From contig BPGL01000001.1 in the NCBI GenBank assembly GCA_026003015.1, forward strand, positions 673,353 to 737,352: a stretch of 64,000 nucleotides of DNA, in the 5' to 3' direction. The DNA comes from Actinomycetota bacterium (lineage in GTDB: Bacteria; Actinomycetota; UBA4738; HRBIN12). Of the stretch, positions 1 through 64,000 are shown one piece after another; the first letter of the stretch is position 1; each line of letters begins with the position of its first letter. Below the pieces are notes generated by a model that saw only the letters and a program-made list of their open reading frames with translations, had not been told where the DNA came from and made no database searches. The translations under genes were made by a program, and so were the position numbers.

Positions 1-87
1 GTCCCCGTACACGAGCACCCGGCGGCCGCGGCCCTCGGCGCGGCGGGGTTCGTTCAGGGCTACCGGGGGCTCGTCCTGCGGGGGTGA
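1..87 (+). CDS. lhr: C-terminal end of an Lhr-type ATP-dependent helicase (partial)
   Basis: An open frame runs in from the left edge and stops at TGA 85-87, giving 28 residues that end in GAAGFVQGYRGLVLRG. This resembles the extreme C-terminus of large Lhr helicases (AGF-P-YRGL-LR), DNA repair helicases found in actinobacteria. The call also rests on position: lhr commonly sits immediately upstream of the Nei-family glycosylase gene, which starts here 5 bases after the stop. No helicase motif lies inside the window, so the identity is an inference from a short tail plus synteny. Confidence 0.55.
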   Translation, partial: VPVHEHPAAAALGAAGFVQGYRGLVLRG

Positions 88-92
88 TCGGG

Positions 93-878
93 GTGCCGGA
101 GGGCGACACGGTCCACCGCACGGCCGCGGCGCTGGACGCCGCGCTGCGCGGCGGGCGCCTGGTGCGGCTCGAGGCGCCGGGGGCCGCCGGGCCGGTCCCT
201 CGGCCCGGGACCACGATCGTGGGGGCGCGGGCCGAGGGCAAGCACGTGCTGATCGGCTTCGACGGCGACCGGTGGCTCCACACCCACCTCGGGATGCACG
301 GGTCCTGGCGGATCGGCGGCGACCCCGAGGAGCCCGTCCCGTTCGGGCGACCCGGGACGGTCGCCCTCGTCGCCACCGAGCGGGCCGGCGCGACGTGTCG
401 GCGCGCGCGGATCGTCGCCTTCCTCGGCCCCGGCGAGCGACGCCGGCACCCGACGCTGCGCCAGCTCGGGCCCGACCTGTGCGCCCCGTCGGTCGACCTG
501 GAGCGCGTCGAGCGGCGGGCGCGGGCGCTGCTCGATCCCGCCACGCCGATCGGGGTGGTGCTCCTCGACCAGCGCCCCGCGTGCGGGATCGGGAACGTGT
601 GGCGCTCCGAGGTCCTGTGGGTCTGCGGCGTCGACCCGACCACGCCGCTGGGCGCTGTGGACCCCCACGACCTCCGCGAGCTCTACGCGACCGCCAGCGC
701 GCTGCTGGGTCGCAACCTCGGCGGCGGCCGACGCCGGACCCTGCCCGAGGGCCTCGCCGTGTACCGGCGGACCGGGAGGCCCTGCCCTCGCTGCGGCCAC
801 CCGATCGCGTCCCGACGGCTCGGTGAGCAGGCGCGGACGGTGTGGTGGTGCCCGGGATGCCAGGGCGGTGGTCGGTGA
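93..878 (+). CDS. nei: Fpg/Nei-family DNA glycosylase (endonuclease VIII-like)
   Basis: Base-excision repair glycosylase/AP lyase of about 261 residues that removes oxidised bases. The GTG at 93 is chosen over the GTG at 84 because it gives Met-Pro-Glu-Gly-Asp; after Met removal the proline is the family's catalytic nucleophile and Glu3 its partner. The C-terminus has a zinc finger, CPRCGHP near residue 228 and CPGC near 254. The HxGMxGSWRI segment around residues 67-75 is typical of the family. The gene directly follows the lhr tail and its stop overlaps the next start by four bases (GTGA), so the three are probably one transcript. Confidence 0.9.
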   Translation: MPEGDTVHRTAAALDAALRGGRLVRLEAPGAAGPVPRPGTTIVGARAEGKHVLIGFDGDRWLHTHLGMHGSWRIGGDPEEPVPFGRPGTVALVATERAGATCRRARIVAFLGPGERRRHPTLRQLGPDLCAPSVDLERVERRARALLDPATPIGVVLLDQRPACGIGNVWRSEVLWVCGVDPTTPLGAVDPHDLRELYATASALLGRNLGGGRRRTLPEGLAVYRRTGRPCPRCGHPIASRRLGEQARTVWWCPGCQGGGR

Positions 879-2446
879 GCGGCTCGGAGCTCTCGGCCGC
901 CGGCACCGGCTGGGCGATCGCGACACCCCACGTCGCGGCGACCGAGGCCGGGGCGGCGGCGTTCGCGCGCGGGGGCAACGCGATCGACGCCGCGCTCGCC
1001 GCGGCCGTCACGCTCGCCGTCGTCTACCCCCACATGTGCGGCGTGGGGGGCGACCTGTTCGCGCTCGTCGAGGAGCCCGACGGCGAGGTGGTCTGCGTCG
1101 CTTCCAGCGGCCGCAGCCCCCGCCGCCTCGACGTGGAGGCGGTGCGGCGCTCCTTCGACCGGGTTCCCCTCACCGGCCCCATCCCGATCACGGTGCCCGG
1201 CGCGGTCGCGGGCTGGGACGCCGTCCACGCGCGGGGGGCCCGGCGCCCCTGGCCCGAGGCGTTCGCGAGGGCGATCGAGCTGGCGCACGAGGGCGTGCCC
1301 GTGGCGCCGGACCTCGCGGCGGCCCTGGCGGCCGAGGACCCCGAGGACCCGGGGCTGCGGTCCGTCTTCTATCCGGACGGGCGCCCCCTGGCGACCGGGA
1401 CGCCGCTTCGCCAGCCCGCGCTTGCAGCGACCCTCGAACGGCTCGCGGAGGAGGGGCCCGGCGCGCTGTACCGGGGCGAGGTCGGCCGACGTCTGACCGA
1501 GGGGCTGGCCCGGGCGGGGTGCGCGCTTCGGGCCGACGACCTCGAGGACCACCAGGTCAGCCTGCTGCCGCCGCTGCGCGGGGCCCTCCGCGGGCTGCAC
1601 GTCGACGCGCCGCCGCCGAACACCCAGGGCGTCGCGCTCCTGCAGATCCTCGAGCTCGTCGAGCGGCTGGGGCTCGATCCCGATCCGCTCGGCCCCGACG
1701 CGCCGCGGCTCGCGCGCATCGCCGCGGTCGTGAGCGCCGACCGCGACCGCCACCTGGCCGACCCGGACGCGATGCTCGTGCACGCGTCGACCCTGCTCGA
1801 CGACGGGCACCTCGCGGGGCTCGCCGACGAGGTCCGTCGCGCCGAACCACCGAGGGCGAGCGGCGTGACCGGGGGCGGCGACACCGTGGCGCTCGTGGCC
1901 GCCGACGCCGACGGTCACGCCGTGTCGGTGGTCCAGAGCCTGTTCGACTCGCTCGGGGCCCGGATCCTCGAGCCGGCGACCGGGATCCTCGCCCACGACC
2001 GCGGCGCCTGCTTCGTCTTGGAGCCGGGACACCCCAACGCGCTCGCGCCGGGCAAGCGGCCGGCCCACACCCTCTGCCCGGCGCTCGTCCACGACGACCG
2101 GGGGCTGCTCGCCGTCCTCGGGACCATGGGGGGCCACGCGCAGCCGCAGATCCTCGCCCAGCTCGTGCTCCGCGCGCTCGCCCTCGCCGAGGCCCCGGCC
2201 GATGCCGTCGGCGCACCGCGCTGGCTCGTCGGCGGCCTCGAGCCCGTCGGGGCCGAGCCACGGATCGTCGCGGAGGCCGACGTTCCACGGGCGACACGGC
2301 AACGGCTTGAGGCGGGCGGCTTTCGGGTCGATACCGTGCCTAGGCGCGACGGCGCCGTGGGTCACGCGCACGTGGTGGTTCGCCGCGCGGGCCGGTTCCT
2401 GGCCGCGTCGGATCCCCGGGCGGACGGGTCGGCGGCCGCCGGGTGA
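875..2446 (+). CDS. ggt: Gamma-glutamyltransferase family protein
   Basis: N-terminal-nucleophile hydrolase of about 523 residues, related to gamma-glutamyltranspeptidases that hydrolyse or transfer gamma-glutamyl groups from glutathione-like substrates. The start GTG 875 overlaps the nei stop in a GTGA junction; GTG 842 and ATG 857 are alternatives. Family signatures are GGNAIDAALAAA near the N-terminus, CGVGGDLFALV, and GGGDTVALVAAD, where the Thr (about residue 337) should be the autocatalytic nucleophile that begins the small subunit. No clear signal peptide is seen, so cytoplasmic location is possible. The acyl donor is unknown; cephalosporin acylase-like members share the same fold. Confidence 0.88.
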   Translation: MSGSELSAAGTGWAIATPHVAATEAGAAAFARGGNAIDAALAAAVTLAVVYPHMCGVGGDLFALVEEPDGEVVCVASSGRSPRRLDVEAVRRSFDRVPLTGPIPITVPGAVAGWDAVHARGARRPWPEAFARAIELAHEGVPVAPDLAAALAAEDPEDPGLRSVFYPDGRPLATGTPLRQPALAATLERLAEEGPGALYRGEVGRRLTEGLARAGCALRADDLEDHQVSLLPPLRGALRGLHVDAPPPNTQGVALLQILELVERLGLDPDPLGPDAPRLARIAAVVSADRDRHLADPDAMLVHASTLLDDGHLAGLADEVRRAEPPRASGVTGGGDTVALVAADADGHAVSVVQSLFDSLGARILEPATGILAHDRGACFVLEPGHPNALAPGKRPAHTLCPALVHDDRGLLAVLGTMGGHAQPQILAQLVLRALALAEAPADAVGAPRWLVGGLEPVGAEPRIVAEADVPRATRQRLEAGGFRVDTVPRRDGAVGHAHVVVRRAGRFLAASDPRADGSAAAG

Positions 2447-2491
2447 GTCGCGCTCGTCCCGTCACGCTGCGAGACTCGCCTCAGGAGGTCG

Positions 2492-4804
2492 ATGAGCGCC
2501 AACCCGCCCCAAACGCCGCCCGGCGCCGAGCTCCGCCGGGTGCGGAGCCTGATCGCGGACCTGGAGGCGGTCGTGTGGGAGCTCGACGCGCCCTCGGTCA
2601 CCTTCGGGTTCGTGAGCGAGGGACTCGAGACCCTCTTCGGCTGGAGCCCGAGGGACTGGCTCGAGGACCCGACGTTCTGGGTCGAGCGGCTCCACCCCGA
2701 GGACCGCGACCGGGTCCTCGCCCAGGTCGCCCGCGTGGCGACCGAGGGCGGGCGCCTGGACGAGGAGTTCCGCCTGGCGACCCGTGACGGCCCCTGGGCC
2801 TGGGTGCGGGCGATCGGCCACGCGGTCCCCGACGTCGAGGGTCGACCCGCCTCGGTGCGGGGGCTCATCGTGGAGATCACCGAACACAAGCTCGTCGAGG
2901 CCGAACGCCTCGAGGCCGAAGAGCGGTTCCGGCGCCTCGTCGAGCGCCTGCCCGGCATCGTCTACCTGCTCGCTCCGTCCGCGGACGAGGCGGTGCCGGG
3001 AACCTTGCTGTACGTGAGCCCACAGGTCGAGCCGCTGCTCGGGTTCCGCCCCGAAGCATGGGTCGCCGACCCCGTCGCCTGGGCGCGCCAGCTCCACCCC
3101 GACGACCGCGCGAGCTACCGCCGAGCGCTCGAGCGGGCGCGACGCACGCGCGAGCCGTTCCGTGCGGAGTACCGGATGTACACGCGCGAGGGAGCGGTGC
3201 GCTGGTTCCGCGACGAGGCCGTCCCGGTCCTCGACGAGCGCGGGGAACCGGTCTGCTGGCAGGGCGTGATGCTCGACGTCAGCGCCGAGCACGAGTCGGC
3301 AGAGCGCGCACGGCAGACCGAGGGGCTCTACCGCATGCTCGTCGATCAGCTCCCCGCGATCGTCTACTCCGAGGACGTCCGGGGGTCGGGACTCCAGCTG
3401 ATCTTCGTGAACCGCCAGGTCGAGGCCCTGCTCGGCGTCACCCCGGAGGAGTGGATCGCCGACCCGACCGTCTGGGAGCGCTTGATGCACCCGGACGATC
3501 GGGAGGCCGTCCTCGCGGAGAACGCCCGCACGGAGCGGACCGGCGAGCCCTTCCGCGCGGAGTACCGGATGATCGCGCGCGACGGGCGCGTGCTGTGGTT
3601 CGCCGACGAGGCCGTCTTGGTTCGTGACGATCAGGGCGAGCCGCGGTACTGGCAGGGCGTGATGATCGACATCACGGCCCGCAAGCACGCGGAGGCCGCG
3701 CTCGCCGAGGCCGAGGCGCGCTACCGGGCTCTCGTCGAGCAGAACCCGACGATCACCTACCTCGATCCGATCGAGCCCGGTCGCCCCACGCTGTACATCA
3801 GCCCGCAGACCACGACCATCCTCGGCTACACGCCGGAGGACTGGTACGCCGACCCGGACCTGTGGTCGAAGATCGCCCATCCCGAGGACCGGGCGCGCCT
3901 GGAGGCCCAGCCCGCCGAGCCCGGCCGTCACGCCGCGGTGTACCGACTGATCGCCCGAGACGGGCGCGAGGTCTGGGTCCACGACCAGGCCCGGCTGATC
4001 ACCGACGAGCACGGCACGCCGCGGTACTGGCAGGGGGTGCTCGTCGACGTGACCGAGCAGCGCCGGGCCGAACAGCTCGAGCACGACCTCGCCCGGGAGC
4101 GGGAGGAGGCCGAGCGCCTGCGCGCGGAGGACGAGATGCGCTCGACCGTGCTGCAGGCCGTCGCCCACGACCTGCGCACGCCGCTCGCGGCCATCCTCGG
4201 GCTCGCCCGAACGCTCGAGCGCGCCGACCTGGACCTCGCGCCGGAGGAGGCTCGCGACCTCGCGGGCCGGATCGCGGCGAACGCCCGCCGGCTCGACCGG
4301 CTCGTCGGCGACCTGCTCGACCTCGAGCGCCTCCAGCTGGGCGCGGCGGTTCCCGCCCTGGAGCCGGTCGATCTCGGCCGGCTGGTGCGCGACGTGCTCG
4401 GACGCACCGAGGGCCTTGCCGACCGCGAGGTGGCCACCGAGCTCGCGCCGGTCGTCGTCGAGGCCGACCCGGCGATGCTGGAGCGCATCGTCGAGAACCT
4501 GCTCGCCAACGCCGTCAAGCACACGCCGCCGCAAGCGCGGGTCTGGGTTCGGACGGGCGCGACCGACACGGGGGCCCTCCTCGTCGTCGAGGACGAGGGG
4601 CCGGGCGTCGCCCCCGAGGCGAGGGAGCGCATCTTCGAGCCCTTCCGCCAGGCACCCGGGGCCGCGCCCGGCACGGGCGTCGGCCTGGCGCTCGTGCGCC
4701 GGTTCGCGGAGCTCCACGGCGGGCGGGCCTGGGTCGAGGAGCGCCCCGGCGGCGGCGCCTCGTTCCGCGTGGCGCTTCCGTCGAGCGCCAACGCCCAGGG
4801 CTAA
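2492..4804 (+). CDS. Multi-PAS sensor histidine kinase (cytoplasmic)
   Basis: A 770-residue kinase with no membrane segment. Four PAS/PAC modules lie at about 15-135, 140-270, 275-405 and 405-525; the last three are clearly related copies, each ending in a YWQGV(M/L)-D(I/V)T type motif. A HisKA domain follows with phosphoacceptor His559 in VAHDLRTPLAAIL, then an HATPase domain with ENLLANAVKH, VEDEGPGV and GTGVGLALV boxes. ATG 2492 has an AGGAGG site at 2483-2488. No response regulator is adjacent, so its partner lies elsewhere. The sensed signal is not evident; PAS domains can bind haem, flavin or small ligands. Confidence 0.9.
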   Translation: MSANPPQTPPGAELRRVRSLIADLEAVVWELDAPSVTFGFVSEGLETLFGWSPRDWLEDPTFWVERLHPEDRDRVLAQVARVATEGGRLDEEFRLATRDGPWAWVRAIGHAVPDVEGRPASVRGLIVEITEHKLVEAERLEAEERFRRLVERLPGIVYLLAPSADEAVPGTLLYVSPQVEPLLGFRPEAWVADPVAWARQLHPDDRASYRRALERARRTREPFRAEYRMYTREGAVRWFRDEAVPVLDERGEPVCWQGVMLDVSAEHESAERARQTEGLYRMLVDQLPAIVYSEDVRGSGLQLIFVNRQVEALLGVTPEEWIADPTVWERLMHPDDREAVLAENARTERTGEPFRAEYRMIARDGRVLWFADEAVLVRDDQGEPRYWQGVMIDITARKHAEAALAEAEARYRALVEQNPTITYLDPIEPGRPTLYISPQTTTILGYTPEDWYADPDLWSKIAHPEDRARLEAQPAEPGRHAAVYRLIARDGREVWVHDQARLITDEHGTPRYWQGVLVDVTEQRRAEQLEHDLAREREEAERLRAEDEMRSTVLQAVAHDLRTPLAAILGLARTLERADLDLAPEEARDLAGRIAANARRLDRLVGDLLDLERLQLGAAVPALEPVDLGRLVRDVLGRTEGLADREVATELAPVVVEADPAMLERIVENLLANAVKHTPPQARVWVRTGATDTGALLVVEDEGPGVAPEARERIFEPFRQAPGAAPGTGVGLALVRRFAELHGGRAWVEERPGGGASFRVALPSSANAQG

Positions 4805-4807
4805 CCC

Positions 4808-5098
4808 CTACCCTTGCGTCGGATCGTTGGCCAGGCCGTCCGCCGTTCGGTCGATCCGCGAGATCGCCTCGGCGATCTCCCGCTCGAGCCGCTGGACCCG
4901 ATCGAGGACGTCGGCCAGTCGCTCGGCCTCGATCCGCATCCGCTCGGTCGCCTCGATGGCGGCCTCCGCCTCGACCGCGAGGTCGCCGTGGACGACCGCC
5001 AGCCGATCGGGACGACGTTCCCCCTCACCCCGTAGACGCGCCTGCAGCTCGAGCAGTCCCGCCACCACGCGCGCGTGGTCGATGCGCTCGTCACCCAT
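4808..5098 (-). CDS. Small coiled-coil protein, unknown function
   Basis: A 96-residue acidic protein starting at MGDERIDHARVVAGL and rich in Ala/Glu/Arg heptad-like stretches (ATERMRIEAERLADVLDRVQ), consistent with one long coiled coil. It converges with the histidine kinase, the two stop codons being only a few bases apart. The open frame extends upstream past this ATG, but that part overlaps the divergent MOSC gene and looks non-coding. No family was recognised. Gene status rests on the helical, low-complexity but plausible composition. Confidence 0.5.
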   Translation of the reverse strand: MGDERIDHARVVAGLLELQARLRGEGERRPDRLAVVHGDLAVEAEAAIEATERMRIEAERLADVLDRVQRLEREIAEAISRIDRTADGLANDPTQG

Positions 5099-5183
5099 CG
5101 CGCGGTCCCTCCGTGCACCCGCCAGCCCGCATCGTACGGCGGGCGCCGGACGACGGTCGACCCGACGGGTACCGTAGGGCGAG

Positions 5184-5978
5184 ATGCCGACCCTCGCGCG
5201 GATCAACGTGACCCCGGTGAAGTCGATGGCCCTGCACCACCCCGAGCGGGCCAGGGTCGGCATCGCCGGGATCGAGGGAGACCGTCGCTTCTTCCTCGTC
5301 GACCCCTCGGGGGCGCTCGTGACCGCGGCCGACGCCCCCGAGCTGCTGCGGATCCGCCCACGCTACGACGCCTCCCGCGAGCGGCTCGCGCTCACGCTCC
5401 CCGACGGGTCGTCGGTGGCCGACGCCGTCGATCGCCTGGGCCCGCCGCTCGTGACCGACCTGTGGGGACACCCCCTTGCCGGACGCATCGTCGAGGGAAC
5501 CCTCGCCGAGGCGATCGGCAGCGCGGTCGGTCGGCCCCTGCGGCTCGCCCGCTGCGAGCCGACCCGCTCGGCGGTGGACGTGCACCCGGTCACGCTCGTT
5601 TCCTCCGCGTCGGTCGCACGGCTCGGCGCCGACGGCGGCGCCGAGGCCCTCGACGCGCGTCGGTTCCGGATGACCCTCGAGCTCGACGGCTGCGCGCCCT
5701 ACGAGGAGGACGGCTGGACCGGGCGCGTGCTTCGGGTCGGCGGCGCGAGGCTCCTGGTAGGACCGCAGGTCCCGCGCTGCGTCGTCACGACCCTGAACCC
5801 CGACACCGGGCGGAAGGACTTCCCGACCCTCACCGTGATCGCCCGGACCCGAACCCGGATCGAGGGGGGAGGGGGCCTCCCCTTCGGCATGTACGCACGG
5901 GTCCTGGACCCCGGGGCGCTGCGGGTGGGCGATCCGGTCGAGATCGACGAGCGAGCGTCGCTCCCCGATCTCGGGTAG
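5184..5978 (+). CDS. MOSC domain-containing protein
   Basis: A 264-residue protein with the N-terminal beta-barrel (residues 1-110, starting ARINVTPVKSM) and the MOSC domain (about 120-255) found in mARC/YcbX-type molybdenum-cofactor sulfurtransferase relatives. The VGPQVPRCVVTTLNPDTG segment near residue 195 carries the conserved cysteine that coordinates or carries sulfur to molybdenum in mARC proteins. It begins with an ATG about 85 bases from the divergent small coiled-coil gene. It probably reduces N-hydroxylated or similar compounds using a molybdenum cofactor; a molybdate transporter operon lies 10 kb away. The substrate cannot be told. Confidence 0.85.
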   Translation: MPTLARINVTPVKSMALHHPERARVGIAGIEGDRRFFLVDPSGALVTAADAPELLRIRPRYDASRERLALTLPDGSSVADAVDRLGPPLVTDLWGHPLAGRIVEGTLAEAIGSAVGRPLRLARCEPTRSAVDVHPVTLVSSASVARLGADGGAEALDARRFRMTLELDGCAPYEEDGWTGRVLRVGGARLLVGPQVPRCVVTTLNPDTGRKDFPTLTVIARTRTRIEGGGGLPFGMYARVLDPGALRVGDPVEIDERASLPDLG

Positions 5979-6171
5979 GACGCCCGGGGGAACCGGTCCG
6001 AGCTGCGGGTGAGCCCACTGCCCGCTTCCGGGTAGTCACCGACCCGGCTCCCCGGGTACGGCAAGTCCCTCGGCCTCGGGTATGTGCTGCGCCGCAGGAC
6101 GGTCCGATGCAGCTGCCGTCGACACGGTCACGCCCGCCTCGAGCGGGCCGGCTCCCAGGAGGTACGACGGC

Positions 6172-6645
6172 ATGGACAAGCGCAGGATCCGGCGAACCCT
6201 CACCGCGACGCTCCTGCTCGGCGCGATGCTCGCCGGCAGCGTGGCCTTCGCGGCCTGGCTCGCCACCGGCACCGGATCGGGCTACGCCCGCGCGATCACG
6301 GCGAGCGACCTCAGCACCGACACGGTCGCGACCGTCGCGGACCTGTACCCGGGCGGCACGGGGGACGTGAAGATCAAGATCGTGAACCCCAACCCCTACC
6401 CCGTGCTCGTCACCGACGTCGTCCGGACGAGCGACCCGATCACCTCCGACAAGGGTGCCGCCTGCGACGCCTCCACCGGCGTGACGATGACCGACCAGAC
6501 GGGGCTGTCGCTCGCGGTCCCGGCGAGCGGCTCGGCGACCTTCACGCTCGCCGGCGCCGTCTCGATGTCGAACGCCTCGCACACGAGCTGCCAGGGGGCC
6601 GTGTTCACGATCCCGGTCCAGCTGAGCGGGCAGAGCAACGCCTGA
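6172..6645 (+). CDS. Exported protein with SipW-like N-terminus, unknown function
   Basis: A 157-residue protein. ATG 6172 follows an AGGAGG site at 6157-6162. The N-terminus is a basic stretch, a hydrophobic core (TLTATLLLGAMLAGSVAFAAW), then the AAWLATGTGSGYARA motif typical of SipW-dependent-type signal peptides in high-GC Gram-positives. The mature part is Thr/Ser/Gly-rich with a beta-sandwich-like VKIKIVNPNPYPVLVTDV segment and two Cys about 60 residues apart. It is the first of three consecutive genes for exported proteins. Function is unknown; extracellular structural proteins such as TasA/camelysin share this signal type, but no sequence homology to them is claimed. Confidence 0.7.
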   Translation: MDKRRIRRTLTATLLLGAMLAGSVAFAAWLATGTGSGYARAITASDLSTDTVATVADLYPGGTGDVKIKIVNPNPYPVLVTDVVRTSDPITSDKGAACDASTGVTMTDQTGLSLAVPASGSATFTLAGAVSMSNASHTSCQGAVFTIPVQLSGQSNA

Positions 6646-6713
6646 TCCGCGAACCGACCCATCGGGCGGGGGCGATGGCGCCCCCGCCCGCGTACCGCAC
6701 GGGGGATGATCCG

Positions 6714-7151
6714 ATGGCGACGGCCCGAGCGCGACGAGGAACCTGGGTCCTCGTGCTCCTCCTCGCCGTCGCTGTGGGGACGCTCGCGTTCCACCCCGCG
6801 CCTGCCGACCACGAGCCCTGGGCCGAGGTGCGTGGGGCGCTGCCCCGGTTCCGGGTGCAGGGACGGGTCGGGGGCCTGTACCCCGGCGCCCTCAAGACGA
6901 TGCGCGTGAAGGTCCGCAACCCCTACGCCTTCCCGATCCGGATCCGCCGGTTGCGCGCGAGCGTCGGCGCGGCCCGACCCGGGTGCACGGCGGCCAACCT
7001 CCAGGTGCGCCGGGCGCGGGCCAACGTGGTCGTTCGGCCACGACGCACCGTCCGCGTGCGACTCCGGGTCCGGATGCGCCCCTCCGCGCCCGAGGCGTGC
7101 CAGGGCGCCCGCTTCCCCCTGCGGTTCCGAGCGACGGCGGTGCGGGCATGA
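6714..7151 (+). CDS. Small exported protein of the 6.2-8.7 kb cluster, unknown function
   Basis: A 145-residue protein. ATG 6714 is preferred because a GGGGG Shine-Dalgarno-like run lies 8 bases upstream; ATG 6675 in frame is an alternative. A single hydrophobic signal or anchor (WVLVLLLAVAVGTLAF, residues 9-24) is followed by a very basic beta-rich domain containing VRNPYAFPIRIRRLRASV. That echoes the VNPNPYPVLVTDV segment of the preceding gene, so the two mature domains are probably homologous. Two cysteines occupy comparable places. Its stop overlaps the next start (ATGA), indicating translational coupling. Function not recognised. Confidence 0.65.
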   Translation: MATARARRGTWVLVLLLAVAVGTLAFHPAPADHEPWAEVRGALPRFRVQGRVGGLYPGALKTMRVKVRNPYAFPIRIRRLRASVGAARPGCTAANLQVRRARANVVVRPRRTVRVRLRVRMRPSAPEACQGARFPLRFRATAVRA

Positions 7152-8659
7152 GGCGTCGGCTCCCCGCGCTCGTCGTCGCCACGGCGCTCGTCGTCGGGGC
7201 CCCTGGGCTCGCCTGGGCCGCATGGCAGGCGATCGGCACCGGGACGGCCTTCGCACGGGCGGACGCTCTGCCCCCGGGTCCGACCCCGACCGCGACGGTC
7301 ACCGGCCGCAACGTGCACCTGAGCTGGTCCGCCGTCTCCTTCGGCGACGGCACCCCCGTCGCCGGCTACCTCGTCGAGCGCTACGACACCTCCGGCACCC
7401 CGCAGGGGATCGGCGCCTCGTGCTCCGGGACCGTCACCGGCCTGTCGTGCACGGAGACGGCCGTGCCGCCGGGGACCTGGCGCTACGGCATCCGCGCCGT
7501 CCAGGGGAGCTGGACGGGACCCGAGGGGACGCACAGCACCGCCGTCACCGTCGGCGCGCCCACGTTCACCTGGGACTCCCCAGCCCCGATCTCGTCGCTG
7601 CCCGCCACGCGGACCGGGACCCTCACGAACTTCGTGACCGGCGAGGTCGTGACCTTCCGGCTCGACGATCCCTCCATGGGGCCGATCCTCGTCGGCAGCA
7701 CCACCCCCACTTCGATCCCGGGATCGGGATCGGCGGCGGCGAGCGTCACCATCCCCCCCGGCGTGACCGACGGCGCCCACACCGTGTACGCGGTCGGGTC
7801 CTCCGGCGCGTCGGTCGCCTCGGCCGCGATCACGGTGGACACCACCGCGCCGACGGTGTCCGGCGCCACGATCCAGAAGGGGTCGGGCGGGATCGGCGGC
7901 TGGATCCGCCAGGGCGGCACCTACCGCGTGTACGCGAACGCGTCGGACGCGACGAGCGGCGTGGCGTCCGTGACCGCCGACGTGTCGACGATCACGACCG
8001 GCGCGAGCGCCGTGGCGCTGGCGGCGGGCAGCTGGGTCGTCGACGGCGTCACCTACGGCTACCGAAGCGCGCTCCTCACCGCGAACGCCACGCTTTCGGC
8101 GGGCCCGAAGGCCTTCTCGGTCGCGGCGACCGACGGTGCCGGGCACTCGACGACCGCGACGGGCTTCACCGTCACGGTGGACAACACGGCGCCCTCCGGC
8201 ACCAACGTGCAGGCCGTGAACGGGGTCGGCGTCGCCGGCCGGCCGGACGCCGGCGACGTCCTCACGCTCACCTACGGCGAGCCGATGGAGCCGGAATCGT
8301 TCATCGCCGGCTGGACGGGCGCGTCGACGACCGTGACCGTCCGGATCGTGGACAACATCGGGGGCCGCGACTGGGTCCAGATCTGGGACGCGTCCAACAC
8401 GACGCAGCTCACCGCGTTCGGCACGGTTCGCTTGTCCACGAACACCTACGTGACCTCGACCGTCTCGTTCACCGGGTCGACGGCGACCATCTCGGGGGGG
8501 ACCGTCACGATCACGCTCGGGACCCCGAGCGGCACGACGAACACCGTCGGCGCGGGCACCATGCGGTGGACGACGAACGCGGGCGCCACCGACCGCGCGG
8601 GCAACGCGTGCACCGTGGCCAACCTCAACGAGCCCGGCCCGAGCGACGCCGACTTCTGA
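7148..8659 (+). CDS. Secreted fibronectin-III/Ig-like domain protein
   Basis: A 503-residue protein translated from an ATG that overlaps the previous stop. The signal region (residues 5-25) ends in AAWQAIGTGTAFARA, matching the SipW-like motif two genes upstream. Residues about 40-135 form a fibronectin type III-like domain (VHLSWSAVSFGDGTPVAGYLV). Residues 140-500 are Thr/Ser/Val-rich Ig-like repeats with bacterial surface-protein phrases such as ITVDTTAPTVSGA and VTVDNTAPSGTNV. No LPXTG sorting signal or C-terminal anchor is visible, so it is probably secreted. With its two coupled neighbours it may form an extracellular structure; that is inference. Confidence 0.75.
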   Translation: MRRRLPALVVATALVVGAPGLAWAAWQAIGTGTAFARADALPPGPTPTATVTGRNVHLSWSAVSFGDGTPVAGYLVERYDTSGTPQGIGASCSGTVTGLSCTETAVPPGTWRYGIRAVQGSWTGPEGTHSTAVTVGAPTFTWDSPAPISSLPATRTGTLTNFVTGEVVTFRLDDPSMGPILVGSTTPTSIPGSGSAAASVTIPPGVTDGAHTVYAVGSSGASVASAAITVDTTAPTVSGATIQKGSGGIGGWIRQGGTYRVYANASDATSGVASVTADVSTITTGASAVALAAGSWVVDGVTYGYRSALLTANATLSAGPKAFSVAATDGAGHSTTATGFTVTVDNTAPSGTNVQAVNGVGVAGRPDAGDVLTLTYGEPMEPESFIAGWTGASTTVTVRIVDNIGGRDWVQIWDASNTTQLTAFGTVRLSTNTYVTSTVSFTGSTATISGGTVTITLGTPSGTTNTVGAGTMRWTTNAGATDRAGNACTVANLNEPGPSDADF

Positions 8660-8688
8660 TCCGCTCGGCTCCCCGCGGACGGAGGGCT

Positions 8689-11079
8689 TCACCCGACCGG
8701 CTCGGCCGCCGTGAGCCAGGCGTAGGCCTCCTCCTCCTGGGCGAAGTGCAGCCGCAGGATCGCGTGGAGCCCGTACAGGAGGCGTCGGAGCTCGACCAGA
8801 TCCTCCGGCGCGAGCTCGCCGTCGGCGAGGTCGTCGACGAGCGTGCGGAACACCCGCGTCAGGTGGCCGATCTCGACGTGGGCTCGCGCCATGCTGCTCA
8901 TCGGGTCCTCTCCGCCGGCCAGGCGCGCGACGAGGGGGTACACCTCCGCCTCCTCCGCCTCCTCGTGCTCGGGCAGACGCTCGACGAGGAAACGGCGGAC
9001 CTCCTCGAGGGCCGCGCGGCGAGCCGCGGGCTCGAGCCCCTCGAGCCGATCGGCCGTCGCTCGGATCCGAGCGAGCTCCGGGCCGAAGGCACGGTGCTCG
9101 GCGCGGAACCGCTCGGCCACGTCGGTCCGCAGCCCCGCGGGCGCCCGCTCCACACCGCCCCGGAGGGCGCGCAGGGCGCTGAGGATCGACGCGACGTCGA
9201 TCACCTCCTGCACGACCGCCCCGGCCACCGGTCCGATCAGCCCGACCGCGCCGGCGACCATGAAGGTGAACGCCAGCCCCATGCCGAGCGCGACGCTCTC
9301 GACGGCGACCCGCCGGGAGCGCTTGGCGATCCGCAGAGCGTCGACGAGCCGATCGAGACGGTCCTCGACGAGCACGACGTCGGCCGCCTCCGAGGAGGCC
9401 GTCGCGCCCCTCGCGCCCATCGCCACCCCCGACGTCGGCGACCGCGAGCGCCGGAGCGTCGTTCACCCCGTCGCCGACCATCGCCACCGGCCGCTGCTCG
9501 GCGGCCTCGGCCTCGACCGCCTCCACCTTCTCGGCCGGCGAGCGCTCCGAGAGCACCCGGTCGACCCCGAGCGCGGCCCCCACCGCCTCCGCCACGTCGG
9601 GGTGGTCGCCCGTGAGCATCACGACCCGCCGGATCCCGAGGCGCCGCAGGGTCCGGATGACCCGCGGGGCGTCCGGTCGGATCGGATCGTCGAGCACGAG
9701 CGCCCCCCGCCACCGCCCCGTCGACGCCGACGAAGGCCGCCGACGATCCGTCGAGCATCGTGCGGCGCCGCACGTCGCGAACGCCGCGCGGCAGCGGCGC
9801 CCCGTCGGCCACGAAGGAGGCCTTGCCGACCGCCACGCGTCGACCCTCGACCGTGCCGACGATCCCCGCGCCGAAGCGCTCCCGGACCTGCTCGGGGAAC
9901 GCGAGCTCGAGACCCCGGGCGCGCGCGGCGCGCACGATCGCCTCCGCCAGGACGTGCGGCGAGGCTTGGTCGAGCGAGGCAGCCAGACGCAGGAGCTCGT
10001 CGGGATCGAGCTCGCCGAACACGACGACGTCGGTCAGCTCCGGCCGGCCGGCGGTGATCGTGCCGGTCTTGTCGAGCAGCAGGACCCGCACGCGGGCGAG
10101 GGTCTCGAGCGCTCCCCCCGCCCTTGACGATCACCCCGCGGCGGGCCGCGCGCGAGGTCCCCGCGACGATCGCGATCGGCACGGCGAGGATCATCGGGCA
10201 CGGCGTGGCCACGACGAGGACCGCGAGCGCACGGACCGGGTCGCCGGAGAACGCCCACGCGGCGCCGGCGAGCAGGAGCGTCACCGGGATGAACACGAAC
10301 GCGTAGCGGTCGGCGAGCCTGACGATCGGGGCGCGATCGCGCTCGGCCTCCTCGACGAGCCGCACGATCCCCGCGTAGGTGCTGTCGGCCGCCGTCGCGA
10401 TCGCCCGCAGGTCGAACGACGGCCCGGCGTTGACCGCGCCGGAGCGCACGCGCTCCCCCGCCCCCCGCTCCACGGGTCGCGACTCGCCGGTGAGCATCGA
10501 CTCGTCGAGGACGGCCGGGCCCTGCGCGACCCCGTCGACGGGCACGACCTCGCCGGTCCGTACGAGCAACCGGTCGCCGACGCCGACCTCGCCGATCGGA
10601 CGCTCGACGAGGCGACCGTCCTCGTAGCGCTGCACCGTCCGGGGCGCCCGTTCCAGCAGGGCCGACAACTCGCGGTGCGCGCGGCCCTCGGCGAAGGCCT
10701 CGAGCGTCTGGCCGGTCGCGAGCATCACCGCGATCACCGCGCCGGCGAGGTACTCGCCCAGGGCGAGGGCGCCGGCCATGGCGAGCAGCGCGATCAGGTC
10801 GACGCCCGGCTCGCGCCGCCACGCCTTCCGAACGATGCCGACGGCGAGCGGGACGAGGCCGACGACCGTCGTCGCGGCCCAGACGAGCTCCGCCCAGCGC
10901 GCGGCCTCCACCAGCCACAGCACGGCCCCGCCCGCGATCCCGAGGATCGCGAGGGCGAGGCGGGCGCGCTCGAGATCGAACCGCGCCGCGGGGGGGCGAC
11001 CCGTCGGCGGCGCGGCCCCTCGCTCCTGATCCACGCGCCCGACGGTAGCACCGGACCGTACCGCGCCCACCTTCCTCAC
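8689..11079 (-). CDS. P1B-5-type metal-transporting ATPase with C-terminal hemerythrin domain (three frameshifts)
   Basis: Reading through three one-base shifts gives about 795 residues. Order: transmembrane pairs, TGES actuator loop (LDESMLTGESRPV), the metal-site helix with TPCP around residues 292-295, DKTG (Asp about 336), an HVLAEA segment where HP would be, GDGVND, two final helices, and a hemerythrin-like domain from about 650 with LPEHEEAEEAEVYP and LHAILRLHFAQEEE. TPCP plus hemerythrin defines the P1B-5 subgroup linked to Ni/Fe export. GTG 11079 overlaps the csoR stop (GTGA). The shifts fall at C runs 10114-10119, 9703-9708 and 9426-9430, each cured by deleting one C, which suggests sequencing error. 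Confidence 0.85.
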
Positions 11080-11366
11080 CGCGAAAGCATCCGGCCGATC
11101 GCACCCATCAGCTCGTCGGCCTGCTCCCCAGGGTCAGAGGGTCCCCCACCTCCGCCGACGAGGCAGTGGCGGACGTGGCCGTCGACGAGACCGAGCGCCA
11201 CCTTGTCCAGGGCGGCCCGGATCGCGTTGATCTGCGTCACGACGTCGATGCAGTAGCGATCCTGCTCGACCATCGCGGCGACCCCTCGGACCTGCCCCTC
11301 GATGCGGCGGAGCCGCCCCAGGAGCTCCCGCTTCGAGGCCGTGTACCCCCGAACGCGCGTCGCCAT
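11076..11366 (-). CDS. csoR: CsoR-family copper-sensing transcriptional repressor
   Basis: A 96-residue all-helical repressor of the CsoR/RcnR family. The Cu(I) triad is present: Cys in [10 protein letters not shown], then His and Cys spaced HxxxC in [11 protein letters not shown] 11364-11366 (MATRVRGY) has a GGGAGG site just upstream; an earlier in-frame ATG would read through the operator and is not used. The stop overlaps the GTG of the P1B-5 ATPase, so the two form a coupled operon. A palindrome 36 bases upstream, shared with the divergent copper ATPase, is the likely binding site, making the system self-regulated and induced by Cu(I). Confidence 0.92.
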
Positions 11367-11401
11367 CGGACCTCCCTCGTCATCGGCCGGGTGGTCATCA
11401 T

Positions 11402-11418
11402 ATACCCCCTGGGGGTAT
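11402..11418. promoter_or_regulatory. CsoR-type operator palindrome
   Basis: ATACCCCCTGGGGGTAT is a perfect inverted repeat around a single central base. It lies between the divergent csoR and copA starts. C5/G5 tracts flanked by TA-rich ends are the established CsoR-family operator design. One site positioned here could repress both transcription units; probable -10-like sequences (TATATG leftwards, TATGGT rightwards) overlap its ends. Confidence 0.85.
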
Positions 11419-11452
11419 GGTGGAGTCACGCCGACGGGAGGGGATGCCGGAG

Positions 11453-14164
11453 ATGACGATGACCGAGCTCGCCGTGGCCCTCGCTGGCGCCACGGCGATC
11501 GGGGCGCTCGGATGGTTCTTCTTCGGCCCGCGCCGCGCGGACCGCGCAGCGCTGCGCGACGGCGTTCAGGAGATCGAGGTGATCGTGAAGGGGGGGTACG
11601 CGCCCAACCGGATCCACGTTCGCCGCGGCGTGCCCCTGCGGATCGTCTTCGATCGCCGGGAGGGGGGTGAGTGCACCTCCGAGGTGGTCTTCCCCGATTT
11701 CCGGCTGCGCCGAGCGCTCCCGGCCTTCCGGCGGACCGAGGTCCGGCTCCTCCCCGAGCGCGCCGGCACGTTCGGCTTCGCCTGTGGGATGAACATGGTC
11801 CACGGAACGCTTATCGTCGACGGTGCGGACGACGACGGGGTCGTCGGAGCGCCGGCGCTCGAGGCGCCCGCCGTCGAGACGGAGGCCCCCGCCCCCCTCG
11901 AGTCCCTCCAGGCCGCGCCCACGACCCTCGCGGACGAGGAGGCCGAGGCCCGCCGGGCGGAGATCCGCGATCTCCGGCGCCGGGTCCTCGTCGGAGCGGT
12001 GCTCACCGCGCCGGTCCTCCTCGCGGCCATGGCCGAACCGGCGGGGCTCCACCTGCCCGCCGTCCTCCTCGAGCCCTGGCTCCAGCTCGTCTTGATCACC
12101 CCCGTGATGCTCTTCACGGGCCGGCCGATCCACGCCGTGGGATGGAGCGCCCTTCGCCACCGAAGCGCGGAGATGAACGCCCTCATCGCGATCGGCACGG
12201 CGGCCGCCTTCGGCTACAGCGCCGTCGTGACGATCGCCCCGGGGCTGGTGCCGGCGGGGGCCCGCCACGTGTACTTCGAGGTCGTCGGGGTCATCCTCAC
12301 CCTGGTGCTGTTCGGCCGCCTCCTGGAGGCGCGGGCGCGTGAGGGAACAGGCCAGGCGATCCGAGCCCTCCTCGGCCTGCAACCGCGCAGCGCCCGGATC
12401 GTTCGAGGCGGCGAGGAGATCGAGGTTCCCGTCGAACAGGTCCGGGTCGGCGACGAGGTGCTCGTGCGTCCCGGCGAGCGCGTCCCGGTCGACGGTGTGA
12501 TCGTGGAGGGCCGTTCGACCCTGGACGAGTCGATGATCACCGGGGAGTCCCTCCCCGTCGACCGAGGGCCGGGGGACGTCGTGATCGGCGCCACCGTGAA
12601 CCGGACCGGGGCCTTCCGGTTGCGCGCCACCGCCGTGGGGGCCGACACCGTGCTCGCGCAGGTGATCCGCCTCGTCCGCGAGGCTCAGGCGTCGAAGGCG
12701 CCGATCCAGCGGCTCGCCGACCGCGTCGCCGGCGTGTTCGTCCCGGCGGTGATCGCGATCGCGATCGCCACCTTCGTCGTCTGGTTCGCGCTCGGCTCGG
12801 CCGACGGGCTCACCACCGGCCTGGTCAACGCCGTGTCGGTCCTGATCATCGCGTGCCCGTGCGCCCTCGGGCTCGCGACCCCGCTGTCGATCATGGTGGC
12901 GACCGGCAAGGGGGCCGAGCACGGCGTGCTGATCCGATCCGCCGAGGCCCTGGAAACCGCACGGCGCGTCGACACCGTCGTGTTCGACAAGACCGGAACC
13001 CTCACCCGCGGGGAACCCTCCCTCACCGACGTCGTGGCGCTGCCGGGTATGTCCGAGGAGACGCTGCTGCGGCTCGCGGCCTCGGCCGACCGACGCTCGG
13101 AACACCCGCTGGCCCGAGCCGTCGTCGACGGCGCGGCGCGGCACGCGATCGCGCTCGACGAGCCCCGGGACTTCGCGTCGATCACCGGCAGGGGCGTGAG
13201 GGCCACGGTCGACGGGCGGCTCGTGCTCGTCGGCACGCGATCCCTGCTCGAGGGCGAGGGGGTCGATCCCGCACCGCTCGACGGGCCGGCCGCGGCGCTC
13301 GAGGCCGCGGGACGCACGGTGGTCCGGGTCGCGGCCGACGGACGGCCGATCGGGATCCTCGCCCTCGCCGACACCGCCAAGCCGGAGGCCCCGGCGGCCG
13401 TGGCGGCGCTCCGGCGCCGGGGCGCCCAGGTCGTCCTGCTCACGGGCGACAACCGCCGCACCGCCGAGGCGATCGCCCGGCAGGTCGGGATCGGCCGAGC
13501 CCTTGCCGAGGTGCTCCCCGAGCGCAAAGCGGCGGAGGTGGCTCGGCTGCGCGGCGAGGGCCGCGTCGTCGCGATGGTCGGGGACGGCATCAACGACGCC
13601 CCGGCGCTGGCCGAGGCCGACGTCGGGGTGGCGATCGGGACGGGAACCGACGTCGCGATCGAGGCCTCGGACGTGACGCTCATCTCCGGGGATCTGCGCG
13701 GGGTCGTGACCGCGCTCGACCTCAGCCGCGCGACGATGCGCAACGTCCGCCAGAACCTCGTGTTCGCCTTCGTGTACAACGTCGTGGGGATCCCGATCGC
13801 CGCCGGCGTCCTGCAACCGTTCACGGGGTGGCGCCTGTCCCCCATGGTGGCCGCGGCGGCGATGGCGCTCAGCTCCCTGTCGGTCGTGACGAACGCGAAC
13901 CGGCTCCGGCGCTTCTCCCCCGAGCGCCTGGGCCTCGCTCCCATCGGCGCACCCCTCGACCGCGTCGAGGTCGAGGTCCACGAGCCCCACCAGGAGGTAG
14001 AGATGGTGACCGTCACCGACCCCGTGTGCGGGATGCAGGTCGATCCGTCGAGCGCGGCTGGCTCGTTCGAGTTCCAGGGCACGACCTACCACTTCTGCTC
14101 GACGTCGTGCCTGGAACGATTCCGCGCCCAGCCGCTCGCCTTCGTCGGCACCCCCGAGGCCTGA
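11453..14164 (+). CDS. copA: Copper-translocating P-type ATPase with N-terminal cupredoxin and C-terminal YHS domains
   Basis: About 903 residues from ATG 11453, which sits 9 bases after GGGAGGGG; ATG 11444 is also possible. Order: a membrane helix (7-25), a cupredoxin-like domain (about 40-125) with [10 protein letters not shown] around Cys111, transmembrane helices, TGES, the Cu(I) helix CPC (468-470), DKTGT with Asp512, SEHPLA, GDGIND, and final helices carrying the YN and MALSS motifs of copper pumps. A YHS domain follows from about 855 ([21 protein letters not shown]). The usual N-terminal HMA domain is missing and appears replaced by the cupredoxin. Cu(I) export under CsoR control is inferred. 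Confidence 0.92.
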
Positions 14165-14167
14165 ACA

Positions 14168-14707
14168 TCAGCGGACCGCGCGGCGCACCAGCTCGGCGAT
14201 CCGGCGTTCCTCGGCCTTCGTCAGCTCGACCACGGCGAAGGCCGTCGGCCACATCCGGCCGTCGTCGAGCCTGGCGGGGTCGTTGAAGCCGAGGGTCGCG
14301 TAGCGGGTCTTGAACTTCGAGGCCGCCTGGAAGAAGCACACGACCTTGCCGTCCTTGGCGTACGCGGGCATCCCGTACCACAGCCGCGGCGCGAGCTCGG
14401 GCGCCGTCGTCGTCACGATCTCGTGGATCCGCGTCGCCCGCGACCGGTCGGGCTCGGGCATCGACCGGATCTTGTCGAGCACCTCCCGCCGCTCCTGCTC
14501 GGCGCGCTCGGCGGCCGAGCCCCGACGGGCGGCGCGCGTCTCGCGGGCACGTTCGCGCATCGCCTCGCGCTCCTCCGCGCTGAAGCCCTCAGGGAGCTCG
14601 GCGCTCCGCGCCCTCGTCGTGCCGGCGGTCCTCGTCGTGCCGGCGGTCCTCGTCGTGCCGGCGGTCCTCGTCGTGCCGGCTGCGGCCTTCTTCTTCGTGG
14701 TCGCCAT
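14168..14707 (-). CDS. DUF1801 (YdhG-like) family protein
   Basis: A 179-residue protein from [18 protein letters not shown] 14707 with AGGAG upstream. Residues 3-35 are a low-complexity basic Ala/Thr/Arg linker built from an imperfect GTTRTA repeat. A charged helix covers 40-75, and the DUF1801 fold spans about 80-175 ([29 protein letters not shown]). DUF1801 proteins include putative iron chaperones and YdeI/YjhX-like proteins; biochemical function is unsettled. The lysine/arginine-rich tail suggests nucleic-acid contact. It ends just after the copA stop, converging with it. Confidence 0.8.
14612..14681. repeat. 18-bp tandem repeat inside the DUF1801 gene
   Basis: The unit CCTCGTCGTGCCGGCGGT occurs just under four times head to tail and encodes the GTTRTA linker repeat on the minus strand. 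Copy number of such in-frame units can vary by slippage without breaking the frame. Confidence 0.85.
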
Positions 14708-14731
14708 CGGGAGCTCCTGTCGTCGGCCCAC

Positions 14732-14850
14732 CTGCTGGATCCGGATCAGGTTGCCGGGCGGATCGAGCACCACGCAGTCGCGCGCCCCAGGGCTGACCGG
14801 CCGCATCGACCGCGGCTGGGTGCAACGCTGACCACGGGTACGATACGTCC
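14732..14850 (-). pseudogene. Remnant of a VOC/glyoxalase-fold protein
   Basis: On the minus strand one frame reads [15 protein letters not shown] and the adjacent frame continues [16 protein letters not shown]. Joined across one missing base near 14790, they match the C-terminal end of VOC-family proteins (QPWG-RD---DP-GN-I-). The N-terminal part is absent because the divergent DUF1232 gene begins at 14887. The last segment is in frame with the DUF1801 gene but is separated from it by its own ribosome-binding site. It could be a decayed gene or an assembly scar. Confidence 0.4.
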
Positions 14851-14886
14851 ATCGGTCTCGCGCGACCGGCCAACGGCCCTCGAAGC

Positions 14887-15279
14887 ATGACCTCGTTGCT
14901 CATCGTCCTCGGGATCCTCGCGGTGGTGTGGCTGGCGATGGTCGTCGTCGTCCTCGTCACCGGGCGCCGCGTGGGACGTGAGCTCCTCGCGCTCCTACCG
15001 AACCTCCTGCGCCTGTTCCGAGGACTGCTGCTCGACCCGCGGGTCCCGCGAAGCTCGCGGCTTCTGCTCCTCGTCGCGGTCGCCTGGCTCGCCTCCCCGA
15101 TCGACCTCATCCCGGAGTTCATCCCCATGGCCGGGCCCCTCGACGACGCGATCGTCGCGGCCCTGGTCCTGCGTCACCTCGTGCGCACGACCGACCCCGC
15201 GGTCGTCGCCGAGCACTGGCGGGGCGCGCCGGCGACCCTCGACCGGCTCCTGCGCCTGGCCGGGGCGCCGCGCGCGTAG
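14887..15279 (+). CDS. DUF1232 (YkvA-like) membrane protein
   Basis: A 130-residue protein with an N-terminal membrane helix ([20 protein letters not shown], residues 4-23) and a DUF1232 core containing [20 protein letters not shown], where SPxDLIPDF-type motifs define the family. A second hydrophobic stretch follows. DUF1232 proteins are small membrane proteins of unknown role. It is transcribed rightward and alone; the next gene is convergent. Confidence 0.85.
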
Positions 15280-15325
15280 CGGCCCTTCCCAGAGCGGCAC
15301 AGCGGCTCGTGCATCCACCCGATGA

Positions 15326-15338
15326 CCCCCCCCCCCCC
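15326..15338. repeat. C13 homopolymer in an intergenic stretch (15280-15482)
   Basis: A run of 13 C lies in the 203-base space between the DUF1232 gene and modC. Nothing else coding is convincing there; a 54-codon frame beginning ATGACCCC is not supported by composition or a ribosome-binding site. Such a run is prone to polymerase slippage and to length errors in sequencing. Confidence 0.9.
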
Positions 15339-15482
15339 TGACGCGAGCGGTGGACTTCGAGCGCCGGCGCGTGTCGGCGGTCGCTGCGAGCGACACGGGG
15401 TTCGCGATCCGGACCGCCGATCGGCGCGTCCGATCACCGCGATCGTCGCCCGTGTCGAGCGCCTGACCGACGCCTCCCGGAG

Positions 15483-16556
15483 CTAGTCGACGAGGACCTG
15501 AACCTCGAGGGCTTTGAACGACGCCCACACCGCGGCCCCCTCACACAGGCCGAGCCGTTCGAGCGAGCCGAGCGTCACCTCCGCGACGAGGGGGGGCGCT
15601 GAGGCGATCCGCAGGCGGGCCCGCTCGCCGTCGACCGCGATCGAGGTCACCCGGCCCCGGAGTACGTTCCGGGCCGACCCGGCCGGCGGCTCGAGGGACA
15701 GCGTCACGTCGACCGGTCGCAAGAGACCGATCACCTCGCCGCCCTCGTAGGTCGGCGGCAGGGCCACCGTGAGCTCGCCCTCGTCGGTCACGAGCCGGCC
15801 GACGCCCTCCCCAGCGGACTCCAGGCGACCACGGAAGGCGTTCAGGCCGACGAGGTCGGCCGCGTAGCGCGAACGCGGCATGGCGCGGATCTCCTCGGGC
15901 GTGCCGATCTGCGTGACCCGTCCGGCCTCCAGCAGGACGAGTCGGTCGGCGAGCGACGTCGCCTCCACCGGGTCGTGCGTCACGAAGACGCGGACGCCCG
16001 GGAACCGCGCGAGCTCCTCCGACAGCAGCTCCCGCATCCGCGCGCGCACGCCGACGTCGAGCGACGACAACGGCTCGTCCAGGAGCAACAGGGCTGGCCG
16101 CGCGACGAGCGCCCGGGCCAGGGACACCCGCTGGGCCTCCCCGCCGGACAGCTCGCTCGGTCGGGCGCCGGCGCGCGGACCGACCCCGAGCCGCTCGAGG
16201 AGCTCCTGCGCCCGGCGCCGCGCCGTCGATCGATCGACGCCGCGGGCCCGCAGGGGGAAGGCGACGTTCTCCAGCGCCGACAGGTGCGGGAACAGCAGCA
16301 GGTCCTGGAACACCACCCCGATCGGGCGACGCTCGGGGGGCACGCTCGGCACGTCGTCGGCGTCGAGCGCGCAGCCGTCCAGCTCGATCCTGCCGTGCAC
16401 CGGCGCCACGAGCCCGGCGAGCGCGGCGACGAGCGTCGACTTCCCCGATCCGTTCGGGCCGACGAGCGCTAGCGTCTCCCCGACGTCGGCCTCGAAGGCC
16501 GCCGCGACCTCGAAGTCACCGCGGCGCACGACGACGTCGACGACGAGCCCGCTCAC
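15483..16556 (-). CDS. modC: Molybdate ABC transporter ATP-binding protein
   Basis: A 357-residue ATPase. Walker A is GPNGSGKST (about residue 37), the Q-loop VFQDLLLFP, signature LSGGEAQRVS, Walker B ALLLLDEP, and H-loop VTHD. A C-terminal TOBE/Mop-like region (about 285-355) contains RNVLRGRVTSIAVDG, as in ModC proteins where it binds molybdate for feedback control. The GTG start overlaps the modB stop (GTGA). It energises uptake through ModB. Tungstate or a related oxyanion is possible, but the full gene set and the linked TOBE regulator favour molybdate. Confidence 0.92.
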   Translation of the reverse strand: MSGLVVDVVVRRGDFEVAAAFEADVGETLALVGPNGSGKSTLVAALAGLVAPVHGRIELDGCALDADDVPSVPPERRPIGVVFQDLLLFPHLSALENVAFPLRARGVDRSTARRRAQELLERLGVGPRAGARPSELSGGEAQRVSLARALVARPALLLLDEPLSSLDVGVRARMRELLSEELARFPGVRVFVTHDPVEATSLADRLVLLEAGRVTQIGTPEEIRAMPRSRYAADLVGLNAFRGRLESAGEGVGRLVTDEGELTVALPPTYEGGEVIGLLRPVDVTLSLEPPAGSARNVLRGRVTSIAVDGERARLRIASAPPLVAEVTLGSLERLGLCEGAAVWASFKALEVQVLVD

Positions 16557-17344
16557 CGCAGGAACCGCCCGCGCAGCGCGAGGATCACCCCGAGGGCCAG
16601 ACCGATCAGCACGAGCGACAGCGCCACCGCCGCGTCCTGATCGGTCTGGAGCCGTTCGAACACGGCGAGCGGGAGCGTCTGGGTGCGCCCCTGCAGGTTC
16701 CCGGCGAACGTGATCGTCGCGCCGAACTCCCCCAGGGCCCGCGCCCACGCCAGCACGAACGCCGCGGCGATCTGCGACCGAAGCAGCGGGACCGTCACGC
16801 GCCGCAGGACGTAGCCGCGGGAGGCCCCCATCGCGGCGGCCGCGCCCTCCAGGCGCTCGTCGATCCCCCGGAGCCCGGCTTCGAGCGCCAGCACGGCGAG
16901 GGGGAACGACACGAACCACGCCGCGAGCACCGCGGCGCCCGTCGTGAACGTGAGCTGGACCCCGAACGCCTCGTACAGCCACGACCCCACGACCCCCCGG
17001 CGGCCGAAGGCCGCCAGGAGCCCGACGCCGGCCACGACCGGCGGCATCACGAGCGGGAGCACGACCAGCGCCCGAACGAGCGAGGCGCCGGGCCACGACG
17101 CCCGAGCGAGCACCCAGGCGAGCGGGAAGCCCGCCACAAGCGACAGCACGCCGGCCGACGTCGCGACGACGAGCGACAGACGCAGGGCCTCGCGAGCCGT
17201 CCCGTCGGCAAGGATCGGCACGAAGCGCCCCCACGGGGTGCGCGCGACCAGCCCGACGATGGGCAACCCGATCACCAGGATCCCCGCGGCCGCGAGCAGC
17301 CCGAACCCGAGCGGCGTTCGGCACCTACGCAGGGAGGAACCCAT
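16553..17344 (-). CDS. modB: Molybdate ABC transporter permease
   Basis: About 263 residues from ATG 17344 (MGSSLRRCRTPLG), with an AGGGAGG site upstream inside the end of modA. Several membrane helices are clear, such as GLLAAAGILVIGLPIVGLVA and VRALVVLPLVMPPVVAG. The cytoplasmic coupling loop ALGEFGATITFAGN near the C-terminus is the EAA-type motif of ModB/CysT permeases. It overlaps modA by 20 bases and modC by 4, so expression of the three subunits is coupled. Confidence 0.92.
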   Translation of the reverse strand: MGSSLRRCRTPLGFGLLAAAGILVIGLPIVGLVARTPWGRFVPILADGTAREALRLSLVVATSAGVLSLVAGFPLAWVLARASWPGASLVRALVVLPLVMPPVVAGVGLLAAFGRRGVVGSWLYEAFGVQLTFTTGAAVLAAWFVSFPLAVLALEAGLRGIDERLEGAAAAMGASRGYVLRRVTVPLLRSQIAAAFVLAWARALGEFGATITFAGNLQGRTQTLPLAVFERLQTDQDAAVALSLVLIGLALGVILALRGRFLR

Positions 17345-18092
17345 GGTCGGCGAGCGTTTCTCGGCCCTCGTCGAGGACGAAGTCGACGAAGCGCTTCGCA
17401 AGGTCGACCTGCTCGGAGCCCCCGACGACCGCAGCCGTGTACGTGGCGACGACGTTGAGATCGTCGGGGATGGGGATCGCCCGGATCCCCGCCGCCGCGT
17501 CGGGCGTGGCGTCGGTCGCGTAGACGATCCCCGCGTCGGCGTCGCCGGCCAGGACCTTCGCGACGACGCCGCGCACGTCGTCCTCGTTCGACACGAGGTT
17601 GGCGAGGGCGGCCTCGGCGATCCCGGCCTTGGCCAGGATCTCGCGCGCGTAGTCCCCGGCAGGGACGCCCTCGGCGGCGAGCACGAGCTTGACCCCGTCG
17701 CGGGCGAGGTCCTCGATCCGCTCGATCTGCCCCGGGTTCTCGGCGGGCACGATCACGGTGAGCCGGTTCCGCGCAACGTCCGCCCGGCCGATGACCCCCG
17801 GGCCCTCGGCCACCGCGTCCATCCACGCAGGGCTCGCCGAGACGAACACGTCGACCGGCGCTCCTTCGACGATCTGCCCGGCGAGCCCGTCGGACGGCCC
17901 GAAGTTGAACGCGACGGCGACCCCCGGGTTCGCCGCCTCGAAGGCGCGGCCGATCTCAGGAAAGGCGTCGGCGAGCGACGCCGCCGCCGAGACCACGAGC
18001 TCGCGGTCCCGCCCAGCGTCCTCCCCCGTCGAGCCACCGCAGGCGCCGAGCAGCACCGCGCCGGCAACGGCGAGCGAGAGCGTCCGCCTCAC
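17325..18092 (-). CDS. modA: Molybdate-binding periplasmic-type lipoprotein
   Basis: A 255-residue solute-binding protein. The lipobox LLGAC (Cys near residue 18) predicts a lipid-anchored, extracytoplasmic protein. The ModA pattern AAASLADAFPEIGRAFE follows, then FNFGPSDGLAGQI, VDVFVSASPAWMDAV and the C-terminal VDLAKRFVDFVLDEG. It captures molybdate and delivers it to ModBC. The GTG start overlaps the regulator's stop by four bases, placing it second in the operon. Confidence 0.92.
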   Translation of the reverse strand: MRRTLSLAVAGAVLLGACGGSTGEDAGRDRELVVSAAASLADAFPEIGRAFEAANPGVAVAFNFGPSDGLAGQIVEGAPVDVFVSASPAWMDAVAEGPGVIGRADVARNRLTVIVPAENPGQIERIEDLARDGVKLVLAAEGVPAGDYAREILAKAGIAEAALANLVSNEDDVRGVVAKVLAGDADAGIVYATDATPDAAAGIRAIPIPDDLNVVATYTAAVVGGSEQVDLAKRFVDFVLDEGRETLADHGFLPA

Positions 18093-18478
18093 CCCGGCAC
18101 CTCGACCATGACGTTCGTCGCCTTGACCGTCGCGACCGCCTGCATGCCCGGGGTCAGGCCCATCTCGTCGACGGCCTCGCTCGTGATCAGCGCGAGGATC
18201 CGATGGGGGCCGGCGAGGATCTCGACCGTGGCGGCCACCCCGTCGCGCTCGATCCTCGTGACCACACCGGGAAAGCGGTTCCGCACGCTGCCCGTCGAGA
18301 TGCGGGGGTGGCCACGCCGCTCAGCCAGGAGCCGCGCGACCTCGGTGGCTGGCACCAGGCGTTGCCCTCCGGCGGTGCGAGTGGCGGCGAGCTTGCCCTC
18401 GCGCTCCCAACGACGGAGGGTCTCAACGCGCACCCCGAGGATGGCGGCCGCCTCCCCGATCCGATACGACGCCTCCAT
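18089..18478 (-). CDS. MerR/excisionase-type HTH regulator with C-terminal TOBE (Mop) domain
   Basis: A 129-residue protein. Residues 4-50 are a MerR/excisionase-like winged helix (RIGEAAAILGVRVETLRRWE). Residues about 62-128 are a TOBE/Mop molybdate-binding domain (RNRFPGVVTRIERDG, TSEAVDEMGLTPGMQAVATV). This combination is a compact ModE substitute: DNA binding coupled to oxyanion sensing. It is the first gene of an operon with modABC, joined by a GTGA overlap, so autoregulation by molybdate is likely. The AT-richer stretch 18479-18594 should hold its promoter and operator, but no clear repeat was identified. Confidence 0.88.
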   Translation of the reverse strand: MEASYRIGEAAAILGVRVETLRRWEREGKLAATRTAGGQRLVPATEVARLLAERRGHPRISTGSVRNRFPGVVTRIERDGVAATVEILAGPHRILALITSEAVDEMGLTPGMQAVATVKATNVMVEVPG

Positions 18479-18594
18479 GGCCCCACGACTGTAGAGGAAA
18501 ACGAAGTGCGTGGTCCAGAGAAACTAGGACATCAGTGTGCCTTTCTGTGGTTTCGGCCGCGCGTGGGCGGGACGACGATGGTCGCTCGAGGTGG

Positions 18595-19329
18595 TCAGCG
18601 ACGCCCGGCCCAGACACCGACGCGCGTGACCTCCATCGGGACGTCCACCACGATCAGCTCGCTCGGCTCCTCGGCACGGACCCGAACGGTCGGCTGCTCG
18701 GTCACCCTGGCCGCATCGCCGGTGGAGACCGGCTCGCCGTCGAAGGCGGCCCGTCCCTCGATCAGGTAGGCGTACGCGCCGCGCCCCTCGCCGATCCGGT
18801 GCTCGACCTCCACGCCCGGCCCCAGTCGGGCGACGTACACGGCCGCGTCCTGGTGGACCTTCACGACGTCGCCGCCCTCCGGCCCGATCACCTTGCGCAG
18901 CCGATCGGTCCGGTCCTCGACCGTGAACACCCGCTGCTCGACGCTCGGGGGCAGCGACGGCGTGTCGGGCAGGATCCAGATCTGGATGAACCGCATGGGT
19001 TCCGTGTCCGACCCGTTCTGCTCCGAGTGCAGCGCGCCGGACCCGAGCGTCATCCGCTGCACCGAGCCGGCCGGGAGGACGCCGTCGTTCCCGAGCGAGT
19101 CCTCATGGCGGAACGTGCCCTCCACGACGTAGGTGAGCCCCTCGACGTCTCGGTGAGGGTGGAGCGGCCAGACCGCCCCGGGGACGAGCCGGTCGTCGTT
19201 GAACACCCGCATCGCCCCGAATCCATCGTTCTCGGGGTCCCGGTAATGGTCGAACGAGAAGTGCCACCGGGCGTGGAACCAGCCGCCCTCGACCTCGTAG
19301 ATCTCGCGGTCCCGCCTGATCGTGAGCAT
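18595..19329 (-). CDS. Pirin family bicupin protein
   Basis: A 244-residue bicupin. The N-terminal cupin has metal-ligand motif PLHPHRDVEGLTYV (His, His, Glu) and SGALHSEQNG with another His; the C-terminal domain (about 140-235) is the YhhW-like pirin domain. Bacterial relatives include quercetin dioxygenase-like enzymes and redox-sensing pirins. ATG 19329 is followed by LTIRRDREIYEVEGGWF, typical of family starts. The 164 bases to the exonuclease gene hold no other gene; a TATGCT-like -10 lies at 19356-19361 on the minus strand. Confidence 0.88.
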   Translation of the reverse strand: MLTIRRDREIYEVEGGWFHARWHFSFDHYRDPENDGFGAMRVFNDDRLVPGAVWPLHPHRDVEGLTYVVEGTFRHEDSLGNDGVLPAGSVQRMTLGSGALHSEQNGSDTEPMRFIQIWILPDTPSLPPSVEQRVFTVEDRTDRLRKVIGPEGGDVVKVHQDAAVYVARLGPGVEVEHRIGEGRGAYAYLIEGRAAFDGEPVSTGDAARVTEQPTVRVRAEEPSELIVVDVPMEVTRVGVWAGRR

Positions 19330-19493
19330 CGCCGTCACCCCCGTCGTGCGCGAACCAGCATAGGAGCCTCGACCCCGACCGCCGTCGTCGAGGGCGGGCA
19401 GGTGGCAGCTGCTCTCCTCGGACTCCCACGCTCGACCCGGGCCTCGATCGCGGCGCGGCAGGCGGCCCAGCCATCCCGGCGGTCCACCGCGCC

Positions 19494-20153
19494 TCACGCT
19501 GCGCCGGCGGCGACCCTCCCGGGACCTCGCGGGGCCGGCACGCTGCGGCTCGCGCGGAGCAGGCGACCCGGCGTGTCGTACCCGCGCGGTGCGAGCCTCG
19601 AGGCGAGGACGAGGAACACCTGCGCCGTGGTGAGGGCGTCGTCGAGGGCATGGTGCGGTCGCTCCACCGGTACCCGGAGCCGGGCGGCGACCGCCGCGAG
19701 CGAGGGCCGGCCGTCCTCAGGCACCTCGCCGGCCACCTCGGCCAGCCGGAGCACGTCGATGATCCGCCGCCGCCAAGCTCTGGTGCTCCCTCCGAAGATC
19801 CGCGCCAGGAACCCCGCCTCGACGCCCGCGGCCCACGCCAGCACGAACCTCCCGGCCAGGGCGGTCGCCAGCTCCACCCGGGCCTCCTCGAGGCCCGGAG
19901 CCCCCGCCAGGTCGGCCGGCCGGAGCCCGTGCACGACGATCGAGGTGGCCGTGAGCGGCGCGGACGGGGCCACTTCGCGGTACACGGCCTCGCCCACGAC
20001 CACGCGCCCCTCGAGCACCGGCACGACCCCGAACGAGACGACCGCGTCGCGGGCCGGGTCGAGCCCGGTCGTCTCGAAGTCGAGCGCGGCGAGGGCCGCG
20101 GCGGTCCAGGGCGCCCGCCGGAGCGCCCGCGGTGGCCGCGCCGGCCCTCTCAC
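19494..20153 (-). CDS. DnaQ-like DEDDh 3'-5' exonuclease
   Basis: A 219-residue exonuclease of the DNA polymerase III epsilon superfamily. Exo I is LDFETTGLD (Asp-x-Glu), the middle aspartate is probably in LAWAAGVEAGFLARI, where Glu replaces the usual Asp, and Exo III is HHALDDALTTAQVF (His and Asp). The GTG start overlaps the stop of the DUF294 protein upstream (GTGA). That pairing of DUF294 nucleotidyltransferase-like protein with a small DEDDh exonuclease recurs in actinobacteria, so the two probably act together. Substrate unknown. Confidence 0.85.
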   Translation of the reverse strand: MRGPARPPRALRRAPWTAAALAALDFETTGLDPARDAVVSFGVVPVLEGRVVVGEAVYREVAPSAPLTATSIVVHGLRPADLAGAPGLEEARVELATALAGRFVLAWAAGVEAGFLARIFGGSTRAWRRRIIDVLRLAEVAGEVPEDGRPSLAAVAARLRVPVERPHHALDDALTTAQVFLVLASRLAPRGYDTPGRLLRASRSVPAPRGPGRVAAGAA

Positions 20154-21991
20154 CGCAACCGGAACCCCATCTCGCGAGCGAGCAGGCGCTGGGCGCGCTC
20201 GATCGTCCGGAACGCCTCCTTGAGGCCTCGGCGGACGATCGCGTCGAGCTCGGTCGGGTCGACGTGGTCGTCCGGCTCCGCGCCCTCCCCGACCCGGCGC
20301 ACGTGGTGCACGAGCCGAACCCGCCACAGGAGGCGGAACGCCTCCCGAAGACCCGTGCCGAGCTCCTCGTCCAGCCGGCCCGACGCGACCGCCACCTCGA
20401 GCCGACGCAGCGTCCGGTTCGCGATGCCGCCGGCCGACACGGCCCCGTACCGCGCGAGGTTCGTGACCGGGGTGATCCCGGTGTCCTTCACGGCGAAGGT
20501 GCCGGCGTGCGCCCCCCGCTGCTGGACCACGACGTCCCGGAAGAACCCGGTCGGCGGGCGCAGCTCGACCGCGGTCAGCGCCAGGCGACGGACGAACCCG
20601 GGGTGCCGCGGCGCCTCGCGGATCACCTCGTCCAGCCGGCTTGCGACGTCGAGGGGTCCCGCCACCCGCCGGTAGTCGAGGGCGATGCTCGTGAAGACGC
20701 GCCCCCGCACCCCCGGGTCGATCATCCACCGCCGCAGCTCCGCCTCCCACCCCGCCGCGGTGCGCCGCCACGCCGGGTTGATCGCCATGACGCCGCCGCG
20801 GCAGCGGGGGATCCCCGCCGCCTCGAGCCCGGCGGTCACGCGGTCGGCGAGGGCGGCGAAGTACCGGTCGGCATCCTCCGGATCGGCGTCGGTCGGCTCG
20901 TAGGCCAGCCCGTGGTCCTGGTCCGTCGCCAGGGCCTGCTCGCGCCGGGCTTGGCTCCCGAAGGCGAGCCAGGCCCAGGGACCCGGCGGATCGCCGAGCT
21001 CGTCGATCGCGAGCTCCAGCAGGCGACGGGTGAGGGTGTCGATCGCGATCGCCACCGCGTGGCCCACGTGGACCGGGTCGACGTCGGCCTCGACGAGCCC
21101 TCGTACCACGAGCGGGAGTCGGGCGGCCTCGGCGACGACCCGTTCCCGGTCGGGCGCCCGCTCGATCGCGCTGCGCACCGCGAAGGGGTCCGTCCGCTCG
21201 AGACCCATCAGATCGGTGTCGGAGACCACGCCCACGATCCGGCCTGTCGCGTCGGTGACCGGGAGGTGGTGCACGCCGTGCTCGAGCATCGTGAGCAAGA
21301 CCTCCTCGGTCGTGGCCTCGGCGGGAACCGTGACGAGCGGCGTGGACATCACCTCCGACACCGGCGTGTGCGGATCGCGCCCGGCGGCGAGCACCCGCGA
21401 GCGCAGGTCCCGGTCGGTCACGATCCCGCGCCCCGACCCGCCCTGGACCAGGAGCGAGGAGACCCGCTCGCGAGCCATGAGCTGCGCGGCCTCCCGCACC
21501 GTGGTTCCCGGCCCGCAGGTCACCGGCGGGCGGCGCACCAGCCTCCCCACGGGGAGGAGCCGTGCGTCGGCCCCCGCGGGTCCCCGCGCCTCGGCCGCCC
21601 GCTCCATCCGCTTCCGCAGGCTGGCCGTGAGGAACGCGAGGCCCGAGGGCCTGCCGAGCACCGCCTCGGCGACCTCCCGATCGATCACGTAGCAGAGGGT
21701 GTCCTCGTGGGCTCGGACCGAGAACGCCGGCTCGAGCCCCGAGAGCAGGGAGGGGTGCCCGAACACCTCCCCCTCGAGCAGCAGGTCGACAACCCGCCCG
21801 TCCTCCACGAGCTCCACCGCGCCGGTCCGCACGACGTACAGGGAGCCCGCGGGCTCGCCGGCGCGGAGCAGGATCGTGGACCCCGCTGGAAAGAAGGCGA
21901 TCTCGACCGCACGGGCCACCCGCCGGAGCTCCTCCGGGGGCAGGGCGTCGAACGGCGGGTAGCGGGCGAGGAAGGCCTCGACCTGCACCAC
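20150..21991 (-). CDS. cNMP-binding/CBS/DUF294 nucleotidyltransferase-like protein
   Basis: 613 residues in four parts: a cyclic-nucleotide-binding fold (about 5-125, FFPAGSTILLRAGEPAGSLYVV), a CBS pair (about 150-270, VMSTPLVTVPAEATTEEVL), a DUF294 nucleotidyltransferase-like domain (about 290-430, WLAFGSQARREQALATDQDH with the G-S and D-x-D pattern) and a DUF294_C helical region. Soluble. It resembles GlnD/PII-uridylyltransferase relatives and probably couples ligand sensing to nucleotidyl transfer or nucleotide binding. It is cotranscribed with the DnaQ-like exonuclease; the divergent DoxX gene lies 176 bases away. Confidence 0.87.
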   Translation of the reverse strand: MVQVEAFLARYPPFDALPPEELRRVARAVEIAFFPAGSTILLRAGEPAGSLYVVRTGAVELVEDGRVVDLLLEGEVFGHPSLLSGLEPAFSVRAHEDTLCYVIDREVAEAVLGRPSGLAFLTASLRKRMERAAEARGPAGADARLLPVGRLVRRPPVTCGPGTTVREAAQLMARERVSSLLVQGGSGRGIVTDRDLRSRVLAAGRDPHTPVSEVMSTPLVTVPAEATTEEVLLTMLEHGVHHLPVTDATGRIVGVVSDTDLMGLERTDPFAVRSAIERAPDRERVVAEAARLPLVVRGLVEADVDPVHVGHAVAIAIDTLTRRLLELAIDELGDPPGPWAWLAFGSQARREQALATDQDHGLAYEPTDADPEDADRYFAALADRVTAGLEAAGIPRCRGGVMAINPAWRRTAAGWEAELRRWMIDPGVRGRVFTSIALDYRRVAGPLDVASRLDEVIREAPRHPGFVRRLALTAVELRPPTGFFRDVVVQQRGAHAGTFAVKDTGITPVTNLARYGAVSAGGIANRTLRRLEVAVASGRLDEELGTGLREAFRLLWRVRLVHHVRRVGEGAEPDDHVDPTELDAIVRRGLKEAFRTIERAQRLLAREMGFRLR

Positions 21992-22167
21992 GGCCGGAGT
22001 ATCGCACCGCCCGGGGGTCCCGTCGGGGTCCCGCCGGCGTGGGGACGGGTCCTGCCGAGCCAGGGACGAGCGACCGGTGCCGGGCGACGGGCCGGGGGGG
22101 AGGCTGAGGACGAACGGAACCGGCGACCGAGCAGGCAGGAAGGCAAGGAACGAAGGAGGTGGAAGCG

Positions 22168-22815
22168 ATGGGACGGGCCGAGGTGCAGGAGCCCGCCCGC
22201 GGCGGAGCCGCCGGGGCGTCCGCGCCCGTTGCGGTCGAGCCGCAGGACGCCGCTGCCCGCGTGAAGGGCGCCCTGCTGTGGGGGCTCGCCCGGATCTCGA
22301 TCGGGTGGGTGTTCCTCTGGGCGTTCCTCGACAAGGCGTTCGCGCTCGGGTTCTCCACGGGGAGACTCGAGGACGGGACGATCGACGTCTTCGCCAAGGG
22401 TCAGGCGTGGCTCAACGGCGGGTCGCCGACGGCGGGCGTGTTCGCCTACGGGCTGAAGGGGCCGTTCACGAGCCTCTACGAGGCGATCGGGAACGTGACG
22501 ATGACGGCGCAGGGCCCGGTCGCCAACCCCCCGGCGTGGGTCGACTGGGTCTACATGGTGTCGATGCTGCTGATCGGCCTCGGACTCGTCTCGGGCATCA
22601 TGACCCGGATCGCGGCCTTCGGCGGCATCGTCTGGATGGCCATCTTCTACACGGCGACGTCGATCTGGCCGGAGTTCAACCCGTTCGTGGACGACCACGT
22701 CGTGTACGCGATCGTCCTGGCGGGGCTCGCGGCGATCGACGCGGGCCGGTACCTGGGGCTCGGCGGCTCCTGGGAGCGGCTGCCGATCGTGCGCCGGCAC
22801 CCGATCCTCAGGTAG
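22168..22815 (+). CDS. DoxX-like integral membrane protein
   Basis: About 215 residues from ATG 22168, 8 bases after AAGGAGG. After a 35-residue Ala-rich cytoplasmic tail come about four membrane helices (ALLWGLARISIGWVFLWAFL, WVYMVSMLLIGLGLVSGIM, MAIFYTATSIWP, VYAIVLAGLAAIDAGRYLGL). DoxX/DoxD proteins include the thiosulfate:quinone oxidoreductase subunit and redox-stress partners. No DoxA partner is present. Being near a sulfide:quinone reductase-like flavoprotein suggests a sulfur or quinone-redox role, but this is inference. Confidence 0.75.
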   Translation: MGRAEVQEPARGGAAGASAPVAVEPQDAAARVKGALLWGLARISIGWVFLWAFLDKAFALGFSTGRLEDGTIDVFAKGQAWLNGGSPTAGVFAYGLKGPFTSLYEAIGNVTMTAQGPVANPPAWVDWVYMVSMLLIGLGLVSGIMTRIAAFGGIVWMAIFYTATSIWPEFNPFVDDHVVYAIVLAGLAAIDAGRYLGLGGSWERLPIVRRHPILR

Positions 22816-22868
22816 CGTGGCTTAGGTAGCGCTCGGGCGTCCTCCGGGGAGGGCGGAGCAGGGGACTT

Positions 22869-24000
22869 GTGGAGCCGACCACGCCGCGTCGCACCGCACC
22901 GGGCGGGGAGGCACGGGTCGGTTCCCACCCCGGCCTTTCCTGGGAGGAGGCTCGAGCGCGCCTGGCCAGAGACGGAGCCAACCTCCTTCCGGAGCGACGC
23001 GGCCCCTCCCTCCTCCGGCGACTCCTCGCGCAGCTCATCCACTTCTTCGCCCTGATGCTCTGGGGCGCGGGCGGCCTCGCGTTCCTCGCCGGGCTCCCCC
23101 AGCTCGGGGTGGCGATCTTCGTCGTGATCGTCCTGAACGGTCTGTTCGCCTTCGCCCAGGAGCACCGGGCCGAGACGGCGGCGCGCCGGCTCCGGGCCCT
23201 GCTCCCGCGACGCGCCACCGTCGTGCGCGACGGCGCCCCGGTCGAGATCGACGCCGCCGAGCTCGTGGTCGGGGACGTGGTGCTCCTCGCTCCCGGCGAC
23301 CGGATCTCGGCCGATCTCAGGGTCCTGGTCGCCCACGGTCTGCTGATCGACACGTCGACGTTCACCGGGGAGAGCGAGCCCTCGCCCGTCGGTGCCGACG
23401 GGACCGCCTTCGCGGGGACGTTCGTCATGGCGGGGGAAGGCGTGGGCCAGGTCACCGCCACCGGCTCCCGGACCCGGCTCGCGGGGATCGCCCGCCTCGC
23501 CCAGGCCGGACGCCGGCCCCGTTCGCCCCTCACGACGGAGCTCCAACGGGTGGTGCGGACCATCTCCCTCATCGCCATCGGCGTCGGGACCGCCTCGTTC
23601 GGGGCCGCGCTCCTCGTGGGAACGCCGCCTGCGGACGGGTTCGTCTTCGGCATCGGCGTCACGGTGGCCCTCGTGCCGGAAGCCCTCCTGCCCACGGTCA
23701 CCCTCCGCGTCCGGCGCCGCCTTCGCCACGGTGGTCCTGGCACAGACCGCCAACGCCTTCGCTTGCCGGAGCGCGGCCGTGCCGCCCTGGCGCTTGGACT
23801 GGTGGTCGAACCGGCTGCTGGTCGGGGCGGTCTCGATCGAGCTGCTCGTCGCCACAGCCGCCCTCATCGCGCCGCCGCTCGCGGCAGTCCTCGGCCACGA
23901 GCCGCCCCCGGCCGTGGGCTGGGCCGTGGCCGCCGGCTCGATCGCCGCCGTCCTGGGAGCCGACGCGCTGTGGAAGGCAGCCCGCCGGGGCCATCGGTGA
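22869..24000 (+). pseudogene. Internally deleted cation-transporting P-type ATPase (no phosphorylation domain)
   Basis: The first 285 residues look like the start of a calcium/cation P-type ATPase: an LSWEEARARLARDGANLLPE N-terminal domain, membrane helices, TFTGESEP and the fourth helix with VPEALLPTVTL. Near 23700 the match jumps, in another frame, to the C-terminal membrane region (ATVVLAQTANAFACRS onward) and ends at TGA 23998-24000. The DKTGT phosphorylation site, nucleotide-binding domain and GDGxND motif are absent. It cannot be an active pump. Either a deletion of about a kilobase in the genome or an assembly collapse explains it. Confidence 0.8.
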
Positions 24001-24045
24001 GCCGGTTCCCGGCGGGACCGGCCACCTCCTCCCAGCGACCGTCCC

Positions 24046-24498
24046 CTACGACGGGCGCTTGGGCTCCGCGCGCAGGGCCCTGGCCACGGCCACGACGAGC
24101 TCGAGGACGCCGGCCATCTCGGGGCTCCGCACCAGCCGGAGCATCTCGCCGAGCCCCATCGGCCGGGTGCGGGTCCGCAAGCGCTCGTAGGCCTGGTCGA
24201 GCGTCGCCGGCACCCGCATCGCCGCGTGGAAGAGGGGCTCGTAGCGAACCTGCCCCAGGAGCCCTGCGAGCATCATGAGGTTCGCGACCATCGTCATGAG
24301 CTCCGGCCTCGTGGCCGCGCTGAAGTTCTCGTCGAAACTCTCGAGCACGCCGGTCAGGGCGCCGAGGTTGCCGCTGTCGGCCACCCGATCCACGAGATCG
24401 AGGACCTGTTCGACCGCGTCGGCCGAGCGTGCCAGGCGAGCGAGCAGTCGATCCAGGACCTCGCGGTCGGCTTCGGTGAACACGGGGGCGTCGGGCAT
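24046..24498 (-). CDS. DUF1641 family protein
   Basis: A 150-residue helical protein matching the DUF1641 pattern: repeated LARLARSADAVEQVLDLVD and LMTMVANLMMLAGLLGQV hydrophobic helices, and a PMGLGEMLRLVRSPEMAGVL segment. DUF1641 proteins often sit beside sulfide:quinone oxidoreductase-like or formate dehydrogenase genes. Here the ATG is 11 bases after the stop of such a flavoprotein, so the two are cotranscribed. It probably assists or anchors the oxidoreductase; exact role unknown. Confidence 0.8.
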   Translation of the reverse strand: MPDAPVFTEADREVLDRLLARLARSADAVEQVLDLVDRVADSGNLGALTGVLESFDENFSAATRPELMTMVANLMMLAGLLGQVRYEPLFHAAMRVPATLDQAYERLRTRTRPMGLGEMLRLVRSPEMAGVLELVVAVARALRAEPKRPS

Positions 24499-24509
24499 CG
24501 CAGGACCTC

Positions 24510-25665
24510 CTAGCGTCCGAACAGGTGGGCGAACCAGAAGCGCTCGAACCCCTCCTTGACCGCCCGGAACAGGCGCATCCCGCCGAGCAAGCGACAGTCG
24601 GGGTAGGGCGCGCGACCGAACAGCTTGTCGGAGAAGTCGCACCACACGGCGGCCCCCATGTGGCCGGTGTCCATCACGCAGACCCCCACCATGTTGTACA
24701 GCTCCCCCATGAACGCGCCCCGGATCCGGTCGAGGATCTGGCTCACCACGTGGTCGGCTTGGAAATGAGCGAAGACGCCAGCCATCCCCAAGCCGATGGA
24801 TGGCGCGACCACGTCCCCGATCCCGAACACCTCCGGATAGCGTGGGGAGGCCATCGAGGGCAGCACCACGTCCATGTAGCCCTCCGGTCCGGCGAGGGGC
24901 GAACCCCGCACGGGCGCTGGGGCTTCGTGCGCGGGAACCACGATCCCAAGGTCGTAGGGGAGCTCGCGGCCGTCGGCCGCCCGGAGCACCCGAGCATCCC
25001 GGTCGTGGGAGGCGAGCTCGAAGCCGCCCTCGAAGCGCACGCCGAAGTCCTCGAGGAAGCGGGTGAAGCCCTCGACCATGAGCGGGCCGAAGGTCTCCAT
25101 CGGGCGGTCCCACGGGTGGAACACGGTGATCTGCGTCCGCTCCGAGACGTGCCGCTGCTCCGCGAGAGTACCGCAGCATGAACGCCACCTCGAAGGGCGC
25201 CGGCGGGCACCGGTACGGCCAGGAGACGGGCCCCACCGCAACCCGACCCCCCGAGAACCCGGCCAGCCGCCCGCGCAGGGCCATCGCGTGGTCGAGCTCC
25301 CAGGGCGCCTCGAGCCCGGCGAAGGTCGGGTCCTCCCGGAGCGCCGCCCCCAGGGCCACGATCAGGAAGTCGTAATCCAGGGCATCGGGTCCGATCTCGA
25401 CCCGGCGGGCGTCCGGGTCGATCCGCGAGACCTCGGCCCGCACCACGCGCGTCCCGTACCGCGGTCCGAGCAGCTCGAGCGGTCGCCGCACGTCGTCGGG
25501 CTCACGCTTGCCCGTCATCAGCCACAGGTAGCTCGGGCGGTACTCGTGGTACGGGCTGCGGTCGACCAGCACCACCTCGACCTCCCCATCCCGGGCCCAC
25601 TGGCCGAGCCGTCGCGCGGCGACGGCGCCGCCCGTCCCGCCTCCCAAGATCACGACCCGCTGCAC
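24510..25665 (-). CDS. Sulfide:quinone oxidoreductase-like FAD/NAD(P) flavoprotein (one frameshift)
   Basis: GTG 25665 follows GAGGAGG. The N-terminus VVILGGGTGGAVAARRL is a Rossmann FAD site, then LVDRSPYHEYRPSYLWL, an LIVALGAA strand, and after a frame change near 25165-25175 the rest: ITVFHPWDRPMETFGPLMVE, PYDLGIVVPAHEAPAP, VFGIGDVVAPSIG and a C-terminal amphipathic tail. Removing one base restores a 384-residue SQR/NDH-2-type protein. It probably oxidises sulfide or NAD(P)H to feed quinone. The catalytic cysteines of true SQR are not clearly placed, so the donor is uncertain. Operon with DUF1641. Confidence 0.75.
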
Positions 25666-25777
25666 GGTCCCCACCTCCTCCTCGGCTCGGTGCGGCAGGA
25701 GTCCCCTCGAGCCGGCGACCGATACCGATACCCGCCGACGGTAGCCGCGTGGGGGGCCGCCTTGCCCGCGAGCGGCG

Positions 25778-25790
25778 GGACCCTCGTCCC
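25778..25790. promoter_or_regulatory. DosR-box-like palindrome upstream of hsp20
   Basis: GGGACCCTCGTCCC is contained at this site, that is GGGAC-N4-GTCCC with exactly the arm sequence and spacing of the mycobacterial DosR (DevR) consensus core. It is 66 bases upstream of the Hsp20 ATG and about 113 upstream of the divergent flavoprotein. The outer consensus bases match only partly. Regulation by a DosR-like factor is a hypothesis; none is encoded in the window. Confidence 0.4.
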
Positions 25791-25855
25791 TCATGAGCCG
25801 CCTGCATGTGCGCTTGACTCGAGGCGGTCGAGATGCGCGAGGAGGTGAGGACACG

Positions 25856-26323
25856 ATGACCACGCCGGTGCGTTGGGACCCCTGGGACGAGCTGGCCGGC
25901 GTCGAGCGGCAGATCGAGCGGGTGTTCCGGGAGGCGTTCGGGTCGCTCCAGCGCCTGGCTCCGGTGCTTCCGACTCGGCCTCGGGAGTGGGCCCCCGCGT
26001 GCGACGTTCTCACCCGCGGAGAGGACCTGGTGATCCGGTTCGAGCTGCCCGGAGTCGACCCCGAGAAGGAGGTCGAGATCGCGGTGGAGGACGGCATGCT
26101 CTTGGTGCGGGGCGAGCGCCGCTTCGAGGACGAGGAACGGGGCGAGGACTACCTCCGCCGCGAGGTGGCGCGCGGCACGTTCGAGCGCGCGATCTCGCTG
26201 CCTGAGGGGGTGAAGCCCGACGACATCACCGCGACCTACCGGGACGGCATCCTGGAGGTGGTCGTGCCCAAGGCCGCCGCACTCCCGGAGCGGAAGACGG
26301 TCCCCGTGAAGGTCGCCGGCTAG
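25856..26323 (+). CDS. Hsp20/alpha-crystallin small heat-shock protein
   Basis: 155 residues from ATG 25856 with GAGGAGGTGAGG upstream. The N-terminal arm RWDPWDELAGVERQIERVF, the alpha-crystallin domain (about 45-140; RFELPGVDPEKEVEIAVEDG, REVARGTFERAISLPEGV, YRDGILEVVVPK) and a C-terminal Lys-rich tail are all present. It is an ATP-independent holdase. A perfect hairpin follows the gene as a terminator and a DosR-like box precedes it, so it is likely a monocistronic stress unit. Confidence 0.93.
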   Translation: MTTPVRWDPWDELAGVERQIERVFREAFGSLQRLAPVLPTRPREWAPACDVLTRGEDLVIRFELPGVDPEKEVEIAVEDGMLLVRGERRFEDEERGEDYLRREVARGTFERAISLPEGVKPDDITATYRDGILEVVVPKAAALPERKTVPVKVAG

Positions 26324-26337
26324 CCGGAGGTCGAGGG

Positions 26338-26371
26338 CCTGGCCGGCCCGGGACCATCCGGGCCGGCCAGG
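26338..26371 (+). terminator. Hairpin terminator after hsp20
   Basis: A perfect 14-bp stem (CCTGGCCGGCCCGG pairing with CCGGGCCGGCCAGG) closes a 6-base loop, 15 bases after the hsp20 stop. There is no T tract, as is usual for intrinsic terminators in high-GC actinobacteria. Confidence 0.75.
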
Positions 26372-26434
26372 GTCGTCTGAGAGCGGGGTTCCCCGCCAGG
26401 GAGGGGCAGCCCAGGCACCGAGAGGAGGTGACCC

Positions 26435-26827
26435 ATGAAGGTGCGAGCCGTCTACGCACGCAACCTGATCACGGCGGAGCCCCGGGAGACGCTCGCCCGG
26501 GCCGCCGAACGGATGGTGGAACAGGAGGTGGGTGCGCTCACCGTGTTCCATGGCGAGACCTTCGAGGGCATCATCACCGAGCGAGACCTGGTCCGCGCCA
26601 TCGCTGAGGGCGCCGACCCCTGGACCGCTCAGGTGGACGAACACATGACCCCGGACCCGGCGATGATCTCACCGGACGCCGAGCTCTCGGAGGCGGCGGC
26701 GATGATGCTCAAGCTCGAGGCGAGGCACCTGCCGGTTGGCGAGGGCCGAGCCGTGGTGGGGATGCTGTCGGCCCGGGACATCCTGGTCGACGAGATCTGG
26801 CCCGGGGAGGGGTCGCAGGCGAACTAG
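26435..26827 (+). CDS. Two-CBS-domain protein
   Basis: A 130-residue protein consisting of a CBS pair: residues 5-60 (LITAEPRETLARAAERMVEQ, GIITERDLVRA) and 70-122 (HMTPDPAMISPDAELSEAAA, VGMLSARDILVDEI). The start is preceded by GAGAGGAGGTGACCC. Stand-alone CBS pairs bind adenine nucleotides; mycobacterial Hrp1 is a hypoxia-induced example of the same size. Its position after Hsp20 and near a cation ATPase remnant is compatible with a stress group, but the ligand is unknown. Confidence 0.88.
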   Translation: MKVRAVYARNLITAEPRETLARAAERMVEQEVGALTVFHGETFEGIITERDLVRAIAEGADPWTAQVDEHMTPDPAMISPDAELSEAAAMMLKLEARHLPVGEGRAVVGMLSARDILVDEIWPGEGSQAN

Positions 26828-26939
26828 CCGACGCACGCTCGGCGCGATCTGTTCTTACGACCTCACGATCCCGTCCATCGACCCTGGGCGTGGCAGATCC
26901 GTGGATCGGACGGCGCGCTCCCTCGACCCAGGGGAGAAG

Positions 26940-27290
26940 GTGAGGAAGGAGGTCCTGCGCTACCGCGACGACGTCCGGCCTCCGGCCCGGCAGCTCTGCC
27001 GCCACCGCGAGGACGCCGAGGACGTCGCGCAACCCACGTTCCTCAAGGCCGTCCAGCACTTGGAGGGGATCCGCTGGGAGGCAAGCCAGCGGAGCTGGCT
27101 CCACCGGATCACCACCAACGAGTGCCGGATGCTCCGCAGGCGCCGCGCCGGGATGATCCTAGAGGCGGAACAACCGGCGCACGGACGCGACGGTCCTTCC
27201 GGATGGTCACCCGGCCCTGGTGGCCACGCGGCCGGCGTCGATCCGTCGGTATCCTCCCGGTCCGCAAGCTTCGGCCCTGAAGAGGAGTGA
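26940..27290 (+). pseudogene. Truncated ECF sigma factor (region 2 only)
   Basis: From GTG 26940 an open frame gives about 116 residues. The first 70 match region 2 of ECF sigma factors (LCRHREDAEDVAQPTFLKAV, EASQRSWLHRITTNECRMLR), with the DAEDxxQ-TFLKA pattern slightly degraded (Pro for the usual Glu). The remainder is unrelated low-complexity sequence and no frame contains a region 4, which is needed for -35 recognition. The fragment ends just before the next gene's ribosome-binding site. It is probably a decayed sigma factor. Confidence 0.55.
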
Positions 27291-27297
27291 GTTCACG

Positions 27298-27831
27298 ATG
27301 AAGGCGCTCGTCGTGATCGACATGCTGAACGACTTCGTGACGGGCAAGATCGCCAACCCCAGAGCGGAACGCATCATCCCGACGATCGGCGCGTTACTCG
27401 ACCGGGCACGAGCGGACCGGGACCGATGGCTCGTCGTCTACGCGAACGACGCACACCTGCCGAACGACTTCGAGCTGAAGGTCTGGGGCGAGCACGCCAT
27501 GGCTGGGACCGAGGGAGCCGAGGTGATCCCAGAGCTGGCCTCCGTCAAGGGCGACTTCGTCTTGCCCAAGCGCACGTACTCGTCGTTCCACGAGACCGGC
27601 CTCGACGACCTGCTGCGACAGTTCGGGGTCCGGACGCTCGTGCTGACCGGACAGCACACGAACATCTGCCTGCGCCACACGACCGCCGACGCCTTCTTCC
27701 GCGGGTACGAGGTCGTCGTCCCGCGTGACGCCGTGGAGGCGATCTCGGAGGAGGACCACCAGGCCGGCCTCGCGTACCTCGAGTCGATCTACAAGGCCTC
27801 CATCGTGGGGACGGAGAGCCTCCTGGACTAG
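27298..27831 (+). CDS. Isochorismatase-family cysteine hydrolase
   Basis: A 177-residue alpha/beta hydrolase with the Asp8-Lys91-Cys124 catalytic triad in IDMLNDF, VLPKRTYSSF and HTNICLRHTTAD. The cis-peptide region TGQHTNIC is characteristic. Members include nicotinamidase, isochorismatase and N-carbamoylsarcosine amidase; the short length and the FHETGLD segment favour nicotinamidase-like amidases, but the substrate is open. ATG 27298 is preceded by GAGGAG. The gene stands alone; the oxidase downstream is convergent. Confidence 0.88.
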   Translation: MKALVVIDMLNDFVTGKIANPRAERIIPTIGALLDRARADRDRWLVVYANDAHLPNDFELKVWGEHAMAGTEGAEVIPELASVKGDFVLPKRTYSSFHETGLDDLLRQFGVRTLVLTGQHTNICLRHTTADAFFRGYEVVVPRDAVEAISEEDHQAGLAYLESIYKASIVGTESLLD

Positions 27832-27889
27832 CTCTAGCGAGCCTACCGCCTGCAGCTGTCCGCTGATCCGCCGAAGGGAGCCATCGGGC

Positions 27890-29110
27890 TCATCCAGCGT
27901 CGTCCTCGATGAGGCTCGGGAACGGCAGCGCGACCAGATCGGCGGTCGCCCGACTCCGACCGTGCTCGTCGAACCGATCCAGACCGAACCCCGATGCGTC
28001 GGTGAGCTCGGTGGACCCCTCGAGCGCGAGGTCCGCTGCCATCTTCGCGACGGCGGGGCCCCACATCATGCCGTGTCCCGCCGCCGCGGCGACCGTGGTG
28101 CCCTCCAGGACCGACCCGTCGGGGCGGATCGCTGGGCCGACGATCGGCAGGTGATCGGGCGTGTAGTCGATGGTCGCCGCCCACACCTTCCGGATCCCGA
28201 GCTCTTTGGCACCCGGGACGAACCGGGCGAGCCGGGTCCGCATCCTGCGCAGGTACACCCAGTCGACCTCTCGCGCCGGTCCCGGGCGTTCCTTCGGGTT
28301 GCTCATCCCCCACAGCAGCCCACCGTCCTCCGGCCGCCAGTACAGACCCGCGCCGACGTCGAAGGCCATGGGGATCGGCTGCTCTGAGAAGGCGGGGTGG
28401 GGTTCGGTCACGACCACCTGGTGACGCGCCGCCCCGACGGGGATCCGCACCCCGATGAGCTCGCCGACGGCCCGGAGCGTGGGACCCCCCGTGAGGATGA
28501 CCCGCTCGGTCGCGATGACGCCTGCTGGCGTCTCGACCCCGACGACCCTCGGCCGTCTCGTACCGCGGAGCCTCACCCCGAGGAACGCCGTTCGCTCCCG
28601 CACGTCGACGCCCGCCTCCCGCAGCGCAGCGGTGTAGGCGAGGACGTTCCTGACCGGGTCGATGCACCCCTCGACGTCGGTATAGGTGGCCCCACGGAAG
28701 GCCGCCGGGTCCAGCGTCGGGTTCATGGCGACGGCCTCGCTCGGATCGAGCCAGCGCACGGGCAGCCCGACGCGTCGCTGCATCGCCATGCGCTCGTGCG
28801 CCTCACGCTCCTGCGCCCTGGTGACCGCGAGCAGCTGGTAGCCCATCCGCCGGAACCCGGAGTCCACGGGCAGCCTCTTGGGCTGGGAGGCGTAGAACAG
28901 CGCCGACCACACCCCGAGCGCGACCGTCTCCGGGGTCCCTGCCTGCGCCCGGACGACGCCGGAGGACCGAGGGCTCGCGCCTGCGCCCAGGACCTCCCGT
29001 TCGAGCACGACCACCGTGCGCGCTCCGAGCTCCCGTGCGAAGTACGCGGACCAGCCGCCGATCGCACCGCCGCCCACCACGACGACGTCGGCCGCATCAC
29101 GACGCGCCAT
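27890..29110 (-). CDS. DAO-family FAD-dependent oxidoreductase (glycine/sarcosine-oxidase-like)
   Basis: A 406-residue flavoenzyme. The FAD Rossmann motif VVVVGGGAIGGWSAYFAREL is at residues 9-28, RSSGVVRAQ-type DAO motif near 48, and the C-terminal IDYTPDHLPIVGPA and AAAAGHGMMWGPAVAKMAAD segments typical of sarcosine/dimethylglycine oxidases and subunits. It probably oxidises a secondary or tertiary amine or amino acid to an imine, giving H2O2. No companion subunit genes are adjacent, so a monomeric oxidase is likely. The substrate is unknown. Confidence 0.85.
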   Translation of the reverse strand: MARRDAADVVVVGGGAIGGWSAYFARELGARTVVVLEREVLGAGASPRSSGVVRAQAGTPETVALGVWSALFYASQPKRLPVDSGFRRMGYQLLAVTRAQEREAHERMAMQRRVGLPVRWLDPSEAVAMNPTLDPAAFRGATYTDVEGCIDPVRNVLAYTAALREAGVDVRERTAFLGVRLRGTRRPRVVGVETPAGVIATERVILTGGPTLRAVGELIGVRIPVGAARHQVVVTEPHPAFSEQPIPMAFDVGAGLYWRPEDGGLLWGMSNPKERPGPAREVDWVYLRRMRTRLARFVPGAKELGIRKVWAATIDYTPDHLPIVGPAIRPDGSVLEGTTVAAAAGHGMMWGPAVAKMAADLALEGSTELTDASGFGLDRFDEHGRSRATADLVALPFPSLIEDDAG

Positions 29111-29199
29111 CCGCGACCTCCTCGCTCTCGGTGTCCCGGGCGACGAGGTGGACGACGGCGTTCTGGCCCATCATCGCCCGTGCCCGAGCCTTTCGCTCG

Positions 29200-29256
29200 T
29201 GGGGCGGGGAGGACTCGAACCTCCGAGCGCCGGATTCTCCGGGGTTGCGTGGCCCC
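29200..29256 (-). tRNA. tRNA-like fragment, T-arm and 3' acceptor half
   Basis: The minus strand shows a sound T-arm (GGAGG-TTCGAGT-CCTCC) followed by CCGCCCCA, as in the 3' end of a tRNA. No matching 5' acceptor GGGGCGG, D-arm or 7-base anticodon loop precedes it; only GGGGC can pair. It may be a degraded tRNA, a compressed assembly or an att-type remnant. It should not be counted as a functional tRNA. Confidence 0.35.
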
Positions 29257-29293
29257 CAGAGCGCGTGAGCGCGGAGGAGGCAGGGACGCTCGT

Positions 29294-29929
29294 TCATGCG
29301 GCCAAGCTGAACCGTGGGTACCGGTCGGTGGCCAGGACGAACGCGTAGCCCACCACCCGGTTCTGCCACCGGAGCACCCCCTCCACGAAGCCGAAGAGGC
29401 CGCGCGGGTACCGGCCGGTGAACAGGATCGCGAACCAGGCGACGATCACCGCGACCACCGCGCCGATCCAGAGGAAGAGCAGCACCACGTAGTGCGGGAT
29501 CGCCAGCAACCACTTCACCAGTGGTAGCCACCGGTTCAGGTCCCTCCGGACGTCCGGATAGTCGACGTCGAGGTGCACGCTCTGCACCTCGTGGGTCGAG
29601 GGGTAGCGGTCGTCCATCAGCGCCAGGTAGACGGCGACCCGGTTGGTGAACCGCAGGAGCTCAACGTTCCAATCGAACCACCACCGCGGGTACTTCCGGC
29701 GGAAGAGGATCATGAGCAGGGGCGCAACGATCAACAGGCCTCCCGCTCCGCCGGCCGTGCCGGTACCGGCCTCGGTGCTCCAGCTCAAGGTTCCCCCGGA
29801 GACCGCCCCGAGGACGATCAGGATCGGGATCGCCGCGACGAGCCGGAAGAACGTGGAGAAGCGGTCGAGCGGCCGGTCCGGGTACTCCACCGAGAAGCGG
29901 ACGGCATAGCGCGGTTCGTCCCTCTGCAT
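29294..29929 (-). CDS. DUF4389 membrane protein
   Basis: A 211-residue integral membrane protein with helices around 27-45 (FFRLVAAIPILIVLGAV), 60-78 (GGLLIVAPLLMILF) and 140-175 (WLLAIPHYVVLLFLWIGAVV). It matches the DUF4389 pattern: PDRPLDRFSTFFRLV at the N-terminus, RKYPRWWFDWNVELLRFTNR in the middle and FTGRYPRGLFGFVEGVLRW near the C-terminus. Function is unknown for the family. It is a single gene on the minus strand next to a tRNA. Confidence 0.85.
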   Translation of the reverse strand: MQRDEPRYAVRFSVEYPDRPLDRFSTFFRLVAAIPILIVLGAVSGGTLSWSTEAGTGTAGGAGGLLIVAPLLMILFRRKYPRWWFDWNVELLRFTNRVAVYLALMDDRYPSTHEVQSVHLDVDYPDVRRDLNRWLPLVKWLLAIPHYVVLLFLWIGAVVAVIVAWFAILFTGRYPRGLFGFVEGVLRWQNRVVGYAFVLATDRYPRFSLAA

Positions 29930-29980
29930 CGTTCCTCACCCCCGAGGTGCGCCTCGCCTACGGCCGACCCTACACCTCCG

Positions 29981-30054
29981 TGGGGCGGGCAGGACTCGAA
30001 CCTGCGACCGGCGGATTATGAGTCCGCTGCTCTGACCGACTGAGCTACCGCCCC
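29981..30054 (-). tRNA. tRNA with CAT anticodon (elongator Met or lysidine-type Ile)
   Basis: A 74-base cloverleaf: acceptor GGGGCGG/CCGCCCC, D-arm GCTC/GAGC, anticodon stem GCGGA/TCCGC with loop CTCATAA, T-stem GCAGG/CCTGC, discriminator A. No CCA is encoded. The anticodon stem lacks the three G:C pairs of initiator tRNA, so elongator Met or Ile2 remains; the two cannot be separated by eye. Confidence 0.93.
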
Positions 30055-30066
30055 TCGGCAGGCATC

Positions 30067-30459
30067 CTACGCAGGGAACCCCTCCCCGTACTCCTCGTCG
30101 GTGACCAGCTCGCCCCACTCGGGGGGGCCGCCCCCGTTGACGGCGAGGTGGACGAGCGGCGCGTCGGGGGCGCCGCCGTGGAAGTGCCACTCCCCCGGAG
30201 CCACCCACACGACGTCGCCCGGCTCGAGCACGTGGCCGGCGTCGCCCCGCGACCGGACCCGGCCGCGACCGGCGATGCCGTAGAGGAACTGCCCGCCCGG
30301 ATGGCGGTGCCAGTGCGTTCGGGCTCCCGGCGCGAAGTGGACGACGCCGAGGTTCGTCCCGTCGGGAGCGGCGACGGTACTCCGCAGCCACACCTCGCCG
30401 GTGAACCGCTCGGAGTCGCCACGCTCGAAAACGCCGTCGATCCCGCGCGCGATGTCCAT
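30067..30459 (-). CDS. Cupin domain protein
   Basis: A 130-residue single cupin. Metal-ligand motif 1 is HWHRHPGGQFLYGIAG (two His plus Gln in the Glu position) and motif 2 is GDVVWVAPGEWHFHGG. The pattern matches small cupins next to carboxymuconolactone decarboxylase-like proteins and stress functions. Soluble, stand-alone, transcribed toward the tRNA gene. Its substrate or binding role is unknown. Confidence 0.85.
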   Translation of the reverse strand: MDIARGIDGVFERGDSERFTGEVWLRSTVAAPDGTNLGVVHFAPGARTHWHRHPGGQFLYGIAGRGRVRSRGDAGHVLEPGDVVWVAPGEWHFHGGAPDAPLVHLAVNGGGPPEWGELVTDEEYGEGFPA

Positions 30460-30494
30460 GAGCGCCCCAGCCTACCCGCGAACGGCAGGTCTGC

Positions 30495-31718
30495 TCAGCG
30501 CAGCATCCGGGCGACGTTCTGCTGCGCCGTTCCGTTCACGTGCGTGAAGCTCCCCGCGAACCACACGTGCGTCGAGGTCAGGTCGATGTCCCACACGCCC
30601 TGGTAGTTGTCGCCGTAGGGCTCCAGCTGCGGGATCCATGAGCAGTCGATCGCACCGGTGGCGGGGTTCATGAGCATGAGCCCGCGGAGCTGCTGGTTGC
30701 CGCACACCTTCTGCTGGAGGCGGCCGGTGCCGAAGTGGCCTCCGACGAACAGCCCCTCGGTCCCGAGCTCGACCTTCTGGACGTTGCCGACCGTCGAGAA
30801 CTTCCACGCGCGCGAACCGGTGGTCCCGTTGTCGAGCCGGAACGCCTCCACGAAGTTCGGGCCCAGGCCGCAGCCGACGAACAGCCGCGTGGAGGTCGCG
30901 GTCAGGCTCCAGCACGTCATCGGGCTCGGGATCTCTCCGCCCGGCACAGCCCAGGGGTGCAGCGCGCCGGTCACCGCGTCGAGGCGGGCCACCGACTGGC
31001 GGGACACGCCGTTCATCTGATCGAAGTTGCCGGCCGCGAACACGGTGAGGCGATCGGTGGAGAAGGCGAGCGAACGGACGTTGCTGTTCGCGCTCGGTGT
31101 CCACGCCGGATCGAGCGACCCGTCGGCGCCGAACGCAGCGAGGAAGCGCCGACGCTCACCGTTCACCGCCTTGAAGTTCCCCCCGACGTAGAGCTTCGAG
31201 CCGTCGTCGGAGACGAGGATGGTGTAGACGGCGTCGGTCGTCGGCCGCCCGACGAGCGGTGCGAAGCTCGGGTCCACCTGCCCCGTCGCGAGATCGATCT
31301 TCGCGAGGTTGCGCACCGGCACGCCGGCGATCGCGTCGAACCGCCCACCGACGTACAGCGCGCTGCCGTCGGGAGCCACCGCGAGCGCGCGCACGAATGC
31401 GGCTTGGCTCGAATGCGTCACCGCGGGCTTGAAGGTCTTGATCCCCACCCCGGTCGCGAGGTCGATCGCCCCCAGGTTGTCCACCCTGAACCTCGTCCCG
31501 GCGACCCCGATCGGGGTCTCGCGCATCTGCTTGAACTGGCCGCCCAGGTACAGCACGCCGTTCGCCTCCGCCATCGCGTAGAGCTTGCCGTTCGTCATCC
31601 ACGAGGGGTCGACGCTCGTCGACACGGCGCGCGCCGAGCCCAGCGGAGCAGCCACGGCGGCGAGGACCGTGATGCCGACAACCAGGACGCGACGAAGACC
31701 GCAGGCGATCGTGATCAT
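30495..31718 (-). CDS. Secreted delta-60-repeat beta-propeller protein
   Basis: A 407-residue exported protein from ATG 31718 after GGGAGG. The signal peptide covers residues 1-30 ([21 protein letters not shown]). The mature chain has five or six repeats of the delta-60 type: LYLGGQFKQM, LYVGGRFDAI, LYVGGNFKAV, VFAAGNFDQM and so on, each about 55-60 residues and followed by VARLDA-TG- type strands, forming a propeller. Extracellular; ligand unknown. The divergent fumC gene is about 150 bases away with a perfect 12-bp palindrome between them. Confidence 0.85.
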   Translation of the reverse strand: MITIACGLRRVLVVGITVLAAVAAPLGSARAVSTSVDPSWMTNGKLYAMAEANGVLYLGGQFKQMRETPIGVAGTRFRVDNLGAIDLATGVGIKTFKPAVTHSSQAAFVRALAVAPDGSALYVGGRFDAIAGVPVRNLAKIDLATGQVDPSFAPLVGRPTTDAVYTILVSDDGSKLYVGGNFKAVNGERRRFLAAFGADGSLDPAWTPSANSNVRSLAFSTDRLTVFAAGNFDQMNGVSRQSVARLDAVTGALHPWAVPGGEIPSPMTCWSLTATSTRLFVGCGLGPNFVEAFRLDNGTTGSRAWKFSTVGNVQKVELGTEGLFVGGHFGTGRLQQKVCGNQQLRGLMLMNPATGAIDCSWIPQLEPYGDNYQGVWDIDLTSTHVWFAGSFTHVNGTAQQNVARMLR

Positions 31719-31869
31719 CGGACCTCCCGGGACCCGGACGGTCCCTCCGATGACCGACAGCATACGGAGCATCGCCCGAGCCCCACAAGCGACCGGGGTC
31801 CTAGGACCGACGGCCGATGCGCCGTGCTGAGGGTCTGCGGCCGTCACGGCCTGGCACAATCGGGGCACC

Positions 31870-33264
31870 ATGGAACCGGCGCACCGCATCGAGACGGATT
31901 CGATGGGCCCGATCGAGGTCCCCGCCGACCGGTACTGGGGCGCCCAGACCCAGCGATCCCTGCACCACTTCTCGATCGGCTGGCCCGAGGCCGACCGCAT
32001 GCCGATCGAGGTCGTGCGGGCCCAGGCGATCCTCAAGAAGGCCGCAGCGATCGTGAACCGCGACGCGGGACGCCTGGACCCTCGCCTGGCCGAGGCGATC
32101 GTGCGGGCCGCCGACGAGGTGATCGAGGGGCGCCTCGACGACCACTTCCCTTTGTACGTGTGGCAGACGGGCTCGGGGACCCAGACGAACATGAACGTGA
32201 ACGAGGTCATCGCGAACCGCGCCATCGAGCTGCTGGGCGGCACGCTCGGATCGAAGGACCCCGTCCACCCGAACGACCACGTGAACATGTCGCAGTCCTC
32301 CAACGACACGTTCCCAACCGCGATGCACATCGCCGCGGCGCGAGCGATCGTCGAGGACCTCCTCCCACGGCTGCGCGAGCTCCGCGACGCCCTCGAGCGC
32401 CGCGCCCGCGAGTTCGAGGGGATCGTGAAGATCGGGCGCACCCACCTCCAGGACGCGGTGCCGCTCACGCTCGGCCAGGAGTTCGGCGGGTACGTGGCCC
32501 AGCTCGACGCCGACATCGTCCGGATCGAGCAGGCGCTCGACGGCCTCTACGAGCTCGCGGCGGGCGGGACGGCCGTCGGCACCGGCCTGAACGCGCCGGA
32601 AGGGTTCGCCGAGGCCGTCGCCGCCCAGATCGCCGAGCTGACCGGGCTGCCGTTCCGGACGGCGCCGAACAAGTTCGCGGCGCTCGCCGCCCACGACGCC
32701 ATCGTGTTCGCGAGCGGGGCTCTGACGACGCTCGCCGTCTCGCTGATGAAGATCGCGAACGACATCCGCTGGCTCGGATCGGGGCCGCGGGCCGGGATCG
32801 GCGAGCTCCGCCTGCCCGAGAACGAGCCGGGGTCATCGATCATGCCGGGGAAGGTCAACCCGACCCAGTCCGAGGCCATGACGATGGTGTGCTGCCAGGT
32901 GTTCGGCAACGACGCCGCCATCACCGTCGCGGGCTCCCAGGGCAACTTCGAGCTGAACGTCTTCAAGCCCGTCCTGATCCGCAACCTCCTGCACTCGGTA
33001 CGCCTGCTCGCCGACGCGTCCCGGTCGTTCCGCGAGTTCTGCGTCGAAGGGCTCGAGCCCGACCGAGAGCGGATCGGCGAGCTCGTCGGGCGCTCGCTGA
33101 TGCTCGTCACGGCCCTCGCGCCGAAGATCGGCTACGACCGTGCCGCCGAGATCGCCAAGAAGGCCCACCACGAGGGGACGACCCTGCGGGAGGCCGCGCT
33201 CGCGCTCGGCTACCTCACGGCCGAGGAGTTCGACGAGGTGGTCCGCCCCGAAACGATGGTCTGA
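31870..33264 (+). CDS. fumC: Class II fumarate hydratase
   Basis: A 464-residue TCA-cycle enzyme interconverting fumarate and malate. Signatures are [16 protein letters not shown] near residue 21, [38 protein letters not shown], the active-site loop [17 protein letters not shown] near residue 320, and [12 protein letters not shown]. Full family length. The start lies 10 bases after a CACAAT-like -10, so the leader may be short. Class II enzymes are oxygen-stable and iron-free. Confidence 0.95.
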
Positions 33265-33361
33265 GCGGCCCACGACCGGTCCACCGGTCCGCCCGGCCCG
33301 TATCCCCGTGGCCTTGCCGGCGCTTTCCGAAGTGAGGACGACCGAGGAAGGAGCGCGGAGG

Positions 33362-33892
33362 ATGCGTCACCGGACGAAACTCGTGATCGCGCTGGTAACG
33401 GCCGGGGGGCTCGTGCTCGCCACCGCCGGTCTGTCGGTGGCCGTGCTCGGCCAGCAGGCCGAGGAGACCGACGGCGGTGCCGCAACCGAGCTCCCGGCGG
33501 CGCAGACCCCGACCGACGGGGAGGCGCCGGACGAAGAGGCGCCCGACGACGCGGGGCAGGGCGGCACCCGGGGCCTCCCCGACCCGAGCCGGGTCGGCAC
33601 CGACGTCGCGGCCGAGCACGTCGCGCGCGCCGCCGCCTTCGTGGAGGCCGCTCGAGCCTGGGCCGCCTGCGCGGCCGAGGCCGCCGCCGCCAGCGCGGAC
33701 GACCCGACGTTCGATCCCCACGACCCCTGCGGGCCGAACCCGCACCCGAGCGAGTTCGGGATCCCCGCCGACGACGGGGACGCGGACCGCGGCGGGCGGG
33801 CTGCGGGGCCGCCCGAGGACGCGCCGGCGGGACCGCCCTCGACGATCCCCCCGGTTCCGGTCCCCGAGGTCCCAGCGGCGGGGCGGAGCTGA
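33362..33892 (+). CDS. Exported acidic Pro/Ala-rich protein, unknown function
   Basis: A 176-residue protein from ATG 33362 with GGAAGGAGCGGAGG upstream. A signal or membrane anchor at 6-28 (LVIALVTAGGLVLATAGLSV) is followed by a long Ala/Asp/Glu/Pro-rich disordered stretch and a short Cys-containing region (ARAWAACAAEAAAA, FDPHDPCGPNPHPSEFG). The end is proline-rich. It ends at a long hairpin terminator. No family was recognised; the ECF sigma/DUF5667 pair immediately downstream suggests an envelope or stress context. Confidence 0.7.
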   Translation: MRHRTKLVIALVTAGGLVLATAGLSVAVLGQQAEETDGGAATELPAAQTPTDGEAPDEEAPDDAGQGGTRGLPDPSRVGTDVAAEHVARAAAFVEAARAWAACAAEAAAASADDPTFDPHDPCGPNPHPSEFGIPADDGDADRGGRAAGPPEDAPAGPPSTIPPVPVPEVPAAGRS

Positions 33893-33899
33893 CCCTGGG

Positions 33900-33948
33900 C
33901 GGTCGACCGGCGGTGGGAACCGGGCACCCGGTCCCACCGCCTCGACCG
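33900..33948 (+). terminator. Long hairpin terminator after the 33.4 kb gene
   Basis: An inverted repeat with an inner stem of about 15 bp (GGCGGTGGGAACCGGG against CCCGGTCCCACCGCC, one bulge) and flanking CGGTCGA/TCGACCG arms. It separates the small exported protein from the ECF sigma gene. No T tract. Confidence 0.75.
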
Positions 33949-33971
33949 TTCGGACCTGCTTCGATGGACGG

Positions 33972-34526
33972 GTGGAGACGATCGGTGAGGCCCTGGAGGC
34001 GGCTCGACGCGGCGACCCCAACGGCCTCGCCTCGCTCTACGAGGAGCTCCGGACGCCGGTGTTCCGCTACCTCGTGGCCGCGACCGGGGACCGGAGCGCG
34101 GCCGAGGACCTGCTCGCCGACGTCTTCGTCGAGGTCGCCCGAGGGGTCCGCCGCTTCGTCGGCGGCCCGGGCGCCTTCGTCGGCTGGGTCTTCGCGATCG
34201 CCCGCCACGACGTCGCCGACCTTCGCCGAGGTCACCGCCGCCGAGCCGTGGAACCGGTGCCCGATCCCCCCGAGCCCGAGCTCGCCCCCGACCACGCGGA
34301 CGACGTCGCCCATCGGGTCGACCTCGAGCACCGGGAGGCGCCACGGCTGCACGCCGCCCTCGCACGCCTCAACGAGGAGCAGCGGGAGGTGGTGCTGATG
34401 CGCTTCGTCGCCGAGCGCTCCCTCGAGGAGGTGGCGGCGGCCCTCGGAACGACGGTCGGCGCCGTCAAGGCGCGCCAGCACCGCGCCCTGGCCCGGCTCC
34501 GACGGCTGCTGGAGGCCGATCGATGA
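33972..34526 (+). CDS. ECF-family RNA polymerase sigma factor
   Basis: 184 residues from GTG 33972. Region 2 covers about 20-85 (YEELRTPVFRYLVAATGDRS, AEDLLADVFVEVARGVRRF, WVFAIARHDVADLRR) and region 4 about 120-180 (LNEEQREVVLMRFVAERSLE, VAAALGTTVGAVKARQHRAL). The stop overlaps the start of the DUF5667 gene (ATGA), the usual arrangement in actinobacteria, where the partner is a membrane protein and possible anti-sigma. No target promoter could be assigned. Confidence 0.9.
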   Translation: METIGEALEAARRGDPNGLASLYEELRTPVFRYLVAATGDRSAAEDLLADVFVEVARGVRRFVGGPGAFVGWVFAIARHDVADLRRGHRRRAVEPVPDPPEPELAPDHADDVAHRVDLEHREAPRLHAALARLNEEQREVVLMRFVAERSLEEVAAALGTTVGAVKARQHRALARLRRLLEADR

Positions 34527-35361
34527 GCGAGCCCCCGATCGAGGACCGGCTCCGCTCGGCCTTCGCGGTCGAGCCCGGGGCCGAGGCCGACCGCCGAGCG
34601 CGCACCGCAGCCCTGGAGGCGTTCGCGGCCGACCGCGCGTCGGCCGTCGCGCGGACCCGGGTGCGCGCCCGGCGCCGCCCCAGGCTGCGTCGAGCCCTGC
34701 TCGCCGCCGCCGCCGTGCTCCTCCTCCCCTCGACCGCGCTCGCCGCGACCTGGCCGACGGCGAGCCGTTCGATCCCGGGAGAGCCCTTGTACCCGCTCAA
34801 GCTCGCGGTCGAGCGGGCCCAGCTCGCCCTCGCGTTCGGACCCGCGGCCGACGCGAGCGTCTACCTCGCCTGGGCCGAGCACCGCCTCGAGGAGGCCCGA
34901 CGGGCCCAGGCGCTCGCCAACGCCAGCGCCGAGGCGGACGCTCTCGCGCGCCACGCCCAGGCGCTCGCCGCGTTCGAGCTGGCGGCCTCGGATCTGCCCG
35001 ACGACGACCCCCTGTTCGCGCGGGCCGCGATCTCGTTCGCACGACAGGCCGAGATCCTGACGGAGCTCCTCGCGACGGCGCCCGACCCGGCTCGCCCCGG
35101 GCTCGCCCGCGCGCTCGACGCGGTCGAGCGCCACGGTCCGCCGGCGTCGATCCCGCCCGGCGCACCGGCGGGCGCCGGCGCCGCACCGGAGGCCGAAGCG
35201 CCGAGCGTTGGACCCGGGCGGCCTCCGCAGGCCGGCGGAGGGGACGCCGAGCGAGCCCCCACGCCCACCGCGGGCCCGACGCGACGCCCGCGCCGACGCC
35301 CGCGCGGCCCATCGCCGTCCCAACGGGCCCGCCGTCGGCGATCCCTGCGCCGTCCCCCTGA
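34523..35361 (+). CDS. DUF5667 membrane-anchored protein, ECF partner (one frameshift near its end)
   Basis: The frame is good through about residue 255: a cytoplasmic N-terminus, a helix RRALLAAAAVLLLPSTALAA (54-74), then the DUF5667 domain (GEPLYPLKLAVERAQLALAF, YLAWAEHRLEEARRA). Near 35280 the original frame runs into Arg-rich nonsense, while the adjacent frame gives a Thr-Pro-Ala tail (ATPAPTPARPIAVPTGPPSA) ending at TGA 35359-35361. One missing base would restore 279 residues. Family members sit with ECF sigma genes and probably modulate them. The convergent xth gene begins 10 bases later. Confidence 0.7.
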
Positions 35362-35371
35362 CGGTGGGGCG

Positions 35372-36157
35372 TCAGGACCACGTGACGACGACCGGCGCGT
35401 GATCGCTCGGCTTGCCCTCCCCGGAGGTCGGCTTGCGTTCGTTGCGGTCGACCTCGACCGACACCAGGCGATCGGCGATCGGGCGGGTTGCGAGCGCGAG
35501 GTCGATCCGCAACCCCCATCCACGGTGGAAGGCCCCCATGCGGTAGTCCCACCAGGTGAACGGGCCGGTCGTGTCGCCGGCCGCCCGCCGCCCGAGATCG
35601 ACGAGCCCCGCCGCGAGCAGGCGTCGGATCCGCTCCCGTTCCGGCTCGCTCGCGAGGTTCTGGCCTCGCCACAGCTCCGGGTCGTGCACGTCGCGGTCGT
35701 CGGGGGCGACGTTGAAGTCGCCCGCGACGATCAGCGGCTCGTCCGGATCGAACGCCGAGCCGATCCAGTCGGCGAGGGCGTCCAGCCACGCGAGCTTCAG
35801 CTCGTACGCGGGGTCCCCGACCCGCTTGCCGTTCACCGCGTACACGCTCACGACCCGGAGGTCCGCGACGCGGGCCGACAGGACCCGCGCCGAGTCCGGG
35901 GCCGGGTCGCGCGGAAAGCCCCGGAGGACCTCCGTGGGCTCTTCGCGCGCGAGGATCGCCACGCCGTTGAAGGGGCGTTGCCCGAAGCTCACCGATCGGT
36001 AGCCCGCATCGGCCAGGACGGTCGCCGGGAACTCCTCGTCGACGACCTTCGTCTCCTGCAGGCACACGACGTCGGGGGCGTGACGCTCGAGGAGCGCGAG
36101 CAGCCGCGGCAACCGCTGCCGGAGCGAGTTCACGTTCCAGGTCACGAGCCGAGGCAT
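35372..36157 (-). CDS. xth: Exodeoxyribonuclease III
   Basis: A 261-residue AP endonuclease/3'-5' exonuclease of base-excision repair. Exonuclease-endonuclease-phosphatase motifs: TWNVNSLRQRL (Asn8), VCLQETKVVDEEF (Glu35), VVSVYAVNGKRVGD, LIVAGDFNVAPDDRD, LRIDLALAT and the terminal PSDHAPVVV. Full-length. It is divergent from the DUF72 gene and convergent with the DUF5667 gene. Confidence 0.94.
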   Translation of the reverse strand: MPRLVTWNVNSLRQRLPRLLALLERHAPDVVCLQETKVVDEEFPATVLADAGYRSVSFGQRPFNGVAILAREEPTEVLRGFPRDPAPDSARVLSARVADLRVVSVYAVNGKRVGDPAYELKLAWLDALADWIGSAFDPDEPLIVAGDFNVAPDDRDVHDPELWRGQNLASEPERERIRRLLAAGLVDLGRRAAGDTTGPFTWWDYRMGAFHRGWGLRIDLALATRPIADRLVSVEVDRNERKPTSGEGKPSDHAPVVVTWS

Positions 36158-36195
36158 CGACCGCCCAAGCCTAGCGGGCAGGCTACGATGCGCCG

Positions 36196-36960
36196 ATGGT
36201 CCACCCTCGGTCGGGCCCCGTCGTCCGGGTCGGCACGAGCGGTTGGGTCTACCCGGACTGGCGTGGGGTCGTCTACCCGCAGGACCTCCCCCAGCGCCGG
36301 TGGCTCGCGGCGCTCGCCCGCCGATTCCCGACGGTCGAGATCAACGCGTCGTTCTACCGACTGCCCGAGCGATCGACCTTCGAGCGGTGGGCGAGCGAGG
36401 TTCCCCCCGGCTTCCGGTTCGCCGTCAAGATGAGCCGCTTCGTCACGCACGTCCGCCGTCTGCGCGAGCCGGCGGAGCCCCTCGCGCGCTTCTGGGAGCG
36501 CGCCGCCGGCCTCGGCGACGCCCTCGGGCCCGTCTTGTTCCAGCTGCCGCCGCGGTTCCGCGTCGACCTCGGCCTCCTGCGCGAGCTCCTCGCCGTGCTC
36601 CCGAGGCCCATGCAGGCCGCGTTCGAGTTCCGCGACCCCTCCTGGGCAACCGACCCGGTGCTCGAAGCGCTCGACCGGGCCGGCGCGGCGTGGGTGCTCG
36701 CCGACCACGCCGGCGCACCGGTCACCGCGCACGTGACCGGCGGATGGAGCTACCTGCGCTTCCACCGTGGTCGTCCCGACCGGTTCGACTACGCGCCGGC
36801 GGTGCTCCGCCGCTGGGCCGGGACGATCGTGGACCTGCCGGTCCGCGAGGTCTACGCGTACTTCAACAACGACCCCGGCGGGGCGGCGGTCCGCGACGCC
36901 GAGCGCCTCATCCGCCTGCTCGCCCGCCGCGGCGTCCGGCAGGCCGCCGGGCGCGGCTGA
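36196..36960 (+). CDS. DUF72 (YecE-like) TIM-barrel protein
   Basis: A 254-residue protein with all typical DUF72 blocks: VRVGTSGWVYPDWRGVVYPQ, VEINASFYRLPERSTFERWA, FAVKMSRFVTHVRRL, LGPVLFQLPPRF, FEFRDPSW and VYAYFNNDPGGAAVRDAERL. The family forms a TIM barrel of unknown function. A TACGAT -10-like element at 36184-36189 sits only 7 bases before the ATG, suggesting a nearly leaderless transcript. Confidence 0.93.
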   Translation: MVHPRSGPVVRVGTSGWVYPDWRGVVYPQDLPQRRWLAALARRFPTVEINASFYRLPERSTFERWASEVPPGFRFAVKMSRFVTHVRRLREPAEPLARFWERAAGLGDALGPVLFQLPPRFRVDLGLLRELLAVLPRPMQAAFEFRDPSWATDPVLEALDRAGAAWVLADHAGAPVTAHVTGGWSYLRFHRGRPDRFDYAPAVLRRWAGTIVDLPVREVYAYFNNDPGGAAVRDAERLIRLLARRGVRQAAGRG

Positions 36961-37043
36961 GCGAGGGCCGAGCGGGCCCGCCACCTGCCTGGATGCGGGC
37001 GCTCCGTCCGAGTGGGTAGCATCGGAGACGGCCGAGAGGGGCG

Positions 37044-37781
37044 ATGGGGATGCGGATCCACGCCCACGATCCGATGCCCGACGACGGGTCGGAGCTGGCG
37101 GTCGCCGCCTGCCCGACCTGCGGTTCGCTGCTGCGGCCGGCCCACGTCGAGCCGACGCCGGCCGGCGACGCGTGCGCCTTCTGCGGGATGCTGCTGGACG
37201 GACGCGATCCGCGCGCCCTCGACGAGCCCGAGCCCGACCCGATCCCGATCGAGACCGGCCGCGGGGCCGACACGGTCGACCTCGGCCGGCTCGCCGCCAC
37301 GACCGAATCCCTCCTCGACCGGCCGCGACGCGGCCGCGCGCTTCAGGTCGCGCTCGTCGTCGCCTCGCTCGTGGGCGTCGTCGCGATCGGCGCCACCGGG
37401 CGCGGCGGCCCCGTGCCCGCCTCCTCGGTGACCCCGCCGCGCCCGGCCGCTCCGGCGCCGCCCTCCCCCGCGCCCGCCACCTCGCCGGCGCCCACACGGG
37501 CGCCGGCCGTGGACGCGATCGTCGCCCGGCTCCGCTTCGACGAGCGGTGTTGGGTCGAGGCCACCCGGGACGGCCGGCCGGTCGTCGCCCGGACCTTCGA
37601 GGCGGGCGAGACCCTTCGGCTGCGCGCAGCGCGGGTCGTCGCGCTACGACTCGGCAACGCCGGCGGCGTCCTGTTGACGGTGAACGGCGAGGAGGTCCCG
37701 ACGGGGCCGAGCGGGGCCGTCGTCGATCTTGGCCTGGAGCTGCGGGACGACCGCGTGGTCGTGCGCCGGGGCGAGGCCTGA
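37044..37781 (+). CDS. Zinc-ribbon protein with RodZ C-terminal-like (DUF4115) domain
   Basis: A 245-residue single-pass membrane protein. Residues 23-47 contain CPTCGS and CAFCGM, a zinc ribbon; a helix lies at about 95-115 (ALQVALVVASLVGVVAIGA); a Pro/Ala-rich linker at 118-155; and a DUF4115-like beta domain at 160-240 (FDERCWVEATRDGRPVVART, GEEVPTG). RodZ proteins have an HTH in the N-terminal place; here a zinc ribbon replaces it. It could be a divergent cell-shape or envelope protein. The start choice is the first ATG of the ATGGGGATG pair. Confidence 0.7.
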   Translation: MGMRIHAHDPMPDDGSELAVAACPTCGSLLRPAHVEPTPAGDACAFCGMLLDGRDPRALDEPEPDPIPIETGRGADTVDLGRLAATTESLLDRPRRGRALQVALVVASLVGVVAIGATGRGGPVPASSVTPPRPAAPAPPSPAPATSPAPTRAPAVDAIVARLRFDERCWVEATRDGRPVVARTFEAGETLRLRAARVVALRLGNAGGVLLTVNGEEVPTGPSGAVVDLGLELRDDRVVVRRGEA

Positions 37782-37806
37782 CCGCCCCGGCGGCGTCCGC
37801 ACCCCC

Positions 37807-38994
37807 CTAGCCGACGACGGCTCGTGGCCCCCGAGCGACCCGACGCGCGAGCCAGCGCCGCACGATCGGGTCGATCACGTGCGCGACGAACGGCCCGAGC
37901 ACGGCGAGCAGGAGCACGTAGGCGGCGGCGAGCGAGGGGAGGTCGGCGTGGACACCACCCGCCAAGCCGATGCCGGCGATGGCGATCGAGAACTCACCGC
38001 GGGCGATCAGGGCGGCTCCCGCCCGGAAGCGTCCTCGCGTGCCGACCCCTTCGCGTCTCGCGCTCCACCAGCCGGTCGCCATCTTCGTGCCCGCGGTCAC
38101 TAGGGCCAGACCCATGGCGACCCCGAGCACGGGGACCAGGGCCGCCGGCGACACCGACAGACCGAAGAAGGCGAAGAACACGCCGGCGAACAGGTCCCGC
38201 ATCGGGCTCACGAGGGCGTGCGCCCGCTCGGCGGAGGGGCCCGAGAGCATCAGGCCGACGAGGAAGGCACCGACGGCGGCCGAGAGCCCGATGACCTCCG
38301 TGAGCCCGGCGACCGTGAGCGTGATCCCGAACACGGTGAGCACCAGGGTCTCGTCGGAGCGAGAGAACAGCAGCGCGCTCAAACGGTCGCCCCAACGGGT
38401 CGCGACCGAGAGCAGCAGCACCACACCGACGAGGGCGAGCCCGAGCGTCAGCGCGCCGTCGGCGAACCCCGCACCGCTCACGAGCACCGCGATCGTGGCC
38501 AGGTACCCGGCCATGACGAGGTCCTCGATGACCAGGATCGCGACCACCACCCCGGTCTCCCGGTTGGCCGTCCACCGCAGGTCGTTCAGCAGCTTCGCCA
38601 CGATGCCCGATGAGGAGATGTACGTGATGCCGCCGAGGAACACGGCTGCGACGAACCCCCATCCCAACAGGAGGGCGGCGGCGAAGCCAGGCGTGAAGTT
38701 GAGGAGCAGATCCACGAGGCCCGCGGGCGCGTGGCGGCGGAGCTCCTGCGTGAGCTCCCGAGCGGAGTACTCGAGCCCGAGCATGAACAGCAGCAGGATC
38801 ACCCCGAGCTCGGCGCCGAACTCGATGATCTCCTTCGCGGTGATCAGCGGGACGAGCCCGCCCTCGCCGAACGCAAGACCCGCGATGAGGAACAGCGGGG
38901 CCGATGGCAGACGCCAGCGCGCGGCGAGCCTCGCCAACACGGCCAGCGCCGCGATCACCCCGCCCAGCTCGAGTAGGAGCGCGGGTTCGACCAC
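37807..38994 (-). CDS. khtU: KefB/KhtU-type cation:proton antiporter, membrane subunit
   Basis: About 395 residues of CPA2-type antiporter with some 11-12 helices from GTG 38994. Diagnostic segments: FGAELGVILLLFMLGLEYSA, YISSSGIVAKLLNDLRW, ILVIEDLVMAGYLATIAVLV (the ED ion site), SAAVGAFLVGLMLSG and AALIARGEFSIAIAGIG. No C-terminal RCK domain is attached; that role is played by the regulatory subunit encoded 5 bases upstream. Together they match the K+/H+ antiporter KhtTU, which exports K+ in a nucleotide- and pH-dependent way. Confidence 0.88.
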   Translation of the reverse strand: MVEPALLLELGGVIAALAVLARLAARWRLPSAPLFLIAGLAFGEGGLVPLITAKEIIEFGAELGVILLLFMLGLEYSARELTQELRRHAPAGLVDLLLNFTPGFAAALLLGWGFVAAVFLGGITYISSSGIVAKLLNDLRWTANRETGVVVAILVIEDLVMAGYLATIAVLVSGAGFADGALTLGLALVGVVLLLSVATRWGDRLSALLFSRSDETLVLTVFGITLTVAGLTEVIGLSAAVGAFLVGLMLSGPSAERAHALVSPMRDLFAGVFFAFFGLSVSPAALVPVLGVAMGLALVTAGTKMATGWWSARREGVGTRGRFRAGAALIARGEFSIAIAGIGLAGGVHADLPSLAAAYVLLLAVLGPFVAHVIDPIVRRWLARRVARGPRAVVG

Positions 38995-38999
38995 GCCGG

Positions 39000-39485
39000 C
39001 TAGCCCGTGCGCAGGATCTCGGCCAGCCGCTCGATGCCGCGCGGCGTCCCGACCACCACGAGCGTGTCGCCTTCGGCGAGCTCCTGCGCCGGACCGGGCG
39101 CCGGGATCGGCTCGTCCCCGCGGACGACCGCCACGATCGACACGCCCGTACGGGTCCTGGCCTGCGTGTCCCCGATCGTGCCCGAGCTGTAGGGGCCCCC
39201 TTCGGGGAGGGTCAGCCAATCGATCGCCAGCCCCTCGACCCGCTGTTGGAGGCGGGCGAGCTCCTCGCTCACCTGCGGCGTACCGAGCAGCTCCCCCAGG
39301 GTCCGGCTGTCGTCTTCGTCGAGCGACACGGAGGCCGCGGGGCTGTCGGGGTCGTCCCGCTCGTAGATCACGAGGTCGTGCCGACCCCCCGCGCGGTGGA
39401 GCACGCCGATGCGCGTGCCGTCCTTCGCCTCGAACTCGAACCGGACCCCGAGACCGGGGATCCGCGTCTCCTTCACCGTGGCCAT
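39000..39485 (-). CDS. khtT: KhtT-type regulatory subunit of a K+/H+ antiporter
   Basis: A 161-residue soluble protein. Residues 1-70 are the KhtT N-terminal domain (TRIPGLGVRFEFEAKDGTRI, GVLHRAGGRHDLVIYERDD); residues 75-160 are a TrkA_C/RCK_C domain (TGVSIVAVVRGDEPIPAPGP, LAEGDTLVVVGTPRGIERLA). KhtT binds c-di-AMP in Bacillus to control KhtU. The stop is 5 bases before the antiporter's GTG, so the two are cotranscribed. ATG 39485 is used; earlier in-frame starts overlap the desaturase gene end. Confidence 0.88.
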   Translation of the reverse strand: MATVKETRIPGLGVRFEFEAKDGTRIGVLHRAGGRHDLVIYERDDPDSPAASVSLDEDDSRTLGELLGTPQVSEELARLQQRVEGLAIDWLTLPEGGPYSSGTIGDTQARTRTGVSIVAVVRGDEPIPAPGPAQELAEGDTLVVVGTPRGIERLAEILRTG

Positions 39486-39504
39486 GCAGGCGTCCTCCAG
39501 GAAC

Positions 39505-41118
39505 CTAGGCTCGCCGCCGCTTGCGGTCCCGCACGATCTCACGGACGGCGTGGTGGCCGGGCAGACCGGTCACCCCGCCGCCGGCGTGCGTCGCGCTTGA
39601 CGCCTGGTACAGCCCCCGGATCGGCGTCCGGTAGTCCGCGTAGCCCGGCGCGGGCCGCATGTGGAACAGCTGGTTCGGGGCGAGCTCCCCGTGGAAGATG
39701 TTGCCGCCCACCAACCCCCACTCGTGCTCCATCTGCCAGGGACCGATCACCTGTCGTCCGACGATCGAGTCCTTGAGGCCGGGGATGAAGTCCTCGTGGA
39801 TGTCGATCACGCGATCGGCGTAGGCCTCCAGGTCCTCCTGGCGGCGCTCGTTCGCCCACTCGTGGGGCACCCACTGCGTGAACATCGACATCACGTGCAT
39901 GCCCTCGGGCGCGAGGGTCCGGTCGAACACGCTCGGCACGCAGGTCTCCGAGAACGGTGCCGTCGCGGCGCGCCCGTTCCTCGCTTCCTCGAAGGCGCGC
40001 TCGAGGTAGCGGAGCGAGGGCGCGATCATGATCGAGGCGCCCAGGATCTCCGGGTCCCGGCCCGGATCGTCTCGGAAGTCCGGGAGGCGCGAGAGAGCCA
40101 GGTTGATCTTCACCGTGCCGCTGCGCGTCTTCCAGTTCTCGATGTCGCGCACGAAGTCCTGCGGGAGCTCATGGCGGCCGAGGTGCTCGAGGAAGGCGAT
40201 CCGCGGGTGGCACGCCGTCACCACCAACGGCGCGCGGACCTCCTCGCCGCCCCGGATCACCGCGCCCTCCACCCGGCCGTCGCGGACGAGGACTCGCTCG
40301 ACGGGCGCGTTCACGCGAACCTCGGCTCCGAAGGACTCCGCCGAGCGCCGGATGGCGAGCGCAACGGCCCCCATCCCTCCTTCCGGGTAGCCCCACGCGG
40401 AGATCTGCCCGTCACCGAGATCGCCGACCGCGTGGTGCATCAGGACGTAGGCCGTGCCGGGCTCCTCCGGCCCCGCCCAGGTCCCGATGATCCCGTCGGT
40501 GGAGAGCGCGCCGATGACCTCCTCGGACTCGAACCACTCCGAGAGCAGATCGGCGGCCGACATCGTGAACAGCTTCGTGATGTCGGCGGCCTGGCGAACG
40601 CTCATGCCCCGTCGGTACCGCAGGAGGAACCGGACCTGGTCGAGCACATCGCCGAAGGATGTGGAGCCGACCTTCGGTGGCGTGTCCATGAGGATCGGCC
40701 CCAGCAGCGCCGCGCTGCGCTCGATCCACGCCCTCCATTCGCCGTAGGCGTCGGCGTCGCGCTTGGAGAACCGGGCGAGCCGCTCCCGCAGCTCGTGGGG
40801 GTCGTCGAGGAGGCGGAGCGCCCCGTTCCCCGGCTGCGGCGCGTAGAGCGGTCCCATCGGGAAGACCTTGTAGCCGAACGACTCGAGGCGGAGATCGCGG
40901 ACGATCGTGGGCGGCATCAGGCTCATCACGTAGGAGAGCGTGGAGACCCGCACCTCGGGGTGGTCGGGGAACGGCGCGCTGGTGTCGGCCGCGCCGCCGG
41001 TCTTCTCGCGCGCCTCCAGGACGACCACGCGGGCGCCGAGCTTCGCGAGGTAGGCAGCGGCGACGAGTCCGTTGTGGCCCCCGCCGACGACGATGGCGTC
41101 ATAGGCGTTCGCCGTCAT
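39505..41118 (-). CDS. Phytoene-desaturase-like NAD(P)/FAD-dependent oxidoreductase
   Basis: A 537-residue flavoprotein of the CrtI/PYROXD2-like family. The FAD motif is AIVVGGGHNGLVAAAYLAKL (residues 9-28), followed by VVVLEAREKTGGAADTSAPF, a long amine-oxidase-type body, and the C-terminal RGLYQASSATHAGGGVTGLP FAD-binding signature. No carotenoid genes are near, and this subfamily is widespread with unknown substrates, so a desaturase role is unproven. The stop lies about 20 bases from the khtT start, tail to head on the same strand. Confidence 0.85.
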   Translation of the reverse strand: MTANAYDAIVVGGGHNGLVAAAYLAKLGARVVVLEAREKTGGAADTSAPFPDHPEVRVSTLSYVMSLMPPTIVRDLRLESFGYKVFPMGPLYAPQPGNGALRLLDDPHELRERLARFSKRDADAYGEWRAWIERSAALLGPILMDTPPKVGSTSFGDVLDQVRFLLRYRRGMSVRQAADITKLFTMSAADLLSEWFESEEVIGALSTDGIIGTWAGPEEPGTAYVLMHHAVGDLGDGQISAWGYPEGGMGAVALAIRRSAESFGAEVRVNAPVERVLVRDGRVEGAVIRGGEEVRAPLVVTACHPRIAFLEHLGRHELPQDFVRDIENWKTRSGTVKINLALSRLPDFRDDPGRDPEILGASIMIAPSLRYLERAFEEARNGRAATAPFSETCVPSVFDRTLAPEGMHVMSMFTQWVPHEWANERRQEDLEAYADRVIDIHEDFIPGLKDSIVGRQVIGPWQMEHEWGLVGGNIFHGELAPNQLFHMRPAPGYADYRTPIRGLYQASSATHAGGGVTGLPGHHAVREIVRDRKRRRA

Positions 41119-41164
41119 CAGCCGCTTCTTCGCACGATCGGCCTCCCGATGCCGGTCTGCCGAG

Positions 41165-41237
41165 CTCCGGGGGTGGGACTCGAACCCACAACCTACGGAT
41201 TAACAGTCCGCCGCTCTGCCAGTTGAGCTACCCCGGA
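41165..41237 (-). tRNA. tRNA-Asn (GTT)
   Basis: A 73-base cloverleaf: acceptor TCCGGGG/CCCCGGA, D-arm GCTC/GAGC, anticodon stem CGGA/TCCG with loop CTGTTAA (anticodon GTT), T-stem GTGGG/CCCAC, discriminator G. CCA is not encoded. Confidence 0.96.
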
Positions 41238-41323
41238 ACGCGCGTCCGCGAGTCTACCAACGGGGGTGCTCGCAGCCTGGCAACGCGGTAGGCTCGCCCA
41301 CCCATCGGCAGAGGGAGGACGCG

Positions 41324-41602
41324 ATGAAGCTCCGCACGATCGCGGTGTTCGGGGCCGGGGTGGCGGCCGGCGTTGTGCTCGCCCGGCGGCTCTTCGCGGA
41401 CGATCCGGAGATCGTCCGGGGACCGCTCGCAGCCCAGGCGTCCACGGGTTCGGCCCCGATGCGGATCGTCGCCGACCGCGCCGAGCGCCTGGCGGAGGCC
41501 GCGTCGGCTGCGAGCCTCGCCGTGATCCGTCGAGCCCGCGGCGCGATCCGCGAACGCCTCGGTGACCTCGAGGCCAGCGGCGGCGTCGACGAGGTCGCCT
41601 GA
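41324..41602 (+). CDS. Small membrane-anchored protein, unknown function
   Basis: A 92-residue protein with one N-terminal hydrophobic helix (TIAVFGAGVAAGVVLARRL, residues 5-23) and a helical Ala/Arg/Glu-rich soluble part. ATG 41324 follows AGAGGGAGGACGCG, a good ribosome-binding site. A TAGGCT-like -10 lies at 41290-41295. Similar short anchored proteins occur in actinobacteria, but no family was recognised. Confidence 0.65.
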   Translation: MKLRTIAVFGAGVAAGVVLARRLFADDPEIVRGPLAAQASTGSAPMRIVADRAERLAEAASAASLAVIRRARGAIRERLGDLEASGGVDEVA

Positions 41603-41676
41603 GGCCACCCGCCGGCCCCGCGGGACGCCGGCGACGCGCTCAAGCGGGCGACCCCTTGCTGCCGACACCTCGAGGG

Positions 41677-42492
41677 ATGCGGCGCCCGCCCCTGCTCGTC
41701 GGCCTCGTGGGCCTGGTCATCGTGCTGGCCGGGCTCCTGACCGGCGCGGCGCCGAAGGCCGAGGCCCTCCCCGGGCCGGTTCGCTGCCGCGGCTGCTGGC
41801 AGCCCGAGCTGGAGACGAGCTGGCAGTGGCAGCTCCAGGGTCGGGTCGACCTATCGCTCGGCGTCGAGATGTACGACGTCGACGGCTTCGAGGCCACCAG
41901 GAGCCTCGTGCGTCGGATCCACGATCGAGGGGCCGCCGCCGTCTGCTACGTGAACGCCGGCGCCTGGGAGAGGTGGCGCCCGGATGCCGATCGGTTCCCG
42001 CAGGAGGTCCTCGGTCGGTCGAACGGCTGGCCGGGCGAGCGCTGGCTCGACATCCGCCAGCTCCGCATCCTCGCCCCGATCATGCGCGACCGGATCGAGA
42101 TGTGCGCCCGCAAGGGCTTCGACGGGATCGAGTTCGACCTCGTCGACGGCTACGCGAACCGGACCGGCTTCCCTATCGGCGCGCAGGACCAGCTCCGCTA
42201 CAACATCTGGCTGGCGAACCAGGCGCACCGCCACGGCCTGTCGGCCGCGCTGAAGAACGATCTCGCCCAGATCCCGAGGCTCGTGCGCTACTTCGACTAC
42301 GCGCTGAACGAGCAGTGCTTCCAGTACGACGAGTGCGGTCGGCTCCGCCGCTTCGTCGAGGAGGGCAAGGCGGTGTTCGGGGTCGAGTACCACCTCGCGA
42401 CCGACGAGTTCTGTCCCCAGGCGAACGCGATGAACTTCAACTTCCTGCGCAAGCGCCTGTCCCTCAAGCGGTTCCGGATCGCGTGCCGCTGA
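41677..42492 (+). CDS. Secreted GH114-like (endo-alpha-1,4-polygalactosaminidase family) protein
   Basis: About 271 residues from ATG 41677 (an in-frame TTG lies at 41656). The signal peptide is at 1-32 (LLVGLVGLVIVLAGLLTGAA). The TIM-barrel family pattern is present: VDLSLGVEMYDVDGFEA, AVCYVNAGAWERWRPD, WLDIRQ, KGFDGIEFDLVDGYANRTG with the acidic active-site residues, and AALKNDLAQIPRLVRYFDYALNEQCFQYDEC. It may degrade a galactosaminoglycan-type exopolysaccharide such as Pel, or be a surface glycosidase. Substrate unproven. Confidence 0.85.
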   Translation: MRRPPLLVGLVGLVIVLAGLLTGAAPKAEALPGPVRCRGCWQPELETSWQWQLQGRVDLSLGVEMYDVDGFEATRSLVRRIHDRGAAAVCYVNAGAWERWRPDADRFPQEVLGRSNGWPGERWLDIRQLRILAPIMRDRIEMCARKGFDGIEFDLVDGYANRTGFPIGAQDQLRYNIWLANQAHRHGLSAALKNDLAQIPRLVRYFDYALNEQCFQYDECGRLRRFVEEGKAVFGVEYHLATDEFCPQANAMNFNFLRKRLSLKRFRIACR

Positions 42493-42529
42493 CGGGCACG
42501 GGGGCTCCGATCGCCCGTCGCACGCGGCC

Positions 42530-43009
42530 TCACCAGCCCGGGCCGAAGGTCACGCCCGCCGTGTTCTGGGCGTAGCAATCGGCCGGGCCGACGCCCGTGA
42601 GCGCTCCGTATTCCGTGTTCACCGGCGCTTCGTCGCGCACGAAGAAGCAGGTGCCGGTCGTCGAGTAGGCGGCCAGGACCAGCGTGTCCGGATCCACGGC
42701 GTCGCTGCTCACCTCGGTGGGTCCGCCGCTCGGCGTGGAGCCGTCCCGCCAGTCGATGCTGTTCTCGGTCGACTCGAGCATGGCCGTCGTGGCCGCCGTG
42801 TAGTCGCGGGAGATCGCGTAGACGATCCGCCCAGCGGTGTGGCCGGTGCGCAGGGTGGACTTCGCCGCCGTGTCGGCCGCCCGCTGCCGCGCGCCGAGGA
42901 ACGTCGGGAGCGCGATCGCGACGAGCATCCCGATGATCAGCACGACGACCATGAGCTCCACGACCGTGAAGCCCTCGTCCCGTCGCACCCGCGCGATCCG
43001 AGCCCGCAT
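42530..43009 (-). CDS. Type IV pilin-like protein with prepilin N-methylation motif
   Basis: A 159-residue pseudopilin. The class III prepilin signal RRDEGFTVVELMVVVLIIGM has the G/F cleavage point, Glu at mature position 5 and a hydrophobic helix, and leads into LVAIALPTFLGARQRAAD. The globular domain has two Cys near the C-terminus (GTCFFVRDE and ADCYAQN), a likely disulfide loop. ATG 43009 has AGAGGTGA upstream. No pilus assembly genes are in the window, so export machinery must lie elsewhere. The 131 bases up to rpoD may hold its promoter. Confidence 0.9.
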   Translation of the reverse strand: MRARIARVRRDEGFTVVELMVVVLIIGMLVAIALPTFLGARQRAADTAAKSTLRTGHTAGRIVYAISRDYTAATTAMLESTENSIDWRDGSTPSGGPTEVSSDAVDPDTLVLAAYSTTGTCFFVRDEAPVNTEYGALTGVGPADCYAQNTAGVTFGPGW

Positions 43010-43140
43010 GGTCACCTCTTCGGTCCATCGACCGCGACGTCGTTCGCAACGATGGCCCATCCGAACCATCGGCGCGTCACCTCGTCGCCTTGATGCCCGG
43101 TCGGCGGTAGGACCGAGGTCGTAACCCGACGCCGGGGCCT

Positions 43141-44484
43141 CTACTCCAGGTAGTCCCGGAGCTTCTGGGAACGCGAGGGGTGACGGAGCTTCGAGAGCGT
43201 CTTCGACTCGATCTGGCGGATCCGCTCGCGCGTCACGCCGAACTCGCGGCCCACCTCCTCGAGCGTACGCGGGTGCCCGTCGACGAGGCCGAACCGCAGC
43301 TGGATGACCTTCTTCTCGCGCTCGGACAGCGTGTGCAGGACGCTCTCGAGCTGCTCCTGCAGCAGGATGAAGCTCGCGGCGTCGACCGGCACGACGGCGT
43401 CCGCGTCCTCGATGAAGTCCCCGAGCTGCGAGTCCTCCTCCTCCCCGATGGGGGTGTGCAGCGAGACGGGCTCCTGCGAGACCTTCTGGATCTCGCGAAC
43501 CTTCTCCGGCGCGATCCCCATCACGCGGCCGATCTCCTCGGGGGTCGGCTCACGCCCGAGGTCCTGGAGGAGCTGGCGCTGCACGCGCACGAGCTTGTTG
43601 ATCGTCTCGACCATGTGGACGGGGATCCGGATCGTCCGAGCCTGGTCGGCGATCGCACGGGTGATCGCCTGGCGGATCCACCACGTCGCGTAGGTCGAGA
43701 ACTTGAACCCCTTGGCGTAGTCGAACTTCTCGACGGCGCGGATAAGCCCGAGGTTGCCCTCCTGGATCAGGTCGAGGAACAGCATCCCTCGCCCTACGTA
43801 GCGCTTGGCGATCGACACGACGAGGCGCAGGTTGGCCTCGATCAGCTTCCGCTTGGCGAGCTGGCCGTCGCGCTCAACCCGGTAGCAGAAGTCCCGCAGC
43901 TCCTCCTCGGTCTTCGGCCGGTAGCTCTTGGCGATCCGATCGCGGGCGATCCCCTCGACCGCCCCGAAGGCCGCCAGCTGGTGCTGGCGGATCTCCCAGA
44001 CCTTCTGGACGAGGTGGCGCAGCTCCCGCGGATCGGCTTTCCCCTCGTCGGCCAGCCGACGCTGCAACGCGGTGGACAGCTCCCCGGCCTCGATCCGCCG
44101 CGCCAGGTCGATCTCCTGAGCGGCCGTGAGGAGCGGGACCTTCCCGATCTCCTTCAGGTACATGCGGACCGGGTCGTTCGTGGGGGCCCGGAGCAGGTCG
44201 ACGTCGATCCGCGCCTGGGTGGCCGCGTCGGCCTCGTCGCCAGGGACCTCGATGATCTCGATCCCCTCCGCGCTCAGGTGCTCCTGCAGGCTCGTCAGGA
44301 ACTCCTCGAGCTGCTCGGCGGTGAAATCCTCAACGGGGACGGCGTCGAGCAGGTCCTCGGACGTGACGAAGCCGCGCTCCCGACCGCGGGCCGCGAGCTG
44401 CTCCTTGACGTCGTCGATCGACGTCGGTTCGGGATGGGGTGGGTCGGCCGACCCCCGGTCGGTCCGATGGGCGGGCGCGCTCAC
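43141..44484 (-). CDS. rpoD: Primary RNA polymerase sigma factor (sigma-70)
   Basis: About 447 residues from GTG 44484 after GGGGGTGA. Region 1.2 is [20 protein letters not shown]; region 2 includes [20 protein letters not shown] and [20 protein letters not shown]; region 3 contains [20 protein letters not shown]; region 4 ends [20 protein letters not shown]. The N-terminal region 1.1 is short and acidic. It directs housekeeping transcription. The gene follows dgt and dnaG on the same strand (103-base gap to dnaG), the ancestral macromolecular-synthesis arrangement. Confidence 0.96.
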
Positions 44485-44586
44485 CGGGTCACCCCCTGGC
44501 AGTCGTTCCGCACGGTTCGCACAGGGTACCGAACGGGAGCGGCCGCGGACCGGCACGCGGGGCCGGTGGGAGCGCTCGGCGACGGC

Positions 44587-46377
44587 TCACACCACGTCGC
44601 GGACGCCCTCGCGGAGCCGCCGCAGATCGCCGTCGACGGCGACGAGCTCGCGGAACAGCTCCTCGTAGTTCGGGTCGGTCGTCGGGTTGAGCTTCTGCAG
44701 GCGCAGGCGCAGCGCCTCGCTCCGGGACTTGAGCAAGAACTCCTGCAGGCGTGCCCAGACGCGCTCGGCGTACTCCATCGTCGGCTCCCCCTCGAGGGGC
44801 TCGACGGCGAGCTGCGCGATCGTCGCTGCCAGCCGTTCGTCGGCCCCGGCGACGAGCGAGGAGATGTCGCCCTGCGCCTCACGGAGCGCCTCGAAGGCAC
44901 GCCGATGGGCGGCGGTGGTGAAGTGCTCCTCCCCGAGTCGCCCCATGAACCCCCGGGAGATATCGGCATCGCGGGCGAGCAGCTTCAACATCTCACGCTC
45001 CACGCGCTCCCGGGCGCTGCGCCGAGGCGGCGCGGCCTGGGCGGGCTCGACCGGGCGCCCGCGGCGGGCCCGCTCGATCAGGGTGAAGACCTGGGTGGGC
45101 TCCGCGTTCGTCATCCCCACGAGCTGGCCCGCGTACTCGGCGCGCTTCTCCGGGGAGCGGATCCGGGCGATCAGGTCGACCCCGTCCCGGATCGCGGCGC
45201 TGCGCCCCTCCGGCGAGGCGATCGGATGGCGAAGCACCATCCGCCGGAGCATGAAGTCGATCAGCGGACGAGACCCTCGCACGAGCTCGCGCACCGCGTC
45301 GGCGCCCTGGCGTCGGACCGCGTCGGCCGGATCCAGCCCGTCGGGCATGATCATCACGAACGCCTGGATCGGGAACCGCTCGAGCAGGTCGAAGGCGCGC
45401 TCGGCCGCGCGGGCGCCGGCCTCGTCGGAGTCGAAGGCGAGCACCGCACGAGCGGCGAAACGCGACAGCAGCTCGAGATGCTTGTCGCCCAGAGCCGTCC
45501 CGCACGTCGCCACGACGTTCTCGATCCCAGCACGGTCCATCGCGATCACGTCGGTGTAACCCTCGACGACGATGGCCTCGCCCGTACGCGCGATCGCCGC
45601 GCGGGCCCGATGCAGGTTGTAGAGCACCTCGTGCTTGCGGTAGATGGCGGTCTCGGCCGTGTTCAGGTACTTCGCCTGCTCGTGCGCCCGCGGATCGGAC
45701 GGCAGGATCCGAGCGCCGAATCCGATCGCGCGGCCCTGGAGGTCGTGGATGGGGAAGGTGATCCGCGCTCGGAATCGATCGCGCAGCGACCCGTCGCGAC
45801 CGCGCGTGACCAGCCCGGCGTCGAGCAGGACCTCCGAGGAGAGATCTCGCCGTCCGGCCAGACGCCGCAGCAGGAAGTCGGGCGGGCCCGGCGCGTAGCC
45901 GATCGCGAAGCGCTCGACGGCGGCGCGGTCGATCCCCCGCTGCTCGAGGTAGGCGCGGGCCGGCTCCCCCTCGGCCGCCTCGAGCAGGATCTGCCGGTAC
46001 AGGGCCGCGGCTTCCTCGTTGGCCCGGTGCAGGGCCTGACGGCGCCGCGCACCGGCTCGCTCGGCCTCGGAGTCGCCCTCCCAACGAAGGACGACCCCCG
46101 TGCGCTGCGCCAGGCGCTCCACCGCCTCCACGTACGTGAGGCCCTCGAGCTCCCGCAGGAACGTGATCGCGTCGCCCCCCTTGCCGCACCCGAAGCAGTA
46201 GAAGACGCCCTTCGACGGCGACACGCTGAACGAGGGCGTCCTCTCCTCGTGGAAGGGACACAGGCCGGTCATCGAGTCGGCGCCGGAGCGCTTGAGCGTC
46301 AGGAACTCCGAGACGACCTCGACGAGGTTCGTCCGCTCCTTGACGGCCTCGATGTCCTCGCGCCGGATCCTCGCCAC
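44587..46377 (-). CDS. dnaG: DNA primase
   Basis: A 596-residue primase. The CHC2 zinc finger is CPFHEERTPSFSVSP with YCFGCGKGGD; the TOPRIM core contains IVVEGYTDVIAMDRAGI (Glu) and LAFDSDEAGARAAERAFDLL (DxD); the C-terminal helical DnaB-binding region includes LARDADISRGFMGRLGEEHF. It makes RNA primers at the replication fork. It starts 15 bases after the dgt stop and is upstream of rpoD. Confidence 0.96.
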   Translation of the reverse strand: MARIRREDIEAVKERTNLVEVVSEFLTLKRSGADSMTGLCPFHEERTPSFSVSPSKGVFYCFGCGKGGDAITFLRELEGLTYVEAVERLAQRTGVVLRWEGDSEAERAGARRRQALHRANEEAAALYRQILLEAAEGEPARAYLEQRGIDRAAVERFAIGYAPGPPDFLLRRLAGRRDLSSEVLLDAGLVTRGRDGSLRDRFRARITFPIHDLQGRAIGFGARILPSDPRAHEQAKYLNTAETAIYRKHEVLYNLHRARAAIARTGEAIVVEGYTDVIAMDRAGIENVVATCGTALGDKHLELLSRFAARAVLAFDSDEAGARAAERAFDLLERFPIQAFVMIMPDGLDPADAVRRQGADAVRELVRGSRPLIDFMLRRMVLRHPIASPEGRSAAIRDGVDLIARIRSPEKRAEYAGQLVGMTNAEPTQVFTLIERARRGRPVEPAQAAPPRRSARERVEREMLKLLARDADISRGFMGRLGEEHFTTAAHRRAFEALREAQGDISSLVAGADERLAATIAQLAVEPLEGEPTMEYAERVWARLQEFLLKSRSEALRLRLQKLNPTTDPNYEELFRELVAVDGDLRRLREGVRDVV

Positions 46378-46392
46378 GCGCTCCCCTCGCGG

Positions 46393-47409
46393 CTACCGGA
46401 GCCAGCCCCGGGGAAGGAAGAGCCGCTCGTAGGTCCGAAGGGCGTACCGATCGGTCATGCCCGAGACGTAGTCGGCCACCCGGGTCGGTAGGTCCCCCGG
46501 CGCGCGATGGTACTCCTCGGGGAGCCGGTCGGGATGCTCGAGGAAGTACCCCATGAGATCCTGGAGCAGCCGGACGGCCTTCTCGTGCTCCTCGCGCGCC
46601 CCTTCCCGCAGGTAGACCCGTTCGAACAGGAAGTCACGGAGCTGGTCGAGCGCCCGGAACACCCGTTCGGACAGCCGGACCTCGGGCTGGTCCCAGCTCT
46701 GCTCGACGAGATCGGTGACCAGCGTGCCGATCCGCTCGGAATGGGTGCGCCCGAGCACCTCGATCGGTTCCCGGGGAAGCTCCTCGGGCCGCAGCACGCC
46801 GGCTCGCACGGCGTCGTCGAGGTCGTGGTTCAGGTAGGCGATCCGATCGGCGAAGCGAACGACCTGGGCCTCCAGGGTGGCTGGCGGGGGCATCGACCAC
46901 GGATGGTTCACGATCCCGTCGCGCACCTCCCAGGTGAGGTTCAGCCCCCGCCCGTCGCCCTCCAGGACGTCCACGACCCGCAGGGACTGCTCGGAGTGGC
47001 GGAACGGCCGTCCGAGGAACGGCGTCAACGCTTGCTCGCCCAGGTGCCCGAACGGGGTGTGCCCGAGGTCGTGGCCGAGCGCGATCGCCTCGGTGAGGTC
47101 CTCGTTGAGCCGTAGGGCCCGGGCCACGGTGCGCGCGATCTGGCTCACGTCGAGCGTGTGGGTGAGACGCACCCGGTAGTGGTCGCCCTCGGGGGCGAGG
47201 AAGACCTGGGTCTTGTGCTTGAGCCGGCGGAAGGCCTTGGCATGGACGATGCGGTCGCGGTCACGCTGGAACACCGTGCGGATCGGGTCCTGGGGCTCGG
47301 GTCGCTCCCGCCCCTTCGAGCCGGCGGCGAGCACCGCGAACGACGACAGGGTCTCGGCCTCGATCCGCTCGGTGCGCTCGCGGGGGGTCGGCGTCCTCAC
47401 GCCGGCCAT
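46393..47409 (-). CDS. dgt: dGTP triphosphohydrolase-like HD protein
   Basis: A 338-residue deoxynucleotide triphosphohydrolase from ATG 47409. HD-domain motifs are VHAKAFRRLKHKTQVFL, RLTHTLDVSQIARTVARAL (His), AIALGHDLGHTPFGHLGEQA (HD pair) and RFADRIAYLNHDLDDAVRAG (Asp). It converts dGTP to deoxyguanosine and triphosphate, controlling dNTP pools, which fits its place before dnaG. Some homologues act on all dNTPs. Confidence 0.94.
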   Translation of the reverse strand: MAGVRTPTPRERTERIEAETLSSFAVLAAGSKGRERPEPQDPIRTVFQRDRDRIVHAKAFRRLKHKTQVFLAPEGDHYRVRLTHTLDVSQIARTVARALRLNEDLTEAIALGHDLGHTPFGHLGEQALTPFLGRPFRHSEQSLRVVDVLEGDGRGLNLTWEVRDGIVNHPWSMPPPATLEAQVVRFADRIAYLNHDLDDAVRAGVLRPEELPREPIEVLGRTHSERIGTLVTDLVEQSWDQPEVRLSERVFRALDQLRDFLFERVYLREGAREEHEKAVRLLQDLMGYFLEHPDRLPEEYHRAPGDLPTRVADYVSGMTDRYALRTYERLFLPRGWLR

Positions 47410-47499
47410 CGTAGTCGGGCCCGGGGACGCGGGCCCGTGAACCTCGCCACGGGGCCGTGCGTACCCTCGTGCGACCCCGACCACGAAGGGAGGATCCTC

Positions 47500-47868
47500 A
47501 TGCGGAGGCTCCGCGCGTTCGCACTCGTGCTCCTGCTCCCTCTCGCCGCGGCCGCCTGCTCCTCGGGCGACGGTGACGCGGGTACCGCGACCACCTCCCC
47601 GCCTGGCGAACCGGCGGCCGCCGACGTGACCCTCGCCGACTTCGCCTTCTCGCCCGACCCGATCCAGGCGACGAGCGGCCAGACGCTCGCGATCGCGAAC
47701 GAGGACCAGGCCCCGCACACGTTCACGGTGGTAGGGACCGACGTCGACGTCGAGATCGCGGCCGGCGAGCAGGTCTCGGTGACCCTCGACCTCGATCCTG
47801 GCACCTACGAGGTGATCTGTCGGTTCCACGAGGCGAGGGGCATGACGGCCACCCTCAAGGTCGGCTGA
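47500..47868 (+). CDS. Cupredoxin-like lipoprotein (plastocyanin fold)
   Basis: A 122-residue exported copper protein. The lipobox LAAAAC puts Cys near residue 19. The cupredoxin domain (about 44-122) has His in EDQAPHTFTVVGTDVDVEI and the Cys-His-Met ligand cluster in YEVICRFHEARGMTATLKV, a type 1 copper site. GGGAGG sits 5 bases upstream of ATG 47500. It is the sister of the protein at 59836, sharing the APHTFTVVGTDVD segment. Probably an electron carrier or copper store at the cell surface. Confidence 0.85.
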   Translation: MRRLRAFALVLLLPLAAAACSSGDGDAGTATTSPPGEPAAADVTLADFAFSPDPIQATSGQTLAIANEDQAPHTFTVVGTDVDVEIAAGEQVSVTLDLDPGTYEVICRFHEARGMTATLKVG

Positions 47869-47929
47869 CCCGTCGCGGCGGCGGCCGTTCGCCCTAGGTC
47901 CCTCGACGCTCGCGTCGGCCGTTCGACGC

Positions 47930-47958
47930 TTGTCGGCGATCCCCCGCGCAGATAGGGT
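47930..47958 (+). promoter_or_regulatory. Predicted sigma-70 promoter of the 48.1 kb gene
   Basis: TTGTCG at 47930-47935 and TAGGGT at 47953-47958 with 17 bases between them fit a primary-sigma promoter. A perfect inverted repeat begins 13 bases downstream. The gene's ATG is 100 bases after the -10. Confidence 0.45.
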
Positions 47959-47970
47959 TGCGAACGACAC

Positions 47971-47990
47971 GGTAGGACCGTCGTCCTACC
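47971..47990. promoter_or_regulatory. Inverted repeat in the 48.1 kb gene leader
   Basis: GGTAGGAC-CGTC-GTCCTACC is a perfect 8-bp inverted repeat with a 4-base centre, located at or just after the predicted transcription start. It could be an operator or an RNA hairpin. Confidence 0.45.
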
Positions 47991-48057
47991 CCGCCTGCGG
48001 AACGGCTCGGCCACCGGGGCCAACGACCACCGGGGCACGATCGAGGAGGAGGGTTTC

Positions 48058-48576
48058 ATGAGACGGACGATCTTCGCCGCCATCGCCGCGGTCGCCGTCG
48101 TCGTGTCCGGGGTCACCGTCGCCCTTGCGCTCGAGGCGACGACCGGGACCGGCCTGACGAACCAGGGGGCGGCCCTCGGGTTCAACGCGAAGGCCGACCT
48201 CAGCGGCCACATCAACTACAACCGGACCCGGCTCGGCGAGTCCATGGATCTGGACTGCAAGGAGATCACCGGCTACCGTCGTCTGCGGAACACCCCCAAG
48301 GGGTACCTGCGGACGAACGTCCAGGCGATCTGCACGGACGGGCACGGTCAGGACACGCGCACCGTCTACTTCGAGGCCTACTTCGTCGACGCGGGCGAGC
48401 CCGGGTTCAACGACAAGGCTCGGATCTGCGTCAGCACCGACGAGGCGTGGTGGGACGACGCGTGCAGCGATCCCAACGTCGAGCTCGTGGATCGAGGCAA
48501 GATCCAGCGCGGCAACATCCAGATCCACACCGACGAGGATCCCGAGACCCTGATGGTCGGCGACCTGGAGAGCTGA
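48058..48576 (+). CDS. Exported protein, possibly post-COAP-1-like, unknown function
   Basis: A 172-residue protein with a signal peptide (MRRTIFAAIAAVAVVVSGVT, residues 1-24) after GAGGAGGAGGG. The mature domain contains LGFNAKADLSGHINYNRTRL and VYFEAYFVDAGEPGFNDKAR, a beta-sandwich type pattern that recalls the post-COAP-1 domain found in secreted actinobacterial proteins; four Cys could form two disulfides. It has its own promoter and a strong terminator, so it is monocistronic. Function unknown. Confidence 0.65.
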   Translation: MRRTIFAAIAAVAVVVSGVTVALALEATTGTGLTNQGAALGFNAKADLSGHINYNRTRLGESMDLDCKEITGYRRLRNTPKGYLRTNVQAICTDGHGQDTRTVYFEAYFVDAGEPGFNDKARICVSTDEAWWDDACSDPNVELVDRGKIQRGNIQIHTDEDPETLMVGDLES

Positions 48577-48605
48577 TCGACGCGACATCACGAACGTCGT
48601 AGGAC

Positions 48606-48635
48606 AAGACGCCGGGGCGACCGCCCCGGCGTCTT
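48606..48635 (+). terminator. Hairpin terminator after the 48.1 kb gene
   Basis: AAGACGCCGGGGC pairs perfectly with GCCCCGGCGTCTT across a 4-base loop, 30 bases after the stop. It is followed by CCGTT, with no long T run. The YdcF-like gene is on the other strand, so it may serve as a bidirectional terminator. Confidence 0.8.
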
Positions 48636-48689
48636 CCGTTCCGCGCTCCACGAGCGGGCCCGAGGCCCCCACCTCCCCGCCCCGGCCCC

Positions 48690-49298
48690 TCACCTCCCCG
48701 CCAGGAGGTACCAGAGGTACGCGAGGGACTCGCGCAGGTAGCCGCGAGCCCGGATCGGAGCGCTGCGGGCCGCGGACGTCCAGGTCGCCGAGGCATGCCC
48801 CTCGATCCCGAGGTCGTCCGAGATGGCCCGGATCCGCGCGTTGTGCCAGGGGTCCGACACGAGGAAGGCGCTGCGGAGGCCGTGCTCGTGGAGCCAGCGG
48901 GCCGCCGCCTCGAGGCTCTCGACGGTCGTCGCACCGACCGGGATCGCCACCACGGCCTCGGCCGGCACGCCGCGGTCCAGCAGGTAGCGCCGACCCGCCT
49001 CAGCCTCGGTGGTGCGGTCGCCGGGCCGGTTCCCCCCCAGGGTGAGCACGCGCTCGGCGCGGCCCTGCTGCCACAGACGCACGGCGTGATCGAGCCGTCC
49101 GCGGAACACGGGGGACGGCCGGCCGTCGTACTGGGCCGCGCCGAGCACGACGATCGCGTCGGCGTGGGCGATCTCGCTCGCCTCGTCGTGGTGGGCGGCG
49201 CGCCAGACCGCGACGGCCGACCACGTGGCCGCGCCGAGCACGAGGCCGGCCAGCGCCGCGACCGCGACCATGACGGGGTGCCGGCGGAGCAGACGCAC
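48690..49298 (-). CDS. YdcF/SanA-family (DUF218) membrane protein
   Basis: About 202 residues from GTG 49298, last gene of the operon that begins at 52021. One membrane helix (PVMVAVAALAGLVLGAATWS, residues 9-28) precedes the DUF218 fold: ADAIVVLGAAQYDGRPSPVF, RLDHAVRLWQQGRAERVLTL, GGNRPGDRTTEAEAGRRYL, AFLVSDPWHNARIRAI. YdcF/SanA/ElyC proteins act in envelope integrity and polysaccharide metabolism. It follows the gene before it by a 34-base gap. Confidence 0.87.
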   Translation of the reverse strand: MRLLRRHPVMVAVAALAGLVLGAATWSAVAVWRAAHHDEASEIAHADAIVVLGAAQYDGRPSPVFRGRLDHAVRLWQQGRAERVLTLGGNRPGDRTTEAEAGRRYLLDRGVPAEAVVAIPVGATTVESLEAAARWLHEHGLRSAFLVSDPWHNARIRAISDDLGIEGHASATWTSAARSAPIRARGYLRESLAYLWYLLAGR

Positions 49299-49332
49299 GA
49301 TCGCCAGGCTACCGCCGGCCCCGTCGGACCCC

Positions 49333-50316
49333 TCAGCGCAGGGGTTGCCAGGCGGCGCAGCACAGCCGGCCTCCGTCGGTCGCCACGACCCGCGGGCGAC
49401 CACCGGCGAGGCGAGCCACGAGCAGCTCACCGGTCGAGCAGTCGCCGCCGGCCACGTCGCAGCGGGCCCGGGTGAACAGCGCCGATCCCCCGTCGGGGGC
49501 GACGACCGCGCCCACGTCCTCACACGAGCGCCCGGGGCAGCCGCCCACGGCGGTGACCGCTCCGTCGGGGGTCACGAGGACGAGGGCGTCATCGCCCTCG
49601 ACCCGGATCGTGACGAGCAGGCGCCCATCGGGGGTCCACGCGACCGCGTCTGCGAGCACCCGGCCGGGCAGCGGCGCGGTCGCGACCCATGCACCCGTGG
49701 CGGCGTCGAGCAGCTCCACCTCGTCGGTGATCACCGCGACGGTGGCCCCGTCAGGCGACCACGCCGGGGCGCCTCGGATCGAACGCTCCGCGAGCAGGCG
49801 CGGCCCTCCCCCGCCGTCCGCCGGGACCGTCCAGACCCCGTCGGCGCCGTCGAGGTCGCCCGCGAAGGCGATCCGGTCCCCGTCGGGGGACCACGACGGG
49901 GGCCCGAGCCCCAGGCAGCGCGGCGCGGCGCATCCGGCGACGAGGCGACGCGTGGCCCCGGAGGCGTCGAACACCTCGATCCCCCGCTCGGTGCGCGCCG
50001 CGAGGTAGGCGCCGTCGGGCGACCACGAGGGAGGCAGCGCCGCGACGTCGCCCGCCAAGCGCCGCGCCCCGCCGTCCGGCTCGAGGACCCACAGCGACGC
50101 CCTCACCGGCTCGCCATCGGCCCCCGCGGGTCGCACCCGGACGAAGGCGATCGCGCCGTTGGCCGCCGGCCCGACCGCCGGGGAGGCAGCGGCCGAGGCC
50201 GGCGGGTGGGCAAGGGGCGTGGGCCCGACCGAGCCCACGCCCCCACCGCTCGGAGCGCCCCCGCACGCGACGAGCACGACCCACGCGATGCATGGGCGAA
50301 GCATCCGCCCGAGCAT
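49333..50316 (-). CDS. TolB-like beta-propeller lipoprotein
   Basis: A 327-residue exported protein from ATG 50316, which overlaps the previous stop (ATGA). A lipobox-like LVAC near residue 18 follows a hydrophobic stretch. The chain consists of PD40/TolB repeats (PPSWSPDGAYLAAR, PPSWSPDGDRIAFAGDLDGA, APAWSPDGATVAVITDEV, AVAWTPDGRLLVTI), about six blades. A Cys-rich end (GGRLCCAAWQPLR) is unusual. Probably a cell-surface binding protein of the envelope operon. Confidence 0.83.
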   Translation of the reverse strand: MLGRMLRPCIAWVVLVACGGAPSGGGVGSVGPTPLAHPPASAAASPAVGPAANGAIAFVRVRPAGADGEPVRASLWVLEPDGGARRLAGDVAALPPSWSPDGAYLAARTERGIEVFDASGATRRLVAGCAAPRCLGLGPPSWSPDGDRIAFAGDLDGADGVWTVPADGGGGPRLLAERSIRGAPAWSPDGATVAVITDEVELLDAATGAWVATAPLPGRVLADAVAWTPDGRLLVTIRVEGDDALVLVTPDGAVTAVGGCPGRSCEDVGAVVAPDGGSALFTRARCDVAGGDCSTGELLVARLAGGRPRVVATDGGRLCCAAWQPLR

Positions 50317-51062
50317 CACGACCACCTCCAGCACACGCCCGAGCGGTAGCCGACGTCGGACGCCGACCTGTCGGCGAACCCGTGGGCCATCACGAAGTTG
50401 CACCATTCCGCGTAGGCGACCTCGCTGGAGAACGGGTCGCAGCCTCCATAGCCCCAGGTGCGGTTCAGCTCCTGGAAGGCCTCCTGGGTCGCGGTGCCCC
50501 ACACCCCGTCGACCCTGAGACCGGCCCCGTTGAAGTTGTTGCACACGGCCTGCACGAAGGCGGTGTCCGAGACGCTCCCGCGATCCAGGATCGGGACGGT
50601 GTGGTCGTCGACGTGGATGTGGTTCGTGTGCTGCGCGTTGTACCAACCGTCGAGCGTGTACTTGAAGTACCGGCGGCAGCACGCGTCGACGGCCAGGTAC
50701 CGACGCCGGCGGGTGCGATCGGAGGACGCGTGATCGCCCGAGTACATGTCGACGGCCTCGCCGATCCACTGGATCCGGTTGATGTCGAAGGCGCGGCCCC
50801 GACCGTGGCACCCGTCCTTGCACACGTAGGCCCCGACGTGGCCGATCCAGCGGAGCTCGCGCAGCGTCGTCGGGCCGTAGGTCCCGGAGAACGTCCGGAG
50901 CGTCCGGATCCAGTCGACGAGCTTCGCGTAGAAGCTCCGCTCCGCCTTGATCGTCTTGCGGACGTAGTCCTCAGGGGAACCGTACTTGATCGGCGTCCCG
51001 TCGATCGCGTCGAACGACTTCGGGTTGACCATGCCGCAGGTGGTGCTCCCGCTGCAGCTCAT
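50316..51062 (-). CDS. Extensin-like/M15-type protein with peptidoglycan-binding-like C-terminus
   Basis: A 248-residue protein from ATG 51062. Residues about 75-175 contain CHGRGRAFDINRIQWIGEAV and NAQHTNHIHVDDHTVPI, resembling the extensin_C/M15 metallopeptidase fold (zinc ligands His, Asp, His). Residues about 185-215 hold a peptidoglycan-binding-like helix pair (AGLRVDGVWGTATQEAFQEL). Eight cysteines suggest disulfides. No clear signal peptide is visible in the coupled start, which is odd for a wall enzyme. Coupled to both neighbours by ATGA overlaps. Confidence 0.7.
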   Translation of the reverse strand: MSCSGSTTCGMVNPKSFDAIDGTPIKYGSPEDYVRKTIKAERSFYAKLVDWIRTLRTFSGTYGPTTLRELRWIGHVGAYVCKDGCHGRGRAFDINRIQWIGEAVDMYSGDHASSDRTRRRRYLAVDACCRRYFKYTLDGWYNAQHTNHIHVDDHTVPILDRGSVSDTAFVQAVCNNFNGAGLRVDGVWGTATQEAFQELNRTWGYGGCDPFSSEVAYAEWCNFVMAHGFADRSASDVGYRSGVCWRWS

Positions 51063-52021
51063 CGGACCGACACCTCCTCGACGAACGAGCCGCTCGTCAT
51101 CCACCCGGCGGCCACGACCGCCCCACGGCGTGCGGCGAGGCCGGCGACCCGATCGGCTCGCCCCAGCGGCGGGGGCGCTGCCGTGGCCCGCCAGCCCTCG
51201 GGCCCGCCGATCCAGTAGCGGGCGCGATCGAGCCCGTCGAGGCCCGCGAGGAGCACGCCGTCGCCGAGCTGGGCGGCGGCGAGCAGCGCGAGCGGTCGGT
51301 CGAGCCCGGGCGCGGCCACGGCGCGCCACGGCCCGGCCACGGTCTCGGCGAGGTAGAGCCCGACGCCCGCGACCCCCGAGATCCCGAGCAGGAGGCCCGC
51401 GTCCACCGCGGCGAGCAGGGTCGGGCTCCCGTGCCGCAGGGGGGGCAGCCCCTCGACGGGCCTCCAGCGCACCCCGTCGTCCGAGGCGAACCCCACCGCG
51501 CGCACCGGCTCCCGCACCCCCGGCTCATCGAAGGTCGCGCCGACGACGAGCGTCTGGCCGTCCAGCGACGCGACGGCGCAGGCGATCCCCGGACCGTCCT
51601 GCGGCAGGTCGAGGGCGCGCCATCCGCGCCCGTCGTCGGTCGCGAAGCCGGCCATCCGGGGCCCGGCCCCCGTCTCGGCCCACCCGACGGCGACCGCGCC
51701 GGGGCCGCGCCCGCCGACCGCCGTGAGCGTCGTTCCCACACCGAACGCCTCCGCGCCCGCCGTCGGCCGCCAGGCGACGGCGCCCGGCGCGGCGGCCCAC
51801 GCCCGCGCCGAGCCGACGCGACCGCCCACCGCGAGCAGCCCGCCGCCGAACGGCGCGATCCCCACCACCGGGTCGCCGACCGCGAGCGCCGGGAAGGCGC
51901 CCGTCGGCCCGCCGGCCCGGGCGACTCCGCCCGTCCACGGTCGGGCCGCCAACGCCGCGACGGTGCCGAGCGCCGCGCCGCGCACGAAGGCCCGACGGCT
52001 CAGCCGATCCGCTGCGTCCAT
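51059..52021 (-). CDS. Tat-exported beta-propeller-like protein
   Basis: A 320-residue protein whose N-terminus has a twin-arginine signal (RLSRRAFVRGAALGTVAALA). The mature part is a series of about 50-residue beta-rich units (APFGGGLLAVGGRV, AVASLDGQTLVVGATFD, VGFASDDGVRWRPVEGLPPL), reminiscent of sialidase/exo-propellers. It is the first gene of the four-gene envelope operon, and its stop overlaps the next start. Export folded by Tat would suit a protein that must fold in the cytoplasm. Function unknown. Confidence 0.78.
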   Translation of the reverse strand: MDAADRLSRRAFVRGAALGTVAALAARPWTGGVARAGGPTGAFPALAVGDPVVGIAPFGGGLLAVGGRVGSARAWAAAPGAVAWRPTAGAEAFGVGTTLTAVGGRGPGAVAVGWAETGAGPRMAGFATDDGRGWRALDLPQDGPGIACAVASLDGQTLVVGATFDEPGVREPVRAVGFASDDGVRWRPVEGLPPLRHGSPTLLAAVDAGLLLGISGVAGVGLYLAETVAGPWRAVAAPGLDRPLALLAAAQLGDGVLLAGLDGLDRARYWIGGPEGWRATAAPPPLGRADRVAGLAARRGAVVAAGWMTSGSFVEEVSVR

Positions 52022-52302
52022 GCCGATCCACCTCCACTCGACTCGTAGGGGGAGCGGGGAGGAACGCCGACGCTACGCGGCGGCGGCGGCCCGCGCCGTG
52101 ATGGCGGTCACGAGAACGGCCCGGCCGCGGGCCGGACCGGTCCGCGGTGCCGCGCGCCCACAACCGGCACAGATGTCTGGCTTGACAACCCCATGTCGTT
52201 GCGTGTTGACACCTCCGCCAAGAGGCGATCGGGAGGTAGGCGGATGAAGCGAGGTGGCTGGGGCGGCGATCGAGCGGAGCGCCGAGCAGGAAGGAGAGGC
52301 CG

Positions 52303-52806
52303 ATGCGCCAGATCATGTCGACGCTGACCGGCATCGCGATCGGGCTCGTGACCGTCGGGTTGGCGAGCCCTGCGGCGATCTCCCAGGACCCCGAGCCCGA
52401 CGTGCTCCGGTTCCAGCGGGTCTTCGATCGCGACGCGGCCGCGTCCGCGACCTGCCTCAGCGACGTGTGCGGCGGAGACCCGGCCGCGCCGTTCGCGATC
52501 TCGCTGCCCGCCGAGCTCGGGCCGGCCGACCTCACCGTGACCCTCACGATCGAGTACCGTGCGACCGCCGACGACACCCCGCTCGTGTCGATGAAGATCC
52601 GCGACGGCGCCTGGACCCGGCTCGCGCCCGGTCTCCTCGCGCTCCGCCGCGGCGGCCCCGAGACGACCACCCTGACGTGGGTCGACCGCAACGTCCAGCC
52701 CGGCGACTACACGCTGCAGTGGGCCTTCGACCCCGACCGGATGACGTTCCCCTTCGCCGTGCGCGTCCACAGCGCCGTCCTGGTCGTGGAGGCCGTGCCG
52801 AGCTGA
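52303..52806 (+). CDS. Secreted protein, unknown function
   Basis: A 167-residue exported protein. ATG 52303 follows GGAAGGAGAGG. Signal peptide at 1-26 (LTGIAIGLVTVGLASPAAIS). The mature chain is beta-rich (LTVTLTIEYRATADDTPLVS, YTLQWAFDPDRMTFPFAVRV) with two Cys close together (TCLSDVCGGD). No family was recognised. It lies in the divergent space next to the envelope operon and could be regulated with it; two TTGACA boxes at 52182 and 52206 lack clear -10 partners. Confidence 0.65.
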   Translation: MRQIMSTLTGIAIGLVTVGLASPAAISQDPEPDVLRFQRVFDRDAAASATCLSDVCGGDPAAPFAISLPAELGPADLTVTLTIEYRATADDTPLVSMKIRDGAWTRLAPGLLALRRGGPETTTLTWVDRNVQPGDYTLQWAFDPDRMTFPFAVRVHSAVLVVEAVPS

Positions 52807-52855
52807 GGCGCTGCGCGCCGGCCACCGGCCCACCGCGTGCAGCCGCGAGGCCGGG

Positions 52856-55570
52856 CTACTTCGAGGCGACCTCCGCCTCGCCGACGGCGGCCTGGCCGGC
52901 GGCCAGGCGCGCGGTCTCGACGCGGAACGGCGAGCAGCTCACGTAGTCCAGCCCGAGCTCGTGGCAGAACGCGACGCTCGCGGGGTCCCCGCCGTGCTCG
53001 CCGCAGATCCCTAGGTGCAGGGCGGGGTTCGCCGCGCGGCCCTCCTCCGAGGCGATGCGCATCAGCCGACCCACGCCGTCTCGGTCGATCGTGACGAAGG
53101 GGTTGGCCGCAACGAGCTTGCGCTCCTCGTACATCCCGACGAACTTCCCGATGTCGTCTCGGCTGAACCCGAAGCCCATCTGGGTGAGGTCGTTCGTGCC
53201 GAACGAGAAGAAGTCGGCGACCTCGGCGATCTCGGCGGCGGTCAGCGCCGCGCGGGGGACCTCGATCATCGTGCCCCACTCCAGGTGCTCGAGCTCGACC
53301 CCCGTGGCCTCGAGCACCGCGAGCGCCACCGGCTCGAGCTCGGCCCGCATCTGCTCGAGCTCGGCCCTCGTGGCGACGAGCGGGATCATGATCTCGACCT
53401 TCGGGTCGCCGCCGGTCTTGCGCACCTCGCAGGCGGCCTCGCAGATCGCGCGGACCTGCATCGCGTACAGCCCGGGCTTGACGATCCCCAGGCGCACGCC
53501 GCGCAGGCCGAGCATCGGGTTGGCCTCGTGGAGCTCGCGGACCTTCCGCAGCGTGGCGCGGGCCTCCTCGATCCCGACCCGCTCCCCCCGCACGAGGACC
53601 TCGTCGGCGCCGCGCTCCTCGGCCCGGGCCACCGCCTCGATGAGCTCCTCGAGGTTCGGGAGGAACTCGTGCAGCGGCGGGTCGAGGAGGCGGATCGTGA
53701 CCGGCAGCCCGTCCATCGCGCGGAAGATCCCGACGAAGTCGCCCCGCTGGAGGGGGAGCAGGCGATCATAGGCGGCCTGCTCCTGCTCGGGGGTCTCGGC
53801 GAAGATCATCTCCCGAACGGCCTCGACCCGCTCCTCGCCGAGGAACATGTGCTCGGTTCGGCACAGCCCGATCCCCTCGGCACCGCGCTCGCGCGCGTTC
53901 GCCGCCTGTTCGGGGGTGTCGGCGTTCGCCCGCACGCGCAGGCGCCGCCGCTCGTCGGCGATCCGCATGATCCGCTCGAACGCCTGCCAGATCGGCTGCT
54001 CGCGCGCCTCGGCATCGCCTGCCCGGGCCCGCTCGAGCACCGACTCCTCGAGCGGCAGCTCCCCCACGTAGACCGCGCCGGTGAACCCATCGATCGTGAT
54101 CACGTCCCCCTCGGCCACGGTCGTGCCGTTCGCGTTGAAGGAGCGGGCGGCGAGGTCGATCTTCACCTGATCGGCCCCGCACACCGCCGGGATCCCCTCC
54201 CCGCGGGCGACCACCGCCGCGTGGGAGTTCGTGCCGCCCGCGCTGGTCAGGATCCCCTGCGACGCGATCATCCCGTGGTAGTCGTCGGGGGTCGTCTCGC
54301 GCCGCACGAGGATCACGCGCGCGCCCTCACCGGCTCGCGCCTCCGCCTCGTCGGCCGTGAACACGACCTGGCCGGTGGCCGCCCCCGGTGAGGCGTTCAG
54401 GCCGCGCGCGATCGGCTCGACGCCTCGGGCCGCCACGCGCCGCTTGAAGAGCTCCTCCAGGCGGTTCGCGTCGACGCGCAGGAGCGCGGTGTCCTCGTCG
54501 ATCAGGCCCTCGGCGAGCATGTCGTGCGCCATGACCCACTCGGCCAAGGCCGTTCGCTTGCCGACGCGGGTCTGCAGGATCCACAGCTTCCCGCGCTCGA
54601 TCGTGAACTCGATGTCGCACATGTCGCGGTAGTGGCGCTCGAGCGTCTGCATCACCTCGAGGAGCTGCCGGTACGAGGTGGGGTCCAGCCGCTCGAGCTC
54701 GGCCAGCGGCAGGGTGTTGCGGATCCCCGCGACGACGTCCTCCCCCTGGGCGTTGGGCAGGTAGTCGCCGTAGGGGACCTTCTCGCCCGTCGAGGGGTCC
54801 CGTGTGAACGCCACCCCGGTTCCGGAGTCCTCGCCGCGGTTGCCGAAGACCATCGCGACGACGTTGACCGCGGTCCCCAGGTCGTCGGGGATCTTGTTCT
54901 GCCGGCGGTAGTCGCGGGCGCGCTTGCCGTTCCAGCTTCGGAACACCGCCTCGATCGCCAGGCGGAGCTGCACGATGGGGTCCTCGGGGAAGTCCTGCCC
55001 CGTGTGCTCGCGGTAGATCGCGAGGAACTCCTCGATCACCCGGCCGAGATCGTCGGCGTCGAGGTCCGTGTCCTGGGCGTCCGGCCCCTTGCGCTCCTTC
55101 GCGCGGTCCAGGGCGTGCTCGAACGCATCGCCGGGCACGTCCATCACGATCTTGCCGAACATCTGGATGAACCGCCGGTAGGCGTCCCGGGCGAAGCGCA
55201 GGTCCCCGGTCTGGGCCGCGAGCCCCTGCGTCGACCGCTCGTTCAGACCGAGGTTCAAGACCGTGTCCATCATCCCCGGCATCGAGAACTTCGCGCCGCT
55301 GCGCACCGACACGAGAAGCGGGTCGTCGGGGTCGCCCAGGCGCTTGCCCATCGCGTCCTCGAGGCGGCGCAGATGCTCGTCGACCTCCTCGATCAGGCCG
55401 TCGGGGAACCCCCCGCGGGCGAGGTAGGCTAGGCAGGCCTCGGTCGTGATCGTGAACCCCGGGGGGACGGGGAGCCCCATGTTCGTCATCTCGGCGAGAT
55501 TGGCGCCCTTCCCGCCGAGCAGGTCCTTCATGTCCTTGTTGCCTTCGGAGAAGTCGTAGACGTAGGTCAC
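52856..55570 (-). CDS. ppdK: Pyruvate, phosphate dikinase
   Basis: A 904-residue enzyme from GTG 55570 (MTYVYDFSEGNKDMKDLLGG). N-terminal ATP-grasp (GKGANLAEMTNMGLPVPPGF), phosphohistidine swivel domain with SAGGTNSHAAVVARGEG (His about 450), and a C-terminal TIM barrel with SFGTNDLTQMGFGFSRDD and the CGEHGGDPASV loop. It interconverts pyruvate + ATP + Pi with PEP + AMP + PPi, linking glycolysis and gluconeogenesis with PPi use. Full family length. No regulatory protein gene is next to it. Confidence 0.96.
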   Translation of the reverse strand: MTYVYDFSEGNKDMKDLLGGKGANLAEMTNMGLPVPPGFTITTEACLAYLARGGFPDGLIEEVDEHLRRLEDAMGKRLGDPDDPLLVSVRSGAKFSMPGMMDTVLNLGLNERSTQGLAAQTGDLRFARDAYRRFIQMFGKIVMDVPGDAFEHALDRAKERKGPDAQDTDLDADDLGRVIEEFLAIYREHTGQDFPEDPIVQLRLAIEAVFRSWNGKRARDYRRQNKIPDDLGTAVNVVAMVFGNRGEDSGTGVAFTRDPSTGEKVPYGDYLPNAQGEDVVAGIRNTLPLAELERLDPTSYRQLLEVMQTLERHYRDMCDIEFTIERGKLWILQTRVGKRTALAEWVMAHDMLAEGLIDEDTALLRVDANRLEELFKRRVAARGVEPIARGLNASPGAATGQVVFTADEAEARAGEGARVILVRRETTPDDYHGMIASQGILTSAGGTNSHAAVVARGEGIPAVCGADQVKIDLAARSFNANGTTVAEGDVITIDGFTGAVYVGELPLEESVLERARAGDAEAREQPIWQAFERIMRIADERRRLRVRANADTPEQAANARERGAEGIGLCRTEHMFLGEERVEAVREMIFAETPEQEQAAYDRLLPLQRGDFVGIFRAMDGLPVTIRLLDPPLHEFLPNLEELIEAVARAEERGADEVLVRGERVGIEEARATLRKVRELHEANPMLGLRGVRLGIVKPGLYAMQVRAICEAACEVRKTGGDPKVEIMIPLVATRAELEQMRAELEPVALAVLEATGVELEHLEWGTMIEVPRAALTAAEIAEVADFFSFGTNDLTQMGFGFSRDDIGKFVGMYEERKLVAANPFVTIDRDGVGRLMRIASEEGRAANPALHLGICGEHGGDPASVAFCHELGLDYVSCSPFRVETARLAAGQAAVGEAEVASK

Positions 55571-55655
55571 CGCGCAGGCCTCCGATCGAACGCTCCGGGA
55601 TCTCGCTCGCCCCAGTCTAGGAGGCGTCGGCACGGGGGGCGGCAGGTCGCCACGC

Positions 55656-55847
55656 CTAGCGCCGGGGCAGGAGAAGGCTCGCGATCGCGAGGACGGCGGC
55701 CAGGGCCGACAGGCCGACCGACAGCCGAAGCGTCGCGAGGCTCGCCAGGAACCCCGCCGAGGCCACGGCCACGGCCGCCGCCGCGCCGACCAGGGCGGCG
55801 AAGGCCAGGCCGAACAGCAGGAACGACCCTCGGCCCCCGCCCCTCAC
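55656..55847 (-). CDS. Small two-helix membrane protein, unknown function
   Basis: A 63-residue protein starting at a GTG that overlaps the glyS stop (GTGA). Two hydrophobic helices are predicted, [20 protein letters not shown] (about 7-26) and [20 protein letters not shown] (about 41-60). Translational coupling to glyS and the clean membrane pattern support a real gene. No family was recognised. Confidence 0.55.
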
Positions 55848-57215
55848 AGCCGTTCCCGCAGGTGCTCCACGAGCCGCTCGATCGGGACCCGCTCCTGGGC
55901 CATCGTGTCCCGATCGCGCACCGTCACGGCCCGGTCGGTCGCCGTGTCGAAGTCCACGGTGACGCACAGGGGCGTTCCCACCTCGTCCTGGCGGCGGTAG
56001 CGGCGCCCGATCGAGCCCGCGTCGTCGTAGTCGCACATCCAGTGGGGTTTCAGCAGGTCGAACACCTCGCGGGCCGTCGGTACGAGCTGCTCGTTGCGCG
56101 ACAGCGGGAGCACCGCGACCTTCGTCGGGGCGAGCCGACGGTCGAGCGCGAGCACGGTCCGCTTCTCCGTCCCACCCTTGGCCGACGGCGCCTCCTCCAC
56201 CCGATAGGCGTCGATCAAGAAGGCCAGCATGGCTCGGTCGACCCCGACCGCCGGCTCGATGACGTACGGGTGGTAGCGCTTGCCCCGCTCCTGGTCGAAG
56301 TACGTGAGGTCGACCCCCGAGGCCGCCTCGTGGCGGCGCAGGTCGTAGTCGGTGCGGTTCGCGATCCCTTCGAGCTCCCCCCACCCGAGGAAGGGGAACC
56401 GGTACTCGATGTCGACGCTTCGCTTCGCGTAGTGCGCGAGCTCGTCGGGGCCGTGCTCGCGCAGGCGCAGGTTCTCCTCGCGGATCCCCAGGTCCGTGTA
56501 CCAGCGCAGGCGCTCGGCGATCCAGTACTCGTGCCACTCCTCGTCCGTGCCCGGCACGACGAAGTACTCCATCTCCATCTGCTCGAACTCCCGCAGTCGG
56601 AAGATGAAGTTCCCCGGCGTGATCTCGTTGCGGAACGACCGTCCGATCTGCGCGATCCCGAACGGGAGCTTCTTGCGGCTCGTCTGCTGGACCGTCGGGA
56701 AGTCCACGAACATCGCCTGGGCCGTCTCCGGGCGCAGATACACGACGCTCGCGTCGTCCTCCACCGGCCCCATGAAGGTCTTGAACATCAGGTGGAAGTT
56801 CCGCGGCTCGGTGAACCGGTCCTGGCCGCAGTTCGGGCAGGTGGGAGCCGCCTGCATGTCGACCGTCTCGGTCCCGTCGTGGCCGGACTGGGGAGCGTGG
56901 AACCCCGGCAGGTGGTCGGCTCGGAACCGCTGGTGGCAGTTCAGGCACTCCACGAGCGGGTCGGTGAACGCCTCGAGGTGGCCGCTGGCCTCCCACACCC
57001 GCGGCGACATGATGATCGCGGCCTCCAGGCCGACGACGTCGTCGCGTAGGCTGCACGATCGAGCGCCACCACTGCTCGCGAACGTTGCGGCGCAGCTCCA
57101 CGCCCAACGGGCCGTAGTCCCACGACGAGCGAAGCCCTCCGTAGATCTCCGAGGACTGGAACGCGATCCCTCGGCGTTTGGCGAGGGAGGTGATCTCCTC
57201 CATGAGGTCGGCCAT
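55844..57215 (-). CDS. glyS: Glycyl-tRNA synthetase, single-chain type (one frameshift)
   Basis: Class II synthetase charging tRNA-Gly. ATG 57215 follows AAAGGAG. Start: [20 protein letters not shown] and [20 protein letters not shown]. Near 57050 the frame changes and continues [20 protein letters not shown], a zinc-like cluster [20 protein letters not shown], motif 2-like [17 protein letters not shown] and the anticodon-binding end [20 protein letters not shown]. Dropping one base gives 456 residues, the usual length. As glycyl-tRNA synthetase is essential and no second copy is seen, the shift is best explained as a base-calling error. Confidence 0.92.
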
Positions 57216-57299
57216 CGGCCGTGGCTCCTTTCCCGGCGGCTGGCGGCCGCCGCTGGCGTGGCGCCTATCCTACGAGCTACGAGCCGAAGCGCCGGGCGC

Positions 57300-58040
57300 T
57301 CAGTCCTCGGCGATCCCGCCGAACCGGCGCTCGCGCTTCTGGTAGTCGCGGATCGCCTCGTAGAGGGTCTCGCGCGTGAAGTCCGGCCACAGGACCGGGG
57401 TGAACCACAGCTCGGAGTAGGCCGACTGCCACAGCAGGAAGTTCGAGATCCGCTCCTCGCCGCTCGTTCGGATCCATAGGTCGGGCGGCGGCATGTCCGG
57501 CCGGTACAGCCGGGCGGCGATCTCTTCGTCGTCGATCTGCGAGGGACGCAGGCGTCCCTCGCGGACGTCCCGAGCGATCGCCCGAACGGCGTCGACGATC
57601 TCGGCCCGCCCGCCGTAGTTGAACGCGATCGTCAGCGTCATCCCCGCGTTGTCGCGCGTCAGCTCCTCGGCGCGACGGATCTCCTGCAGGACGCTTCGAG
57701 GGATCCGCCAGTTGCGCCGACCCATGAATCGGATCCGAACGCCGCGCGCGTGGAGCTCGTCGCGCCGACGGCGGAGCAGGTCGCGGTTGAAGTTCATGAG
57801 GTAGCGGACCTCGCTCGGCGGCCGCGCCCAGTTCTCCGTGGAGAACGCGAACACCGTGAGCCACCGAACGCCGATGTCGATCGCCCCCCCGACCGTGTCC
57901 CACAGCGCTTCCTCGCCAGCGGCGTGGCCCTCGGTCCTGGGGAGCCCGCGCTGCGTCGCCCATCGCCCGTTGCCGTCCATCACGATCGCGACGTGCGCCG
58001 GCACGCGGGAGCGGTCGATGTCTTGCAGGTAGCTGCTCAT
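57300..58040 (-). CDS. uppS: Isoprenyl transferase (undecaprenyl diphosphate synthase)
   Basis: A 246-residue cis-prenyltransferase making the C50-C55 lipid carrier for cell-wall synthesis. Motifs: [20 protein letters not shown] (Asp22), [37 protein letters not shown], and [20 protein letters not shown] followed by [17 protein letters not shown] 58040 overlaps the recO stop (ATGA). Confidence 0.95.
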
Positions 58041-58777
58041 GGGGCCGTGCTCGCGAGCAGCGGGACCGAGCGCATCCGCCGCTCGAGGTGGTACTCGGCG
58101 AACCCGAACAGCAGCGCACGGGCCGCCCGACGCACGCGCGGATCGGCCGCGAGGCCCCGCCCGGCCGCGGCGAGGTCGGCCGTCGCGAGCTCCGCCAGCA
58201 CCGTCAGAACCTGCGGATCGACGGGGGCGGCACCGCGGTCCGCGTCCGCCCGGCAGACCGCGCCGCCGTGACCGGCCGACCACAGCGGGGCGCCGGGAGC
58301 GCCGCAGACGGCACAGGCGCCGAGGCTCGGGTGGAACCCCGCGAGCGACAGGAGTTTCAGCACGAACGACTCGGCGACGGCGGCCGGGTCGTTCGGACGG
58401 GCCTCCAGCGCACGGAGGCCCGCGAGGAGGAGCACGACGAGGCGGACGTTGCGCTCGTGCTCCTCGGCGACCCGGTCGACGGCCTCGAGCATCGTCTCGC
58501 CGGCGGCGAACAGCGCGAGGTCCTCGCGGATCGCGCGGTGGGGGGCGAGGATCTCGGCCTGGGTCACGGTGTCGAGGGCACCGCGGCCCCGGTAGAGCAT
58601 GAGGTTGACGTGGGTGAACGGCTCCAGGCGCGCCCCGAACCGGGAGGTGGTCCGCCGGATCCCCTTCGCGACGGCGCGCACCTTCCCCGAGCCCTGGGTC
58701 ATGATCGTCACGATCTTGTCGGCCTCGCCGAGCTTGATCGATCGCAGGACGACGCCCTGCTCCTTGTAGGGGGGCAT
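58037..58777 (-). CDS. recO: DNA repair protein RecO
   Basis: A 246-residue recombination mediator that helps load RecA. The N-terminal OB fold (about 5-80) shows YKEQGVVLRSIKLGEADKIV and GSGKVRAVAKGIRRTTSRFG; the helical C-terminal domain contains a zinc-like cluster CAVCGAP with a further Cys (AVCRAD). Only three Cys are evident, one fewer than the usual four. Placed between era and uppS as in other actinobacteria. Confidence 0.92.
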   Translation of the reverse strand: MPPYKEQGVVLRSIKLGEADKIVTIMTQGSGKVRAVAKGIRRTTSRFGARLEPFTHVNLMLYRGRGALDTVTQAEILAPHRAIREDLALFAAGETMLEAVDRVAEEHERNVRLVVLLLAGLRALEARPNDPAAVAESFVLKLLSLAGFHPSLGACAVCGAPGAPLWSAGHGGAVCRADADRGAAPVDPQVLTVLAELATADLAAAGRGLAADPRVRRAARALLFGFAEYHLERRMRSVPLLASTAP

Positions 58778-58847
58778 GGCGAGGATGGTACCCCTACCCC
58801 CGGCCGGCGGGAACGCTCCGACGTGTGGCGATTCGGTGGCGGCGGGC

Positions 58848-59790
58848 TCACGCGAGCCGGACCGGCTCGGGGCGCCGGTAGGGGCCCGTCCGGCCCTCCG
58901 CGAGCCGCCGCACGAGGTCGGCGAGCAGGCTCGACGCGCCGAACCGGAACCGCTGTGGATCCAACCACCGGGGACCGAGCGTCTCCTGCGCCAGGACGAG
59001 GTAGCCGATCGCCTGCTCGGCCGTGCGCACCCCGCCTGCCACCTTCACCCCGACCTCGAGCCCCTGCGGCCTCGGCGGCGTCGCGCACCGCCTCCATCAC
59101 GCACAGCGCCGCCGGCGGGGTCGCGCCGACGGCGACCTTCCCGGTGCTCGTCTTCACGAAGTCCGCGCCGGCGGCGATCGCGAGCATCGACGCCCGACGG
59201 ATCCGCTCGTAGGCGCCGAGCTCGCCGACCTCCACGATCACCTTGAGGCGTCGGTCGCCCGCCGCCTTCCGAGCCGCGACGAGCTCCTCGAACGCCTCGG
59301 CGTCGCGGCCCTGCAGGACCAACGAGCGGTTGAGGACGACGTCGATCTCGTCGACCCCCATCGCGACCACCGCGCGGATCTCCGTCAGCCGCGCCTCGAG
59401 CGGGGTGAGCCCGGCCGGGAACCCCCCGGCGACGCTCGCCACCCGCACCGGCGTTCCCCGCAGGTGCTCGAGCGCCGTGGGCACGAGCTGGGGGTACACG
59501 CAGACCGCGGCCACCGGCGGCACCTGGGGGTCGTCGGGATCGGGATGGCGGGCGGTCGCGCACAGCTCGGCGATCCGCTCGGGCGTGTCGGAGCCCTCGA
59601 GCGAGGTGAGGTCGGTGCAGCGGATCGCCAGATCGAGCGCCCAGGCTCGGGCCGACGACCCGATCGCGCGCCCGGCGAGCTCGGTCGCGCGTCGCTCCAG
59701 CTCGACCCCGTCGATCGGTCCGGCTCGAGCGGCGATGCGGAGCGCCTCCGCGAGGGGGAGCGTCGGGGTGGTGGACACGTCGTCGGGCAT
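58848..59790 (-). CDS. deoC: Deoxyribose-phosphate aldolase (one frameshift)
   Basis: Class I aldolase cleaving 2-deoxyribose-5-phosphate to glyceraldehyde-3-phosphate and acetaldehyde. Starting at MPDDVSTTPTLPLAEAL, the frame gives AIRCTDLTSLEGSDTPERIA, VAAVCVYPQLVPTALEHL, MGVDEIDVVLNRS, KVIVEVGELGAYERIRRASM and FVKTSTGK (Schiff-base Lys), then loses frame near 59061; the adjacent frame continues MKVAGGVRTAEQAIGYLVLA to the end. Deleting one C of C4 59061-59064 restores 313 residues. Active with cdd in nucleoside salvage. Confidence 0.9.
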
Positions 59791-59835
59791 CGTAGCCTGG
59801 CGTCGTCCCGGCTCGCTCGGAAAGGACCCGACACC

Positions 59836-60192
59836 GTGCGCCCCACCGTCCGCGTGTTCATCGCCTCGCTGGCCCTGCTCGCCGCCGCCTGCGGCTCCGG
59901 ACAGGAGCGCTCTGCACAGGACCTCTGCCCGAACCCGGTTCCGGCGACGGAGGTCCAGATGGTCGACTTCGCCTACGCGCCGACCTGCGTCGAGGCCCGG
60001 CCGGGCACGACGTTGTCGGTGCGCAACGACGGACAGGCCCCCCACACGTTCACCGTCGTGGGCACCGACGTGGACGCCAACGTCGCGGCCGGCCAGTCCG
60101 AGCGGGTCGACCTGTCCGGGATCGCGCCGGGAACCTACGAGGTGATCTGCACCTACCACCCGCAGATGGTCGCCGCCCTGCGGGTGGCCTGA
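59836..60192 (+). CDS. Cupredoxin-like lipoprotein
   Basis: A 118-residue exported protein from GTG 59836, GGAAAGGA upstream. Lipobox LLAAAC (Cys about 18). The cupredoxin domain is RNDGQAPHTFTVVGTDVDANV and YEVICTYHPQMVAALRVA, giving His, Cys, His and Met ligands for a type 1 copper site. It is closely related to the gene at 47500. It is the only plus-strand gene in the era-deoC stretch, and stops 7 bases before the convergent era stop. Confidence 0.85.
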   Translation: MRPTVRVFIASLALLAAACGSGQERSAQDLCPNPVPATEVQMVDFAYAPTCVEARPGTTLSVRNDGQAPHTFTVVGTDVDANVAAGQSERVDLSGIAPGTYEVICTYHPQMVAALRVA

Positions 60193-60198
60193 GGTCGA

Positions 60199-61074
60199 TC
60201 ACAGGCCGAGGCGCTCGATCGCGCTCGGATCGCGCTGCCAGTCCCTCACGACCTTCACGCGGAGCTCGAGGTAGACCCGCGAGCCGAGCAGGACCTCGAG
60301 CTCCTCGCGGGCGCGCGTTCCGATCTCGCGAAGCATCGAGCCGCCGCGGCCGATCACGATCCCCTTCTGGGAGTCACGCTCCACGGCGATCGTCGCGTGG
60401 ACGCGGACGAGATCCTCGCTTCGCTCCAGCTCCTCGACCACGACCGCGATCGAGTGCGGCAGCTCGTCGCGGGTGAGGGCCAGCGCCTTTTCCCGGACGA
60501 TCTCGGCGATCCGGACCTCGAGGGGCAGGTCCGTCACCTCGCCCGGGGGGAACAGGGGCGGCCCCTCCGGGAGCCGCGCCGCGATCAGCTCGCGCAGCAG
60601 CTCCACCCCCCGGCCGGTTCGGGCCGAAACCGGCACGATCTCCTCGTAGGCGCCGAGCTCGGCCGCGGCCGCGAGCTGGGGGACCTCCTCGTGCCGACGC
60701 AGCAGGTCGATCTTGTTCACCGCGCACAGCGCCGGGGCGCCGACCGGAGCGACCTGGCGCTCGTACACGAAGGCGTCTCCGCGGCCGATCCCCGCGGCCG
60801 CGTCGACGACGTGCAAGACGAGGTCGACCCCCTCGAGCGCCTCCCCCACGAGCGCGTTCAGCCGGCTGCCGAGCGGGGTGCGCGGCTTGTGGAAGCCCGG
60901 GGTGTCGGTGAACACGATCTGCGCGTCCTCGCCGGTCCACACCCCGCGGATGCGCCTGCGCGTCGTCTGGGGCTTGTCCGAGACGATGGCGACCTTGCTG
61001 CCGACGAGGGCGTTGACGAGCGTCGACTTGCCGACGTTCGGGCGCCCCACGACCGCGACGATCCCCGAGCGCAT
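60199..61074 (-). CDS. era: GTPase Era
   Basis: A 291-residue GTPase for 16S rRNA maturation and small-subunit assembly. G1 is GRPNVGKSTLVNALVG, G3 DTPGFHKP, G4 NKIDLL, G5 SART; the C-terminal KH domain (about 200-285) contains GIVIGRGGSMLREIGTRARE and VYLELRVKVVRDWQRDP. Position after cdd with a 6-base gap is conserved. Confidence 0.95.
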   Translation of the reverse strand: MRSGIVAVVGRPNVGKSTLVNALVGSKVAIVSDKPQTTRRRIRGVWTGEDAQIVFTDTPGFHKPRTPLGSRLNALVGEALEGVDLVLHVVDAAAGIGRGDAFVYERQVAPVGAPALCAVNKIDLLRRHEEVPQLAAAAELGAYEEIVPVSARTGRGVELLRELIAARLPEGPPLFPPGEVTDLPLEVRIAEIVREKALALTRDELPHSIAVVVEELERSEDLVRVHATIAVERDSQKGIVIGRGGSMLREIGTRAREELEVLLGSRVYLELRVKVVRDWQRDPSAIERLGL

Positions 61075-61080
61075 CGCCCT

Positions 61081-61491
61081 TCAGCGATCGAGATCGCCGG
61101 GCCCGAACGCGTCGGGCAGGAGCTCGGCGAGCGTCCAGGTCCGCCGCAGGCCCGCCGTGGTCTCCGACACGACGATCGCCTGCTCGCCGAACTCCCAGAG
61201 GGCCTGCCGGCAGGCGCCGCAGGGCGGGGTCGGGCGCGCCGCCGCCGTGACGATGGCGACCGCCTCGAGGCGACGCAGGCCGGCGTCGACCATCGCTCCG
61301 AGCGCGACCCGCTCCGCGCACATCGACAGCGGGTAGCTCGCGTTCTCGACGTTCACGCCGGTCACGAGGCGCCCGTCGGCGAGGAGCGCCGCCCCGACGC
61401 GGAACCCCGAGTAGGGGGCGTACGCTCGCTCGATCGCCAGACGCGCCGCCGACAGGAGCGGCTCGACGCCGTCGACGGCCGGGTCACTCAT
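61081..61491 (-). CDS. cdd: Cytidine deaminase
   Basis: A 136-residue tetrameric enzyme deaminating cytidine and deoxycytidine. Active-site zinc motifs are CAERVALGAMVDAG (Cys-Ala-Glu) and PTPPCGACRQALWEFGEQAI (two Cys). Other segments: YAPYSGFRVGAALLADGRLV and NVENASYPLSMC. Its ATG overlaps the preceding CorC-type gene stop by 8 bases. Confidence 0.95.
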   Translation of the reverse strand: MSDPAVDGVEPLLSAARLAIERAYAPYSGFRVGAALLADGRLVTGVNVENASYPLSMCAERVALGAMVDAGLRRLEAVAIVTAAARPTPPCGACRQALWEFGEQAIVVSETTAGLRRTWTLAELLPDAFGPGDLDR

Positions 61492-62764
61492 CGGCGACCT
61501 CGGCGACCTCGGCGTCGGCCTCGTCCGGTTCCTTCGGCAGGCGGGTGATCAGCACGGTGACCACCCGTCGCCCGTTCACCTGCTCGGCCCGGAACCGCAG
61601 CCCCTGGAACGTCGTCTCCTCCCCCTCCTCGGGGATCTTGCCGAACAGATCGAGGACAAGCCCGGCCACGGTGTCCCATTCCTCATCGGGAAGATCGGTG
61701 CCCAGCAGCTCGTTCACGTCGTCGATCGGGGTCTTGCCGGACACGCGGTACGCGCCCTCGCCCACCTGGGCGATCGACGGCTCCGCTCGGTCGTACTCGT
61801 CCGTGATCTCGCCGACGAGCTCCTCGAGGAGATCCTCGATCGACACGATCCCGGTTACCGACCCGTACTCGTCGGTCACGAGCGCGATGTGGAAGTGCTC
61901 GCGCTGCATCTCGCGGAGCAGGTCGGCCACCTTCTTGGACTCCGGCACGACGTGAGCCTCGCGCACCAGCTCGCGCAACGGCATGTCGACCTTGCCCTGG
62001 TGCAGGGCCTTCAGCACGTCCTTGGCGAAGACGAACCCGAGGACGTCGTCGAGCGTCTCGTGGTACACGGGGATCCGCGAGTAGCCGTGGGTGAGGACGA
62101 GCGCCTGCACGTCGCGGAGGGTCTTGTCGTCCTCGATCGCCACGACGTCCGGCCGGGGCACCATCACCTCGCGCACGATCGTGTCTCCGAACTCGAAGAT
62201 CGAGTGGATCAGCTCCTTTTCCTCCTCCTCGATCGAGCCCTCTTCGGAGCCGAGCTCGGCCATCGAACGGATCTCGAGCTCCGAGACGAACGGCCCCTGC
62301 TTCAGGCCCTTCCCGGGCAGCAGGACGTTCGCCAGGCCGATCAGCGCCCGCGTCGGCCAAGCGAGCAGCCGTCCCAGCCACAGGACGAACGGCGCGAGGG
62401 CGAGGGCGACCGCGTCGCTGTGCAGGACCGCGAACGTCTTCGACATCGCCTCCACGACGACGAAGTACAGGAGCGTGAACACGAGCGACGCCGCGGCGAC
62501 CCCCAAGCCTCCGAACGTGCGCTCGGCGAGGATCGCGACGAGGATCGCCGAGCCGTTCTGCACGAGCAGCGCCCCGAGGTAGATCGAGTTGAGATAGCGG
62601 GGCGGGTCGCTCGCGAGCCGAACCAGCGTCGACGCGTGGCGGCGACCCTCCTCCTCGAGCGCCAGCGCGTGCACGCGGTTCGTGCGCGTGAGGGCGGCCT
62701 CGGCAAGCGCGAGCAGCGACCCGACCACGACGAGCACGCCGGCGACGACCCACAGCCACGTCAC
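61484..62764 (-). CDS. CNNM/CBS/CorC-HlyC domain membrane protein (hemolysin family)
   Basis: About 426 residues from GTG 62764. The N-terminal CNNM domain has helices at about 2-22 (WLWVVAGVLVVVGSLLALAE), 60-85 and 90-130, a CBS pair lies around 205-320 (MVPRPDVVAIEDDKTLRDVQ, SRIPVYHETLDDVLGFVFAK, HIALVTDEYGSVTGIVSIED) and a CorC_HlyC domain follows to about 410 (TPIDDVNELLGTDLPDEEWD). The family (YfjD/CorC/CNNM) includes Mg2+ and Co2+ exporters. The GTG overlaps the ybeY stop (GTGA). Confidence 0.92.
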   Translation of the reverse strand: MTWLWVVAGVLVVVGSLLALAEAALTRTNRVHALALEEEGRRHASTLVRLASDPPRYLNSIYLGALLVQNGSAILVAILAERTFGGLGVAAASLVFTLLYFVVVEAMSKTFAVLHSDAVALALAPFVLWLGRLLAWPTRALIGLANVLLPGKGLKQGPFVSELEIRSMAELGSEEGSIEEEEKELIHSIFEFGDTIVREVMVPRPDVVAIEDDKTLRDVQALVLTHGYSRIPVYHETLDDVLGFVFAKDVLKALHQGKVDMPLRELVREAHVVPESKKVADLLREMQREHFHIALVTDEYGSVTGIVSIEDLLEELVGEITDEYDRAEPSIAQVGEGAYRVSGKTPIDDVNELLGTDLPDEEWDTVAGLVLDLFGKIPEEGEETTFQGLRFRAEQVNGRRVVTVLITRLPKEPDEADAEVAEVADE

Positions 62765-63207
62765 GGCGAGCGCACCCCGCTGTAGCGCTCCTGGCGCGCC
62801 CACATCTCGGCGCGCTTCGCGTCGTCGTCGTGGTCGTGGCCGAGCAGGTGCAAGATCCCGTGTACCACGAGCAGGCGCAGCTCCGCGTGCGGATCGTCGG
62901 GCCGGTTGCGCGCCGCGACCGACGGCGCCACCACGACGTCGCCGAGCACCCGAACGCCGCGTTCATCCACGTCGTCCGGATCCAAGGGGAAGGACAGGAC
63001 GTCGGTCGGCCCGGGCTCACCGAGGAAGCGTTCGTGCAACGCCGCGATCTCCGCCTCCTCGACGAAGCTGAGCGACAGCTCCGCGCGGTCGACGCCTTCG
63101 CCGCGAAGCGTCGTGCGCGCGAGCTCGACGAGGTCCTCGATGTCGATCGGCTCTGTCTGCCGGTCGGAGACGAGGACCGCCGGATCGCTCGGGTCCGCGT
63201 CGCTCAT
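62761..63207 (-). CDS. ybeY: rRNA maturation endoribonuclease YbeY
   Basis: A 148-residue metalloprotein with the zinc motif HGILHLLGHDHDDD at about residues 114-127 (His, His, His) and the PTDVLSFPLD segment. It processes 16S rRNA 3' ends and takes part in ribosome quality control. ATG 63207 overlaps the phoH stop (ATGA), the classical phoH-ybeY pair. Confidence 0.95.
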   Translation of the reverse strand: MSDADPSDPAVLVSDRQTEPIDIEDLVELARTTLRGEGVDRAELSLSFVEEAEIAALHERFLGEPGPTDVLSFPLDPDDVDERGVRVLGDVVVAPSVAARNRPDDPHAELRLLVVHGILHLLGHDHDDDAKRAEMWARQERYSGVRSP

Positions 63208-64000
63208 CTCCGGTCGTCCCCGACCGGCGACCGTTGGCCGCCGTAGCGCCCGTAGGCCTCCACGATCTGCTGGACGATCTCGTGGCGCACGACGTCGCGC
63301 CCGTCCAGGTGGACGAACGCGATCCCGTCGATCCCGCCCAAGATCTCCTCGACGACGGCCAGACCGCTGTCCTGTCCGGCGGGCAGGTCCACCTGGGTCG
63401 CGTCGCCGTTCACGACGGCCTTGGAGCCGAAGCCGAGCCGCGTGAGGAACATCTTCATCTGCTCGGGGGTCGTGTTCTGCGCCTCGTCGAGGATCACGAA
63501 CGCGTCGTTCAGGCTGCGCCCGCGCATGTACGCGAGGGGCGCGACCTCGACGACGCCACGCTCCATCAGTCGCGGCAGCGCGTCGGGCCCCGTCATCTCG
63601 TAGAGGGCATCGTAGAGGGGACGCATGTACGGGTCGATCTTCTCGTACAGCGAGCCGGGGAGGAAGCCCAGGCGCTCGCCCGCCTCCACCGCCGGGCGGG
63701 TGAGGATCAGCCGGGACACCTGCCGGTCCTGCAACGCGCGGACGGCCACCGCGACGGCGAGGTAGGTCTTGCCGGTGCCCGCCGGCCCGATGGCGAACGT
63801 GACCGTGTTGGCGCGGATCGCATCGACGTAGCGCTTCTGGCCGACGGTCTTCGGCGCGATCCGCTTGCCGCGCGCCGACAGCAGCTGGTCGCCGAGCACC
63901 TCGCTCGGGCGGATGCCCTCCGCGCCGACGTCGCCTCGGACCATCCGGATGGCGCGGCCGACGGAGTCCTCCGACAGCTCGTGTCCCCGCTCGAGCAGCT
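63204..64000 (-). CDS. phoH: PhoH-like ATPase, 5' end cut by the window edge
   Basis: At least 264 residues, continuing open upstream to the right edge (RGHELSEDSVGRAIRMVRGD) so the start is outside the window. Walker A GPAGTGKTYLAVAVAVRAL, VSRLILTRPAVEAGERLGFL, Walker B FVILDEAQNTTPEQMKMFLT and SKAVVNGDATQVDLP are the PhoH-family motifs. It is an RNA-linked ATPase found beside ybeY. Cytoplasmic. Confidence 0.95.
   Translation of the reverse strand, partial: LLERGHELSEDSVGRAIRMVRGDVGAEGIRPSEVLGDQLLSARGKRIAPKTVGQKRYVDAIRANTVTFAIGPAGTGKTYLAVAVAVRALQDRQVSRLILTRPAVEAGERLGFLPGSLYEKIDPYMRPLYDALYEMTGPDALPRLMERGVVEVAPLAYMRGRSLNDAFVILDEAQNTTPEQMKMFLTRLGFGSKAVVNGDATQVDLPAGQDSGLAVVEEILGGIDGIAFVHLDGRDVVRHEIVQQIVEAYGRYGGQRSPVGDDRR

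Follow-up and report, generated by a model that had tools for sequence, protein, structure and literature searches.

In Streptococcus pneumoniae, the copper ATPase CopA carries a cupredoxin-type N-terminal metal-binding domain, and the membrane-anchored CupA serves as its chaperone (PMC7558416, PMC3817396, PMC11970713). The Cu(I) ligands of CupA are C74, C111, M113, and M115 (PMC5646241). YHS/TRASH domains are known from copper ATPases of Rhizobiales (PMC5552934), and the YHS domain of the copper-activated adenylyl cyclase of M. phlei has the ligands D178, C181, C204, and C208 (PMC4626032). The locus described here lies in a 64 kb window (the whole stretch of DNA that was analyzed, 64,000 nucleotides) and brings a CupA-like cupredoxin, a P1B-1 copper ATPase, and a YHS domain together in one polypeptide. 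Each single part has already been described and the whole is a widely distributed variation on an established system; a literature search covering few subscription journals found no paper on the combination of an anchored cupredoxin, a pump, and a C-terminal YHS domain.

The copA-type gene (11453..14164, plus strand, as for all features within it) is an ORF of 903 amino acids plus stop, and an in-frame ATG upstream at 11444 is a possible alternative start. The translation together with the Pfam and NCBIfam searches gave, in order, a transmembrane helix, a CupA-like cupredoxin (Cupredoxin_1, residues 19–122, E = 2.7e-14), a P1B-1 Cu(I) ATPase (E1-E2_ATPase, 309–490; HAD hydrolase, 506–723), and a YHS domain; no HMA domain was found by Pfam in the 903-aa protein. 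Nine membrane helices were detected by hydropathy, one ahead of the cupredoxin and eight in the pump core. The whole chain has seven cysteines, two in the cupredoxin, two in the CPC site, and three in the YHS domain. The first-pass annotation had proposed a copper ATPase lacking the usual N-terminal HMA domain, with a cupredoxin preceded by a membrane helix in its place and a YHS domain at the C-terminus, so that all three parts in one chain could handle metal. This description agrees with the Pfam search of the full protein, the copper ATPase model and P1B-1 motifs, the hydrophobic helix at about residues 3–24, and the cupredoxin fold recovered by Pfam, phmmer, and Foldseek; all three parts are present.

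The pump core (about residues 166–820; 11948..13912) contains eight membrane helices with the A, P, and N domains, as judged by Pfam, NCBIfam, hydropathy, the structure model, and Foldseek. The protein scored 620.8 bits against NCBIfam TIGR01511 (copper-translocating P-type ATPase), for which the cut-off is 397. The transmembrane Cu(I) site C468-P-C470 (12854..12862) lies in the ion-binding membrane helix and is unchanged across 69 aligned relatives, and Y775N776 and M804ALSS (MxxSS, 804–808) were found in the last two helices. Residues C468, C470, Y775, N776, M804, S807, and S808 are invariant among the aligned relatives, as is the D512KTGT phosphorylation motif (12986..13000). On the basis of the CPC, YN, and MxxSS motifs and TIGR01511, the pump is classed by sequence as a P1B-1 Cu(I) ATPase (CopA). 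The best Foldseek match of the core was LpCopA of Legionella (PDB 4bbj; E = 1.1e-52, 50% identity), and the core, the CPC site, and the eight core helices are shared with the CopA proteins of both Legionella and A. fulgidus. Unlike the cupredoxin here, the metal-binding domains of these two pumps are ferredoxin-like or CXXC-type and, again unlike the present pump, neither has a YHS domain to our knowledge.

A phmmer search of the N-terminal part against the PDB, which covered the CupA-like domain (about residues 29–125; 11537..11827), returned two relatives only, both from S. pneumoniae: CupA (4F2E/2MRY; E = 1.1e-25) and the N-terminal domain of CopA (4F2F; E = 2.9e-12). When an AlphaFold2 model of residues 1–128 (pLDDT 85.5) was used for a Foldseek search of the PDB, the top two were the same proteins (4F2E, r.m.s.d. 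0.8 Å, TMt 0.93; 4F2F, r.m.s.d. 1.4 Å, TMt 0.94). A viral fold search gave nothing relevant. CupA is thus the best PDB match by both sequence and fold, and the CopA domain is farther in sequence from the domain here. The cupredoxin fold, the N-terminal membrane helix, the Cys...CxMxM ligands, and the motif FACGMNM(M/V)HG are all shared with CupA; the ten-residue motif cited in the first-pass annotation sits at residues 109–118. In the alignment with CupA, C74 (11672..11674) is equivalent to CupA C74, a bridging Cu(I) ligand, and C111-G-M113-N-M115 (11783..11797) forms the CxMxM ligand motif. The residue numbers of C74, C111, M113, and M115 are identical to those of the CupA ligands, and a Cu(I) site is predicted here. 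All four are invariant across 69 aligned proteins, a conservation that is inflated and partly built in because these loci were fetched by patterns including GFACGMNM. A sample of 397 Actinomycetota genomes drawn with less bias contained nine fused cases (window included), each with CxMxM (eight CGMNM, one CSMNM). As judged from sequence and modeled fold, the N-terminal domain is a cupredoxin of the type found in CupA and at the N-terminus of pneumococcal CopA, with 4F2E and 4F2F closest in fold and with the same ligands. CupA is a separate small protein, whereas here the cupredoxin and a pump that also has a C-terminal YHS domain are encoded in one ORF. The feature shared with pneumococcal CopA is a cupredoxin-type N-terminal metal-binding domain that replaces HMA on a P1B-1 copper ATPase (PMC7558416, PMC11970713).

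The C-terminal YHS domain (residues 854–898; 14012..14146) scored above the Pfam cut-off (PF04945, E = 2.5e-12). Its candidate ligands D856, C859, C882, and C886 have the spacing D-x2-C-x22-C-x3-C, identical to that of the M. phlei cyclase domain (PMC4626032). Sequence comparison of this domain with the PDB gave weak matches only, to L24e and phenol hydroxylase. By analogy with the cyclase, the YHS tail is most likely a copper-binding regulatory or sensor part. The Rhizobiales enzymes, and the YHS-bearing pumps of split gene pairs in Actinomycetota, also have YHS on a copper ATPase; in these it is N-terminal, and the cupredoxin is either encoded on its own or missing.

A divergent csoR gene (96 aa; 11076..11366, minus strand) was identified by Pfam (Trns_repr_metal, E = 3.6e-27) and by its match to the CsoR structure 4ADZ (E = 4.5e-20); when its product is aligned with solved CsoR structures, the Cys and His...Cys positions are conserved. 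In the gap between this gene and the pump gene lies the operator-like palindrome TACCCCCTGGGGGTA (11403..11417, no strand assigned), found by sequence match and the sole palindrome of CsoR type within the 64 kb window. Similar palindromes were found upstream in 11 of 78 relatives, compared with 0.004 per equal length elsewhere. With a csoR gene and a predicted palindromic G-tract operator at the promoter, the locus has the layout of a CsoR-controlled copper locus.

The gene probably encodes a Cu(I) exporter of the CopA (P1B-1) class, induced by copper, to which a CupA-type tethered cupredoxin is fused as a cytosolic Cu(I)-binding domain. Rising Cu(I) would cause CsoR to leave the operator. The first helix would keep the cupredoxin at the inner membrane face, C74 and C111 would capture cytosolic Cu(I), and the ion would shift from C74/C111 to the C74/M113/M115 site. 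From the cupredoxin, Cu(I) would next move in cis to the entry of the pump and on to the CPC site for ATP-driven export, and the YHS tail would act as a sensor that binds copper and tunes pump activity. A more far-reaching version, in which the tethered CupA domain stands in entirely for soluble CopZ and HMA proteins, hands over Cu(I) in cis, and is joined by YHS as a copper-gated brake, is tentative and somewhat doubtful. If true, a single self-loading pump chain would hold a closed relay with three stations, for capture, transport, and sensing.

In the genome that contains the window (90.5% complete), no match to an HMA domain or CopZ was found, and the only YHS domain is that of the pump protein. 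Three members of this family that lack the fusion were also without HMA, so a missing CopZ is not peculiar to fused pumps. The proposal that the missing HMA reflects a replaced CopZ is weakened by these unfused relatives and by other fusions that keep HMA. The same genome has six P-type ATPase places, with a CPC site in the pump here only. Cupredoxin_1 was detected at ten places in this genome; besides the pump's own, the window has two, near 47608 and 59911.

Alternatively, the cupredoxin and YHS would both be regulatory sensors, copper on one or both of them lifting autoinhibition; this is unlikely, and equally so the accompanying proposal that copper gets to the pump entry via small thiols or another chaperone. 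The metal-binding domain of LpCopA has been argued to be regulatory and no delivery station (PMC11970713), and a YHS domain with equal ligand spacing switches on adenylyl cyclase by copper (PMC4626032), both in line with sensing. However, in S. pneumoniae the CopA domain receives its Cu(I) from CupA-type domains (PMC7558416, PMC5646241), and it is CupA, the donor, that the fused domain resembles more closely. The long linker between cupredoxin and pump is compatible with either role; residues 127–154 are of low confidence in the structure model, from which no docked position of the cupredoxin against the pump can therefore be read. A single-chain pump of this kind is a convenient system for testing whether copper ATPases use their metal-binding domains for copper delivery or for regulation.

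The preferred reading, a Cu(I) exporter with a fused, tethered cupredoxin, places this domain on the cytosolic face, a location strongly supported by flanking charges, pump topology, and HMA-bearing relatives. The N-terminal membrane helix (residues 3–24, followed by GPRR; 11459..11524) has a hydropathy peak of 1.92 and spans residues 3–24 in the models. It is acidic on its N-side and basic on its C-side; the N-side net charge is 0 or negative in 69/69 relatives and the C-side is positive in 67/69, which argues for an N-out/C-in orientation. The A, P, and N domains of the pump must be cytosolic, and the first core helix therefore starts in the cytosol. Because no further membrane crossing was seen by hydropathy or in the model between the cupredoxin and this helix, the cupredoxin should be cytosolic too, tethered by its N-terminal helix as CupA is. 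An HMA domain was present in 12 of the 39 relatives scanned by Pfam, in one of them located between cupredoxin and pump, and a CxxC segment was found by motif scan in the cupredoxin–pump linker of 23 of 83 relatives. Since HMA exchanges Cu(I) in the cytosol, its placement in the linker of relatives puts the cupredoxin on the same side. It had been suggested in the first-pass annotation that the helix may put the cupredoxin outside the cell and so change how copper enters or leaves the pump; an external domain could receive exported copper or feed it to the pump. Although the wider cupredoxin family is mostly extracytoplasmic and an N-terminal helix can serve as a signal anchor, this is very improbable: the flanking charges predict N-out/C-in, the eight-helix core must start in the cytosol with no extra helix in between, HMA is inserted in the linker of relatives, and its closest known counterparts, CupA and the N-terminus of CopA, work on the cytosolic side. 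An extracellular cupredoxin was accordingly rejected on helix topology and the HMA-bearing relatives.

A contig scan of 84,980 species genomes yielded 233 relatives of the N-terminal domain. Among the best 80 of these 233 loci, cupredoxin and pump were in one ORF in all 80 and a C-terminal YHS domain was present in 42; the taxa included Streptomyces, Nocardia, Nonomuraea, Mycobacterium, Acidimicrobiia, Dehalococcoidia, other Chloroflexota, Dormibacterota, and one Bacillota MAG. The fused cupredoxin-pump occurred in nine of the 397 sampled Actinomycetota genomes (that of the window counted), and its occurrence is far above chance. A C-terminal YHS domain was found in 4/7 complete fused genes of this sample; with about half of the relatives lacking YHS, the domain appears dispensable to the design. 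That the fusion is an artefact of two genes joined by indel read-through or a chimeric contig is scarcely conceivable and was rejected, since despite probable G-run indels in a neighboring gene of the assembly no stop interrupts the 903 codons and the same fusion recurs at 80 independent loci, isolate genomes included. The cupredoxin tree is compatible with a single fusion origin, most of its branches being poorly supported.

By the first-pass annotation's own standard, an architecture already common and described would count against it; the genome search found the fusion common in Actinomycetota and Chloroflexota, and its cupredoxin part is also already described (PMC7558416, PMC3817396, PMC11970713). 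The CupA/CopA cupredoxin pathway is thus widespread in these two phyla, in which one polypeptide often holds both chaperone and pump, whereas reviews place CupA in few streptococci only.

Stand-alone relatives of the domain adjoin copper ATPase genes in Hymenobacter, Synechococcus, and Lactococcus plasmids. In three Actinomycetota loci (L144:2763-5360, L145, and L155), a pump with an N-terminal YHS domain is followed closely by a TM-cupredoxin gene, whose product has CQMGM in place of CGMNM; another locus (L147) has the pump and TM-cupredoxin pair, with no YHS detected. That these modules turn up joined in one arrangement and as separate genes in another favors the view that they work together. 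On a Lactococcus piscium plasmid (L112:4408-7190), one cluster comprises copY, a TM-anchored cupA, a gene for a soluble cupredoxin with CGMQM, and a copA without HMA, as if the N-terminal domain of pneumococcal CopA were a gene of its own.

Two further ATPase genes of the window are broken in frame. The neighboring P1B ATPase (8689-11079, minus strand) is Nia/P1B-5-like and has a TPCP motif and, at its C-terminus, a hemerythrin domain. Its coding sequence is spread over different frames, with three changes at about 10119, 9708, and 9430. Each change coincides with five or six consecutive G, so that the split is put down to indels in the assembly or to a pseudogene. The ORF of a P2-type (calcium-like) ATPase (22869-24278, plus strand) loses its frame past the VPEALLP helix, which suggests indels in the assembly.
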